A stretch of 64,000 bases of DNA from Polychytrium aggregatum (taxonomy: Eukaryota > Chytridiomycota > Chytridiomycetes > Polychytriales), in the NCBI RefSeq assembly GCF_025602895.1, contig NW_026516275.1, positions 1 to 64,000 of the forward strand. Direction: 5' to 3'. The number at the start of each line of letters is the position of its first letter. Within the stretch, counting starts at the first letter, position 1. Position numbers and translations under genes: made by a program. Shown in pieces: positions 1 through 64,000 of the stretch. The notes under the pieces were generated by a model. It was not told where the DNA came from and did not search any database. It saw only the letters and a list, made by a program, of their open reading frames with translations.

Positions 1-1644
1 CCTTGCTCCTGCATTCCTCTCCCTTCTCTCCGCCGGCCGTCCCAGCTTCAGAGGCTTTGCGGAGCCAGCGCCGGCTGACGACCCACAAGTCCACCAACAA
101 CAGCCATATCATCGTTGGACTGGATGTGGACCCCGACCGGGCCGAAAAACAAGACTTTATCGTTCGTCTGGGTACGCCGTCATGACAACGCTCCGGACAG
201 GGCGCTTGCAATCCGCCGCTGGATCTTGGGCTCTGACGAGGCTATATCGGGGCACTCACCTCTGCAATCTCGCTCTCACCCCGCCGATCATCGCAGGCAA
301 GGCATTCTACCGATATGGCGCAACAAGCTTCCGCACCGAGCTCCATCTTCGGTACATCTCAAAGGCCCTAGAGAATCCCCCGGCGGGTTTGCTGCCCTTC
401 CAGGCTTGATCCTGACGTCCTTCGGAAGCCCGCACATCACCACGTTGTCCAGCGAAACCTACCTCAACTTTGCGCCTCAGGGATATGACCTTGGCAAACT
501 GGTCGCCGTCACCAAGCTGGGTGAAGAGATCTGCAACAAAGTCAGCGACATCAGTTCGCGTGTGGTCGAAGGCCTAGATGATGGCGATCTGGACTTTCCA
601 CCCCGACATTCCGTCAAGCAAATCTTCCGCAACGCCATCCAGGAACTCGATCTGATCATGGAAAACCCTGGTCCGTGGGATCGGAACTGGCTGCAGGCCT
701 TGGCCTTTGCCCTGGGTGGTGGAAGTGTCGTCACGCTCGCCTTCAAGGGCACCTGGGTCGATGCCATAGCAAGCTTCATCTTTGGCTGGATCGTGGGCTT
801 CATCAGCATTTACGGCCCCCACTTCTTCCCCAACTACTCGCACCTGACAGACCTTGTCTCCTCCTTGATCGTCACCATCCTGATCCGCATCGTCCAGACG
901 CTGATTCCGTCAATGTGCTTCAGCTTCGTGCCGATTTTTCTGTCGTCGCTTATTGTGCTGCTCCCAGGGCTGCCCTTCACCGTCGCTATTCTGGAACTTG
1001 CCTCCAAGAGTCTGCTCTCCGGGACGGTGCGCCTGGTTTATTCGCTCCTGACGGCTCTGCTGATGGCCGCTGGCGTCGTCATGGGCTCTGCAATCCCGGG
1101 ACTGGCCAACTTTTTCCAGTCCCAGAGCCTTGGCTCCTCCATGCCGAGCGGCCAGCAATGCATTGTTCCGCCGGCACCCACGAGCCTTCTGTGGTCGATA
1201 CTGATGCTGCCAATTGCGACGCTGTCGATCAACATCTCGTTCAAGTCGGCCTTGCGCGACTGGCCCATCATGTTCTTTGTCACTTCGTGCGGATTCGGGA
1301 CGTACATCCTTACAAGCACCGTCCTAGGCGTGCCCAACGCACCGTCGACTGCGATTGCGGCATTTGTTATCGGCACGCTTGGCAATCTCTACGGCCGACT
1401 GGGTTGGGGCCTCGCTGCCGTCCCGATCACCACGGCCATCCTCGTCCTGGTTCCTGGCTCGGTAGGCGTCCGTGGCAGCCTGGATCTGATGCTGGCCTCC
1501 GATCTGGGCAGTGGCACTGCTGTCCTCAACATGTTCCTAGTGTCGGTCTGGCTCAACATCGGCCTGTTCTTCTCGACACTCCTGGTCTTTCCGACGACCA
1601 AGACAGACTTTGTCGACCGGGGCGAATTGTTTCGAGGGTTTTAG
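1..1644 (+). CDS. ThrE/Prm10-like (DUF1212) membrane transporter, 5' partial
   Basis: Multipass membrane protein of the ThrE / pheromone-regulated Prm10 family, whose bacterial members export threonine and serine. The cytosolic N-terminal part reads DFIVRLGKAFYRYGA, then ILTSFGSP and GYDLGKL, the family hallmarks. About nine or ten hydrophobic segments follow, in the usual two-module order, up to the stop at 1644. An intron at 172-296 (GTACGC...CGCAG) joins VRL to GKAFYR in phase. The frame then changes near 405-413: the conserved reading LPFQA-LILTSFG needs one extra base. This is either a consensus error or a real lesion. The first in-window Met (position 3) may not be the true start, and an upstream exon may lie outside. 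Substrate in this organism is unknown. Confidence 0.8.
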
Positions 1645-2042
1645 ACCGATACTGGCTTACGGCATGTCCTTGGCAGCGTCCACAAACCGAACCAGTGACT
1701 TTTGTTTGATGTCTATGTCCAACCTCACCAAGTTCTGAGTATATACATGTCCATAGTGTATCTAACAGCAGCACCCGGCCGAATAAGCAAAGCAGAGAAT
1801 GGGAGTGGAGTTCCCGGAGAAGGGCCCTCGGCAGTCTGACCAGCCCCGATACCATCACAATCGATCGATCGCCGTGCTGCAACCAGGAACATGGTCACAG
1901 TGTGCGAGCCGCTTTCGCAGAGAGCCGTTTACCCATCATGAGAGGGTGTATTTCCACAGGTCGATACACATCCTTGCGTCTCGACTTCGCTTCCAGTCGA
2001 CCATCGCAGCAGAGTGGGTCGGGCGTGTGTGTGGTGGGGACA
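1645..2042. other. Convergent intergenic spacer
   Basis: Lies between the stop of the ThrE-like gene (plus) and the stop of the pseudouridine synthase gene (minus). I see no coding signal or repeat in it. Confidence 0.5.
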
Positions 2043-4374
2043 TCACAGCGATGTCGTTGGCTGTCCAAGTCGCTCTAGCGTTTGGCGGAAATGATCAACA
2101 GGCTTTGCAGTCACCTCGAGATCTGCACCAACTCCAAACCAACTCTAGTGGCACATATTTTGGTGGGGAGTAGATTCAAATACAAAGTGGTTTCAGCCGA
2201 TGAGTTTGAATCATCTGCCCTCCCCCATCCTGTCTGCGGTATCGAACTAATGCACGCTACTCGAATCCACCACATCGAGTGCCCCAAGTTACCTTGATCA
2301 CCAATCTTCGGAGATGGAGATGCATGGGTGTGGACTTTTTCTTGAACATGCCCGCAAGCGAAGTGGGGCAACCCGCACCGTACTTGTAGTCGCCGAGAAT
2401 GTGTGCTGTTTGGGTGATTCGCCACAGCAATGCGCCGTTTGAGACAGGTCCATCTCGTTAGAGATTCTCAACCATCAGCCCCAGCCACATATTTACCCAG
2501 TGGCCTCAGTAGCATCGCGCCTTTAGTATCTAAGATATTCGCCACAACACCTACCGTTCAATATACTGGCGCAGTGGACGCGAAGCTGATGCTTTCTTCC
2601 GGTCTTGGGCTTCAGTTCGATCCAGGTAGGTCCGCTTTTGTAGGACGCAAGCACCTTCCATTCCGTGACCGCCTTTTGTGGCATGATACCAGAGGGCAGC
2701 GGCGTGGGCTCGGACTCGGTTTCGTCTGCATTACGCCAACGCACCCATCGGCGCCAATTATCGGGACAATAATAAGAACCGACATGTGTGGCGAACCTCC
2801 AGCAATAAAGGGCTCACAGGAGTAGCTTACGCCATTCAATGGTCTTTTGCTTCTCATTCGGGGGATCGCCCACAGTAACGATTCCCGTCGTGATAGATCC
2901 GGAGGCGCCGTGCTCGTCGTCGTTCGCTTTCGGTGCGCTGACCGTGATGGCCCAATACTGTTGTGTTTTATCGCAGCGAAACATCATTCATGAGTTGGGC
3001 CAGGCGCTCTCCTCGACATCCGCGATGTGCCTTTGATTGAATGCAGAAGATCGATCGACGGCGGCTATGCAACTTACCGTCTTTTCGACAGCATCATCCA
3101 TCTCAAACATCCTGATCAGCCGAGTCGCGGCGAGCTTGGTTCGGGCGAGCACAAATGCTCCAGTGGTATTCTTGAGCCAGACACATGGGCGATTTTAGGA
3201 ACGATGTCCCGAACAACTCGGACCGCAACGTCGACTCAAGCACGAACTCTCCACTACCTTGTCGAGGCGGTGCACAAGGCGAGGAGCCTCCTCTGCATCC
3301 ATGCGCAGACCCTCTAGAAGCATGGTCAGGTTGATGCCGGTCTTGGAGCCGCCTGATGATATTGGACGTTGTCGGCAGTTGGTACTCCGAGCTCAAAGAG
3401 CAATGATGCAGCCAATCTCGCCCACACATCAAACGAGCGTTCGATACAGCATCCCCACCTTGTACGGGGAGATCGTCAGGCTTGTTGATCACCAGGACGT
3501 GCTCATCCTTGAACAGAATGCTGCGGAAACCAAGGCCGCCATCAGTTCCATCAGCCGGGCGTGGCCCTGACCCGCTGCTGCTGACCCGAGCCACCAATGC
3601 GCTGCCTCCACGAGCCATACGATTCCTTCAGCTTCTCGACTTTGTCGTCCAAGATCTTTTGAAAGTCCTGCTTCTCCTTTGCCGTCATTTTCTTGGCTCG
3701 TTGCTTGCGCGTCAACGGCATGAGTACCTCGACTCGGTCGCCAGCATGCAGTTTGGCATCAGGCTTGATCTCCATGAAGCGGGCATGCGTCGAGCCAACG
3801 ACCTTGACCTGTTATCACACGGATGCCGTCAATAGCAAGGCACCGATCCCGCTGCCAAAGCCCACTGCGCTGTAGACTCGGCTATTTGCCCTCGCTTCTC
3901 AGCCCGAGCCGCGCAGCTCACCTCTTCATTGAGGATCTTGAGACGAACGACATTCTTCCGGAGGCCCAAATGGTTGGTCAGAAAGTGGTCGAGGCGAGCA
4001 TGGTGCTCATCGAGGGTCACCTCCAACCTCCTGGTCTCGTGTGGACGGGCCTCTGTCTCGGTAATATCCGACTTGACCAGAGCGTGCTTGGTGGGCTTCT
4101 TGTGAGTCTTGCGCTCCATTCGCTCGGCTCTATGGCGCTTCAGCTCAGGCTTATCAAGTCTGTGCCTCAAGTTCGAGGGCACCTCGGACGTTTCAGCTGC
4201 ATCGGCAGCCTGGATGGGCTTGGAGGGCACGGCATGCTTGATTCTCAGTGTCGACGTTGAGATCGCGATGGAGGCAGAAAATCCACGCATCAGGACCATC
4301 GCAGCGGATCGGGCAGGGCCGGAAGCAAGTACGCCCCGCGAGCCCCATTGCAGTGCTGAAGCCAGATGCGACAT
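2043..4374 (-). CDS. RluA-family RNA pseudouridine synthase (S4 domain plus catalytic domain)
   Basis: Isomerises uridine to pseudouridine in RNA. About nine exons. Exon 3922-4374 encodes a Ser/Arg-rich, mitochondrial-targeting-like leader and then an S4-type RNA-binding segment (LDHFLTNHLGLRKNVVRL...ILNEE). The next exon, from 3808, continues VKVVGSTHARF. Later exons give VLVINKPDDLPVQGG, then LVHRLDK joined to NTTGAFVLART, which is the RluA motif II with the catalytic Asp. They are followed by TGRKHQLRVH, ILGDYKYG and PMHLHLRRLVIK. The last exon reads LEVTAKPVDHFRQTLERLG and stops at 2043. Start 4374 (MSHLASAL) is chosen because it begins the presequence-like leader; an in-frame ATG at 4572 is an alternative. 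Organelle targeting (RPUSD-like) is inferred. Confidence 0.88.
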
Positions 4375-4693
4375 TGGATCTAGAGGTCTGGGCAGAGCGT
4401 GTGGCGATGGACAGGAAGAGCCGATTGAGGTTGAGGTTGGGCCGAGGCCGAGGTTGAGGTTGGAGCGAGGGAAAGGGCAGAGCTCCATTTTTTTGGCCCG
4501 CCTTCTGGAATCTACCAGACCGCCGCCTTCCCTTTGGTCAACCCCCTCTCCTGGCACACGACGGCTCAGCAAGCACCCGTCGATGATGGCATCTCGTGTG
4601 CGGCGGCTGTTCCAGCGAATCTATGTATTGGCAGCGCTTTCGCGGATGATATCGGGCATTTGGGCAGCCCAGGCCCAGAGCTGGTTGCGGCAT

Positions 4694-5367
4694 CTAGAGC
4701 CCGCCACCCTGCTTGTTGACATAGACATATCCGGCCAAAAACAGGGTCAGACCAACGAGGATGAGTGCGTTCTGGGCGAACGAACCCATCGCCGGCGTCT
4801 CGCCAGCAGCAGCAGCAGCAGCCGAGCCGGTGGCCCCAACTGCAGCCCCTGTTCCAAGAACCCGTCCTCCCGACTGAGGAAAGCCCGAGGATTCGCCTTT
4901 GTACCGCTGAATTGAGTTTTCGACGCCGCGGATGTTGGCCCCGACGATCTGATCGAGTTTCTTGTTGGAGCGATACAGCTGGAAGGTAGGCATGGCGGTG
5001 ATCTCGCACTCTTGCGAGATCTGGGTGTGCTCGTCGACATTGACCTGAGTGCCAACAAGAGGCTCGGCGTTAGCGAGAGTTGGGTGCAGCGAAGAATGGG
5101 GGGGGTAGCTGCATCCGCTATCACCATTCTGCGGCTGTGTTGCTAGACAGCATCTAGCGGCGTATTACTCGATGGATGATGCAACTTCTTTGGCGCTGCT
5201 ACCTTCAGAAAGATGACTCCCTTGTACTGCTCCGAGAGCTCCTCGAACCGAGGCGCAATGGCCTTGCATGGGCCGCACCAATCGGCATAAAAGTCGATGA
5301 CGACGAGCTTGCCGGACGACAGAGCCTTGCGAAAATCAGAGTCGGATTTGACGTGGACAATGGGCAT
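4694..5367 (-). CDS. Thioredoxin with C-terminal membrane anchor
   Basis: Two exons, 5203-5367 and 4694-5044, separated by a 158-bp GT-AG intron; both junctions are in phase, giving 171 aa. Exon 1 carries a thioredoxin N-half with the redox motif WCGPC (residues 30-34). Exon 2 supplies VNVDEHTQI and the cis-proline region AMPTFQLY. After the fold comes an Ala/Gly-rich linker, then a hydrophobic segment (ALILVGLTLFLAGYVYV) and a short NKQGGGL tail. A classical cytosolic thioredoxin is about 105 aa and lacks this extension, so the protein is probably tail-anchored with the redox domain in the cytosol. The target membrane cannot be told from sequence. Confidence 0.88.
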
Positions 5368-5392
5368 GATGGGCAGCGGCGGCGGCGATCGA

Positions 5393-5452
5393 TGTGCGGC
5401 GGATGTGCGATCAATGTGCAGATCAATGTGCGATCAATGTGCAGGCAGATCA
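5393..5452. repeat. Short imperfect tandem repeat upstream of thioredoxin
   Basis: Iterated GATCAATGTGC-like 11-16 nt units (about four) lie just upstream of the thioredoxin start, probably in its promoter or 5' UTR. Confidence 0.6.
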
Positions 5453-5789
5453 CACTATCAATTTTTTCCGGCCCGCTCGCGGCTGCTCATCTCGGTCACC
5501 TGAAAGTCACGTCGAATGTGGAGCAGCAAAAGTTGGAATCCGGCCATGGTCGGTTGACGGCATTTGGTATCACCTTGAGCCGATTGACGGTGGTGGTGGG
5601 CAATTGGTGTGGAGGAATGACCAATTGTATCATTGTTGGAAGCTCCACTCCGATTGCGGACAAGAACCACCACCATCTGAATCTCTCTGGTTGGAAACCT
5701 AGTCAAGCGTGGCTGTGTGTCAGCGAGATGACATGATCGTTTGACTATCAGGCAAGACTCACCTTGACAAGATGTCTTCCCACGACTGA

Positions 5790-6920
5790 TTGAGCGAGCG
5801 ATGCGTTTCTGGATCCGAATCAAGGACGCCACTGCACAGTATCTCGGCCAGCCCAAAATGCGCTGGTTTTGAGGAGATTCTTTCTTCCCCAAGGGCAGAA
5901 CCAGCCATCGTCGCTATTTTCTCGCCAGATGGCTCCCCGCAAGCGAAAGTCACCACCCAGGCGACCAAGTGGATCCAGAGCACCCACAAGATCCTTGGTC
6001 TGCAGCAATGGATGAGCACCACACCAAGTCCCAAGATCACCGGGTTGGCTTCCTTCCTGCAATACATTCGCCATGTGTTCGATGGAGACATGCTGGACAA
6101 ACAGCTGTACTTCAGCCTGACCCGGCGACGGCGATTCAAGCGACTCGATCTCCACAGCAAGCGACAGCGCACTGTCCACGAGATGTGCAAGCAAGTCATC
6201 GACCAGGCACCAAAGGAGACCGAGGTGGTGATTGCCTTTGGGAATGCCTCCTGGAAACAGGGGAAGGGATATGCATCCAGTCCCAGGAGACTCAGGTTCG
6301 CCAAGTACTTTGAGCAATTCCACCACCACCAGAGCCACCCACCAGACCGATCCGTCTCCAAGATCCATGTGTGCTCGGTGAACGAGTTCAACACATCCCA
6401 GGTGTGCTCACATTGTCGGGAAGCCAAGCGACTCGAGAAGGTCGAGCATCTTGATATCGAGAAACCACACTTTGTCCGGAGCTGTGCAAGCTGCCATACG
6501 CTGTGGGATCGAGACATCAATGCAGCCAGGAACATGATCTCGGTATGCCAGTCGATCATCGCCACAGGAGATCGGCCGAGTGTATTCAAGACTGTGCTTC
6601 CGGACCCACCCAAAACAAAGAGATTGCCAACGAAGACAGGAGTGCAATGCCATGGCCTGCCCGCTGGGCCTACAAGTCAGTCAGCGGGGTTCAGGCCTCT
6701 GAAGCCAGGAAGGATCTGTCCCGTTTCTTTCTGGATAGACTGTAAGTATCTCGCACTGTTCCTTGAGTATTTCGACAGTGGATGCCGGGTCGCCCATATT
6801 CTGGGCAGTCCACTTCGGGGTTGCCATCCCTCTTGGGATGGTCGATGGGAGGTGTTTGACTCCCTTGTGCAAAGTGTGTGTGTGCGGATGTGTGTGTGTG
6901 TGCAAAGTGTGTGTGTGTGA
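5790..6920 (+). CDS. Fanzor-like (eukaryotic TnpB homologue) RuvC nuclease, possibly degenerate
   Basis: Fanzors are RNA-guided DNA nucleases related to TnpB/Cas12. Recognisable here: the arginine/aromatic helix FSLTRRRRFKRLDLHSKRQR (residues 109-126), the RuvC-II region VVIAFGNASW (146-155), NEFNTSQVCSHC (198-209), a second zinc knuckle CASC (232-235), and the RuvC-III signature WDRDINAARN (239-248). It then has the Fanzor-type tail IATGDRPSVFK. Glu199 in NEFNTS is a candidate for the rearranged catalytic glutamate known in Fanzors. The N-terminus is short: the expected DPG-type RuvC-I aspartate is not visible where the frame reads SPRAEPAIVAIFSPDG. The copy is therefore 5'-truncated, frameshifted upstream, or lacks an exon. 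Sequence past about 6610 is probably not conserved protein. Start uncertain. Confidence 0.82.
   Translation: MSERCVSGSESRTPLHSISASPKCAGFEEILSSPRAEPAIVAIFSPDGSPQAKVTTQATKWIQSTHKILGLQQWMSTTPSPKITGLASFLQYIRHVFDGDMLDKQLYFSLTRRRRFKRLDLHSKRQRTVHEMCKQVIDQAPKETEVVIAFGNASWKQGKGYASSPRRLRFAKYFEQFHHHQSHPPDRSVSKIHVCSVNEFNTSQVCSHCREAKRLEKVEHLDIEKPHFVRSCASCHTLWDRDINAARNMISVCQSIIATGDRPSVFKTVLPDPPKTKRLPTKTGVQCHGLPAGPTSQSAGFRPLKPGRICPVSFWIDCKYLALFLEYFDSGCRVAHILGSPLRGCHPSWDGRWEVFDSLVQSVCVRMCVCVQSVCV
6613..6742 (+). other. Conserved 3' tail of the Fanzor-like element
   Basis: Downstream of the conserved protein end, about 100 bp (ending GATAGACTG) is still shared with the second copy at 53460-53550. Similarity stops abruptly at about 6742 and 53550, which marks the element's right end. 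Some of the tail may encode a guide (omega/fRNA-type) scaffold; that is inference. Confidence 0.6.
6867..6919. repeat. (TG)n microsatellite
   Basis: Three interrupted TG runs spaced by GCAAAG and CGGA, directly downstream of the Fanzor-like element. Confidence 0.85.
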
Positions 6921-7251
6921 CGGCGAGAGGCTTCTCGCCTTCCCTCGGGGGTCTCTCGCCAGAGACTGCTCTTCTCGCCGACCGAGGTGGCTCCGAGAGC
7001 GCGTTTTTTCGTTCTCGCTCATTTTTTTAACATGAATTTTTTTCATAGTGTCAGGCAGCAAGGGCGGGGTCAGTGCCGGGACGGCTGTGCACGTGGTCGG
7101 CCATGGGACATGGGTCGGGGAGGCGTTGCCGTCCCTGTCCCAGCCCCCTGGCGGTCTCCTGGGCTCACTGGATGCACATCGATGTATTCAAAATCAAGAA
7201 AATAGTGACTGCTGGGCTCAGCAAGGTGACGTGGTTCATTTTGCTATCGCT

Positions 7252-8196
7252 CTAAGGGTTGGCAGTTGTGTTGGAGATTGAGTGGATTGAGACCTCGGTG
7301 AGCTGGTGAGAGTTGGAGTTTGGGATTCTCATCGAGCCTCTCTTGGGGCCTGGCGATGGGGCGGGGGACGGAGCGCCCTTTATGGTAGTGGCAGTAACGG
7401 TGCTTCCAGTTCCAGATGAATGAGTTGAGTCGCTCGAGGGCGTGTCTTCGGAGTAGACCGAAAACACCGCCAAGCAGGACATGGCGGCGTGGTCGATGAG
7501 GATGGGCAGCATAATGTAGTCGCCAGCAATATTGCGAACGTTGGCGTCCATGACACGGATGACCATGATCAAGATTGTGGCAATGGAGCCTCGGATCTTG
7601 AGATTGGTCAGCTTGGTATGGGCGGCGGTCGGGGCCGTGAGCATGCGACTCCTGTTGAGGTTTTTGGTGATTTCATATGCATACAAAAGCCCGAGGAAGA
7701 AATCGCTGATTGTGCATAGAATAGCAGCGTTTCTGAGAGGAATAGCCGTCACATCCGGGAACACTGGGATGCAGACGGAGAGGCCGTTCATCGGCACCAT
7801 AATGAGGTGAAGCTGCGTGGTAACATAGAACTCAAGGACGTGGTAGGCGACCATGACCAAGATCGCAACAACAATCATGACCTTTGCGCGGATTCCAGAG
7901 AGAGCGCAAAAGATCCAGCACTTGTAGCAAACAAAGGCATCAGAGAACAGAAGAGAGAGCCAGTATGCAAAAGCCGCAACCCAGTGATGGGTGCAGTCGT
8001 CGGGCTCGAGCGCAAAGGCATAAGCGTTGCATAGGCTTTCGATCAGGCCAATGAACACCGACGCAAACAACAGCTGGGGAATGATCTTGGTGCGCACGGA
8101 AAACTTGACGAGAACAAAGATATTGATGGTGACGTAGATGGCTGTGGTAATTCCAACAATGTAAGTCGACAGCTGGAAAGGGTTGAGCATAACCAT
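7252..8196 (-). CDS. Seven-pass membrane protein of unknown function
   Basis: A single open frame of 314 aa. Seven hydrophobic segments occupy roughly residues 10-250: YIVGITTAIYVTINIFVLV, LLFASVFIGL, WVAAFAYWLSLLF, VMIVVAILVMVAYHVL, AILCTISDFFLGLLYAYEI, IRGSIATILIMVIRVM and DHAAMSCLAVFSVY. A Ser/Thr-rich cytosolic-like tail of about 65 aa follows. Topology resembles a receptor or sensory 7TM protein but I recognise no family motif. The first ATG (8196) is followed two codons later by a second, and either may be used. A gene with the same general plan lies at 15376-17751, without obvious sequence similarity. Confidence 0.75.
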   Translation of the reverse strand: MVMLNPFQLSTYIVGITTAIYVTINIFVLVKFSVRTKIIPQLLFASVFIGLIESLCNAYAFALEPDDCTHHWVAAFAYWLSLLFSDAFVCYKCWIFCALSGIRAKVMIVVAILVMVAYHVLEFYVTTQLHLIMVPMNGLSVCIPVFPDVTAIPLRNAAILCTISDFFLGLLYAYEITKNLNRSRMLTAPTAAHTKLTNLKIRGSIATILIMVIRVMDANVRNIAGDYIMLPILIDHAAMSCLAVFSVYSEDTPSSDSTHSSGTGSTVTATTIKGAPSPAPSPGPKRGSMRIPNSNSHQLTEVSIHSISNTTANP

Positions 8197-9733
8197 GGCT
8201 GCGAAGGTGTCTGCGGGAAGGATGATCTGCTTGGCGTTGGACTGGGCGAGTGGTTTAGCTGACCAGGGATGCGATTTGATCTCGAAAAATATTGAAAGTC
8301 AAGAAATGCTTGGTCGCCGGATAGGCTCTATATCCGCCGGTATAGTAGCCGGAGGCGCTGACTCACTTCGGGTGATGAAACGCTCCTGATGCTGTGCCTA
8401 AGCTCGTGCGCTTGGGCCATCCTTCCTTTATACGCGGCTCATGCCATGTCCAGCGACTATGCGGCTCTTGGTTCAGTTTGGCCGATTGTTCAGGGCTGGA
8501 CATTGTTCGCAGCGAGATTGACAATATGGCGGCCAAATGAAACGGCATGAACAATAGAGAGCCAGCGGGCTCCATTATGAGACCTTAATCCTGGCGGCCT
8601 TGTCCGGCCTGACAACGAATCAAGTGGGATGGTCGTTCGTGGTGGGTCTTTCACTGGCAACGGGCCGTCTCCCCTTGCGCGTTGACACAAGTTGTGATTG
8701 GTGATGCCGCCAAATAGACCTTTGTGCCCAAAGTAGCCTGTCGACGATCCAGCGCTCCGCCTCGGGTGTAACTGGAGTGCAGGCCAATTTTCGTGGGCCG
8801 AGGAGTGATTATGTGCTCAGGGCCACCCCGAGCTGCCAAGTCCCCTGACACAATGCAGCGCCAATCAAGACGAATGGGGAGTGCAGTCTGACGGGGCCCG
8901 ATATTGCAGTCTGGGAATGGATGTGGGGCCTGTCCCGTGCTTCATACACCCATATATGTAGTATCCACTTTAGGAATACAATGCCGGCATTGTATTTGGC
9001 GAGAATATGTCCTTCTGGGTTGGGGTTATGGTTTCACGAGGCCAATCTACAATGCCGAAGCGATCGGGCGCATCGGGTGGATTGGGTCTCGTGGAGCCTG
9101 GGCACTCTGAACACACTTGCAGAGTTGTGTGCGCTGCCACTGACCATGTCCGCCTTGAGTATTTGGAACTGCGAGCCCGTCCAGGTCAGAGCCGCTCTGA
9201 TGTCTGAAAACAATCGGCCATCTTTGTTCGGAATGCATCTATTTTTGAAACAGGACACCCAAGCATCGCAGTTGATGAGAGCCGTGATCACGGATCGGGT
9301 CCGTCAATTAGAGTCTCGGTGAGGTGCGATGTCGGTGAGGTGCGATCTCGGTGAGATGTGGTCTTGGTGATATGAAATGTCGGTGAGATATGGTCTTGGT
9401 GAGATGTGGTCTTGGTGAGATGTGGTCTTGGTGAGCCCTGGTATCACCGTGTATTTCATTCAAATAGAAACGAGGGCCAATTTCGCCTTTGACATCGATA
9501 GGGCTCTGGTATATCCCGCCATTCCATCCCACAAATCGGCTCATCTATATCATCGCTTCTTATCCGCGTTGTGACGGTGGATGAACCGTGGGAGGTACCT
9601 ATCGCTCGGGCGACTAAGGCTTGCGATGAAGCCAGTCTCTGTGGTCTCCAAGGTACGCTTGTATCGAGCGAATATTGGGTGCAAGAGCAGCCTGGCGTTG
9701 GGAAGAATGCCCCTGCAAGATCATTGCAGCACC
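8197..9733. other. Intergenic region
   Basis: 1.5 kb with only short, mutually overlapping frames. It contains the 7TM gene's upstream region and one tandem repeat block (9313-9435). I see no supported gene. Confidence 0.5.
9313..9435. repeat. Degenerate ~17-bp tandem repeat
   Basis: About seven units of the type TCTTGGTGAGATGTGG. The right-hand units are nearly identical and the left-hand ones diverged (GTCGGTGAGGTGCGA). Confidence 0.8.
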
Positions 9734-11538
9734 TCAAACGACGACATCGCCATTGTGCCGAATGAACGTGATCCGATTCCGACGAGAACCGCCGACTCTT
9801 GCATTCGACCCATCGGGACTGGATGCTTTGGAGCCCGGTGCGCCAGGACTCGATGGGTCGACCTTTGATGAGCCAGTATCCGTCCCTTGGACAGCCGTAA
9901 TAAACTCTGAGATCCGGCAGACCGACATCCGTGCCAGTCGCTCGAACGGAAACATCTGGAACACATGAGGCATGTCTTGGTACACTTCGATGCGGACGTC
10001 CTCGGCGTCGCTCTCAGACCCTACATCTGACATGTTCTTCTCCGGATCGATCACCACCTGGTGCGGTGCATGCAGACGGTCATCCGACAAGCAGCGGCCC
10101 TTGAACTTTGACCAGAACTTGATGCCTTCGTCGCGAAGCCGCTCGGCACTGCCAACGGTGATCAGGGTTGGCGGGAGAGGCTTGGCCGGGATCTTTGTTG
10201 CAAACAGAGGCGAGACATATGGATGGTCCAGGAGGTCGTTGGTGGTATAAAAGTGTCTTTGCCCTTGGGATTCGAGCGAGGCGCCAAAGTCGGGCAACAT
10301 GTCGAAGCGAGCGTTGTTGTCGAAGCTGGGCATCGAGTGAGTCAAGTCGAGCTGTGGGAACGGAGGGCCATCGATCAGTATCGGTTCAGATGGAAGGCTC
10401 GGCCAGCCACGGTCGCCATGCTCAGAGTCTGAATGCACCACCATCGCTGGAAACTTGCCCACGGCGACATCACCACGAGTCCGCCGGGAAGCGGCCATCG
10501 TCCGTCGTCTCGGAGCCACAGGGCCGCTGCGATGGCCAGCCCGCCGCCCGCCGAGTCGCCAGCAAAGACAATGTTCTTTGGATCGTATCGGGGGTGGGTC
10601 GCTCCAGGCGGTGGGTCGATCAGAAATCGATATGCCGAGATGGCGTCACGGAGGGCACATGGGAACGGGCGTTCCGGAGCCAGGCTGTAGTCGATCGCTG
10701 TGTGCAGGAACGGTGGTCAGGGATGCGATCTATTCGTCTGGGTTCATTCGTCCAGCTTCCTTCGTTCCCGAGGGTCTGCTCGGCTGCATCTATTTATCTG
10801 AATTCAGGTGGGTCACGAACTGCGCTCGAACGTATGCTGGGCACTCTCGTACCAATAACCCTCGACCGGGTGAGTTTCGCGAGTTTTCCGGTCAGGAACT
10901 GATGGGATCGAGGGGAAAGCAGAAAGTATGCGCCTCCGTGAAAATACAGAGTGACTCGACCCACAGATGCATCGCTGGTCCGGGAATGACCGAAGGATAC
11001 CAGCGGCCGTGGATCGAGCCAGTACGCTCTGATGGGACATGGTGAATGGTTTGCGATCAACTGTGCCAGCCGTGGATCCGTGTGGGAAGAGCCCTCGAAG
11101 AGATCCGGGATGCACTCGATCTTCTGGGAAGTGATGCGTACCCCAAGCGGCGGAGGGGTGGATAAAATCTTGGTGACATGGCGAGCCATGCTGACAGATC
11201 CTTGGAAACGGAAAGTGACGCTTCGAATGCCGCCTACAATGATGTTCTGTTCGGATGGGGGGGGAGTGTTGGTGGGAAGAGGCATTGCCAATCGAAACTG
11301 CAGCTGCCTGGATGGATTCTCACGGGTCTTCGAGCTGCAGAGGGAAGGATATGGCGACGAGCCCAAGACTTACCAGTAGAGAGCTCCTGTGCGAAGGCCG
11401 GGGGAGAGTCTGCACCAACTGCAGGGTGGGGCTGTCGTCCGAGGATTTGAGGTCAGAGAAAAATGCATACTCGCGTGCATTGCGGGTGTCGTTGCCGTCG
11501 ATCGACGATGGAGATGGGCAGCAGCACGAAAGCGACAT
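9734..11538 (-). CDS. HSL-type alpha/beta-hydrolase (esterase/lipase)
   Basis: Serine hydrolase of the hormone-sensitive-lipase type, acting on carboxylic esters. Four exons: 11374-11538, 10853-11297, 10459-10697 and 9734-10351; all junctions are in phase and give 488 aa. Oxyanion motif YFHGGAY; after a splice VIAIDYSLAPE; nucleophile elbow GDSAGGG; then VVMSPW joined to LDLTHSMPS; acid and base regions include YQDMPHVFQMFPF, with the catalytic His. The third intron (10352-10458) begins GCAAGT, a GC-AG donor; no GT donor there restores the SPWLDLTHS motif. The C-terminal 50 residues are Ser/Gly-rich and outside the fold. The start at 11538 is the best in-frame ATG, but the first exon has no homology support. 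Confidence 0.87.
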
Positions 11539-14500
11539 GGGATCCGCGAGCAGCCGGCAAGCTCGAGTCGTTCCGACTGGTGTTTGTGACAGGTGCAGTT
11601 GAGTGCGTTGGAGCGATAGCAGCAGAGCGACAGCAGCAGCTCGCTAGCACAACGATCGAGTGAGAGCCGCTCTCAATCGAAGCGTGCTCGAGCCAAGAGG
11701 CAGAACAGATTGTGCAATCCGACACACCGGGCAAAAGTCGACACAGACACCACACAGGAAGCCCACCGGAATGTGAGATGACCGAAGCGAATGGCCAACA
11801 CAAAGCCAACGCACATGGAGCGTTCATGACCTGAACCGAAGCAGGTCCGATGTCTGTGGGCTGATACAATCTCCCCTCAGGCAAACGAGCACTCGACTCC
11901 CTTGCTGATTGCCTGTCGCACTTTCACTCCAAAATTGGCGCATGCCGATCTCTCAGGGACAACAGAATGCCATCGACGGATGGAGGTGATTTGAAGGATG
12001 CCAGCTCAAATGGCGATGCTGTGAGTGGCTCTTGGCCATTGTGGGTGCATGGCCATTGTGTGCAGGATCCGGAACAAAGCATCGACCTCGACGGGGAGTT
12101 TCGCTTCGAACACGACACTGTGCAGGAGCACTAAGGTATTCGAGCACACAGAGGACGTATGGGCGGAGCAAGGGATTCGCGGGGAAGTGTGGCCGATCAT
12201 AGGCGATATGTAGATGGCTTGGCAATGAATCGAACAATACGCAGGACCAACTGCAACCGATTGAGCAGACAGTCGTGTGGGAACCGGGGGGTAGATCCGA
12301 TCGGCTCGTCGTCCACACCGCCTCTCACGCCCATCGGCGACCTCTGCAGCTTGCGATCTTGCGATCTCTACCCACCAGCGAGCTGAAGCATATCCCGATA
12401 TCCATCATCGAGGCCCATTCCTCCCCAACCAGCCATCGTATTGGCCTCAAGCAAGCAACACAGTCGTGAATCTAAAGTCGTGGCTCGGCCAAGTCTGATT
12501 GCAGAAAAGAAACTCTCCGATTGCCCGGTTCTGCCCTCCAGCCTGCATCCTGCTCTATTGGTAAAGTGCAGATCATCCCCAGAGCTTCGAGGCTGTTAGG
12601 GTTGACGAGGAGATCGCTGCTGAGAAACAGCGATGTATACGGTCTCTCCAAATCCACAGTCCTCTTACCCGCCCAGAGACACGTCGGAATGTCGTTTTTC
12701 GCAACCACACGGCCGCCAACGGTCAAGCGCCGGATGGAGAGGAAACGGTTTTCGCCGGCCATAATGCATCGGGAGAGTGAGCCGGTTTGGGATTACGGAT
12801 ACATGGCAAGTATTACGGCAACGCGAGTCGCAGGGACGTCGACACAGATACAACAGACGTGGGTGTGAATTCGATGGCTGGTGGCAATGGCTGGTGACGA
12901 TGGCTGATGGCGATGTAGCCGATGAAAAAAAAATGTTCGTAGGGACTAACGAACAGTGCGTTGTTGTCGCTAGCAGCCCCCGCAGGACATGCAGGCATCC
13001 ACCATGCGGTGCGATTTCACAAACAAGTGCAAGGAGAAGGAGCTCCGAGCCGCGGACGAAGGTGGCCGTCCGATTCACATTCGCCCTCCGCTAGTTGACG
13101 GCGTGATCTTGGGGTTCGAAGATGCAGAAATGATCTTTCGACGCAGGTACGGCCGGAAGCTGTGGACGCTTTGGGATGGACGCTGAGCCGGTTTGGGCTG
13201 CCGCAAGGTCGGCTGAGTGCCCTGTGACGACGGCTGATGTTTGCGACTTTTGGCTGTCTCTCGTTGACCACAGGCTCCTCGATCCGCTGCCATTCCCGCC
13301 TCTGCTCAAGTCAGTACTGCGAGAACTTGCTGAGACCTTTAGGGCTTTAGATTTAGTATTGGTGGTGGCCGTGGTGGCCGTGGTGGTGGCCGTGGTGGAG
13401 TCCTCATGCGTCTCATGCATCTTGTATACTCTATGCATCTCGTACATCTCATGCATCTCATCCAACATCCAACATCCGACATCCGAGTTGACGCATCTGG
13501 CGTTTCGCACTCCAGGCAAACACCCGAGACGACACAGCGACACGACTACAAGTACGAAGGTTATAATCCCACGAGAGTCTCCAAGCTGACGCTCAGTGGA
13601 CGGCCCGCGGGAGTTCCAACGCCATTCGTAAGTGGACAGGGCGACCACATGTGCACCTCGTGTTGGAGATTCTGCGGCGAAGGGACGCTCACATCCCGGC
13701 CTCGATGCGGCCGTTGGCGGTTCACAGGATCCCTTCCTTCCGACCTCGGTGCAGTATTCGTCTCCGCAGTTGACACGGCTCCTGAGTGTCGGACACCACC
13801 GCAACTTTTACGGACGGAAAATCAATCTGTTTCTGCCGAACGAAGAGCAGTACAAGCGATCCGGGGTACAATCGTTCCGAGACTGGCCGAATGAAGAGGA
13901 GCCGATCGTTCAGGCGCGATAGAGGGCGCCCTGTTGTCGCCTGTGGAATTGCGTTGGAGGGCTTTGCTGGCTGCATGGCCAATTCATACCTCCAGCCACG
14001 GAGAGGCGACAGGCAACACGCGGCCAAGAAGCCACCGGAAGAGAGCCGCAGATCGCTGGAATGCTCGCACAACAAAGTGGGGACATGCCGTTTGAGAGAT
14101 GGCCGAGTATTTTTGATGCACGCGACCATCTATAACGCAGCCATCGGCTCTGCCATGACAATGATTATTACATACATTCTCTGTCTTGCTCAGCCCGCGG
14201 GAGGGAGCCATGGATTGACAGGAGCTGGTTTGAGGTCACAGACGTGTCTCGGAAGAGTGCCGAACTTGGCTGAGGGGTATACCATGGCTCTGCAAACCGC
14301 GCACCCGACAAGCACCACCCCCTGGCCATGGCGACGGCCCATCCAGCCAAAGAAGGTTTGGGAGGGGGGACGCCTTGTGTTGAAGGTTCAGGTCCGGAGC
14401 GGCAAGCACGGGTCCTGTCAGACGAGCACAAGCCGCACGGGACAACGCGGATGCAACGACGCACCAGCACAAGCCTTGTGCCACAGAGGGAGCACTGGCG

Positions 14501-15375
14501 CCTGTAGGGGGCTGAGCGCGGGCGACACAAGGGCGGAGCAAGGGTGGTGGCCCCTGGGCGGGGCAGCGAGCCGACAAGGAGGGCGGCGGCCCAGTGGTGC
14601 GGCGACAGAGATCCTTGCGGCGATCAGCAACGTCCATACAGGGGCCGAGACGCCGCGCGCCTGCGGCGTGGCACAGAGGCACCGGGCGCCGCACCCCGAC
14701 CGCGTCTGTGCTGTGTCCACGCAGTGTCTGTGCCGTTGCGGCTTGCCACTGTCTCTGTGCACCTTGTGCTGCGCTGTGCTTCGTGTGGCGGCGGCCTGGC
14801 GGTTGACGCTCGCACATGCCGCACAGTCGCGCGCGCTCGCCTGGCAGGTGGGCCACAGCGCGAGTGCGCGCAGCCGGCGCAGGTGGTACGGGCAACAGGC
14901 CGTGCAACCACGGGTGTCCCAGCACAGGCGCCACACACACAGTGTCGCACACACACACGGCAGCACCGCCGCTCCCGCCAGCATGGATCGCCGTGCGCCC
15001 GGCGCGCCCTTTCTTTTTTTGGCGGGCAGCCAGTCAACGTGCGCCCCGACCCTCGCCAGGGGCCGCTGCAAACCCGGCCGCCTGCCCCAAGTTCTCTCCC
15101 CTTCTTGTCCCTGTGCCCATCGCCTTCCCGCCTGGTCCTGGTGCACCGGGCCTCCTTCCATCCAATTCATCCCCCCTCGTCGCTGCATTCGATGCAGACT
15201 CGCTGTCGTCCTTGGCTGCTGCTGCTGCTGCTCTTGGCCTGATCATCCCATCGCAACCGCATCCATCTGCTGTCGGAGCAACCCGTGTCTGTCCAAGCTC
15301 CCCCAGCCCGCCAGTCTCTTGCCTCCCGCCACCACTTCTCCGTCTCCCCACCCACCACCACCCCGCTCCTTCGCC
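11539..15375. other. Long region without a confident gene
   Basis: 3.8 kb. Short minus-strand frames at 12472-12762 and 13091-13804 have some coding-like stretches (for example KRPQLPAVPASKDHF) but no recognised domain and no spliced model I could close. From about 14.3 to 15.2 kb the sequence is very GC-rich and open in several frames on both strands, so its long ORFs are not evidence of genes. Confidence 0.4.
13406..13472. repeat. Imperfect CATCTCATG-type repeat
   Basis: Iterated ATGCATCT / GTACATCT words over about 65 bp, directly after a GTGGTGGCC-type run at 13360-13398. Confidence 0.6.
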
Positions 15376-17751
15376 ATGCAGTCCGGCCTCGTCAGCGCCA
15401 TCAACTGCAGCGATACCACCTTTGTCCTCTCCAGCCCTACCAACTATGACCTGTGTTCGAAGCAAACTGCCGATCATGTCCACGGGATGGCTAGTCTTCT
15501 GGGCAGTGTGATTGTTCTGTTCATGATGGTAAGCCGACTCCCCACGGTTAGCCGTTATCCTCAGTCCCGATGTCGGGTGGCACCTTCGATAGAAGGACCC
15601 TGGTGGGTCATGACCCCTATGTCATCCTGGTGCTGCTGTCATCGGGATGCAGCGGGAGCAAGTCGCCGGCCCCAGTTGATCTCGCCACGCAGCGCATCGG
15701 TGGCCGGGCTTAACAGCGGCCTCTCCGTCCGTGCACGGATCTCGGGATACTTTGTTTCTGCTTGGCATCTCCCTGTCTTGAGCAGCCCGATGTCCGGGCT
15801 GGTGTCCTGGCTGAGGGCCGCACTCCATGTCCATGAACCGACGACGCCAAACGGGGTTCTGTCCGACTGACTCTGGGTCGTCTTCCCCGCAGGCCTTTCT
15901 CATCGACAGGATTCACCAAATCCGGCACACCCCGAGCAAAGTCACATTTTTCGTCTCTATCGCCAGTATATTTCTGCAGGGCATCGCAACAAGTACACTC
16001 TACCTGGTAACGTCCTCTCCTTGCCGCCATCCCTGAGCCAGCTGCTCGTCCGCTCAAATGCATCTCCCGAGACGCACGCTGGGGAATCATCCGAGCTATT
16101 TGCACACACGTCCGCTGACACATGGTTGGAACTCCTGGGCTTCTGGAACCGCTATATCGCCGATCGCCATGGGACTATCACATCTGCAATCGCATCACAA
16201 CCAACTTGACTCTTCGACCCGCCTCGGGCACGCATCCAATCCCTCGCGGTACAACGCCGACGCACACGAACGGCTGGGACCCCGATGCATCTGCAACTCT
16301 CTTTGCGCTCTCGCGCTGCTTCCAGTCAAATGGCCGAGACTACTTTGTCCAGCCCGGCTTCTACAACAGCGTGATCATCCTCATCGGAGTCCTCAACGGA
16401 CTCTTCCAGCTCTCTATGACCGCCCTGGTGTATCTCCGAGTCGAAGTGGTCGTGTCGGAACTGCGGCCGTGGCTGCACTACCTCTTCCTCCTTCTTGTGT
16501 CGCTGTCGTTCTTCACCGGCTCCTGCAAGGTCGTCGACATGTAGTACGTATCCCGCGAATGATTTCTTTGCCGGGCCGAGCCTCCCCCCCAGAACCCCAC
16601 ACTGCATCCGAGCCTGAGTCTCATTTGCACGCTCATTGCCTACTCGGCCATATGCTCGGCTGCGTGCGACACGCCGCTCACTCCCACATGATAACGGGGC
16701 TATCTCTAACGCACGTCTTATGAATCCATGTACCATCTCTCGCGCAGCCTGTGGCATGTCACCGCGACACAAACCTCGGTCGATACAAACCCGCTGAGCA
16801 GCATCCGCTGGTCAACGTCAATCGTGTCCAACTTTTACTATGTCTTTATCGATATTGGATTCCAAGGCCACATTATTTACAGGTGAGGCCGGCCACCATT
16901 CGCCAGCGTATCGGTGCTGCTCCTCCACGCCGCCTTGCGCGGCTGGTGCTGTCGGCGATCACAATTGACTCGATTCCAGCGCTCGCGTTCCACCATTTGC
17001 CTGGCTACTGACACTACTGCGACTACACCCTGATACGGATATGCCCCCCCCCACAGTTTATGGAAAGCCCGGCGTAGTGCCACCGTAACAGAGCAGGACC
17101 ATTTGGCACCCTCCCTGTTCTGGGGCACTGTCGTGCGGTCCCTGGCATTCATCATTGTCAGCGCTACTGTCTCTATTGCCGAGATCACAACAACGACCAA
17201 GGCCGTGATGATGTCACACGTTCTCGGGAGCCCGTTGGTCTCGTTTGTACGTTGATATCCTCAGACCATTCAATGTTCGGAGTGGCTGCTGGTGTTGGAC
17301 GCTCGACTTTGCACGCCTGGTCTCTTTCGATCGGTAGCTTGTGACAACGCAGGGTTGCTAACCGGATTGCCCACCACCCACCCGCTCTAGCTTCCGTTCT
17401 TGATTATTACCGATCTGGTTGGTATCTGCCTTTGCATTGTGTGGCTAGGATGGATGGCACAGCTGTTGTCGGGCCGTTTTGGTGTGTGACTGACGCTGTC
17501 CTTTGCTTCTCATCACCCAGACACGGTTGCGAACGCTCCTCTCCATTTCCAACAAGATGGACCCGCTCGACGACAGCTTTCCGATGCGCAAGGAGCGGGA
17601 GCGAACGTCGTTTGACCAGTTCTCGCCGACATCGTCACGGGTCAATGTCAGCCAGGCCTTCCCGCGAGTGACAGGCACTTCAATCGAGCTTGCCCGTCAC
17701 CCTGCCAGCGTGACGACCTCAAATGCTGCCAAGATCCCCATCAGGCGCTGA
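15376..17751 (+). CDS. Seven-pass membrane protein, multi-exon, unknown function
   Basis: Seven exons with in-phase junctions: 15376-15528, 15893-16006, 16326-about 16543, 16748-16882, 17057-17246, 17391-17483 and 17521-17751. Each main exon carries about one membrane span: GMASLLGSVIVLFMM; VTFFVSIASIFLQGI; VIILIGVLNGLFQLSMTALV; WLHYLFLLLVSLSFF; NFYYVFIDIGFQGHIIY; VVRSLAFIIVSATVSI; FLIITDLVGICLCIVWLGW. A hydrophilic Ser/Arg-rich C-terminal tail ends at 17751. This suggests a GPCR-like topology, with no family motif I recognise. Two features are uncertain: the exon 3 acceptor (the frame upstream is open but has no AG) and the donor at 16541 versus 16544. The last intron would be only 37 bp. 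Confidence 0.7.
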
Positions 17752-19062
17752 CCCCTGTCTCTGATCCAAGAGAACAGTGGCTCGCCATCGCCTTGAGACC
17801 CTGTCCTCGCCTCGAGCCTCCACGACACCATCGCCACTCGCTCTCCCCATCATCATCGCTCCCCTCTCCTCTCGTTCTCTCTCACGTGGCGTCAGCACAC
17901 CAGAGTGAACTGAATCCCGATCTTGCATCCAAGTCAGGGGACGGTGCCATACCTCGTCCCTCCAGAGTAGAGTCTGACCGTCACTGTCCACATAAGCGTC
18001 CGCCACCCACCAGGAGCCTACCCAAAGTATTGATACCGCAAATATAACCTGAATACCAATCCACCCGCGCTCTCGTGCATTCGTTGCTTCTCATCCCCTT
18101 GCCGGAACACGACGCCCTGGAGGATCCGTACGTTGAGTATCGTGGTATCACGGCGGCATCGCATCACGACATCAACAGTAAAGACAAGCTGGTAAAGCTG
18201 GGGTCTGGGCAAAGTCATGCGCACTACTGACGTCGAGATGGGCATATATGCGGATGACATCGCTCTTGATGACACTCGTGTCCTGGCTGAAGGTGTGGAT
18301 CGAGAGGAAGCGTTGCTTTCCCTTCGAGGTCAAAGTGTCCTCTCAGTCGCCAGACTGCACTGCAGTGGACTGGTTTCATCCTCGCATGGTCTGACCACAT
18401 TCCCTGGCGTGCCCTGGCGTCCCTGTGTCGGATCGAGGGTGGACCAGAAAGCTGCAGTGTGGCCATTTTCTTTCTTTTGGCGGCGGAAGAGGCGAACCTC
18501 TGCCCGGTTGGATCCAGGCCATTCGTCGCCTTTGCCATCCTTTTGTCGGTCCATCGATGCTGATCAGGGCACGCTGCCTGGTGTCGGATCGAGGGAGGAT
18601 GGTCTTGGTGCCAGGGAAGACTGGTGGTTTGCTGCCTGCTTTCTTTGGTTCCATGTGGCGAGGGATGGTCTGGATCGCGCTCACTCTTTCCACCATCTAT
18701 GGTTGTAGAACAAGTATCGATTGTGAATGTCGAGCTGTCGTTGTCGAGTCATCGGATGTTTCTGTCGGTCGATCGACATCAGCGATGAATATGGGACAGC
18801 ACTATTGGATGTATTGGATGTATTGGATGTATCGGATGTATTGGATGTATTGGATGTATTGGATGTATTGGATGTATTGGATGTACTGAATGCCAAATAC
18901 AACATCACTCGGCATTGCCGCTTCATCGGAATCACTTTGCAAGTCCACTCTTTGTTATCATGGTGATTGGGGCGGGTGTTGGCGGCGCGGTTGCTTGGCT
19001 GCTTGCATGTTCAGTGTTGCGACTTGGTTATTTGGGAGTGGGACTCGGAAGGAACTCGGGAA
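17752..19062. other. Intergenic region
   Basis: 1.3 kb with scattered short frames only, and one tandem repeat block at 18804-18886. No gene recognised. Confidence 0.5.
18804..18886. repeat. 9-bp tandem repeat TTGGATGTA, about nine copies
   Basis: Near-perfect array; one unit has C for T (ATCGGATGTA). Because the unit is nine bases, all six frames stay open through it. Confidence 0.92.
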
Positions 19063-20640
19063 TCAGGGCCACTTGCCGAGTTGCTTGAGGTTGTTGATGG
19101 CATAGTTGTAACCCTGGTCGGCGGATTTGCGATACCAGAAAACGGCGGTGTCGATGTTCTCGGGGACACCTCTGCCACCGTGGTAACAGTAGCCGAGCCA
19201 ATGTTGTCCGTATCGATTGCCCTGCTCGGCCGACTTGCGAAACCACTCGATTGCCTTGGTGCGGTCCTCGGTGACTCCACATCCAATCGAGTAGCACCAA
19301 CCAACCCTCCACTGCCCGTACAAATTGCCTTGATCGGCCGACTTACTGAACCACTCGAATGCCTTCTGTTCGCCCTCCGATCCTCCCCTGCGACTAAGAT
19401 AGCTTTCTCCGATCCAAAACTGGCTGTCGCCGTGGCCTTCATTGGAGAGCTGTTCAAAGATGCCCGTTGCCTTCCACCAGTCCGTTGTGGTTCCGAATCC
19501 TTTGAACAGACACATGGCCATGAGATGTTCGCAGAGCCAGTCACGGTCCGATCCCAGCTGGCACAACTGGAATAACTTGCAGGCTGCGGGTGAGTTGGAT
19601 GAGATGGAACTCCAATATGCCAGACACTCGTCCTCCCCAAACTTGAAGTCATCCGATTTGTTGTCTCGGATGATCTTGACACCCTTCTGTTTGTCGAGCT
19701 GGGTGCCCCGGCCGAGGTAGTGCATCCACCCGACCATGTGGGTGGCGATGGATTTGAGGACTGGGTCGGTAGACAGGTTGCTGACTTCCTGCCAGCGGTT
19801 GAAGGCAGCTTCGTCGCTCTGTTCGACACCGTGACCCAGAAATGAGCGCCATCCACTGAGGAACTCGATGTGGAGACGGCCATCGTCACTGTCCTGGTCG
19901 GCAGCCTTGGAATACCATTCGATGGCTGAGTCAAAGTCTTGCTCGACTCCTTCGCCATTTTCATAACAGTGACCGAGGGCGATTTGGGCTTGCGCAATTC
20001 CACGTTCTGCAAGGCTGCGATACAGATCGATGGCCTTGGCGAGGCCTTGGTTGACCCCGAGCCCATTGCGATAGCAGTCAGCCAGGTGGAACTTTGCCAT
20101 CGTGTGGTCGGCTTCGGCCGCTGCTTTGAAGAGGTGGAAGATTTCCATTTGTGCTTTTCTCCGCTCGGGCCAGCTGATTTTTGGCTGGCCAGCGAGTTCA
20201 ACTTGGAGGATTCTAGCCAAGAAGTACGCGGCGGCGCTACAGCCCTGGTCGGCTTGATCTTCGAGCCAGTATCGGTCGGTTGTCTCTTGATCCTCGCAGT
20301 ACAGCGAGATGGCAATCTGGTCGCTGAGCGTGAGTCCGATTCGCAGCTGTCCGTCTGGATGACACAGTCCTGCCTTCTGGCACCAGGTGTGGAAGTAAGC
20401 CAGCTTGGAGCTCAGGAGAGGACGGGCACGCCTGCAAAATCGAAGCAGAGTCTTGATGGTGCTGTGATCGAGGGCAAGCTGGAAGCTGTCGTTGCAGCAG
20501 ATGATGGTGAAGATATCTGGGTTGTGTTCGAGTGAGTGCTGGGTGACATTGGGCATCGACGAGGTTGCTCTGGCTTCAGCCTGGGATTGCTGAGTGGCTG
20601 ATGATGCGGTGGTTGAAGCAGACTCGTTCATGCTGGCCAT
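19063..20640 (-). CDS. Sel1-like repeat (SLR) protein
   Basis: Alpha/alpha solenoid adaptor, 525 aa from the ATG at 20640 (MASMNES); an in-frame ATG 33 codons upstream is an alternative start. Repeats of about 36 residues begin after a roughly 150-aa N-terminal domain. Clear units include AKFHLADCYRNGLGVNQ, AQIALGHCYENGEGVEQ, GQWRVGWCYSIGCGVTE and GQHWLGYCYHGGRGVPE, each followed by a KAI/SAIEWYRKSADQG-type helix. The middle third is less regular (MHYLGRGTQ, DSQFWIGESYLSRR). SLR proteins usually scaffold other proteins; no catalytic domain is present. Neither partner nor localisation is apparent. Confidence 0.9.
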   Translation of the reverse strand: MASMNESASTTASSATQQSQAEARATSSMPNVTQHSLEHNPDIFTIICCNDSFQLALDHSTIKTLLRFCRRARPLLSSKLAYFHTWCQKAGLCHPDGQLRIGLTLSDQIAISLYCEDQETTDRYWLEDQADQGCSAAAYFLARILQVELAGQPKISWPERRKAQMEIFHLFKAAAEADHTMAKFHLADCYRNGLGVNQGLAKAIDLYRSLAERGIAQAQIALGHCYENGEGVEQDFDSAIEWYSKAADQDSDDGRLHIEFLSGWRSFLGHGVEQSDEAAFNRWQEVSNLSTDPVLKSIATHMVGWMHYLGRGTQLDKQKGVKIIRDNKSDDFKFGEDECLAYWSSISSNSPAACKLFQLCQLGSDRDWLCEHLMAMCLFKGFGTTTDWWKATGIFEQLSNEGHGDSQFWIGESYLSRRGGSEGEQKAFEWFSKSADQGNLYGQWRVGWCYSIGCGVTEDRTKAIEWFRKSAEQGNRYGQHWLGYCYHGGRGVPENIDTAVFWYRKSADQGYNYAINNLKQLGKWP

Positions 20641-21879
20641 GTTGACGGAGACAGGAGGGAGGCAATGGGCGATGGCGATGGACAGGAGACGGAGAGACAA
20701 GTTGTGGCGAAGCAAGCCAAACCCTGGCAAGCCAAACACTGGCTATCGAACACACACACTAGCCTGGCTCGATCCGTCCGGTTTGCTGGCTGGACTCGTT
20801 GCTGCTTGCACTGCCACATGCATGGCCACAGTCATTGTATTTGGAATCGAACATAGAATCGAATCCAACGTCTCACACTCAGTGCGCACAACCATATCTA
20901 TCCTAGTTCCCTCATATTCTAACTCCCTTGCATCTCGCAGCACACCGGAACCAAAGCCAGCTTGATGGACAAGATTTGATTCATCATCAAGAATGCGACA
21001 TTGGGCGAGTGGGCACCGAAGCAGGTCGCTGTGAACTCTACAAGTCCACCATCCAAATCGAACCCAAATGGAAGCTCTTGTTTGCCACCAACCACATCCA
21101 AAGCATCGTATTCAACTTCGACTCGAACTATGCCGCCTTCAGAGGGATCGGCATCGTCCATTTCCCCATGGAGTTTGCTCAGAAGAAACCAGGGTCCATC
21201 CTGGGTCCAACCCAGCTTGTAGCGACAGCTCCCTGGAATCAAAAGTCCTCACGGATGCGCATCGTATAGAGTCTCTGAAGAAGGTCAGGCCACCCATGGC
21301 GGGTTGTTTTTGTTACTTTAATTTTTACGGAAACGACAGGAAAGTTTGAGAGCACGCACGGGGAATCGGCGGAAGGAGAGGACATGGCAGTCAAGGAAAC
21401 GGATGGCGACCCGAGAGACAGGCCGATGAGAGCAGAGTGCCCCTGAAGCATGTGCTAGCGAGGATGCCCGAGTAGCGGTCACCGAGAGCGAGAGGGTGAG
21501 TGGTGCGCATACGTATCAATGTGTGTGTATGTATGTGAAGTGCCAACGATCGGTACATGATGGCCGTGTGTGGGAGTGGCTCTGCTGCAGACAAACAGCG
21601 AGACCAAAGTGCCAGTCGCTGGACGAGCCATCCGGACAGATTACTCGGGCTGGGTCTGTTGCGATCGTCGTCGGGGATGATTGCATCAAAGAAATGGGTG
21701 TCGCCAAATGGGCGATATGGATGTGCAAGCCGGGTCAGTTACTCACGACACATATGAGACGCAGCTCCCGAGCGGACACCCACACAGTTCCTTATGCTAT
21801 CAGCTCTCCCCCTTCATCCTCCGTCCTCCGTCCCCCATTTAGGCAATCGCACTGATAGAGATGAGTCGACACAGCAAAG
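20641..21879. other. Intergenic region with an unresolved coding-like patch
   Basis: Between 20919 and 21270 both strands carry open frames. The plus strand (20928-21269) reads KWKLLFATNHIQSIVFNFDSN; the minus strand (20919-21242) reads LSKLHGEMDDADPSEGG. Either could be a gene fragment. I recognise neither and see no splice model. Confidence 0.35.
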
Positions 21880-22758
21880 TCACATTACCAGTTCATCCAC
21901 AGCCCAGTCTTCCCAACTTCCATCCGGCAGGAACCGCCTGATCATCAGAGGAATCTTCTTCTCCCGGAGTTCCCGATGGGCGATCGCGAGCGGGTCCATC
22001 TCGCCGTTGAGATCGACCATGACGGGGGCATTCATGCTGATCTGCAGCGCCCGTGTGCCCAGGATGCGGGCCTTTTCGTACTTTGTCATGTATGGCGTCG
22101 TCATGCGCTCGTCCTTGGGAATGGCTCCAGGACCGGACTCGCGGGCTTCCTGGTCGGCGTTGCCGGTGGCCTGGATGAAGAGCCTCCCCCACCCCAGTCA
22201 AAGAGACGTGCGAGACGAAGGACCCAGACAAGACATGGTGATGGAGAATCGTTAGTGAGGGCGTGGCTCATGGTCGGATGATTGCGTGCCGAGACGCTTG
22301 TCATGGATAAGAGACTGAGGCAGCGGGCGAAGCCAAAGCGAGAGAAGGTGGAGTGGGGTGTGGTGGTGCGGTTGGGACAAAGAGGAGGTGCTCTGATTCA
22401 ATCGAGCGGAATGGAGTGGAATGCAGATGATGCTGGATGATCATCAATGGTCGTCGGGGGTGGGTGATGCAATACGGTACAATGCTGCAAACTTCTGAGC
22501 CGAAATCAGGGATCGTGCGCGTATGAAAGGAATACAAAAGCGGTTGTCGGGAATAAGCCTCGGCGGCGGTAGGGTTGAAGTTGGAGGGGGGGGGCGGGCG
22601 ATCGATCTTACGTTGGCTGGAAGAACTTCGATGGTTTCCTCTTGCGCTCCATCGAAGCCGTTCTCGTCCTCAAAGTCCGGCTCCTCCAGGGTATCATCGT
22701 ATCCGCCATCGCTTCCGTCGTTGTCGTAGTCGTCGAACTCGCGGTCGTAGTCGTCCAT
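21880..22758 (-). CDS. RPB6: DNA-directed RNA polymerase subunit RPB6 (shared by Pol I, II and III)
   Basis: Omega-like subunit common to all three nuclear RNA polymerases, needed for polymerase assembly. Two exons: 22612-22758 (49 codons) encodes the acidic N-terminal tail [12 protein letters not shown]...EVLPAN; 21880-22170 encodes the conserved core, with [50 protein letters not shown] and the C-terminal [14 protein letters not shown]. The total is 145 aa; budding yeast is about 155 and human about 127. The single intron (22171-22611) is long for this locus, 441 bp. A perfect 10-bp tandem repeat lies about 120 bp upstream of the ATG. Confidence 0.97.
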
Positions 22759-22765
22759 GATGCGC

Positions 22766-22812
22766 TCGATGTGGATGTGGATGTGGATGTGGATCGGATG
22801 TGGATCGGATGT
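22766..22812. repeat. GTGGAT-type hexamer repeat
   Basis: Runs of GATGTGGAT and GATCGGATGTGG immediately upstream of the RPB6 start, in the probable 5' UTR. Confidence 0.7.
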
Positions 22813-22880
22813 CGATTTGGGAGAGAGGTTGGTGGGCGCGGGATATGGATCGATGGTGCCTGAGAGGCCGAGAACAGCAG

Positions 22881-22986
22881 AGAGACCAGCCGAGACCAGC
22901 CGAGACCAGCCGAGACCAGCCGAGACCAGCCGAGACCAGCCGAGACCAGCCGAGACCAGCCGAGACCAGCCGAGACCAGCCGAGAC
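22881..22986. repeat. Perfect 10-bp tandem repeat CGAGACCAGC, about 10.5 copies
   Basis: Ten identical units (the first with A for C) followed by a CGAGAC partial, 123-228 bp upstream of the RPB6 ATG. The period is close to one DNA helical turn. Confidence 0.97.
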
Positions 22987-23254
22987 GAGATGGGGTTCGG
23001 AAAAGCCGGGGTGAGTGCGGATCGGGCACGTGTCGAAAAAAAGAATGGGCACGCTGCGCACGACACACGTGGATATGAATTTCATTTCTCTCCAGCCGGG
23101 AGGGCTGACGATGGCGTGGGAACCACCACGAGCACCCTCAGAAGGGCACTTGGTTTGAGCCAGAGCAGCCTCGTTTCTCTGCATCCTGAAGGAACACAGA
23201 TACCATGAGCGAACAGTGCGTCCAAGGAGAGCGATATTGTGGAATCGAGGGAGG

Positions 23255-23309
23255 GAATGCACGCCGAATGCACGCCGAATGCACGCCGAATGCACGCCGA
23301 ATGCACGCA
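23255..23309. repeat. 11-bp tandem repeat GAATGCACGCC, five copies
   Basis: Four perfect units, and a fifth with a terminal A, about 500 bp upstream of RPB6. Confidence 0.95.
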
Positions 23310-23501
23310 GCCGGACCACCCTGTAGAGATGCCGTGCTGTCAAGTCCTGTTTCGATCCCGGTTCAGGCCCTGTCCATAAAATCAGGTCGTCCAGGCAAAT
23401 GAAAGCACATAATGAACGAATGTATTGAGATTACAGAGCATGGAAACGGTGTATACTGGGACATGTCCCGCCGGCCTGAGGCCGTTGAAGAATGAATAAA
23501 T

Positions 23502-25405
23502 CTATGTTCCGTTGATGACATCATGGATGTCGCGAGGCACTGGAGGAAGTATGCCCACAGGCAGGGCATTGCGGTAGGCCCGACCGACCTTGGTTCGCCG
23601 CTTGAGCTCGGCGACGATGCGGAAGATGAAGGCCCCGATGCCGACGCAGACAATCATACAGGGCAGCCATGTGCGAAGTCTATCGATGGTGTCGATGTCG
23701 CCCCTCCCAGATTCCCAGATGACTTTGATCAGGTCCGAGATGACAACTGGCCCGGTGATTGTGACATTGTAGATCACCCAAGCGTCCCAGAGGGTAAAGA
23801 CTTTGTCCCGATAGCTGGGGTGAAACGGGTAGTTGCTCCAGTACCGTAGCAGCACCGATGCAAGGCCAATCAGCAACCTGACGCCGAGGGGGGAAAAGCC
23901 TAGCGCACATGAGAGGCCGATGCCGATAGAGACGAGCTGACGTGTGGTGTACGCGATGATTCCAAAGTTCTTGATGGGTAACAGAATGGCATAGGGCAGA
24001 AGCAATCCAAACCAGAGCGCCAGCGACAGGTCCTCGGGATAGGTGTTGCTGTATGGCGACCAGGGCCGAGGAGAGTGCGAACGGGCGACGCAGCACGGTT
24101 CTATGAGATAGATGGTGGCCTTGGCAAGGAAGAATATCGTTGCCAGAGATGATACGCCGAGTATGACGATGACGACAGTGTCAAGAGGATTCGTGAACTG
24201 CAGCAGCCGGGAACGAGAAGGATGCACGGAGAGACAGGACCGGTCATGTCAGTGGCGCCCTCAGCGGAGTATGATACTGACCCAACGAGCGACAGAGTCG
24301 GAGAGTGTGGAGCGAGAACACACACTTTGCCATGACCCATCCCACTGCACCGGGCGAGCAAATCGCAAGGCGAACGAGTACCTCTGTCTCGAGAATCAAA
24401 TACCGCGGCCTCTTGGTGTGGAGATAGCAATATCGGTGGTGCCCGACTTGCATGGCATAGAAGGTGTCGTTCTTGATAACGGCTCCGGCGTACACGGAGC
24501 TTTTGGTGACATAGGACCGCTGCACGAGACCCTCGTGAGGCAAGGAGATCGTCATGTTCAGGCGATGCTCGTAGCCGGCGGCGCATGTCACTTCGCAGAT
24601 GGAGTTGCTTGAGGCACTGGGCCGGCAGGATGGACAGCAGTTCTTGCGCTGGCCGGATGACTTTGCCAGACACAGCCCAAGAGAACCCGTGGCATTGCAG
24701 GCCGAGCGAGTGCGGCCGTCGCACCCGAAGCTCCAGTCGGGATCAAAGTTTGGCAGCGTGTGGTTCAGGTCGTCGGAGGGAAAGCTTGGCTCACACGGGG
24801 TCAGAATCGAGCTTTGGACGGCGGTAAACGAGGTGGGGCAGCTCTGAGGACATCCTGTGACGCACACAGCGACGGGAAATGACTCGGAGGAGTCGATTCG
24901 GCAGGGTAGCGACTGAGAGCATCGGTACAGGCAACAGAATGGGAAATGCATGTCAGCATCAGGTGTGCTATGGGCGGCGTGGCTCATGACTACAGGCCCA
25001 AGACGGGGCCAGAGAGTCGAGCGGCGAGCTCAAGCAGAGTCGAGTCGAATCCAACCCGAGCTCAAGCCGCATGGGCTTTGGGTGGCATATGCGGAAAATC
25101 TGGTAACGGCAATCACGGCTCTGCTGTTACGGCTGCTCCCACGCCGCTAATTGCAACAGAGGCGAAGGCTTCTGTGCCGAACGACGTTGGTGTTTAGATA
25201 TGCGTGCGGCATCCTCGAACAGCAGAGGGAGGCCACGGCCAGAGATACCGACCCGGAACTCATTGGCGAGAAAGCCGACGGACGGGTAGACTAGGGACCC
25301 AAACAGGACCGTCCAAACTGTCAGCGCAAGGAGCAAATGCGCTCCCGGATGACCCAGCAGGACAGCCAGCCTCGATCCGGGAGTGGGCTTCAGCTTGGAT
25401 ATCAT
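23502..25405 (-). CDS. Cys-rich ectodomain multipass membrane protein, unknown function
   Basis: Start at 25405 (MISKLKPTPG) gives a signal-anchor-like segment, HLLLALTVWTVLFGSLVY. After an intron of unresolved exact limits comes a Cys-rich region (CCLYRC, CVTGCPQSC, CGCDGRT-type spacing, NCCPSC, CEVTC; about 16 Cys) with N-glycosylation sites (NHT, NAT, NMT, NDT). A junction after LILETE (GTACTC donor near 24386, acceptor near 24197) leads to FTNPLDTVVIVILG and five more hydrophobic segments. The final exon, from about 24197 to 23502, is continuous. The plan suggests a secreted or cell-surface ligand-binding domain fused to a membrane bundle. I recognise no family. Confidence 0.65.
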
Positions 25406-25740
25406 GGCGACAGCGCAGCGGATGAGAAGCAGCGGCTGGGATGCGCTTGCTGCTCGGGTATGAGCCTGCGTGAGAGGCCGAGGAGGGACGAGGGCACGGC
25501 CAAGAGGAAGAGGAAAGACCTGGGGGGGGCAGCAGGTGGGGTGCGGCGGGCAATATTGGAAATGATGACAGCGAACGTGGCCGGATATGCGGGACGGCGC
25601 TGGTGGATGGAAGGTTGTGGCGACGACGGGCCTTGTTCGTTGGTGAGGAGCAAGGCCGTGGGGGTGAGACAGCAATGGCTGTGCAGGCGGCGCCGTTGTT
25701 GGGACAGGAGAAAAATGCGATTTGGGCGAAGCGCAGGATC

Positions 25741-25800
25741 GGGAGGGATGGGATCGAGAGGGATGGGATCGGGAGGGATGAGATCGGGAGGGATGGGGGG
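25741..25800. repeat. 15-bp repeat GGGAGGGATGGGATC, four copies
   Basis: Purine-only on one strand apart from T and C at fixed positions; the last copy degrades to GGGGGG. Confidence 0.85.
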
Positions 25801-25849
25801 GGATCAAGGGCAAGAGACATGCTGGGTGTCGAAGCGCATACCGCGCCTA

Positions 25850-25892
25850 ATTGCATATTGCACATTGCATATTGCACATTGCACATTGCATT
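25850..25892. repeat. ATTGCACATTGCAT repeat
   Basis: Alternating ATTGCAC and ATTGCAT heptamers, six units, in an AT-rich island within GC-rich sequence. Confidence 0.8.
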
Positions 25893-26005
25893 CGTATCCC
25901 ACGGCGGCGGCCCAGACCACCAGGGTGCGGATCCACGCAGTCCGCGACCGGCGGGGTCTTGGTTTCCCGTGTCTCCGGCGATGGGATCGGGCTGTATCGC
26001 CGAGG

Positions 26006-26044
26006 ACAACGCTGGCGACAACGCTGGCGACAACGCTGGCGACG
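26006..26044. repeat. 12-bp repeat ACAACGCTGGCG, three copies
   Basis: Perfect units followed by ACGACAACGAC. Confidence 0.85.
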
Positions 26045-26212
26045 ACAACGACGCAAGGAGCCGGGCGCAGGCCGGGCATGAGGGCGGGGGCAATGTCGGC
26101 CGGAGGAGCGAGCAACAAGGATCGAAAGCACCCACGGGCGAACTCACCCTGCCGATGCAATCGATCAATACCGACGATTGACTCGCCAGGACACGCCAAG
26201 TTGACATTCACA

Positions 26213-26260
26213 AATGAGCTAATGAGCTAATGAGCTAATGAGCTAATGAGCTAATGAGCT
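26213..26260. repeat. 8-bp tandem repeat AATGAGCT, six perfect copies
   Basis: Ends 124 bp before the RIB7-type ATG at 26385, so it lies in the proximal promoter or 5' UTR. Confidence 0.95.
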
Positions 26261-26384
26261 AACCAACTAATGAACAATGGCCGCTCGCGCACGCTGCCAT
26301 CGGTCTTGATCTGTGCGCATCTGCGATCGTCGCCCTCTTCCCCGCGCATCTCCGCGATCTGCCCTCGGTCCCTCGTCTGCCGCA

Positions 26385-27767
26385 ATGAGCGTCTGTTTCA
26401 AGCCCCTGTCTCGCCCGCTGGTCCCTGTCGATGAGATCCACGACTTTTACTCGATCCACGGGCTTACCGTCCCCGCCGATCGCCCGTACAGCTGGTCCAA
26501 CAACATCCAGACCCTGGACGGCTGTCTGCATTTTCTTGAGGATGTGAATGACGTGAGGTGCCTGTCTCTACCGCAGCTGTGCTGATCCGATCCCTGCTGC
26601 TGGCCCTGCTTTCTGCACCATTATCCTGTATATCGCTGCAGCGCTCCTGTGTGCTTCCTAACGATATGCTCTGCTGCTCCGCCCACCCGGCCACTCCAGC
26701 GACATTGCCCTCAAGAACGTCCCTGGAAGCATCGGCGACAACGCCCTGGCCGACTGGCGACTCCTCAACTCGGGCTGGGCCTTTTCCGATGCCGTGCTCC
26801 TCAGCGGCCAGATTCTCAGAGACGAAAAAGAGGTTGCCTGTTCGCTCAAGTAGGTGGATGGCGGGCCGTGGATGCCTCGTCGGCACTCCCATCGCACCTC
26901 GCGACCCAAGCTTTGCAACAAGCTCCTCCATGGCGGCCCTTCCTCCCAGGCCTGCTCACACATGTCTCCATTAGATTCGATGATCTCGTTGATCTGCGGC
27001 TCAACCGTCTGGGCAAGAAAACGCCGCATCCCATCCAACTGGTCATCACTGGTGGCAACATCGATCTCGGTCACTCGCTCTTCAAGCAGGACGTCGTTCG
27101 GGTTGTGCTGTTAACCACCGAGACCGGCGCCGCAACGCTCGAGTCGCAGCGGGCCCAGGATCCACCCGTGTGCCATCTCACGATCAAATCCTTTCCGCAT
27201 GTCGGAGGCAAAATCGATCTGACGCAAGTCCTGCGGTATCTACGCATCGAAATGGACATCCAGGTGCGACCTACGCTTCGACTCTGCCGATGAAACAGGG
27301 CTGGTCTGTGGCTATGTCCTCTCACACTGGCCCATTGGGTCCTTTGCTTTACTATGTGTACCTATCGCCATGCAACGGCATTCAACGGCAATCAACTGAT
27401 GACCAACTGACACACACTCCATACGCGACCACATTCAACCACGTTCACCGCCATTCCATACGATTGCCTCGATTCTCAATGGCACATCTCCCCCCCACCA
27501 CAGTTCCTTGATGTTAGTTGCGGCGGAAGCGTCTCTCGGCAATTCGTCGATCTCGGGGTGCTCGACGAAGTGCGCATGACCATCGCCGGCCAAGTCGCCG
27601 GTGCATTCAGCTCCACCGGCCAGCTGCGTCCCCAGCTCTGGCCGGCTCTCTCTTCCGGCGTCAGCTTCAATCCAAGCAATAGCCCCTTGGTCGCTTGGCG
27701 AGATATTCGAGTCATTGGCCAGCACCATCTCTTTTTCCGCGGAGTCTACCAGTACCGACACCTGTAG
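26385..27767 (+). CDS. RIB7: RibD C-terminal / RIB7-type reductase (riboflavin pathway)
   Basis: Predicted NADPH-dependent 2,5-diamino-6-ribosylamino-pyrimidinone 5'-phosphate reductase, step two of fungal riboflavin synthesis. Four exons: 26385-26557, 26700-26849, 26975-27263 and 27504-27767; all in phase, 291 aa. Substrate and cofactor regions: RPYSWSNNIQTLDG near the N-terminus, SDIALKN, ADWRLLNSGWAFSDAVLLSG, QLVITGG, FLDVSCGGSVSRQFVDLGVLDEVRMTIAG near the C-terminus (the family's GG...L..LDE motif). The donor at 26558 (AG/GTGCCT) is preferred over 26553 because only it restores VSDIAL. A bifunctional deaminase is excluded because no zinc-deaminase domain precedes it. The family also includes other dihydrofolate-reductase-like enzymes, so the exact substrate is inferred. 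Confidence 0.82.
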
Positions 27768-28102
27768 TCATTGGCAATTGGACTTCAGGTCTTATCCCTC
27801 GCGATCGACAAGCACGTTCCCTCAGGGTGAAGGTTCTACATCTTCAGTTTGGCTTTTGGGGGTGGGTAATACTATCTCAGGCTGTCCAGCCTCAGAAGAC
27901 ATATGCCGCCCCTTTCTTGCTTTCAAATACCGACACGCATTTCCATTGCGTGTGCCCGTGTGCAACGCCGCCACCTCGTGGATATCAATCATAACGAGTT
28001 TGAAACATCTTTCGTGAGTGACCATTCCAAGCGAAGGGTCATGGATGATTCGACAGCACAGCCATGCGGCTTGCAGCGCATCCGACGGCCACGTCAATAG
28101 AA

Positions 28103-31100
28103 TCAAGGGCGACGCTTCTTGAGCTGGTCGCGTTGCTCCTCATCTTCGTCTTCGTAGACCGACTCGGCAAACTTGGCCACCGGTTGGGTCTTCTGATAGG
28201 CTTGGGAAACCCACATTGGATTCTCTGCGCGAAGATGTGGGAGTGATGGCGCCGGCGGTGTGCAGGAGTTGAATGCCGCGTGAGCCAGGTAATGCGCCAA
28301 CCAGTTTGACGATACCCAAGGGCAAGGGTGGCCTCGCAGTGTGCTGCCTCGCAGTGTGTTGCCTCCCAGCGGAATCAACTCAATGCGTTGCTGCCCGAAG
28401 ATACTTACTCTCGGCAACCTCGGCATATTTCAGGATCGCCTCACGCGGGTCCTCATCTCGGGTTGTGTCCTTCATGATGCCCTTCATGATATACTGTGTG
28501 GCATTTGTGCCGAGCTTTCCACCATGCCCAGGACCCGTCAACGGACGCTCTGTTTTCGCGTCGCACGCCAAAACCAAACGAAACTGTGGTTAGCACTACG
28601 CTTCGAAAGAGAAAGACAGGATCGAACAGTAGGGTCGCTACAAGCCAAGTCTGGAGAGATACGGCCGCCTGTGGTGTCCGTTGTAAGCACTCAATATGGA
28701 CGATGGATGGCGCTCGTCTATCGATTCCTCGAGCGTCAGGGGGAGGACCGTGCAGTGCAAGGACATTGCCTACCAGGCTTGCGAGTCAGAACAGGGTCCT
28801 TGAGCATCCTCTCACGCTTTCGCTTCGTCATGCGTTGCTCATCTTCCCGGAACATGGCCAAGGAATTCGGGTTGTAGATGGTGACGCTGTTGCATGTTGC
28901 ATGTTTAGGGCAAAATAGCATGGCATCAGTGCTGGATCGATGCGCTTTCAGCGAGCAAAAGTGGCAGCATCAAGTGGAGCAACAGAGGAGCAGCCGCAGC
29001 AACTCCTCTGACAGACACGACGGTGCTCGTCGTCCAGCCACCTACTTTGGATCGATTCTGTCACGGGAAGCCGAGTCCGAAATAACGCAAAGGTTAGCCT
29101 CTCTCGGGACAGCGTCGGAAGTCTGCCGAAAGTGCACACGCAAACTACCCGCCCCGCCCCACCCCGTTAGCCAAGGTCGATGCACAACTGCAGCTACATA
29201 CGCAATCGCGGCATCCTCGACAGATCTGCTCTTTGCCTTGCGGTTGGCACACATCTTGGCGCCCCGGGTGCTGTGCGTCTCATCGTAGAATACTCGGACT
29301 TCGCCGTTGCTTGACCCCGTGAGGAGCTGGTTGATGCGCGAATGCCACTGCACGCTCAGGATGCTGCCGGTTCCGCACGGGATCGAAAACTCGACGTTCA
29401 GGGTCTGTCGGTTGAGGCCCAGCACCTTGGCCTCGCCCTCGTTCTTCTTGGCGGATAGGCCCGCCAGGATGATGCCGTCGTCCGGCGAAAAGATGGCGTT
29501 GGACTCTTCAAAGTAGTTGACGATGCCAGCGATACCGGCCACTGGAGCGCTCATCTTCCGGAGATCCCAGAGCTTGATTGTGTCGTCCATTGCACGCGTG
29601 AGCAGGTTCCGGGAATCGGGCGAGAAGTTGATGCAGCTCGTTGCGCTGCCCGGCGTGTGCGCGGCGACTTCCTGCAGTGCGTGAGGCACCCCATGTCAAG
29701 ACATCTGTGAGTCGATGCTGCTGTCGGGAGCACATCGCAGCGCCAGCGATCCATGCCAAGCGTCTCGGGCTCCATGCCAAGTCGGAAGCTCATATTGTGC
29801 CCTCGGAATCGAATGACCCTGGATCTATCGAGCCCTCGCAGAAACCACGACACTCACGTGTGTTGGCTTCAAAAAGCTCCCGTTGTTGTTCCAGAGACGG
29901 AGGAATCCGTCTTCACCGGCTACAAGAGAAACATATCGCAGGATTAGCCCGCCTCTCTTCCGAATTCCATCGGACCATCGAGGCTGTCGCAGAACCGATC
30001 CCCTGGAGCAAATGTCCAGTGTGGCTTCTTCAAGGCAGCAGACATTGCACTACCTCCAGCGATGAGCTTGCCGTCGTAGCTGTATGCTGCCGCGGTGACG
30101 GGCGTCCGGCCGCCAGGCTGTTTGGAACGCACAACGATGACACTCTTTTGCTGCCTCTTGTTTTCCACGTCCCAGATCCGAATGGTGCTGTCCAGCGATG
30201 CCGTCAGGAAATAGGCCTTCTCGTAGGGATGCCATCGACAACAGCTCAGGCCCGCTATGTGGCCCCTGTCGTTCCAGGAGACAGGATAGAGCAGGTGGGA
30301 GTCAGATATCGCCGGAGAAACACCTCGTTCGAGGGGATCTGGCCGAGTCCTACAGATAGCGAGCTACACATCATCCAATAGATCCAATTGCCAGAGCCCC
30401 AGGAGCGGTACTGACTTTGTGTTTCGAAGATCACGGAGGTATGGGTCGCCTTTGACATATTCAGAGCTGTGCCAAGTAAGGAGGTCGAGAAGGAAGTGTC
30501 AGATCTGCGCTCGAGAGCAATGTGCCTTTGTCATTTGCCACAGCATGGGAAGCACGCACAGCTCGCTGCCATCGCGGTCGTAGAGCTTGACTTGCGGTGC
30601 CGATGAGGCAACCAGGAACGAGTCGCCAGAAACGCTGAATTGGAGATCGCGAATCTGGAATAGAGCAGATGGCACACCGAGTCAGCAGTTTGCTTGATGA
30701 TGCTGGATTTGCCATCACCTGTGCTGTCTGCCATGGAGCCGTGGTTTGGCCGCTGCGACGTACCGGATTGCCGCCGCACGGTTCGATCGATCGGAAGGGG
30801 CGGAAGTTGCTGTCCATGCCGTTAAAGTCCCAGAACTTGACGCAGCAGTCCCGCCCGCCCGTAATCAGCCGCGACCCAGCTGGATCCAGCGATATGGATG
30901 TCACAGGCTTGAGATAGGAATTGCCACAACAAAAGCAGAATTGGTGTGAGCTATGGGCGACTGCAAAAGGAGCAGCTATCCGCCGTGCAGGTTGCGTGGT
31001 ATGGACATCAGCGACTTGCGCAGACTCGTCGTTTCGTCTTACTCTGGAGTGACTCTTGAGGGCGATGTGGCTGGATATTGGCACGAGCGGCCGAGGCCCA

Positions 31101-31561
31101 GCGTCGGCCTCGGCATCATCGCTGTTGTCGTCGTCATCATCACCATCATCATCTTTGTCGTCGTCGTCGTCGTCGTCGTTTTCGGCATTGTCCTGGCGTA
31201 CCTGGCCTTTGGAATTCAACGAAGCGTTGGCACTCACTTCCTCCTCTTGGCCGTCGTCACTGGCGGGCATGGGTCCGATAACATCGTCGCCTCCATCTGC
31301 ATCGCCAGCCAATCGGCTGATCGAGCTATCCAGAGATCTAGTCTCCGGGCGTGCTTTGTCCTTGGCGCTCGATCGGAACTGCTGGTTGGCTTTGGCTGGA
31401 TTCATCGGGTCCAGAAGCCTGCTGGTCACTTCGCTGGATTTGAGCTGGTCTCGTTTCGAGAGCGGCGCCTCGGGCTTGACCGAGGACGAGGGCGGGCCTG
31501 CCTTCTTGCCTCCAAACGACATGGGGAGCATTGCTCGGAGCTTTTCCCATTCGTCGCCCAT
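28103..31561 (-). CDS. WDR70 homologue (WD40-repeat protein)
   Basis: WD40 propeller protein of the WDR70 / gastrulation-defective-1 family, nuclear and linked to chromatin and DNA-damage responses in animals and yeast. Exon 1 starts at 31561 (MGDEWEKLRAMLP). It has a basic N-terminus and a long Asp run around 31130-31180, then VPISSHIALKSHSR. Next exons give PVTSISLDPAGSRLITGGRD, VKFWDFNGMDS, LQFSVSGDSFLVAS, KLYDRDGSE, KGDPYLRDLRNTK, RWHPYEKAYFLTAS, IRIWDVENKRQQ and MDDTIKLWDLRKM. The C-terminal tail matches the family: KRERMLKDPV, GPGHGGKLGTNATQYI, DPREAILKYAE and NPMWVSQAYQKTQPVAKFAE, ending at 28103. At least eight exons; boundaries in the middle are approximate. Confidence 0.9.
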
Positions 31562-31982
31562 GGTGATCTGCAGTGCCTTGCAGGATGTATGCGGAAACGG
31601 GAACAGAAAGACGAGATCGACACGGGTGGCGGGGCAACGGATGGGTGTTTGAGAGCGAGGGGATCATGTGACGTTCGCTTCGGCAGTCGCATCGGCAATC
31701 ACATCGATACCTGTGGTGGTCCGGGGGAGTGTACCGCTTGCGAGCGAGCCGGTGCCGTTTTGAACTGACCGTAGCCCGTTCGATGGGTTTCGGGCATCGA
31801 TCCTTTGGGCTGGGTTGGCCGGATCAGGGCCATTTCCACCTCCAAATCAGCAACACAGCCCAGAGACCGGTTGGATACAGAACAAGGCCGTTCACCGCAA
31901 AAGCGGTCCCTTTCCCTCGCCTTTGCCACAGGCCTCTCTCTTTCATCGTCCGCTCCATTCCCACCAACAACCCCGTCCAGCC
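31562..31982. promoter_or_regulatory. Shared divergent promoter region of WDR70 and the TIR-NLR gene
   Basis: 421 bp between the two ATGs (31561 minus, 31983 plus). A bidirectional arrangement is inferred from gene orientation. No TATA box or specific operator is evident. Confidence 0.5.
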
Positions 31983-34900
31983 ATGCTGACACCCACCAGC
32001 AACCAGCTCTATTCCTGTCCTGCCCACGGCACCGACCACGACCTGTTCCTCTCATACCAAGCCCAGACTGATGCCGAAACTGTCCAGGCTCTGAAGGAGG
32101 TGCTCACCTCGGTCGCCCTCCGTCGATATGGCAAAACCCTTTCCGTCTTCCACGATGTCGACTGCCTCAACAATCCCAGCGACCCTCAAGCCAGTTCTAT
32201 CAGTGCCCTTCCCAAGTGTAAAGCTGTCTTCCTGCTCCTAAGCAAGGGCTCAATGGACTTGATGAAGAACAAGGTCAAGAATGGCCAAGAGGACAACGTC
32301 GTCCTCGAAATCAAGACCGCCCTCGACCTCAAGGATACCAAACGCTCCCTCCCTGTCCTTCCCCTCGGAATCGCCACCAAGGAAACCAAGGATGGTGTCG
32401 ATGTCTTCACTCCCTTCCTGCCGTACATGGTGTCTCTCCCCGACGACCCAGCTTTTGCCTCGCTCAAGCAGACCCTCGGCAGAGTGAACCACATCCAGTC
32501 CTTTGGCTTCCGTCCAGACCAGATGCACAAGCGAATCTACCGCCTCCTCAACCTCGTCCATCCCATCCCACCCAACATGGATCTCATTACGGTCATCCAT
32601 CGCAAATACTTTTGCGACTCCAAGTTCCGATTCGATCCCGCCCACCTCGACACCCTACTCAAGCAACTCACCCTGACTGGCCGCGCCGTCATCTCCGGCA
32701 TGGGTGGCATGGGCAAGTCCGTCCTCGCCATCCAGATCCTGTTCTTCATGATGGGCATTATGAATGCGAGCAACAGGGAAGACCTCATCGCCATCAAAGC
32801 CGAGACCATCGGCATCAAGCCGCAGTACCGCCAGGTCTTCTGGATCAACTGCTCGACCGAGTCGACTGCCATCGATGGACTCATCGACATGTTCCCTGGC
32901 ATCAAGCCCGATGTGATCAAGGAACATGCCTCGAGGTTCCTCGCCAACACTCACGGCTATCTCCTGGTGCTCGACAATGTCGATGACATCAACGTGGTCG
33001 ACTCTGTGTTTGAGCACTCCAAGTCGGTCGGGTTCAGCGGCGATGTGGTGGTGACGACCCGGCTGGCCTCGCTGCCTCCTGGTGCATTCACCAGTGCTCT
33101 TGAGACCAAGGCACCGAGCTTCCAGCACGATCCACTCCGTCTCGTCAACTGGGACGACACCACCACACTCGACTATATCATGTCGTCATCGCCAATGATT
33201 GTCCAGCGACTTGTGTCGGACGAGGCCAGGAAATCCCTCGACAGCATTGTGGCCAAGATCAGTGGATATCCACTCGTCATCCAGACATTCATGACGTTTG
33301 CCGAGAACTACGACACTCCCCTGTCGGTGCTCGAGGCCACGTTTGCAGGAGCATTGGAGCTGCAGGATGGCGAGGACGACACGCGGTCGTCGCTCAAGGT
33401 GATTGTGGATCTGTCGCTGGACTCGCTGATGAAGCGAGGGAATGAAGGTATCGAGGCAGCCAGGCTGTTTGGAGCACTCAGTCTGGTGGCGCCGGCCAAC
33501 ATCCAGCTCGAGTTGATCAATGAGATTGCAGAGCAGTTGGAACTCAAGACCGATGGTGAGTTGCGAGTGGATCAAAGTGCAATCAATGGTGTCAGTGTAT
33601 GGAACTGATCATTCATCTGTCCACAGTGGCCGATCTGATCAAGATGGTGGTCCAGAGTGGTCTCCTCCGAAGTGGAGCCGAGGGACAGTACTCGACCCAC
33701 TCGCTCACCCAGCAAGTGGCTCGAGAGTATGTCCAAGCACACAGTGAACTGAATGCCGAAAGTATCGAAGATGCAACTGGTGAAGTGTTGCTCGAGTTAG
33801 CCGAGTCGATGGATATCAAGGCACAATCATTTGCGGAGCATCTTGACCGTTATGTTGAAAGGATAGTGCCAGAAGTGTACACCAAGGGGCTGCATGCGCG
33901 AGTAGAGTTCCAAGTCGCCAGACTGGCACAAGAAAAACCTTTCTCCATCAAAGCAATGGAAACGCTCAGAAGGAACTTGGAGCGAAGTAAGGTGTTCTAT
34001 GGCACCAGCGAACATCCGGGCGTTGCCGGAATCCTCAATAACATGGGTACTGTGGCCAATTCCCAAGGGCATCTGAACGAAGCACTTGCCTTCTTCCAAG
34101 AGGCACTCAATATCAAGGTCAAAGTCTATGGTACTCGCGAGCATCCTGGAGTTGCTTTGACCATTAACAACATGGGCTTAGCGACAAATGATCAAGGACG
34201 CCTGGACGAAGCACTTGCCTTCTTCCAAGAGGCACTCAATATCAAGGTCAAAGTCTATGGTACTCGCGAGCATCCCGCTGTTGCTCAAACCCTCAACAAC
34301 ATGGGTTTATTGAGAAGATCTCAAGGACGCCTGGACGAAGCACTTGCCTTCTTCCAAGAGGCACTCAATATCAAGGTCAAAGTCTATGGTACTCGCGAGC
34401 ATCCTGATGTTGCTTTGACTATTAACAACATGGGCTTAGCGACAAATGATCAAGGACGCCTGGACGAAGCACTTGCCTTCTTCCAAGAGGCACTCAGTAT
34501 CAAGGTCAAGGTGTTTGGCACTCGCGAGCATCCCGTTGTAGCTCAGACCCTCCAAAATATGGGTAGTATGGCGAGTGATCAAGGGCGCCTGAATGAAGCC
34601 CTTGCCTTCTTCCAAGAGGCACTTGATATCAGGGTCAAGGTGTTTGGCACTCGCGAGCATCCCGATATTGCCGCAACCCTCAACAATATGGGTGCGGTGG
34701 CAAGTGATCAAGGACGCTTGGACGAAGCCCTTGCCTTCTACCAAGAGTCACTTGATATCAAGGTCAAGGTGTTTGGCACTCGCGAGCATCCCGATATTGC
34801 CGCAACCCTCAACAACATGGGTAATGTGACAAAATCTCAAGGACACCTGGACAATGCACTCACCTTCTACCAAGAGTCACTTGATATCAAGGTCAAGGTG

Positions 34901-36148
34901 TTTGGCACTCGCGAGCATCCCGATATTGCCGCAACCCTCAACAATATGGGTGCGGTGGCAAGTGATCAAGGACGCTTGGACGAAGCCCTTGCCTTCTACC
35001 AAGAGTCACTTGATATCAAGGTCAAGGTGTTTGGCACTCGCGAGCATCCCGATATTGCCGCAACCCTCAACAACATGGGTAATGTGACAAAATCTCAAGG
35101 ACACCTGGACAATGCACTCACCTTCTACAAAGAGTCACTTGATATCAAGGTCAAGGTGTTTGGCACTCGCGAGCATCCCGATATTGCCACAACCCTCAAC
35201 AATATGGGTGCGGTGGCAAGTGATCAAGGACGCTTGGACGAAGCCCTTGCCTTCTACCAAGAGTCACTTGATATCAAGGTCAAGATATGTGGCACACGCG
35301 AGCATCCTGATGTTGCCCGGATACTTGGTAACATGGGTTTCTTGGCGAGTGACCAAGGCCACCTGGACGATGCACTTGTCTTCTTTCAAGAGTCAGTTGA
35401 TGTCGCCATAAAGATTGGTGGTACTCTTGAATGTGCCCATATTGGACAGATCCTGAACAGCATGTGCTACATTTCAAGACTCTTGGGTCGTCCCACCCAG
35501 GCTCTCCATTATGCCAATCAATGCCTTGACATCTACCTTGAACTCTATGGTACTCGTGAACACTCCTCGGTGGCTGGCATCCTTGATGAGTTTGGATGGA
35601 TTCACTTTCTTCAATCTGACTTCGCCAAAGCACTCGAATACCACATAGAGGCCCTCGATATTGCCACGAGAATCTCAAACGACCCAACAGGAGCTCAAGA
35701 GGCCGAATTCCTCGTTGGCTGTGGTGCAGACCTGATCCATCTTGGCCAGCTCGACGATGCCCAGTCCAAACTCGAGAAATCACTCGAGCTTCTCAGAGCC
35801 ATCCACTCCACGACCGATAATGCCTCTGTTGCCCATGCACTGTGTTGGCTTGGCGATCTTCGTCGACTCCAAGGCAGCCATGATGATGCCCTCATCCTCT
35901 ATAACGATGCCATGTTTATGGTGAAGCGACTGTCACGACCTTCAAACCCAATCATCATTCCTCAAGCTCTCCATGGCATTGCAACCATTCAAAGATCCAG
36001 GAAGCAGTTTGATGCTGCTCGGGATTCCACAACCAAAGCCATTGATATCCTTCTCGAGCGTGTTCCCGATCATCCATACCTTCAGCAGATGAAATCCTTC
36101 TCTATCGAACTGGGCAAGGGGATTGGATCAAGTGACAGCTCGAGCTAG
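31983..36148 (+). CDS. TIR-NB-ARC-TPR protein (NLR/STAND-type)
   Basis: Predicted intracellular STAND receptor, 1,364 aa, two exons (31983-33555 and 33627-36148) with a 71-bp GTGAGT...CACAG intron, in phase. Residues about 18-125 form a TIR-like domain: HDLFLSYQ, FHDVDCLNN, VFLLLSKGS and VVLEIKTAL, with Glu109 at the position of the NADase glutamate. Residue 237 starts a P-loop, ISGMGGMGKSVLA; Walker B is YLLVLDNVDD (326-335); a GLPL-like motif reads ISGYPLVIQ; a winged-helix region follows. From about residue 650, some 16 TPRs of 43 residues run to the C-terminus, consensus GTREHPDIAATLNNMG...ALAFYQESLDIKVKV. TIR is uncommon in fungal NLRs, which more often carry HET or NACHT modules. Ligand unknown; an immune, allorecognition or cell-death role is inference. 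Confidence 0.9.
33990..35410 (+). repeat. Eleven near-identical 129-bp coding repeats (TPR)
   Basis: Each unit encodes a 43-residue TPR. Units 6+7 and 8+9 are copies of one 258-bp double unit, almost identical at the nucleotide level, and unit 10 repeats unit 6. Units after 35410 are diverged. Confidence 0.95.
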
Positions 36149-37069
36149 TGTTGGTTGTTAGGAAGATGTGGATCGGCATAGTACGGTGACGATCGAGTAG
36201 TGTTGCTGCCGCTTCGCCGACTTGAATACATCAGTCACTTCCTCTCAGCTCCATTCGGCTCAGCGGGCGATATATACCACGCAAGTTCAATCAACAGCGA
36301 AGACGAGGGAATAGACACGGTCATCATGGGTGAGTGGGATTGAAACGTGGACAAAGCTGAATATGCATTCGTCAAGGAGTTCCTGGGTTATCGATCGTAT
36401 ATTGGGCCTCCATCTCGCTGATTGGGTATTGCGAGCCAGCCGAGAGGCGCAAGGCCTGCTCCGATCTCTTGCAGTGTGGGGTGTCGGGCATCGTCAAAAG
36501 CCGCCTGGTATTCGACCCTGGTCGCTGGGTCTTCGAGCTTCCTCGGCTTTCATTGGGGTGCAAGAGGATGACTGAGAGATCTGGGGATGGTCAAGGTTGC
36601 GGATTGCCGAGGGACGAGCAGAACTCATATGGTCACGAACATCGTCAAGGTGAGAGTACCATGGACAAGGTGCATTTGGCTCACCCAGATCACTCAACGT
36701 CGTACAATCGGGCCTATCGATTGAGTGGTGAGATGCAGGTGGCACCGACGCCTTTCCGCATGGCCAGCAAGGAGAGCTGTGCAATATCCCCCACAACCAG
36801 CCACAACCAGCCACACCCAGGCCACAGAGGAAGGACAGAGGCTGCCAAATGCAGACCGACTGAGCAGCACAGCCGAGAGTGGGTGTGATGTAATGCTGCT
36901 TGCGGCTGTGTCGATGGTCTTGTGCTGAGAGCAACTGTCGGTGTGGTCCGGCAGGAGAAGGAGCCAGGAATATATGAACAGGCCAGCCGGCCTCCTTCGT
37001 CGCCCCTGTCTGCTCCATCGCTTCGGTCTTGCTGCTGTCGCTCCGTCGTGGGTGCCGATACACTCAAAG
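36149..37069. other. Intergenic region
   Basis: 920 bp between the NLR stop and the reductase start. TATATA occurs near 36270. Short frames overlap on both strands and none is recognisable. Confidence 0.45.
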
Positions 37070-40000
37070 ATGGCCCTCCGGTCGCTGATGTGCTGTTTCT
37101 CGTCGCAGGACGAGGATGATCCTTCGTTTGGCGATATGCCCAGGACCAAGCCCAATCCTGTTCCACCCGCCGACCCCTTCGACCCTTGGGTCCATCCGGT
37201 CGAAGCCTTCATCCGGATGGCCCGCGACGAGCCCGATGCCCTCTGCATCAACACCTACGAGAGCGGCGAGTCTGTGCGCTACTCATACCGCGATGTGTGG
37301 AAACATGCATACTCAATCGCCCAGGCTCTCAAGGCGCTTCCTGGCTGGAACGACGATGGCCACGATGCCGTCGGCACCTTCTGCGAAGGCGAGGCGCACT
37401 GGGTGTTCTTCTCGCTCGCCGTGTGGATGCTGGGCAAGTGAGTATCGGCCCAGATGCCGTGATTCGATCTGTCTGTTGCATGGTCCTGGCTGTGGATGTC
37501 GCTGCCACCAGTCCAGGGTCAGAAGGATTGGCTGTGGAATGTGCTGTGAGTGAGTCCTCCCTCCAGGGATGACAAGTAACAGCCGTGGCTGACTCACCCA
37601 CGTATCCACCGACAGGAAAACCCTCAACTTTGGTCTCAACTGGCCATCGGCTGTCCGCAAGGCCATCTGTGCGAGGTATAGCATCAGCAGCGATGAGTCA
37701 AGGAGGCAGTCCGATTGTGGGTGGAGTCGACAGAGTGGGAGACTGGCCCACGATCGACAAAGCCTGGAACTGACACACTCTCGACCACCATGGCACCCAA
37801 CAGACACTCGGTCAAGTACATCCTTCACCACTACACCAAGCCTGGCCGCACCATAGGAGTGACGTTGGTGGACGGTGGCACTTTCCCGATGCTCAGCGAG
37901 GTCCCTGCTCCATCGCTCGAGCTCTGTGAGGCTCTCGACGACTTTGTCACCATCCAGTGCACCTCTGGAACAACTGGTAAGATGGATTGTTGCATGGCTC
38001 GCACATCGTGTTGGTGTGTTATCATTGGCGATGAGAGCAGCCGATGCCCGTTTGAACCATGGTACTGAATCGTCGTGTGCTGCACAGGAATCCCAAACTC
38101 GTAAGTTGGCATATCCAGCTGAAGCGTCGATCTCTTCAATTGAGTTAACGCCGTCATATGTAAACCAGAATGAAGTTTTCCCATCTTGGGCCGTTGACCC
38201 TTCGAGGCTCGATCGGATCAATTTATTGTAGTGTGGGGCTCGTCCAGGTAATACTTTCTGAACGCTCTGACATTTGACTCGACATTAACAGCCGCCTTCT
38301 TGAAAGGGCCCCTCCTTCGCTGCGACCGTCAGCTATACTGTTGTGGCGCTCAACTGCAAGGGATCGGTCTGGTTCCCAAAGCCAACTCCAAACCCCGTCG
38401 AAAAAGTCAAGAGCATAATCAACCTTCTGAACGATGGACTCTTTTTCGTGTTCATGGTGAGTCGGGTGATTCAAATGACCGATTATGCGCTCAAACGCTC
38501 AAGATTGATATTGTTCGGCAGACTCCATCTCTTATGAAGATGGTGGTGGAAGTCGGGCTCTCTTTGAATCAAGACGTCAAGTGGGAAGGCTTGAGGAGAA
38601 TCGTTGTGGGATCTGAAATGGTTCCGCCAGCCGTGATTATCGAAACAAGGAGACTCTGTCCCAACGCGGAACTTCAATCGATATACACATCCAGTGAGGT
38701 ACAGTTACTGCCGCTCTGGCACTTCCATGAGTATGGTTTTGAATACTTACTATCGCCGCTAGTCCGGTTTGGTTGGAGCGGCGGCATTTTTCCGACTTCC
38801 CGCCGGTGGTGACGTCCCCCCCACAGAGCTCGTCTACAAGCTGGCTAAGCCTGGTGTGCACTGTCTCCTCTTTGACGAGGAGGGCAACATTATCGACCAG
38901 AGTGTCTCCAAGAGCGGCGTGCTTGGCTTTGCCGTCGACAAGGACCATCCCATCAAGAACCACCCCAACTTTGTCAACGCCGATCCAAACAACAAACTCG
39001 CACCCTTCGGCTTCCTCGAGGATGGCTCGCCCCGTGTCTGCACCATGGACTGGGTCGAGATGGTTGGCGAGAAAGAGTTCACTGTGATTGGAAGGTGAGT
39101 CGATGGCCGGGTGTTGCATCTCATTGATGGCGAGTGCACATCTGACATCCTGACGACACATCCCACTACTGTATCCCGGGTACTCACGCCATCCATTCCC
39201 TCACTCCACACCATCACTCCAGATTCGACCAGAAGATCAAGGTCAACGGCGTCTATGTCGACCTCAACGCCCTCGAGGAGCTGGCCAACGAAAACATGTC
39301 CAAGATCATCTCGGACTGTGCCTTCATCCAAACCTCCAAGAAGAAGATCGTGATGCTCTTTGTCCGCAAAAGCGGCTCTCAGGTCAACCCCACTCCTGCC
39401 GAGCTTCTGCAGCTGACCGAGGACATGTTTGCGCTGACGAACGTCGCCAAGTTCCCGATCCACAACTGCTTCGAGCTCGACGAGTTCCCCTTCAACGACT
39501 CGGGCAAGCGCGACCTCAAGAAGCTCAGGCGCATCGCCGAGAATGTCGATCAGTTCGGCAAGTCGGTCGAGTACCCTCGTTTGAAACTCGCCAACACTCC
39601 CCTGTCCCGCACCGCCGTCAAGATCTCGGCGCTCGGCAGCCAGATCCTCGACAACCCCGCCCTCGATGGTCGCAACTACTATATCGGCGGCGTCGGCTTT
39701 GACTCGCTGAGTGTCGGTCGTCTGGCCCTCGCCATCAAGGACGAGCTCAATGTCGAGATCTCGCCACTGATCCTCCTGTCGAACGGAATGACACCGACTG
39801 ATGTCGCCCAGCTGGTCGTCGACATCCTCGACGACAAACCGATGATTCCCCCGACCGTCCATCTGGCTGCCGAGGCCGCCAAGCTCGACGATGCGAGTGT
39901 GACGGCCGAGGGTCTCCCTCCGTTTGTCTATCCCAAGGACCCTCGCGGCATCGTTCTGACCGGTGCCACTGGCTTCCTCGGTGCCTTCCTGGTCTTTGAG

Positions 40001-41375
40001 CTGGCCCACAAGTTCCCTCGGGCCAAGATCTACTGCCTGGTCCGAGCCAAGGACGAGCAGGAGGCTGTCGAGCGCATCATCAGCACGGCTCAGAAGCTGG
40101 TCCTCGATCCGAGCCAGAGAGCCTTCCTTGACCACAACCTCAAGTCTCGACTCGTTGGACTGTGCGGCAACCTGTCGCAGGACAAGTGGGGACTCTCGGA
40201 CGAGCGATGGAAGGAGATCAGCGAGGAGACCGACATGATTGTCCACAACGGCGCCGAGGTCCACTGGCTGTTTGACTATGACAGACTCAGGGGACCCAAC
40301 GTCCTCGGCACGACGACGGCCCTGAGACTGGCCACAACCCACCACCTGAAGCCGCTGCACTACATCTCGACCATCGGCACGATCCCGATGGCCAAGAAGG
40401 CAGACAAGCCGCTCGAGGAGAAGATCTACTCGGCCTGGAACATCTCTGGCGGCTATTCGCAGACCAAGTGGGTCTCTGAGCAGCTGATCAACAAGGCACG
40501 ATCGAGGGGAGTGCCGGTGACCATCACTCGTCCAGCCGTCATTGCCGGCGACAGCCAGTACGGAGGTGAGTCGAGTGTGGTGTGATGTGGTGTGATGTGA
40601 TGTGGTGTGATGGAGATGTCTCATTCGCTCCATGGACTGGCCATGAATCGATGGTCTCGATTGTCAAGTGCCACTCATCCACCAACTGACACCAACTGAC
40701 ACCTTCACACCTCCATTGCTCCAGTGTCCAACACGGACGACTACATCTGGCGATATGTCAAGGGATGCATCCAGCTCGGTGTTGCTCCCTCGCACGCCAC
40801 TCCCGTCACCCTGACCATGGATCCCGTTGACCGTGTTGCCAAGGTGGTTGCCGAGATTGCCGGCACGGAGGAGTCCCTGTCCAAGTTTGTGTTCCACATC
40901 AGCGACTCGGAGCACAGGTGAGGACTGTGTGATGTGGTGTGATATGGTGTGATGTGGTGTGCGATATGGTGGATGGTGGATTCCGACTCTGATTACTCAC
41001 TCACTCACTCACTCACCCAACCACAGTGTCCTCTCCGAGACCCGGCTGTTTGAGATCATCAACGCTTTGGGCTGGCCGATCCTGTTCGAGTCTCGCGAAA
41101 TGTTCAAAGTTCTCCTCGAGGCCAATCCTTCGCTTGAAAACAACGCCCTGTTCCCGCTCATGCATGTGATGATGGACATGTCCTTCAAGATCGACAACGC
41201 CAACACCCGCTCGATCTACCCGACGCCGTGTCCCTCGCTGGAGGAGGTCGTCAAAAAATGTCTCAACTACTTCTATCACGTTCGCTTCTTGGGTGAGCCA
41301 AAGATCCCATCAAGCAAACTCAAGGACGAGGAACATCCCAAAGTCAGCATCTTCACCCGCACTGGCCGCCGCTGA
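37070..41375 (+). CDS. Adenylate-forming reductase (adenylation - carrier - thioester reductase)
   Basis: NRPS-like enzyme that activates a carboxylic acid as acyl-AMP, loads it on a phosphopantetheine carrier and releases it by NADPH-dependent reduction. Eleven exons in phase give 1,084 aa: 37070-37437, 37616-37675, 37804-37976, 38088-38100, 38169-38247, 38307-38456, 38504-38698, 38763-39094, 39223-40565, 40725-40917, 41027-41375. Adenylation motifs: QCTSGTTGIPN, IYTSSE, FDQKIKVNGVYVDL, DSGKRDLKKL. Carrier serine in GGVGFDSLS (codon 39704). Reductase: LTGATGFLG, HNGAEVHW, GYSQTKWVSEQ. The module order matches fungal aminoadipate-reductase-like and aryl-acid-reductase-like proteins. The substrate cannot be read. 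The start is uncertain (MPRTKPN at 37136 is an alternative). Confidence 0.9.
40574..40616. repeat. Intronic TGTGATGTGG repeat
   Basis: Imperfect repeats fill the 5' half of the penultimate intron of the reductase gene. A similar array (40925-40966) plus a CACT run (40999-41018) fills its last intron. Confidence 0.75.
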
Positions 41376-41794
41376 TGTGCTGGGTGCTCCGCCAATATGG
41401 TTCGCTGGTTGATCGGTCCTTTCATTCCGGGCCCAGGCGCGACGGCGACATCCAGCGCGAGCATTGCCGCTCTCATGCGGACTTTGAGTTTGTTGCCTCG
41501 GTCAATACAAATCCAAGGGACTGGGGAGATCACTACCCCAGAGCGGTATCTGAAAACAGACGCCACTGGCTCACAGCGATGGCCACCCAACTCCGGACTC
41601 TGTACCTCTCATCTGTTCTCGCTTCGACCAGCGCACTTGAACTCGAGTGCCTTTGCCCTGGTTTGGGGTCGGAGTCCACGCCACTTTATCGCCATCCCAG
41701 AATTAGATTTGATAGAGGCAGAGGGGCGAAAGGACACCCTAGATCGACGTGTTGTGATGGCACATTGGCCCCACATGCCGCGGTTTGAGGACTG

Positions 41795-44086
41795 TCAAAA
41801 GTTCTCTGGTTGATGATAGAGCGCAAAGGTCAGCTGCTTTGCCTTGTCGAGCTGATTTCAGAAGCAGCATATACAGATATCTTCCTGGTGTCCCTTATGT
41901 GTCTCCTATTTGCTCCGTGTGCACATCCACATGGAGCTATCTACACACCGTCTCTGTCCTGCAGCCCATCGATTGACAATGCCAACGTACCTTTCCGGTA
42001 GTAGAAGCGGGTTTCGTGTTCGTCGCCCATGGTGTACTTGTTGCACGCAGCATGCAGCTGCTTATCGAGAGGCTTTGGGCCACAAAAAAAGACGCCGACA
42101 TCGGTCCCCGCATGGTCTCGAGCAAGTTGCTGGAAGATAAGATCGAGATTTGGCCGACCGTAGGACGTGGTTGATCGGAGCCCTGTCAGTCCATCCGATA
42201 CGCCGGCTTTGTGGTTGACCATTACGTTGTTCACCTCAGCTTCATTCATGGTGCCAGTCAGGTAGATGTTGATTGAGAGAAATCTGTCGATGTGCTGCTC
42301 TTCGATGGCGGATAGCAGGTCAACGAACCACTCAAAAGCCTGCCGTGTTGTCCCGAAGCCAGCACCACGGCCAGCACCAAGGCCAGATGGAGAAGTGGCA
42401 GATCAATATGAAGCATTTGTTGATGCAACTCTGCCGCCGCGGATCCAACTTGAATCGTCTTTGTTGCGCCCGAGAGGGGGTCGTATCGGCAACAACCGGA
42501 CCCCAAGGGCCAACGCACCTCTTTTTCTCTGCATATCCAGTAAAAATACACCTTCTGTAGCCGCACCGCCGAGGTGGGGTTCTGAATCCTGTACCATATC
42601 GACTTGAGGATGCTGGCAAAAGGTGTCACCCCGATGCCAGCACCAACGCAGACAGAGATCTCAAAGTCGAAAATGTCCTCGCTGGCGAACGAGGGCAGGC
42701 ACATCAGCTCGTGCAGGCGTCATCGGCTCGTGCAAACGGCGGCAGCTGTTGGGCGACGAGTCAGCGACCATACCTGGCAGTTCCATAGGGCCCATCGACT
42801 AACAGGCGTGGCAACCGGGACTTTGGAGAGGCTTCGAGGACCACACAGCCCTTCTTGTCCCAGACGCAGCCGAGTCGACCGGCAAAATCTTTGGTCCAGT
42901 CACCGGTGGCACGGACATGGACGCTGATAAAGTCTTCCTGCTCGACCGATGTCAAGGTAAAGGGATGCCATTGGTACCGCGAGATCTCGGGACAGCACAG
43001 AAAGATGTACTGCCCCGGCTTTGCCATGCACAAATCCTTCTTGATTTGCACCTCGACGACGTTGGACGGGTGCTGGATGACCTTGTAGACATGAGTTGGC
43101 ATGCCGCCCCGAATCTCGCGAACGACCCGTTCGACAAAGTACAGGATCCCAGAGGCAAGCCAGAACTTCCAAAAGGCGGCTCCGGCGCATCCGATCTCGG
43201 GATCGTCGCTCTTGACAACGCAAAAATCGCCGTGGACCATCAGCAAGCCAAAGAAGAGCACAAAGAGATGGTGGGTGAACCAAAACGTCTCAAAGTGCTT
43301 TCTTCGGACAGTGCTGATGCTGCTGGTCACCATGAGCATCAGGACAACGCTTGCGGCTTGGCCCGTGGCGCCGGTCATGGTTTTGATGTTCATAAATTCT
43401 ACAGGGATCGGAAGCAAGCGAAACGGTGAATGCCAAGACGAGCTCCTGTCCGTCCCAGCCGACGAGACTCGCTGGACCGATGCCCGGGACCAAAGGCGCC
43501 AGCGACCTACCAGCTGCAACCAGCCCATCCGCGAACTGCTGCAGGTGCAAAAAGTTGAACATGTGTGCACCGACATGGACAAAGGTCCAAAAGCATATGC
43601 ACCAGCCGAGGAGCTTGTGGAACTTGATGTTCTTGTCTATCGGAACCAGTCTGTTGAGCCACGAGCTGCGAATCGAGGAGATGATATTGCGACAGACCGG
43701 GAGCAGGATCAGGGTGCAGTTGATTGTTATAGCGGCCGCGGCTCCCCGGGCGACCGGCAGGGACCAGCCAAGCACCGTCCTCATCGTCCGGTAGTTGGCA
43801 TTGGTGTCGTAAAAGTAGACAATATATCCGAATCTGGCGAGTTGGATGGCAATCCAGGCAACAGCCACAAACTGTGCTGGCCCTGGTGGAGAAGAAAGGC
43901 AATGTCAGAGGGACTCGACGCAGCGCGGGAGGGATTCACTGATGCTTCTCGGGACAGTGTCGGGGCTGTGGAATTGCTTCGGGGAGGAGCAGCCATCGCT
44001 GGAGCCCGACCTTCGTTGACCATCCAGTTCGAGAAAGTGACCCACGACTTGTGGTGCTTCCTCCTGCGCCCGGGATTGCCGTCCAT
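41795..44086 (-). CDS. NADPH oxidase (NOX family, no EF-hands)
   Basis: Flavocytochrome transferring electrons from NADPH across the membrane to oxygen, producing superoxide. Starts at 44086 ([12 protein letters not shown]) with [12 protein letters not shown]. The donor at 44010 joins in phase to [18 protein letters not shown] (from 43882). Six-helix core with haem-ligand regions [20 protein letters not shown] and [19 protein letters not shown] motif HPFTLTS; NADPH motifs [13 protein letters not shown] and [14 protein letters not shown]. The C-terminus RFYYRK continues through a 185-bp intron to an 11-nt exon (41795-41805) completing RKENF-stop, the hallmark NOX ending. No EF-hand, so it is of the NOX2 / fungal NoxA-NoxB class and would need a cytosolic regulator, which is not in the window. 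Confidence 0.93.
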
Positions 44087-44160
44087 TGCTGGCCTAGGCT
44101 GGTTGAAAGCAAGCGACAGACCGGTGGACTGGGCGAGGCAGGCAGACCGCGAGGAATGAG

Positions 44161-44212
44161 CAGATGCCCAGAGCAGATGCCCAGAGCAGATGCCCAGAGC
44201 AGATGCCCAGAG
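44161..44212. repeat. 13-bp tandem repeat CAGATGCCCAGAG, four copies
   Basis: Perfect array 75 bp upstream of the NOX ATG, in the divergent interval with the gene at 44890. Confidence 0.93.
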
Positions 44213-44889
44213 CAGAAAGCCGCTGGCTGCCATCGCCTGGTCGCGGACAAGGCAAAAGAAAGGCCTGGTTGGGTGGATTGGGGGGTGGGCTTCTGTGACA
44301 CCCAGGACTGGGAAGACCCAACGAACAAGGCCATGCAAGGGTCCATGGCATGCTCACCACGGGATGCACGGCCTCGGACGCCATGGCATCGGCACTGCGA
44401 CCCATGCACGCTGGATGCCTTGGCCCGACATCGGTTGCATTCGCGCAGGGCAGCAGATGAGTCCTGCTGCCAGACCAAGGGCACGACCTGCCAGTGCGCT
44501 GGGACTCGCTGCTGCCAGCCGTGATCGACTGCACTTCCGAACTCTGGCCACGGCCACTTGTTTGTTTGCCGTGGTCAATCGAGTCCTCCGAGCTTACCGT
44601 GCGGGTGATTGGCCGGGCCACCGCTCTCCACCACGGTGTCGAGACTGGATCACGGCGGCCTCGTCGAGACAGCCATCCCGTCCCACGCCCGTCCATCGCA
44701 CCATCGTCAAGACTATACGTCACGACCAACAGCACGACGAACAGTCGTTCCCACGACACTGCCGTCTGTCCTGGGCAGGCACATCCGCATCTGATCAATC
44801 TTATTCTCGCATCCTTTGCACTGCGGAGGCTGCTTTGTCAAAAAAAAAAAGTTTCAACCCTGCTACATCCCCCCATCACTTTCTCTCCC

Positions 44890-46414
44890 ATGAAGTTTCT
44901 CGACAATCTGCTGGGGAAGCGATTCAAGTCGAAAGGAAGCACCCCTGAGCCCCAGACCGTGCATGCCTCCCAGCTCCTTGACAGCGATCTGGTTGTGGTC
45001 GAGTCGCAGCTCAAGATTATCGTACCGGATCCACCCAGGCTCAAGTCGGCACTAAAGTCGCCGACATCCCGAAGTGGCGGACAAAACTCCCCGCTGTCGC
45101 CAAATGACCAGACCTTTGCCGGCTCGCCGCAGCCCCTCAGTCCCGCAGACAAGAAGAGCATCAAAGGTGTTTCGTTCGACATGGGGAAGGGTCTGGCGCC
45201 GTTGCCGGCATGGGTGGGCAAGAAGTCCATGGGCTCGATTTTGGATTCCGTCACAGAGGGACCCGCCAAACCCAACCCGAATGCCAACACAGATGTCATT
45301 GGCACCGCCAGGCCATCCTGGGCCGATGTCTTCCCCAACAACGAGTACGAGACACCGTCGATCCGAAGCTCGACGGGCTCCACGTCGTCTGGACCCAGAC
45401 GGCGCATGTCGGATGTCGGCCCGGTTTCCAACTACCGAGCAAGCCTCTTGCAGCGCCAGCAGTTGGACATCAAGGAGGAATCGTCGTCCGCGTTAGTGCC
45501 CAACCATATCTCGACATCCAATATCGATCAGGTCGTCCGCCAAGTCACCATGGTTCCCCACCACGAGTTCTCCTTTTCCAACTACCACTCAACCGTTGCG
45601 CTGGGTCCATATTCGCTCCAGCTTGTAAGCTTCATCGCAACTGGCGAGAAAGACGCTCTAGCCGAGGGAGAGATCGTTGTGGCCCTTGCATGTGCGGGTG
45701 CGCTCACACCAGATCCAACCGAGCCAGCAGCTTCAACAGACCAAATCCAGCACCAAGCCTCTCCAGATCTTGGTCGCTCGGCCATATCGGGGCCTCTCCC
45801 TCTGGTGACGCTCGAGTCTCCGCAAACGGTGATCCCAGCGTCACTCCCGCAGCCCACGTCTTCGATCCTCTCAGCCCCGCTGGATATGCCACCGTGCTCA
45901 ACCAATGCCGCGAGCAGCGCAGACCCACAAGCTTCTGGATGCACTCGTCCGAGGCTCGATCCGGCCCAGATTTCGCTGGCGTTTGAGTTTTCCATCGAAT
46001 ATTGCGAAAAGCAAACGTACCTGGCGGTAGCACAATACCAAGAGCACATAGCTCCCCACTCGCTCCGGTACCGGCTCGAAGTCGATATCAAAAAGGCTTT
46101 CCTCAACAACTTGTATCTCAAGTTCAAGGACAGTAAGGTCGAAGCCACCAGCCATTCCTTCGAACTGTGCGGCAAGGGAACGGCGTCGATCGTGTTAAAC
46201 GATCAAGGTGGACAGCATCAGGGCATTCTCCCATTTGGGTATGAGGTGATCAAGGTAATGTAGATGCTGCCTGTTGCGAGTGCGATTGTACGGACCCCTC
46301 GTCGAATACTGACGCCATCGCATCTCCTTGCCGATTAAATCGCCGTTTGGATTGTGCCAGGTTTTCACACCAACGTCGTCGATCACAAAACTCGACCAAA
46401 CCCAGCAGACCTAA
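44890..46414 (+). CDS. Hypothetical protein
   Basis: The frame from ATG 44890 (MKFLDNLLGKRFK) runs to a stop at 46263. A likely intron at 46255-46360 (GTAATG...GCCAG) would instead add VFTPTSSITKLDQTQQT and stop at 46414, giving about 472 aa. The first 170 residues are Ser/Pro-rich and look disordered. Two folded-looking parts follow: FSFSNYHSTVALGPYSLQLVSF near residue 230 and LAFEFSIEYCEKQTYLAV to LPFGYEVIK near the C-terminus, with beta-strand-like alternation. No signal peptide or membrane span. A poly-A run lies upstream (44840-44850). I recognise no family. Confidence 0.65.
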
Positions 46415-46772
46415 GGCAAGCCGCCGGATAGGGGTCAGCGGCACAAAACAAAGTGCGCTTGGTGCCATCCTCTCAATATGGCCGGTTTTGCTCTCTTGGA
46501 GTGAGCGTCCATTGGACATATTCCATACGGCGGTCGCCTGACGCACTGTAGTTGCATCCCGGGGCGCATCGATACGATAATTCGGTGGGAATGAGGGACG
46601 GGGGACAGAGGTGCCCATCGATACGCTGGGCGATAGACGCGCTCGGCCATCAAACCATAACCCGGATATCCAGAGTGACTACTCCAGAGTGACTGCTCCA
46701 GAGTGACTGCTGAGGCGAATACACGTATATGAAGGCAACGGAAACATACACCACAGATCATCGTCGCGGCGG

Positions 46773-49700
46773 CTATATAGTGAGGCTTTGGAAACTGTTT
46801 GCCACGGCTCCAGGGTCGGCGACGTTTCCAATACCACTGCTCACGCTGTACTCCCAATCGATGACGCAGCTCAAGTTGCGGAAGTTGATGATGTGCGCGA
46901 ACGCCTCACGCCTGGTGGCGCTTGCCAGTGCCAGCATGGGCGGCTCCAGCAGCGGCTTGGATGCGACAAGGATACACAGAGAGCGAGCACGCGAGAGCGC
47001 AACATTGAGGCGGTTGCGGTGGAAAATGAAATCGAGCTCCCGCTCCATCCTGTGAGAATTGAGAGCTGCTATCAGGATCGGCATCGCATATGGCTGTTGA
47101 AGGAACGCAAGCCACTGCCAGCGCACTAGCTGTCACGACAGTCAGTACTCACTGTCCTTCGTGGGAGGTAAATCCGTAGCATACAATGACGATCTCGGCC
47201 TGTGGCGAACATGGGCATGGCAGCAGACAACGTCAACCAGGATCAGTGTCAGGCGTACGGCGGAGCGCCATCGAACAGTACTTCCTCTGGTGGCCTCTGC
47301 GTGTGTCCCAACCAGGCTGCCAACACATCATCAAACCACTCGCGGACACAGACCTCGTCGCCCTGCATTCGCTCGACTGTATCGATTCGCAAGTCGTTCG
47401 GATGGTCAGAAAGGAGGGCCGTGAGCCGCGATCGCTGCAGTCGGTGAGGAGTCACCACAAAGATCCGGCCGCTGACACCGCAGCTTCGTATGCCTTTCAC
47501 CATCCCAGCCACGAGCTCCATTTCGGCGTTGACGTGCCGCTCGTAAGGGGAGAACTCGTCGCCTCTCTTCAGTGCAGGGTGCATCTTGATCGTCACGAGT
47601 GGCTTGTCAGCAGTCGAGATGAGCACCAGAAGCTCCGAGATGCTTGGAGAGATGCTCTGCTGCCCACCGAGTCCGTTGAGGATGGCCTCCTGCATCTCGA
47701 TCTGCTCGGGCATCATCGGAATAAACTTGATGTCCCTCGATCGACCGTAGAGAGTCTCGGAGAAGCGACAGAGCTTGGGAACCATGCGAAAGTTTTCCAT
47801 CAGCATCTGGGTGAACGGGCCAAAATCAGACCCCTTGGTTGGCAAAAACGACTGGCGGACGACAGACTTGCCGTCGCTGGTGCGCAGGACGCAGTCCATG
47901 ATCGATCCAAAGAGCAGTGGATCAGAATCGGAGGCTCCAAAGGCCGGGTAGGAGCCTCGGAGCACAGGCGAGAGCTGCAGATGATCGCCGGCGATGACGA
48001 GTCGGACAGGGCCGGGTTTCTTGAGCATGCTGATGGCAATGGATGCGTCAGACAAGGGCATTTGCGAGCCCTCGTCGATGATGAGCACATCAAAGTCTCG
48101 ATCCTTTGGCTCAATCTTGGAGAGTTGCCTGTCCATCGGTATGTGAGGGATGGAGGTGTGCTCGTTAGCCCGGGCAGTGCGTCTGTGTTGTAGAGCGGGA
48201 CTCTCCGCCGGTCATCCGTAATTGTAAGCTCGCGGAGGTGGAAGCAGCCGAGTAGGTGCGCCGCATCCCGGGAATGGTGCGAATGGTGGCAGCGCACGCA
48301 CTTCTCGACAGCCGAGCAAGGAATAAGAGTGGTTTGACAGTTTCTCCTCCTCCCACCCAACCCCACCCTCACCCAAAGGGAACAAAGTCACCGAAACTTG
48401 CCATACGGTGGAGCACACAATCGTGTACGCCTTTGACAGATTCGGCTTGCTCGGGGATCGGCTTTCCCCACCAAGGCGATTGACCTCGATCTGGTTGATC
48501 CATTTTTGATTGTTCATGAAGCTGATCGACTTTGCTGCCTTGAGCAGGGTTTCGAGCTTTTTCTTGTAGTTGTCGATGGCGGCATGAGTGAACGCCGTCA
48601 TACATATCTTGATAGGCTGTTGACCAGCGCTCAGCTTCTCGACTATCTCAATCAATCGAATCGTGGACAGCGCGAGAGTGTGGGTTTTGCCGTGGCCAGG
48701 AGGTCCCCAAATAAGACTGACGGGTCTCTGCAAAATCGAGGTGAAGGCATGGCTTTGGGAGGAGAGGAAGGTAAGCGACTTGATATTCATGTCGTTTGGG
48801 TCCAGACTGCCTCGCTCTTTGTAGAGACGCTGAATATCGGCAGCCTTGCTTATGAGTTTGGATGAGTCGATAGATAAGGCACCGACGTCATTCGGATCCC
48901 GGACCAGTCGCAGGAACAACGGCGCGCTATCGGGGCTGGTTGCCGCGGCGTTTTCGATGTCGGTATCGATGAGACTCCTCACGAGCTTCTTAGTGTTGAA
49001 GTTGATGAGACTGGTGGAGATACAGGGCCAAAGAGCATGGCGGTTAGTAATGCGCCACGAGGCTCAGGCGACAGGTACGCAGGGCGTGGTGCAGGCTGCA
49101 AATGCTGGCCAACCAAAGCGGCCTGCTTGGGAACAGATATGCAGCTCGATTACTCGGGACGAGCACGCACCGACGACGCAGATAGAACCGGCCCCCGGCA
49201 AACTTGAATCCCCTCACGTCCTTATGCTTGAGTGTGACGATGATCGAGTCGGCCCTATTTGAGCCTGGGCTGGACTGTTCCGACATCAACTTGCTGATGG
49301 ATGAAAAGACCAGTTGTCCTCTCAAATGGCTGTCGCTCTCGTCCAACTTGAGCCTGTAACTGATCGTGTCCATGTACTTGAGATCATCAAAGTAAAGATC
49401 GGCGTCGGTGCCCTCCTTGACCAGGAGCCATCCAAAGAACTCGGCGTCGTCTTCTTCAATGTATTCCGAGCCTTGGATGAGACGATAGTTGAATGCAAAG
49501 TCTTCGTTCGACTTGCTGAAGTACTCGAGTACAATGGGCTTTGTGTTCTGGCAACGCTCTCGACGCAGTTCCTGAAGCCTGGAGGTCGAGACGGTCGATT
49601 CAGCCGCAATAACGCCACACGATCCGGTCCACCCACGGCCGAGACATGCAGCCAAGTTAGTCGTGTCCACGCCCTGCACTGATAATAGTGTGGACTGATA

Positions 49701-52641
49701 GATCAAGGAATTGCTCTCTAGGGCGACATCATGTGGAGCAACTTACTCTGTCAACATCTCGAACTGCAGTTACAGCAGGGAACCGGAAAGCAAACCAACA
49801 TGCTGCGTTAGCAGCTGGAGTGACCATGGGCGTGGAGAAAGTCGTGTCCCATCGGATGCTCGAGGGGACGTGGCTGCAACACTCTGGCAAATCATGGGGG
49901 CGTTTGATACCGCCGACGAGGCCCGCGTGCAGCCAACACCGTGGGAGAAGATCCAGTCGATCACGACAATGCACGAGATACAGAGGAAAGATAGCGCAAG
50001 CCCTGTTCCTATGCAGCAAAGCTCAGGTTCCGCCCCCCCCTCCCCACTATGTCACGCGGGCACACGCTCACCTGGGCCATAAACATCAGCCGGCGAAGAT
50101 GTGGATCCTTACAAAAGTCGACATAGGTCACATCAAAGATTGGGGCGGTGTTGAGCAGGATGGACTTGAGTGGCTGATTTTTAGTAGCGCAGTAGCTCTC
50201 CAGGCGTCTGCGACACTCTCGCACCAACTGATGGCTGGCCTCAACTCGGGCCCTGAGGAGCTTCTCGACTCGCGAATAATCATCGGCTTCCCAGGCAGTA
50301 TAGACTGCGTTGCTTGAGACCGAGACCGTCTCGTCGTCCTCTTTCTTGCAATCGACCAACAAGTTGAAGCATCGAACGCAATCGTCAATGTCAAAGAATC
50401 CAGCGACAGGCAAGGCAAAGAGCTCCCGCACAGCGGTGCTGAGAGCCACGACGGGGGGCACTAGTCGGTCCAGCCCATTGTTCTGGCTCTTGGAGGAAAG
50501 CAAAGAATCCAGGGTCTCGAGAAGCTCGTCCCTTCTGGCATTGATGTTTTCGCTGTTGTTGCTAAAGTACGACACGTACTTTTGCAGCTGCGGCTTCAGG
50601 GTGGTTGAGGCCACTGAGAAGAGGGTGCTGGGCTCAAAGAGCTCTGGCTGGACGGTGCTCAACAGCACGTCGCTGTGACGAACAAGTGCCCCGATGCAGA
50701 TGCGTGTGCTTTCGTATGTCTCGCTCTTGGCCTCGTCGGCAGGAACGAGATCACCTTCGTAGTAGCACGCCGCGTTCACAAGCAGAGAAACAATTTCGTC
50801 GTACTCGAATTTGTCAAAGACATAGAACTGCACCGAGAGGTCCGAATCGGAGGCATTGCCGCTACGATGCAGCTTGGGATCAAGCGATCGAATGACTCTA
50901 GCCAGGTCCTTGACAAAACTGGCAAAAAACTGAGTGTCGTTCTTCTCGGCCACTCTGGAGATGTAAACGGGCCGGGAGCGAGCCTTCGACACCTGGTAGA
51001 TCGAGTAGTAGAACAGATCCTCGGTGGCTGGGTTGATGCCGACGGAGAGATAGACACCCACATCCTCATCCCTGGGGAACAGGAGCGAGCGGGCGCCTAG
51101 AACCTCGACGGACGAGCGCCTGGTGGATTCGAGCATCGGCACATGCAGGACAGGCGATGTGCTGGGAACATCGACAATCTTGAGGATGCGGCAGAGCTCG
51201 CCAAAGGCCAAGGCATGCGACTGACTCAGTTGTCTCCAGGGGGGTGTTGAAGATGACCGACCAGGCTGAAACAGCGAGGCCAAGTCTTCGATCTCAGTTG
51301 TCCCGGTCGGCAAGCGCCGGCCACGGCCCTGGTAGCGTATGATCTGCTTCAGAAAGTCAAAGTCGTGAGACGAGAGGTTGGGGATGGCCGAGAGTGTCTG
51401 CTGCGAAACGGCGACTGCTCGACACTCGTCCATGTACTCGCAGCCTTGGCAGGCTTCGCGCAGATGCCAGGTGGCCTCGCCGGCGGGTTTGGCCATGATC
51501 GAGGGCAGCTGGCGAAACAAAAAGTCTTCGAGGAGAGGCCTCAGGACGCTGACCGAGAAGCAGCCAGCAGGATCCCGACGAGTAGGGTCGGTCTTGTGAG
51601 GAATCCAAACCTCGCCAAAGCCGTCTCGAGCAAGCTCGATGAGTTGGTCCTGGTACTGGAAGGAAACGCTGCTATCCTTGAGACTGAACTCGGGGCGAGT
51701 CTGGGCAAACTCGAGGATCAGGGCCTGGATGGCCAGCCAGTAGTAGCCGATTTGCACTTGATGCGAGATCTTGACCTTCTTGGAAGACTTGGCGTCGATG
51801 ATACGCCACTCGATCTTGCATCGCTGCGGCAAGGCTGGTTTGTCCTGGTCTTTGGACGCAGCCTCGGACGCCGCGGCCGGATCCACTCGGATCTCGATGA
51901 AATCAGGCTTGAACGTTCCAAAGCGCACAGGTGGGCTGCCCCGGGTTTCGAACTCGTTTTCAAAGGCGGGCGAGCTGAACTGGGTGCCGATCATATAATA
52001 GTGCAGGCGGTTGTCGGCGAGGATCATGTCGAGCCATGTCTGGATGGTGAGATTGCCGCGCTGCTCAGGCACGTTGTAGATCAGCCCGTCCTTTTGGAGA
52101 ACATCAACGAGGTCTTCCTCCCACTGGGGGGTGGCGTGGGGCCATTTCAAGCCAGTCAGTCAGGATGTTATTTCGAGAGAGATTGAGAGAGAGATTGAGA
52201 TTGAGAGAGAGAGAGAGAACCGCAGGACCAAGCAGGGAAAGCAGTGTGATATCAGCAGCGACTCCCATGGAGCAGACGGCGCCAATGGGCGGGAAAGAAA
52301 AGCGAGGGAGCCGACCGAACCGGCCAGAAGCAGACGTGCTGGTGGCGGCCGGGAGGCGACATCATCATGCATGGTGGGCTCGATGGGCAATATCGGGCAT
52401 GGCAAAAGGCAGCCCGATGCAGACGCGAACGCACCTTGACGCCCCGTTTGAACAGGGCCTTCGTCGAAGCAGAAGGCTCAGGGGGAACCAGCCCTGCCAG
52501 CTCGGGCGGGGGCAGCGCAGGTCCCTTCGAGGCTTCGCGGGCTCGGCGATAGGTGCGGGACTTGTGCAGCTGGAGCTCGCAAAAGTGGGTATGGTAGCGC
52601 CCGAGGTCGGTTGCGGTGATGTGGTTGCCGTCGGAGGGCAT
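46773..52641 (-). CDS. RecB-like nuclease fused to SF1 (DNA2/UPF1-type) helicase
   Basis: Large multi-exon gene, roughly 1,600 aa. Exon 52435-52641 starts MPSDGNHITATDLGRYHTHFC; exon 50072-52123 continues in phase. Nuclease core: TFKPDFIEIR, then EWRIIDAKSSKK and HQVQIGYYW (PD-DxK plus QxxxY), then CQGCEYMDEC. With the early Cys this makes the four-cysteine Fe-S pattern of Dna2, AddB and Cas4. Helicase motifs follow: Walker A WGPPGHGKT, TAFTHAA, Walker B VLIIDEGSQ, AGDHLQLSP, ENFRM, TVERMQGDE, and motif VI RLNVALSRAR in the last exon (46773-47049). Architecture resembles Dna2 and bacterial TM0106-type fusions, so processing of DNA flaps or RNA-DNA structures is inferred. Small exons near 49.7-50.0 kb are not resolved. 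Confidence 0.88.
52165..52221. repeat. GA-rich repeat inside intron 1 of the helicase gene
   Basis: GAGAGAGATTGAGA-type units, polypurine on the plus strand, within the intron 52124-52434. Confidence 0.75.
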
Positions 52642-53090
52642 GGCGGGCGATGCGGCGGGCGATGCAAGGAGCGATGCGATGCAAGGAGCGAGGCCGAGCG
52701 ACGACGGTGGAAGACGGACGGAGGCGGCAGGGGCAGCAGAGGAGAGCAGCCAAGGCGGGTGGGGGGCACTTCATATCCGGGGGCATCGAGGGGACCAGGC
52801 CCCGAGACAACAGCCAGGGGGACAGGCCGGGGCTGGTGGCGGAGTGCTGTCGGAAGGACGAGCATATATGTGCGATGGGTGCGGGCTTGACAGCTGCACC
52901 GGGCGGTGACATTGACATGGGTCGGTGTTCCGTTTCCATCGATATGATATTGACACGGCGGCGGTTGACATGATATCGATATGGACGGCGTCGGTATTAC
53001 AGCGATTCCAAAATGAAATGGGACACCCCCGTTTTGAGCTATGACAGTGTTTTTTCTGGAACCTGAATACACCCACCCACTCATCGCATT
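52642..53090. other. Intergenic region upstream of the helicase gene
   Basis: Probable promoter region; no gene seen. GATATC-rich sequence around 52940-52985 precedes the Fanzor fragment. Confidence 0.45.
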
Positions 53091-53550
53091 CATGGCCAAG
53101 CAAGCAAGTCATCGACCAGGCACCACCGGAGACCGAAGTGGTGATTGCCTTTGGGAATGCATCCTGGAAACAGGGGAAGGGATATGCATCCAGTCCCAGG
53201 AGACTCAGGTTTGCCAAGTACTTTGAGCAGTTCCACAACCACCAGAGACGACCACCAGACCGATCCGTCTCCAAGATCCATGTGTGCTCGGTGAACGAGT
53301 TCAACACATCCCAGGTGTGCTCACATTGCCGGGAAGCCAAGCGACTCGAGAAGGCTGAGTATCTTGATATCGAGAAACCACACTTTGTCCGGAGCTGTGC
53401 AAGCTGCCATACGCTGTGGGATCGAGACATCAATGCCTCAAGGAACATGATCTCGAATCGCACGGCTTGCTCACTGGGCCTACAGTCAGTCAGCGGGGTT
53501 CAGACATCTGAAGCCAGGAAGGAGCTGTCCTGTTTCTCTCTGGACCGACT
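53091..53550 (+). pseudogene. Truncated Fanzor-like copy (element remnant)
   Basis: Similarity to the copy at 5790-6742 begins abruptly at CAAGCAAGTCATCG (about 53096) and continues at roughly 95% nucleotide identity. It covers VVIAFGNASW, NEFNTSQVCSHC, CASC and WDRDINASRN. Everything upstream of RuvC-II is missing. About 103 nt present in the first copy (6543-6645), encoding the conserved SVCQSIIATGDRPSVFK tail, is deleted. The shared 3' tail then continues to about 53550. The remnant cannot encode an active nuclease. Its left junction shows a short CAAG duplication. Confidence 0.9.
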
Positions 53551-53904
53551 GGAAACCCATGTCCCCGCTGCGCCGATGCAAATCTCGCCTCGGGACCCCT
53601 GTCCGCATGCCTGCCTGCAGATATGCAGTTGCACCTGCGATTGCACCTGCGGCTCGGCGGCTCCATCTGCCCGCATGCCTGCATGCCCGCCGCCCAGTTC
53701 ACATGCCCGCAGCTCCGCGGTCAGATGCGGTGACGGCGTCGCTGGTCCCGCTGTTCTGGTCTGCTCGTTCGCTCGCCCGCCATCTCATCAACCCGCACAT
53801 CACCGCCATCATCATCGGCCTGGGCCCAGCAGCACCCAGTCCCAGCCCCAGCCCACTCCCTCCACTGCTCTGCTTGCTTGCATCCCCCCCCCCAGTGGTC
53901 CGCC

Positions 53905-54863
53905 ATGAATTGGAGGTCGGCCCAGTCCAAGCTCCTGCGTGCCGGTCCGCTGCATCGTGCAAATGGCGGCCATGTCTCGCTCTCTCCTGCTCGTCTGCAC
54001 TCGACCACCCAAGGCGGCGCCCTTGCCTTCCCCGAATTCAACGATGCAACTCTCGGTCTGTTTCGGGAGCGCCTGTCGCTGAGCCTGAGGCAGGCGCCCA
54101 AGGTCCGGTGGAAGTATGACGAGTCTAGAGGCCCGCTCCGGAAGGCCTCCGTGCTGGTGCCGTTCTGCACCCGCAGCGGAGAGCCATCCGTCCTGTTCAC
54201 TGTCCGGAGCAAGAATCTCAAGAAACACCGAGGCGAAGTCAGGTGAGATCCGGGCTATGCGATCCCGCATCGTCTGCAAGCCCGCCATCCAAGTCGTGCT
54301 CCTGCTGCTGATCCTATGCGCCTGAGTGCGTTCCCGGGGATGCTGTCGGCAGTCAGCCCAGGAGCCGGCGTTGCTCCGAGCTCCGGGAGCGGCTGATCGT
54401 TGATCATAACGCTGATGCCCGCCTGCTTTGCTCTGGTCTTCTCTGCTCTCTGGTCTGCGACAGCTTCCCTGGAGGCATCCAGGACGAAACAGACCCGTCG
54501 CTGGAGTCGACTGTGCTGCGAGAGACGTTTGAGGAGGTTGGGATCCAGCCATCAAGCATCTCGATTTTAGGACGATTGACACCGCTTCCTGACCGCACAA
54601 CCACAATCGAGGTGACGCCGTACGTCGGCTTTCTGGGCGAGATTGATCCGCGGGAACTCGACTACAACCACGACGAAGTCTCGGAAGTCTTCACGATGGG
54701 CATGGAGGAAGTTCTCGACGCAAGGCGGCGCAAGGTCGTTGAGTTCCGGGGCTCGCCTGGCATCCGCGGGATCGAGTGGATCAAAGACGACAAGCGCATT
54801 TGGGGGCTGTCGGCATACATCCTGCATCAAACCCTGAACGTCCTGCTCGACACGAAGCTATAG
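53905..54863 (+). CDS. NUDIX hydrolase (NUDT7/NUDT8, CoA-diphosphatase type)
   Basis: Two exons, 53905-54242 and 54464-54863, in phase, 245 aa. The basic, Ser/Arg-rich N-terminus (MNWRSAQSKLLRAG) suggests mitochondrial targeting. Core: LRKASVLVPF, VLFTVRSKNLKKHRGEVR spliced to SFPGGIQDETD, then the Nudix box ending LRETFEEVG. The FPGG(x)QD pattern just before the box is typical of coenzyme-A diphosphatases. C-terminal GIEWIKDDKRIWGLSAYIL matches that subfamily. Paralogue of the next gene; both share the intron position inside the R-S-FPGG junction. ATG 53905 is chosen over one nine codons upstream because it begins the presequence-like region. Confidence 0.9.
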
Positions 54864-56147
54864 CTGGCCTGATTCGAGCAGCGCGAGCGGTCGTGCTGCT
54901 GCTTCTGCCTCGGCCCCGACTGCGATTGTAGCGGATTCGGGCGATCCATCGAGAAGCTTCTGGGTCTTTTCGAGGCACTTGCGCTCTGCAATCGTGGGCA
55001 TTGCAGGTCACCGGCTGCGGTCACGCACTCAATCACTGCCTGTTGTGTGGTCATGCACTCGGCTGCTGCTTCCCGCCTTTCTATTCTCGTTAGCACCGGC
55101 TTGCTTGCCGCCAAACACTTCAGCCACGAGCACAGCGCCATCGCTGCCGCACGTATGCGGCTCGACGCCATTCCAGGACGATCCCTGGAGTTACTGGAAT
55201 GACCCGACGGCAGAGGCCAAAACTTGTCCCCAACATACAGCCCGTGCAATACAGCATTTGCATGCTTCTCCGGAACCGGCAACACGCATGTTGCCGGCCG
55301 ACGGGCCGGGGCTGGCGGGCCAGCGGGCAACGTCATCCGGCCCAGGAGGGGCATGATCGGATCCAGGCAGCACATCCACCCCCGGATATGCCAGGGTCGA
55401 GTGCAGATGCAGTATCGTGGGACGGCCAGACGGGCCGGCGGAACCGGTCCTGCGAGCCGCGGACATGCGCCTCCCAGATGCAACGATGAGGCATCCTGCA
55501 TCGGCGCTGCTCATCAGCGCTGTCTCCGCCACAATTATTGGGGCAATGTGACCAGCTGCATGACCGGCTGTGTGGCGCCGATCAGAGGGCGGATTGGCGA
55601 ACTGGCCGCGGGCCGTCTGCTCCCCGCAGTGGTGGTGATGCCCCAAGAGTCACCGCGGCTCAGGCTCACCTGTCGCTGGCCATGCGGCACCGTCGGCTGC
55701 TGTGAGCACCCGACCTCCTGCGCTCGGGATAGGTTCTGCCGGCGGCACCAGTCCGCTTTCCCACGGCCATCGCATGCCGCCCTCCGCCATCGTCTGGCTG
55801 CTGCTCGGTCGCTGCGCGGTTGCTGCTTGGTCGCTGCTTGGCAAGATAAATAGGTGGCCCACCTCCTCTCCGTCGACTATATCCCATCCCCAACCAGCCC
55901 GCAGCAACAAATATAGCTCTTTTTACTTGCCCCTGGACTGCACTCGATCGCTTCCACTCCCGCCAATCGCTGTTGCAGGCCAACACAGTATCCTCCAGAA
56001 CCTCCTTGCCAGATCTATCGGCACATTTGACTGTTCCCACGCCATCTCACCGATCTCATTGCTCGTTGTCGAGCCTCTTCTACTCCCCCTCGCCACATCT
56101 GCCCAACTCCCAACATCCTACCAACACCATAGCCACCCCCTTCCATC
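54864..56147. other. Intergenic region between the NUDIX paralogues
   Basis: 1.28 kb, GC-rich, with overlapping short frames on both strands and no recognised gene. It includes the promoter of the second paralogue; a CT-rich stretch precedes its ATG. Confidence 0.45.
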
Positions 56148-57416
56148 ATGCTTCTCAACACCGTAAGCTCGATTGTGAGCCAAGCGGGGCAGCAGTGTGG
56201 ACTTCACATTGCCGCACATCCCGCAGTGAGCCAGACCCTGCTCCGAGCGTCGTCGCTGGCACTTGCAGCGACAGCGACCCGGCTGGTGCCCAGAGCCTAT
56301 TCGCTCATGGCCGCCAGATCGCTGGCTTCCACCTCTGGGCCGTTCCAGTGCCACCCGTCCGTGGCATTTGATGCCCCGACCATGGCCACATTTGAGCAGC
56401 GCATCGCACGCCACTCGATGCATGCTCCCAAGCTCAAGTACAAGTATGACACCCAGAAGGTCCCGCTTCGGAAGGCCTCTGTACTGATTCCGCTCTGTAC
56501 CCACCGCGGCAATCCGGCCGTCCTCTTTACGGTCCGAAGTCAAGAGCTCAGGAAGCACCGAGGCGAAGTGAGGTGTGTTGTTGCTCCTTGCCAGCTGCTT
56601 GAGTATCTCGTCTGCCCAGTTGCTCGAATATCTCGTCTGCCCAGCTGCCCGTGTCCCCACAGCCCCCTTCCAGAATGAATCATGCAGTGAGAGCCAGCCA
56701 GCGGGCCCTTGATCAAGGCTCGGCTGAATAGGGGTCCTCGGGTGTCGTCCCAGTCCACTCGAGATCGGAATGGCCCTCCAGCATTCGGGATCTACTCGAT
56801 CTACCGACTGTACAAACTGGCTCCCACGGCGGCACATCTCACCCTCACTTCCTTTCCTCCTCACTTCCTTTCCTTCTGCCCACCTCCCCACTTTCACACC
56901 CTCGCCCTCGCCATTTGGTCCTCATATTGGTCCTCGTATTGGTTCGAGAGTAAAGCCTCGCGATTCGTTGATGCTCACCCACACTCATTTGCCACTCCGT
57001 GCAGCTTCCCTGGCGGCGTCCAAGACGAGACCGACTCCTGTCTCAACGAAACCGCTCTGCGCGAGACCTTCGAGGAGGTCGGCATCCCCCCGTCGCAAGT
57101 CAAGATCCTCGGCGACTTTCCGCCCGTGCCTGACCGAGAGTCTGTGATCGAGATCACTCCGACGGTTGGCTTTATCGGCGAGATCGACGATCCCAAAGCG
57201 CTCTGCTACAATCCGTCGGAAGTCTCAGAGGTGTTCTTGATGACCTTGGACGAGCTAACGGACAAATCCAAGCATAAATGCAAAAACTTCAAATGCCACT
57301 GTCTCGGCGTTCGCATGAACGGCACCGTCTGGGAGAAGGACGACAAGGTCATCCGGGGACTGACGGCCCATATCCTCGAAAACACGCTCAACACTCTGCT
57401 TCATACCAAGGTGTAA
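56148..57416 (+). CDS. NUDIX hydrolase (NUDT7/NUDT8 type), tandem paralogue
   Basis: Two exons, 56148-56572 and 57005-57416, 278 aa. It has a longer Ala/Ser/Arg-rich leader than its neighbour (about 90 residues before the core). Core: LRKASVLIPL, VLFTVRSQELRKHRGEVR spliced to SFPGGVQDETD, Nudix box ALRETFEEVG, then ITPTVGFIGEI and KVIRGLTAHILENTLN. Same intron phase and position as the upstream gene (here 432 bp versus 221 bp). Predicted to hydrolyse CoA or acyl-CoA derivatives in mitochondria or peroxisomes. The C-terminal HTKV is not a peroxisomal PTS1. Confidence 0.9.
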
Positions 57417-58471
57417 TCGATCGTACCTCCCCATCCAACGACCGACAACCCGGCCGCCTCACTCTCACCGCATTTCTGCATCCTCGACAATCAGTTTTTG
57501 ATTCAGTCGCTTTCAAGTACCGCTCCATCTCAACCGCATTCTTCGTTTGTCCGTTAGTGGACGTTTCTTGGCTCCTTCAACTCCCCCCCCCACATCTTCG
57601 TTCGCTCCTCACACATATATCCATACTTTCGCTTCTTGTCTGCTTGCGCATCTGCAAGCTCAGCTTGTGCTTCCAGTGCCTTCACTACTCTGTACATACC
57701 TTCTTCTTCGTACTCGTCACTGCTGGGTATATCAGGCAAACCCTGACAGATTTCGGACACAGTGTGCACCGGAACTCACGTCTCGCCTCCACAACCCCTA
57801 TGCAGTTAGTTACTGTTATTGTTCATAATTTGGTTGCTCCAACACTGATGGATCGACCTCATTGCCTTTACGTCCTCCCCCGATATCGAGAGGCCGGCCG
57901 ACTTCAATAAAACTGCCGATTTAAAATCACAGCAATCACCATCAAACCTCCCCCCGAGCGACCGAATGGTGGTTGGAGGTCAGCGGTAGTCCATTGTGCT
58001 AGGTGATGGGCAAAGTGGAAGCGGAACAGCGGCCTCCAAGATGGCAAGTCGGCAATTGCCGCCATCATCCCACTGCAGCCGGCAACAGTCGTGAATCCAC
58101 ATTCACGGCCGAATGGCTCTCCAAGAGATCAATTTCAGTTGAAACACAACGGGGCAGCCCTCATCAGAGACATCTCGCGGGTGTGGTCCGAATTCTTCGA
58201 TTCTTGGCCCGTTTTCTCTTGAGTGCAAGGTGTATTCCCCCATGGCCCGCCCGATGCAGACTTTCATGAGTGAGTAAAATGCAAAGAAGGTATATACGCC
58301 CCAGATCAGACAGAGTCCTGGTGGGTCAATACGGACGGACCAAGCGATCACAAGGGAGCTGTCCGTGCGATAGCTGTCCGGTTCGGTCATGGTGATAAGC
58401 TCGAAGGACGAGAGCAAGGTAGTAGGGTAACCGGCTCAGGTTCGCGGAAGGTATTGGATCGATATCACTGC
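57417..58471. other. Intergenic region
   Basis: AATAAA at about 57906 might serve as a polyadenylation signal. A minus-strand frame at 58103-58417 contains one hydrophobic stretch (GLCLIWGVYTFFAFYSLMKV) but has no other support; it might be a further exon of the neighbouring membrane protein. Confidence 0.4.
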
Positions 58472-59290
58472 TCACTCGATCCCGTGATTTGAACGAGCAA
58501 ATATCGTTTTCGTTGCAGCCGTACGGCGACTGCGGCCCCACAGCGGAAGCAGTATACTCCGCGGTTGTGCTGGCTGCATGATCTGTCTGGAGCTGCAACT
58601 TGGTGGATTGGTGGGTGTGGGCGAAGCTGGGGCTATTTGGTCGCATTGCCAGGAAATGTGTCTCGACTCTTGAAGTCGGCCGAATGATGGTGGATCCTGA
58701 ACGGGTCCAGGATCAGGCTCAGTCGAACCCGAGCTGTCGTCTTGGGAAGAGCCATTTGAGCGAAGACAGGGCATGTCTTGGCGGACCCTGGCGCGGTAAG
58801 CCTCGATAGCGTCTCGTCGCTTGCGTTGGAGTACCATCTGCAGCCGCTGTCGACTCCGGCGCCGTGCCAGCAGTAAACTCAGCCCAACAACCAGTCCAAC
58901 AAAGAGGCAGCTGCAGACCACGCTTGCTGCGAGGATGAGCTTGATTCCGATGGTGTCGCTGGGGAGTCGCTGGGGCGGAATCGGCGTGAGCACAGCCGGG
59001 GATATGCTAGTGCGTGCTGGCGAATGAGTGCGGTCGGAAACAGACGGAGGCAGAGACGAGGTCGGTGACGGAGGACGTGGAATGGGAGGAGCCGGGCTTG
59101 TCCGGGGAATGGCCGTCGGCTGTGATGATGCCGATCGAGCCGTGGCTTTCCGCTGCGGCGATGGACGCGATCTTGGATTGAGCACTTCCATGACGGGCGG
59201 CAGCAAGGATGTGACTGGGTGGCCGCCATGAGCAGGAGAGTGCGACGCCCACGGCGACCAGCTTTGCTCAGAGCGACTGCTCGGAGGCAT
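58472..59290 (-). CDS. Single-pass membrane protein with Ser/Pro-rich ectodomain
   Basis: The open frame of 272 aa has an N-terminal 110 residues very rich in Ser, Pro and Thr (mucin-like). One strong span follows, LILAASVVCSCLFVGLVVGLSLLLA, then an Arg-rich cytosolic stretch (RRRSRQRLQMVLQRKRRDAIEAYRARVRQD) and a low-complexity tail. Polarity (basic residues right after the span) suggests an external N-terminus, but no signal peptide is seen at this ATG, so an upstream exon (59.4-60.0 kb) is likely. Resembles fungal wall-sensor-type topology; that is inference. Confidence 0.55.
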   Translation of the reverse strand: MPPSSRSEQSWSPWASHSPAHGGHPVTSLLPPVMEVLNPRSRPSPQRKATARSASSQPTAIPRTSPAPPIPRPPSPTSSLPPSVSDRTHSPARTSISPAVLTPIPPQRLPSDTIGIKLILAASVVCSCLFVGLVVGLSLLLARRRSRQRLQMVLQRKRRDAIEAYRARVRQDMPCLRSNGSSQDDSSGSTEPDPGPVQDPPSFGRLQESRHISWQCDQIAPASPTPTNPPSCSSRQIMQPAQPRSILLPLWGRSRRTAATKTIFARSNHGIE

Positions 59291-60042
59291 CTAGTCGAGG
59301 CAACAGGTGTTTGGCGATGCGTTGCTGCGGGCGATACGAGGCGTGAATGCACACCCAGTCGCGCAGAGTTTTGCGCATGTTCATGCCGCCGAATGTGTCT
59401 GGCCGGAGTGGGAAAGAAGCGCCAGGATCATGGCGGGAAGCCGGGCAGCAAGCAAGAGCCAAGGACCGAGCGAACCTGTGATAACAGCGGAATCACTCGC
59501 CGCCTCTCGACACACCCACGCCGCACCCATCGCACATCGGATGTATGCTCGCAGCTGTATCTCGTGTTGTCCACCGAGACTGGTATTCGGGCTTTGGGGC
59601 AGCAGTCCGTATATGATGGGCGCAGGGTCATGTCTTGTGCCGTCTCCACTGGCCCTATCGGAGCTCTCGCTGCTCTGGGACAGCTTGCGAGTGCGGCAGA
59701 CTATTCTCGTCCTCGAGCAAGTCCCAGCCGCAACCAAGTTTCTCTTGGAGAGTGTATCCGCTCGCTGATCGAGTCAGTAGATGCGGAACCATCTCCAGGG
59801 CAAATCCGGCATCGGACGATCTGATGTCGTGCAGTGAGCTCGGCCCATAGAGGGCCTCCCGCTCGCTTGCCGATCGGTCGGGGGGTCGCAATCCACCAAA
59901 CTCGGACCGGCCTCTCCGGCTGGAGTCGGGAGACCCCGACTTGGGCTTTGGACTCGCAGCTGTCCCATTCGCCAGCTGCGGCGAACGCCTTGGGTTCGTG
60001 CTCTCTGTGATGGCATCTGTCAACAGCCAAGGGCCCGCTGGG

Positions 60043-61645
60043 TCAGTCAGGGGTCGACTCGGCAAAGACTGAGCCGCCCTTGTCCAAGCTGCTCTCACCT
60101 TCGGTCACGGTTGCCGCTGCGAGGCTTGCGGTGTTCTCCACGAGCTCTGTCGAGTTGGCTCCGTTCTCTGCTTCCCCCGGCTTGGCATCCGCCTTTGGTT
60201 CGGCAATCTTTACATCGACCGCAGCAGGCTTGGAGGCGGCCGTGCCCTCGCGATTCGCTGCTGCGTCCTCGGAGGTTGTGAGCTTCTGCATCAGTAGGCT
60301 CATGGTGTCCTTCATGAGGTCCTGATGGCGCATGGTCGATGATTAGAGCCTTTGCATCAGCACCACACCACACCACACCACATCGCACTGCATCAGCACT
60401 GCACTGCACCACTTGGATCATTAATCACAGTCGCGTTCCATGGCTCGCCAAAGTAGAGTTCAGGAGATGATTTGCATCTACCCGGCCTGTCGAGGGGCTG
60501 TGTGTCCTACACAGATACTCACGCTCAGTGCTCTATAGAGAATCTCAACAGACTCGTCGCTGATGTTGGCGATTTGGTTGAAGTGCCCGATCAAGCGCAT
60601 CCGTTCGCGCAAGTCTTCCTTTGACGGAATGTCGCCTTCGTCCTCGCAGCAGTAATACGACGCATCTATGCAACGACCGATGAGATCAGGTCCGCGAACA
60701 CAGGATGAGATATGGGACGCTACCGCATGCCAACCCATCGACAGACCGGAGTGTCGCCCGACGACGTACGTGGAAAGGAGAGACCCTCAAAGGATGGCTT
60801 GACAGGCTTCGGGACTGTTAATCGTGGAGCCACCTGTGCGTTGCAGAAGCAGACAGATCGAGGACGACAGGAGCATGACAGGAGGGCCAGAAGCCGGGGG
60901 GAGTATGTCGCGAGAGCAGAGATTGTCGACACTGTTAGCGCATGGACAGTCAGCATCGAGCGCTGACAAGCACGCAGGGGCGAGGGCGGAAAGTGCTACC
61001 TTGAGCTGCATCAACCGGAGCCGATCGCTCTGGGATAACGACATGATCTGCTCGATCCGCATTTTCTTGCGTGCTTCAGCGGGGACCAGATCTCCGGTCG
61101 TCTGCCGTCGCTTCAGGGTCGTCTCCTGACTCGATGCGGCATTGGACTTTTGCACAGGGGCAAATTCGACAGACTTGGGTCCCGCGGGAGGGAGCACGCC
61201 CTTCTGGGCATTGTGGATGAGTCCGATGATCAGGTTGTTGTGGAGCGTCGCTGCGGGATGGGACGAGGCAAGTATTCAGATGAGCGCTGTTCCGATCGAT
61301 AGCACTGGTCTGCAGTCTCCTACTCCACTTGCGCAACCCAGCTCTGCAGCGAGTGGACCAGGGCCGAGCGCACTGTGGCTGCCGCCGAAGCAATGCAAGT
61401 CCTATCCAAGTAGAGCGCTCGATCCTGGGAAGGCAGCGGGAAGGGAAGGAAGCGGACCAGGAACGAGACGCACCAGCTTTCCCTTTGAGGATCCCTGAGA
61501 CTTGGGCATCAAACTTTTCTCGCTTGATCTTGCCGCCGAGGAATTCTTTGAACGCTGCCCAGTACTGCGGTCCACTCTCGCCCAGGAGGTTGGCGAGCTC
61601 GATCTTGATGGCGATGGTATCACGGCGGTCGGTTGCAAAAGTCAT
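60043..61645 (-). CDS. HFI1: SAGA complex subunit Hfi1/ADA1 (TADA1 family)
   Basis: Structural subunit of the SAGA histone-acetyltransferase coactivator, pairing with Taf12 through a histone-fold. Exon 1 (start 61645): TIAIKIELANLLGE, QYWAAFKEFLGGKIKREKFDAQVSGILKGKA, the SAGA-Tad1 N-terminal signature. Exon 2: TLHNNLIIGLIHNAQKGVLPPAG, then a Lys/Arg-rich linker and MSLSQSDRLRLMQLK. Exon ending near 60520: CIDASYYCCEDEGDIPSKEDLRERMRLIG, NISDESVEILYRAL (histone-fold-like helices). The last exon gives DLMKDTMSLLMQKL and a low-complexity Ala/Glu-rich tail to the stop at 60043. Introns hold CACACC and CTGCA repeats (60360-60415). Confidence 0.85.
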
Positions 61646-62867
61646 TGTTCTCTGCAGCGTTCGGCCCGGATCAGGACTATGGTTTCAATATGCAAAATCG
61701 ATCGTATTCGATACTGGTATCGAGACGGACTTTGGTGAGCTCGAGTCAGATGGACTCTCTTGTTCTTGGGATCGGCTCGAGTCGGCCCAGTTCGATGGGT
61801 CGTGCTAGTAGACCAGACGAGTAGGAATCCAGCGTGTCAGACAAGTCCAGTATCCCAGGAGACAAGAGACACCCTGTGTCGGGTGGATATCGCTGAGGAG
61901 TATTTGGGGCGAGAGGTATGGCAGCCCGGATGGATGGATGGAGAGCGAATGGCGGTCCCGTTGGGTTTGTCTGGAGCCGATGCACTGCACAAATGGCAAC
62001 CAGAGACCCGTAACAATCGCAGCATCGTCAGCAGTGCGCGACAAAGCCTGTCGACCGATCGCCGCACAGAGCGGCATGAGATCGTGCCGGATGGAGCATC
62101 ACGATCGATGGAGATTGCGGCCGAGGATGGATGCATCGCACTGGCACCGCCATTGGAGACAAGCAAGGCGGGGTGGATGCGAACATGAGGCAAAGTCCAT
62201 GGCAAGGGCTACTGACGAAAGTGCCATCGTGGGGCTGTGGCAACTGCCGTCGACAGATGGACGGGCGGATGGATACGCTGGCATCCGCCAGGTCGGGCGA
62301 TCCGGGCAGGATCTAGGGTGTGGGCGATGGCTTACCTGTGTGGGGTCGGCACGGATGTGCAGCGACGATGGCGACAGGCAAGAGGGGAGAGACCAGGCCG
62401 CCCCGACTCGCGGTTGAAAAATCAAGGCCAAAGCCAGGCCCGCCGACTTGGATCGGTCAACAACTATTGCCCATTGCCCACTCACTGCCCACCACCACGA
62501 TCGAGCCATCCGACTGGTGCCGAATCCAGGACAGGGGAATCTTTAGTGAACTCTACGTGAAACACAGCGATGGGGCTCTGACGCAACAAGAAGTGAGAAG
62601 AGAAAGAAACGAAGCAAGAAGCGAGCCCAGGCAATCAACAGGCAGGCGGCTTCCGGACAAAACTGGGCCTTTTTTTTTGGATGTCATCCACGGAGTATGC
62701 AGGTCGGACGGGATGGACGCAGCCGAGGGTAGACGCAGACAAGTGTACAACAGTTACAATGCAAAGGGTTGCGCGGGGAGGGTGGGCTGGGAGAAGAAGG
62801 GACACTCGGCTCTTCGGTTGGACTAAGCGTATGGGGCCTTGGCATGAGATATTCGGTTGAAATACAG
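61646..62867. other. Intergenic region
   Basis: 1.2 kb between Hfi1 (5' side) and the stop of the last gene. Short frames only; a T-rich run lies at 62670-62680. No gene recognised. Confidence 0.45.
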
Positions 62868-63841
62868 TTACTTTTCGAGGGCAGCAGCAGTCTCGACCTG
62901 GACCTTCTCGATGGGGACCTCGGGAACCTCGACGCCCTCGGGGGCCGGGGCGGTGGCGTAGAAGAACGTAAGGCCCTTCTGCTGGACACCCGAGTAGATG
63001 GATGCAACGGTCTCCTGGACAGAGGTTTCCGAGACGGAGCCAAGGGCGCTGCGGGCCGAGGTGATGGCCTGGTTGAGGATCGAGGTGGCGCCAAGGGAGG
63101 AGGCGACGGAGCCACCGAGCTCGCGGGCCTGGCCCACAATCTCACCGGCCTTCTGGCGGGCCGCCGAAGTGGTGTTGACGGCGGTCTGGACGGCGCCGGG
63201 GACGTAGTTGAGCAGGCCCGAGGCGTTGATCAGGGCATTGCCGGTAAGGGACAGCTGGCCGACGGTCGATCGCAGGGAGCCCTCGTTGTACCACTTGCCG
63301 ACAACAGGGACGTTAGACATGTAGTCCTGGGCAACGTGGAGCTCGGAGTGGTCAGTGATGCGGATCAGGCCGGTCTCATCGGGCTTGAGCTGGAGCTTGA
63401 TGATCTGGTGGATCTTGATGGGCACCAGACCGCCGAGGGCCTTGGGGACCAGAACCTGGTCGAGATCGATGACGGCGGTGCTGTCGCCCTCCTCGTAGGC
63501 TGGCGGGCCGAGGACAGGACAGGACAGGACAGGACAGCGTTAGCAATGGGGACGGCGCAACACGACAGGGCTAGGTCCTCGATCTGCGCAACCGCCCGAG
63601 CTGCTCCCTTCCGAACTTGGAGTCTGCAGGCAGGATCCGGCAGGCAGCAACAACAGACAGCGACAACAGATAGCGACGGTGGAGGAAACCCAGTCGGATC
63701 GCACAACCGCAGGATACATTCTGGGCACAGGGATGAGGCCAGGAGATACGTACTGACGCTATTGACCTGGGCGGTGAGCTCGGTGCAGCTCAGGGCGAGC
63801 TGCTCGTAGCTCTTCATGATCTCGGCCTTGTTGGCGAGTTT
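62868..63841 (-). CDS. Hypothetical protein, 5' end incomplete or outside window
   Basis: Two readable exons: 63754-63841 (KLANKAEIMKSYEQLALSCTELTAQVNSV) and 62868-63499 (YEEGDSTAVIDLDQVLVPKALGG onward), joined in phase. At least one more 5' exon must exist because the first readable exon begins at an acceptor. The region VPIKIHQIIKLQLKPD, IRITDHSELHVAQDYM, VPVVGKWYNEG is weakly reminiscent of fungal NTF2-like (SigF-type) domains. It is followed by about 130 residues of amphipathic, Ala/Ser-rich helix (ARELGGSVASSLGATS) with a perilipin-like feel. No function is assigned. Confidence 0.6.
63510..63537. repeat. (AGGAC)n pentamer repeat in intron
   Basis: Five perfect units, close to the acceptor of the last exon of the right-edge gene. 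Confidence 0.85.
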
Positions 63842-64000
63842 CTGGAATCGCAGGAGCAGGGGGTGTCAACAGGATGGAGGCGCTGGGTCAGAGCCGATTG
63901 GAATCCAGCGCATCTGCAGCCAGAGATAGAGGCAGTGCAGCCCTGGAGAGCGAGAGATGGACGGGGCAATAGAGAAGATGACCAAAGAGAGAAGGAGAGG

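Follow-up and report, generated by a model that had tools for sequence, protein, structure and literature searches.

The reading frame that opens at position 5790 of the window (the whole stretch of 64,000 nucleotides analyzed here, which is contig C390 in an examined genome of 64.7 Mb and 418 contigs) shows motifs typical of Fanzor proteins, and this locus raises the question of whether a functional RNA-guided nuclease is encoded there. The original prediction had proposed such a gene for 5790..6742.

A Fanzor-type C-terminal half in the reading frame at 5790

Reading of the sequence confirmed that all motifs attributed to the predicted protein are present on the plus strand in the frame from 5790, namely RRRRFKR (6123-6143), VVIAFGNASW (6225-6254), NEFNTSQVCSHC (6381-6416), CASC (6483-6494), WDRDINAARN (6504-6533), and GDRPSVFK (6567-6590). 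In a profile check, the window protein matched the Pfam family PF07282 (Cas12f1-like_TNB) with an E-value of 1.8e-10 and 41.2 bits (cut-off 26.3). Because of this match, and because at least 108 further scored matches exist in the same genome, the motif match is not a chance event. Glu199 (codon 6384..6386, plus strand), to which the role of the relocated catalytic glutamate had been assigned, is indeed the alternative RuvC-II glutamate, since it is located six residues before the first zinc cysteine (Cys206), as in the definition given for this residue (six residues before the zinc finger; PMC10711439), and since VVIAFGNASW lacks a Glu at the canonical place. The RuvC-III aspartate is Asp242 (codon 6513..6515, plus strand), the last Asp of DRD, and the RD of the family aligns with the RD of SpuFz1 (8gkh), for which D383, E541, and D606 are the catalytic residues (PMC11423790, PMC10432273).

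The homology claim is right: what the frame of the window copy holds is the C-terminal portion of a Fanzor-type protein. The functional claim is wrong for this copy, as RuvC-I and nearly all of the coding sequence upstream of it have been deleted. Of the proposed span, the start at 5790 holds as the beginning of the frame (a TTG, not an ATG, which lies upstream of the original start codon), while the end at 6742 does not, as the frame reaches 6920. A structure prediction for the fragment 5967-6605 gave a mean pLDDT of 37.9 and was set aside because the fold was not assessable.

The frame lies within an internally deleted CACTA-type element

By comparison of copies, the ends of a non-autonomous CACTA-type element of 1,598 bp (CACTAT...ATAGTG; 5453..7050, plus strand) were set. 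The trinucleotide TCA adjoins CACTAT on the left (5450..5452) and ATAGTG on the right (7051..7053) as target-site duplication. The left end CACTATCAATTTTTTCCGGCC (5453..5473, plus strand) has 53 exact copies in the genome, compared to 0 for the reversed control, and the right end TTTTTTCATAGTG (7038..7050, plus strand), a 13-mer, has 150 copies, compared to 3 for the reversed control, some of the 150 belonging to autonomous CACTA elements, whose left end reads this way on the opposite strand. On contig C397 there is a further short copy that is 99.7% identical and whose flanks agree as well; it is probably the other haplotype of the window site.

Inside the element, an original start codon context (MAPRKRK...; 5929..6015, plus strand) corresponds by homology to the place where full-length copies begin with MAPKRK.... 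Its ATG at 5929 no longer shares a frame with the Fanzor remnant, and reading from there meets a stop after 28 codons. A deletion junction with a short microhomology (5951..5958, plus strand) marks the place where about 1.8 kb of coding sequence is gone when compared to the long copies. With it went the CCHC-like motifs of the N-terminus, the coding stretch leading to RuvC-I, and GIDPG as well. The window aligns to positions 744-1247 plus 3043-4150 of the long copy L039, and window positions 5897-5958 and 5951-7051 align to 1934-1992 and 3771-4844 of L040, respectively. This junction is identical in all 19 aligned short copies, with small differences beside it. The Fanzor coding remnant (5967..6716, plus strand; PF07282) consists of the RuvC end, the TNB zinc domain, and the C-terminal tail, and is 90-93% identical at the DNA level to the long copies L039-L043. 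It is followed by TGTCCCGTTTCTTTCTGGATAGACTGTA (6717..6744, plus strand), a right end seemingly captured from a mariner-like Fanzor element, as a near-identical end closes the elements L041 and L043, by a conserved 3' block (6780..6860, plus strand; diversity 0.011 in 11 short and 0.009 in 14 long copies), and by a conserved block with predicted hairpins (6919..7022, plus strand; diversity about 0.017).

On the left of the element, a thioredoxin-like gene on the minus strand (window 4694-5357), with an apparent intron, was spotted by eye from its WCGPC motif. The sequence places its start codon at about 5357, and the element is located about 95 bp upstream of this codon, in the likely promoter or 5' leader. 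Two short pieces of this frame gave no match in Pfam at 1e-3. Farther away, an NLR-like gene (window 31815-36148, plus strand) presents an NB-ARC match (26 bits), followed by many TPR_10/TPR_12 repeats in the next frame.

CACTA elements are defined by CACTA/TAGTG ends and a 3-bp duplication (PMC4158355), and both CACTA...TAGTG ends and a 3-bp target-site duplication are found in the window element. The duplication was studied across the family in 44 cases where both ends were located by exact patterns; 8 of them repeat a site, which leaves 36 distinct sites, and a looser allele test on these revealed no further repeats. An exact 3-bp duplication was present at 24 of the 36 sites, window included, and missing at 12, and a 4-bp match occurred at none, while a control with shuffled partners gave a mean of 2.85 and a maximum of 9 three-base matches.

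The genome contains 29 matches to PF02992, and an autonomous CACTA element of 5,681 bp surrounds such matches. Its first 14 bases are the reverse complement of the right end of the window element, and the inner ends of the Fanzor elements differ from it. For autonomous CACTA elements, an exact duplication was found at 9 of the 16 sites for which both ends had been read (one pairing is doubtful due to overlapping stretches) and at 2 of 3 other sites. When two autonomous insertions were tested, one had an empty site elsewhere, where 97 of 97 bases match and ATC is present once, and none was found for the second. No empty allele was detected for three Fanzor insertions, two of which are filled on both haplotypes and one of which is single-copy. 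Seventeen of the 36 Fanzor-element sites were seen twice, presumably on both haplotypes, compared to 1 of 21 autonomous CACTA sites (the exact left ends counted were 53 of the Fanzor type and 22 of autonomous CACTA elements), an excess that age could explain, as two autonomous CACTA copies show 100% identity along their 5,681 bp. As no transposase was found inside the CACTA-type Fanzor elements, we infer that a CACTA transposase of the PF02992 type, encoded elsewhere, would move the window copy in trans.

Long members of the family encode a complete Fanzor-type protein

A search with the window protein yielded at least 109 scored matches in the genome, window included, a number that mixes alleles on two haplotypes as well as both element types, CACTA-type and mariner-like. 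Many of the matching frames have 750-1,100 amino acids and align to the query only from about residue 31. For 31 of the 53 left ends, a partner was identified within the 100 of 150 right-end places that were listed; 15 of the paired elements measure 3,353-3,767 bp, 13 measure 1,550-1,711 bp, two have about 2.2 kb, and one has 295 bp. Of this last element (L100, contig C21), nothing is left but the two CACTA ends and some 200 bp from the 3' region, and its insertion site is also present on C404.

Six proteins were aligned, from L039, L040, and L042 (CACTA-type; in L042 the first bases of the left end are lost), from L041 and L043 (mariner-like), and from L044, which belongs to a more distant family. 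Counted from the usual start, the proteins comprise 861 (L040), 856 (L042), 887 (L041), and 884 (L043) residues, and the frame of L039 is without the usual start. GIDPG, NEFNTSQVC with the alternative glutamate, and both zinc-cysteine pairs are invariant in all six, which also share an R-P-x-V tail. Full-length copies display DPG, the alternative glutamate, a C4 zinc finger, and RD, the features expected of a Fanzor; in L040, DRD is replaced by DQD. In the literature, Fanzors are recognized by the combination of DPG with the alternative glutamate (PMC10711439). Near the N-terminus a CCHC-like motif (CxxCxxxxHx7C) was noted, for example at residues 98-114 of L041, and some copies have two such motifs. 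Its four positions are invariant in the six aligned proteins, and it is a putative zinc knuckle; a Pfam scan of three full-length proteins gave no match at this motif.

A profile of the RuvC-TNB half had SpuFz1 (8gkh) as its best, although weak, match in the PDB (E 0.0068), and a profile of the full-length proteins retrieved no Fanzor structure from the PDB at E 0.1. Scores with guided_TnpB (NF040570) were 23-27 bits for the Fanzor family studied here, compared to 110 bits for the IS607-type protein L002. Scanning of viral contigs with the full-length alignment revealed no relative. The protein L002 itself, a frame of 477 amino acids, joins an IS607-type serine recombinase N-terminus (NF033518, residues 12-80) to an IS607-type, TnpB/Fanzor2-like part with DPG and GEEYTSKTC. 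L003, L006, and L007 have the same frame length and score as L002, the only one of them that was translated, and these four are situated on contigs C124 and C379 as inverted pairs about 5 kb apart.

The best explanation for the element at 5453-7050, which we hold with high confidence, is a dead transposon copy from a Fanzor-bearing family, shortened by an internal deletion. It is a non-autonomous CACTA-type element of a family whose 3.4-3.8 kb members possess a complete Fanzor-type coding region, and its deletion took RuvC-I together with almost the entire N-terminal part, so that the original start no longer shares a frame with what remains. Such a copy would contribute no nuclease, and its transposon ends, and possibly a guide-RNA scaffold, would be kept passively.

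The remnant as a working or a selected protein

Two other readings grant the remnant a function of its own. According to one, the locus is a functional gene for a compact Fanzor-like nuclease guided by RNA, and the zinc domain, the alternative glutamate, and DRD are indeed intact in a single open frame. Against this, RuvC-I and nearly all preceding coding sequence are deleted, the DPG motif is absent from all six frames of the window copy (5453-7050), no stretch between 5453 and 7050 matches the missing half, the original ATG is out of frame, and the Fanzor frame has its first ATG only at residue 75 (WMSTTPSP), which lies beyond RuvC-I. We consider this reading scarcely credible. According to the other, which we regard as very improbable albeit less so than a working nuclease, the short ORF is a selected truncated protein, e.g., a guide-RNA-binding regulator or a blocker of full-length Fanzor. 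In its favor, 12 of 14 short copies chosen by DNA, window included, keep the Fanzor frame open (an early selection test had taken copies picked by protein score, which is a biased set), and singletons look constrained, with 37 synonymous and 45 nonsynonymous changes compared to 23.1 and 58.2 expected. For the 14 short copies (13 distinct), 65 synonymous, 69 nonsynonymous, and 4 stop changes were counted when 38.4, 93.3, and 6.2 were expected, so that N/S amounted to 0.44 of neutral as long as variants shared with long copies were still included. However, among variants absent from 18 long copies there were 29 synonymous, 63 nonsynonymous, and 3 stop changes, compared to 26.6, 64.0, and 4.4 expected, and the signal vanishes without the states also present in long copies (ratio 0.88-1.14). 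In a tree of 54 distinct sequences, short copies intermingle with long ones, and the two classes have 107 polymorphic states in common, as recombination or conversion would give. Selection on the short ORF was therefore rejected, as the signal was gone once long-copy states had been removed. New mutations in short copies fit protein neutrality, and the apparent constraint on the short ORF is most simply understood as inherited from long copies via recombination or conversion, in line with the preferred reading of a dead transposon copy.

The same gene resides in elements with mariner-like ends

In L041 and L043, the same Fanzor gene is located in elements of 3,659 and 3,790 bp with TACAG...CTGTA ends that form an imperfect inverted repeat; we call these elements mariner-like solely from their TA-bounded ends. 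Beyond their right end, the flanks of L041 and L043 are unrelated. When alleles are counted, 45 of 53 CACTA-type loci examined contain the exact mariner-like right end and 8 are without it, and in each of these 45 the next bases, AGTAT or AGCAT, belong to the CACTA interior. The mariner-like left end was absent from all four CACTA-type elements compared. As the CACTA backbone contains the mariner-like right end, the gene and this end would have been captured together, and it seems that the CACTA family took both from a mariner-like Fanzor element. Neither CACTA nor EnSpm is mentioned in the main texts of Bao and Jurka (2013) and of Yoon et al., and CACTA is not mentioned in the main text of Saito et al. 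Among the matches listed from a literature largely without subscription papers, no paper had CACTA and Fanzor together.

Insertion sites carry a directional motif

At 25 of 36 Fanzor-element sites, the left flank shows A/C at position -4, C/T at -3, and A/C at -2, i.e., A/C-C/T-A/C-N, the last three bases of which are the target-site duplication. The motif was found beside 5 of 21 autonomous CACTA elements (p 0.001 when compared with 25/36) and, read inward, on 4 of 36 right flanks. Among these first 36 sites, the motif is present at 11 of 15 long elements, at 12 of 19 short ones, and at both elements of other sizes (2 of 2). This motif was chosen after the data had been seen and was then fixed before further copies were fetched for a held-out test. 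In held-out set A (16 left ends) it was present in 5 of 6 new sites (6 of 7 before L150 was dropped as an allele), and in set B (20 right ends, scored for the part within the duplication) 13 of 14 new sites fit (14 of 15 before L158 was dropped as an allele), while the duplication-internal part fits 7 of 21 autonomous CACTA sites. With left flanks pooled, 30 of 42 fit in register, compared to 1-9 of 42 at 15 shifted registers. The left flanks of mariner-type elements are too few for a motif comparison (six), and L028 matches the outer bases only.

Tentatively, A/C-C/T-A/C-N might be the footprint of a Fanzor TAM. Guides derived from the right flank might then let Fanzor cut empty sites that bear the TAM, so that even broken copies, with Fanzor provided in trans, would spread or become homozygous; to the TAM reading and to this second step alike we give clearly less than an even chance, and dropping the two alleles from the held-out sets makes no difference to this estimate. 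The stronger candidate, for which the chances appear balanced, is that the asymmetric left motif reflects the target preference of the family's CACTA transposase alone, with no role for Fanzor. The autonomous CACTA elements compared represent one subfamily, other PF02992 types exist in the genome, and the inner ends of the Fanzor elements are unlike those compared. Moreover, the two ends of the Fanzor elements differ from each other, which makes an oriented transposase possible, and the old guide-RNA site behind the mariner-like right end now faces the near-constant AGTAT/AGCAT in 45 of 45 loci. Against a transposase preference speaks the strand asymmetry of the motif (25/36 on the left, 4/36 on the right), although both ends begin with CACTAT: a TAM is directional, whereas a symmetric transposase should give a symmetric motif, and the asymmetry thus speaks for a TAM. 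Also, only 5 of 21 autonomous CACTA sites have the motif, and a motif that contains the duplication resembles the situation in SpuFz1, with CATA as TAM (PMC10432273), and the geometry in insect-virus Fanzor1, where guide RNAs run about 15 nt past the duplication (PMC10711439). In the TAM reading, Fanzor from intact copies, loaded with right-end guides, might act at sites with a suitable TAM, and such action might favor copies located behind the motif; of these steps we are less sure than of mobilization in trans.

The 3' region and a possible guide RNA

The hairpin block at 6919..7022 could equally be a candidate guide-RNA scaffold or consist of CACTA subterminal repeats. A fold z-score of -2.44 was obtained for 6919-7050, and for the longer stretch 6780-7065 it was -1.35, with 20 of 200 shuffles equally good, which is no better than expected. 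No covariation was seen in the 3' hairpins (0 of 32 pairs in 35 sequences, which are too alike), and the single Rfam match was below the gathering score of its family. Constraint was studied with 11 short and 14 long copies, leaving out L177, L178, L182, and L185 (anchor missing) and L019 (allele of L013). The hairpin block has a low standing diversity (9 of 104 sites compared to 57 of 210 third positions, p 1e-4), which may reflect a guide-RNA or transposase-binding function, and no stronger constraint on it after the deletion was detected in short copies (7 of 104 sites compared to 40 of 630 coding sites, p 0.83). In L024, L174, and L176, the same stretch of about 21 bp between two TCTCGCC repeats is missing from this block, indicating that the first long hairpin is unnecessary for persistence of the element.

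Relation to known systems and meaning

One of the closest known systems is SPu-1 of Spizellomyces punctatus with its Fanzor1 protein SpuFz1: the C-terminal half studied here has 8gkh as its best, weak match in the PDB, and a mariner-like form of the gene with TA-bounded ends exists here too (L041, L043). SPu-1 has about 2.1 kb, encodes 633 amino acids, and possesses 33-bp TIRs and a putative TA duplication (PMC3627910). The CACTA form, in contrast, is 3.4-3.8 kb long and encodes 856-861 amino acids (two copies), with CCHC-like motifs near the N-terminus, and its CACTA ends are flanked by a duplication of 3 bp. "Ghost" Spu-1 copies that lack Fanzor and keep transposon ends and the 3' region, like L100 here, were described by Saito et al. 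(2023), and the guide RNAs of four such loci work in human cells, whereas here there are predicted hairpins alone. ROr-4, PBl-3, and MCi-4 (Bao and Jurka, 2013) are likewise TIR transposons that carry a Fanzor gene and lack a transposase of their own, but have 9-bp duplications and MuDR-like ends instead of a 3-bp duplication and CACTA ends. With CACTA (EnSpm) elements and their deletion derivatives, the family shares CACTA/TAGTG termini and a 3-bp duplication (PMC4158355), and PF02992 is present in the genome; unlike them, it carries a Fanzor gene.

The window copy is ordinary transposon debris, and the part worth following is the family, with the apparent passage of its gene from mariner-like to CACTA-type elements and its directional motif. 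The role of Fanzor for its eukaryotic transposon is an open question (PMC10432273). As the same Fanzor gene occurs in mariner-like and in CACTA-type elements, in many copies, at defined sites, and with a predictive motif, this role becomes testable here and, if Fanzor does act at these sites, the family would provide genomic evidence of RNA-guided homing in a eukaryotic cut-and-paste transposon.
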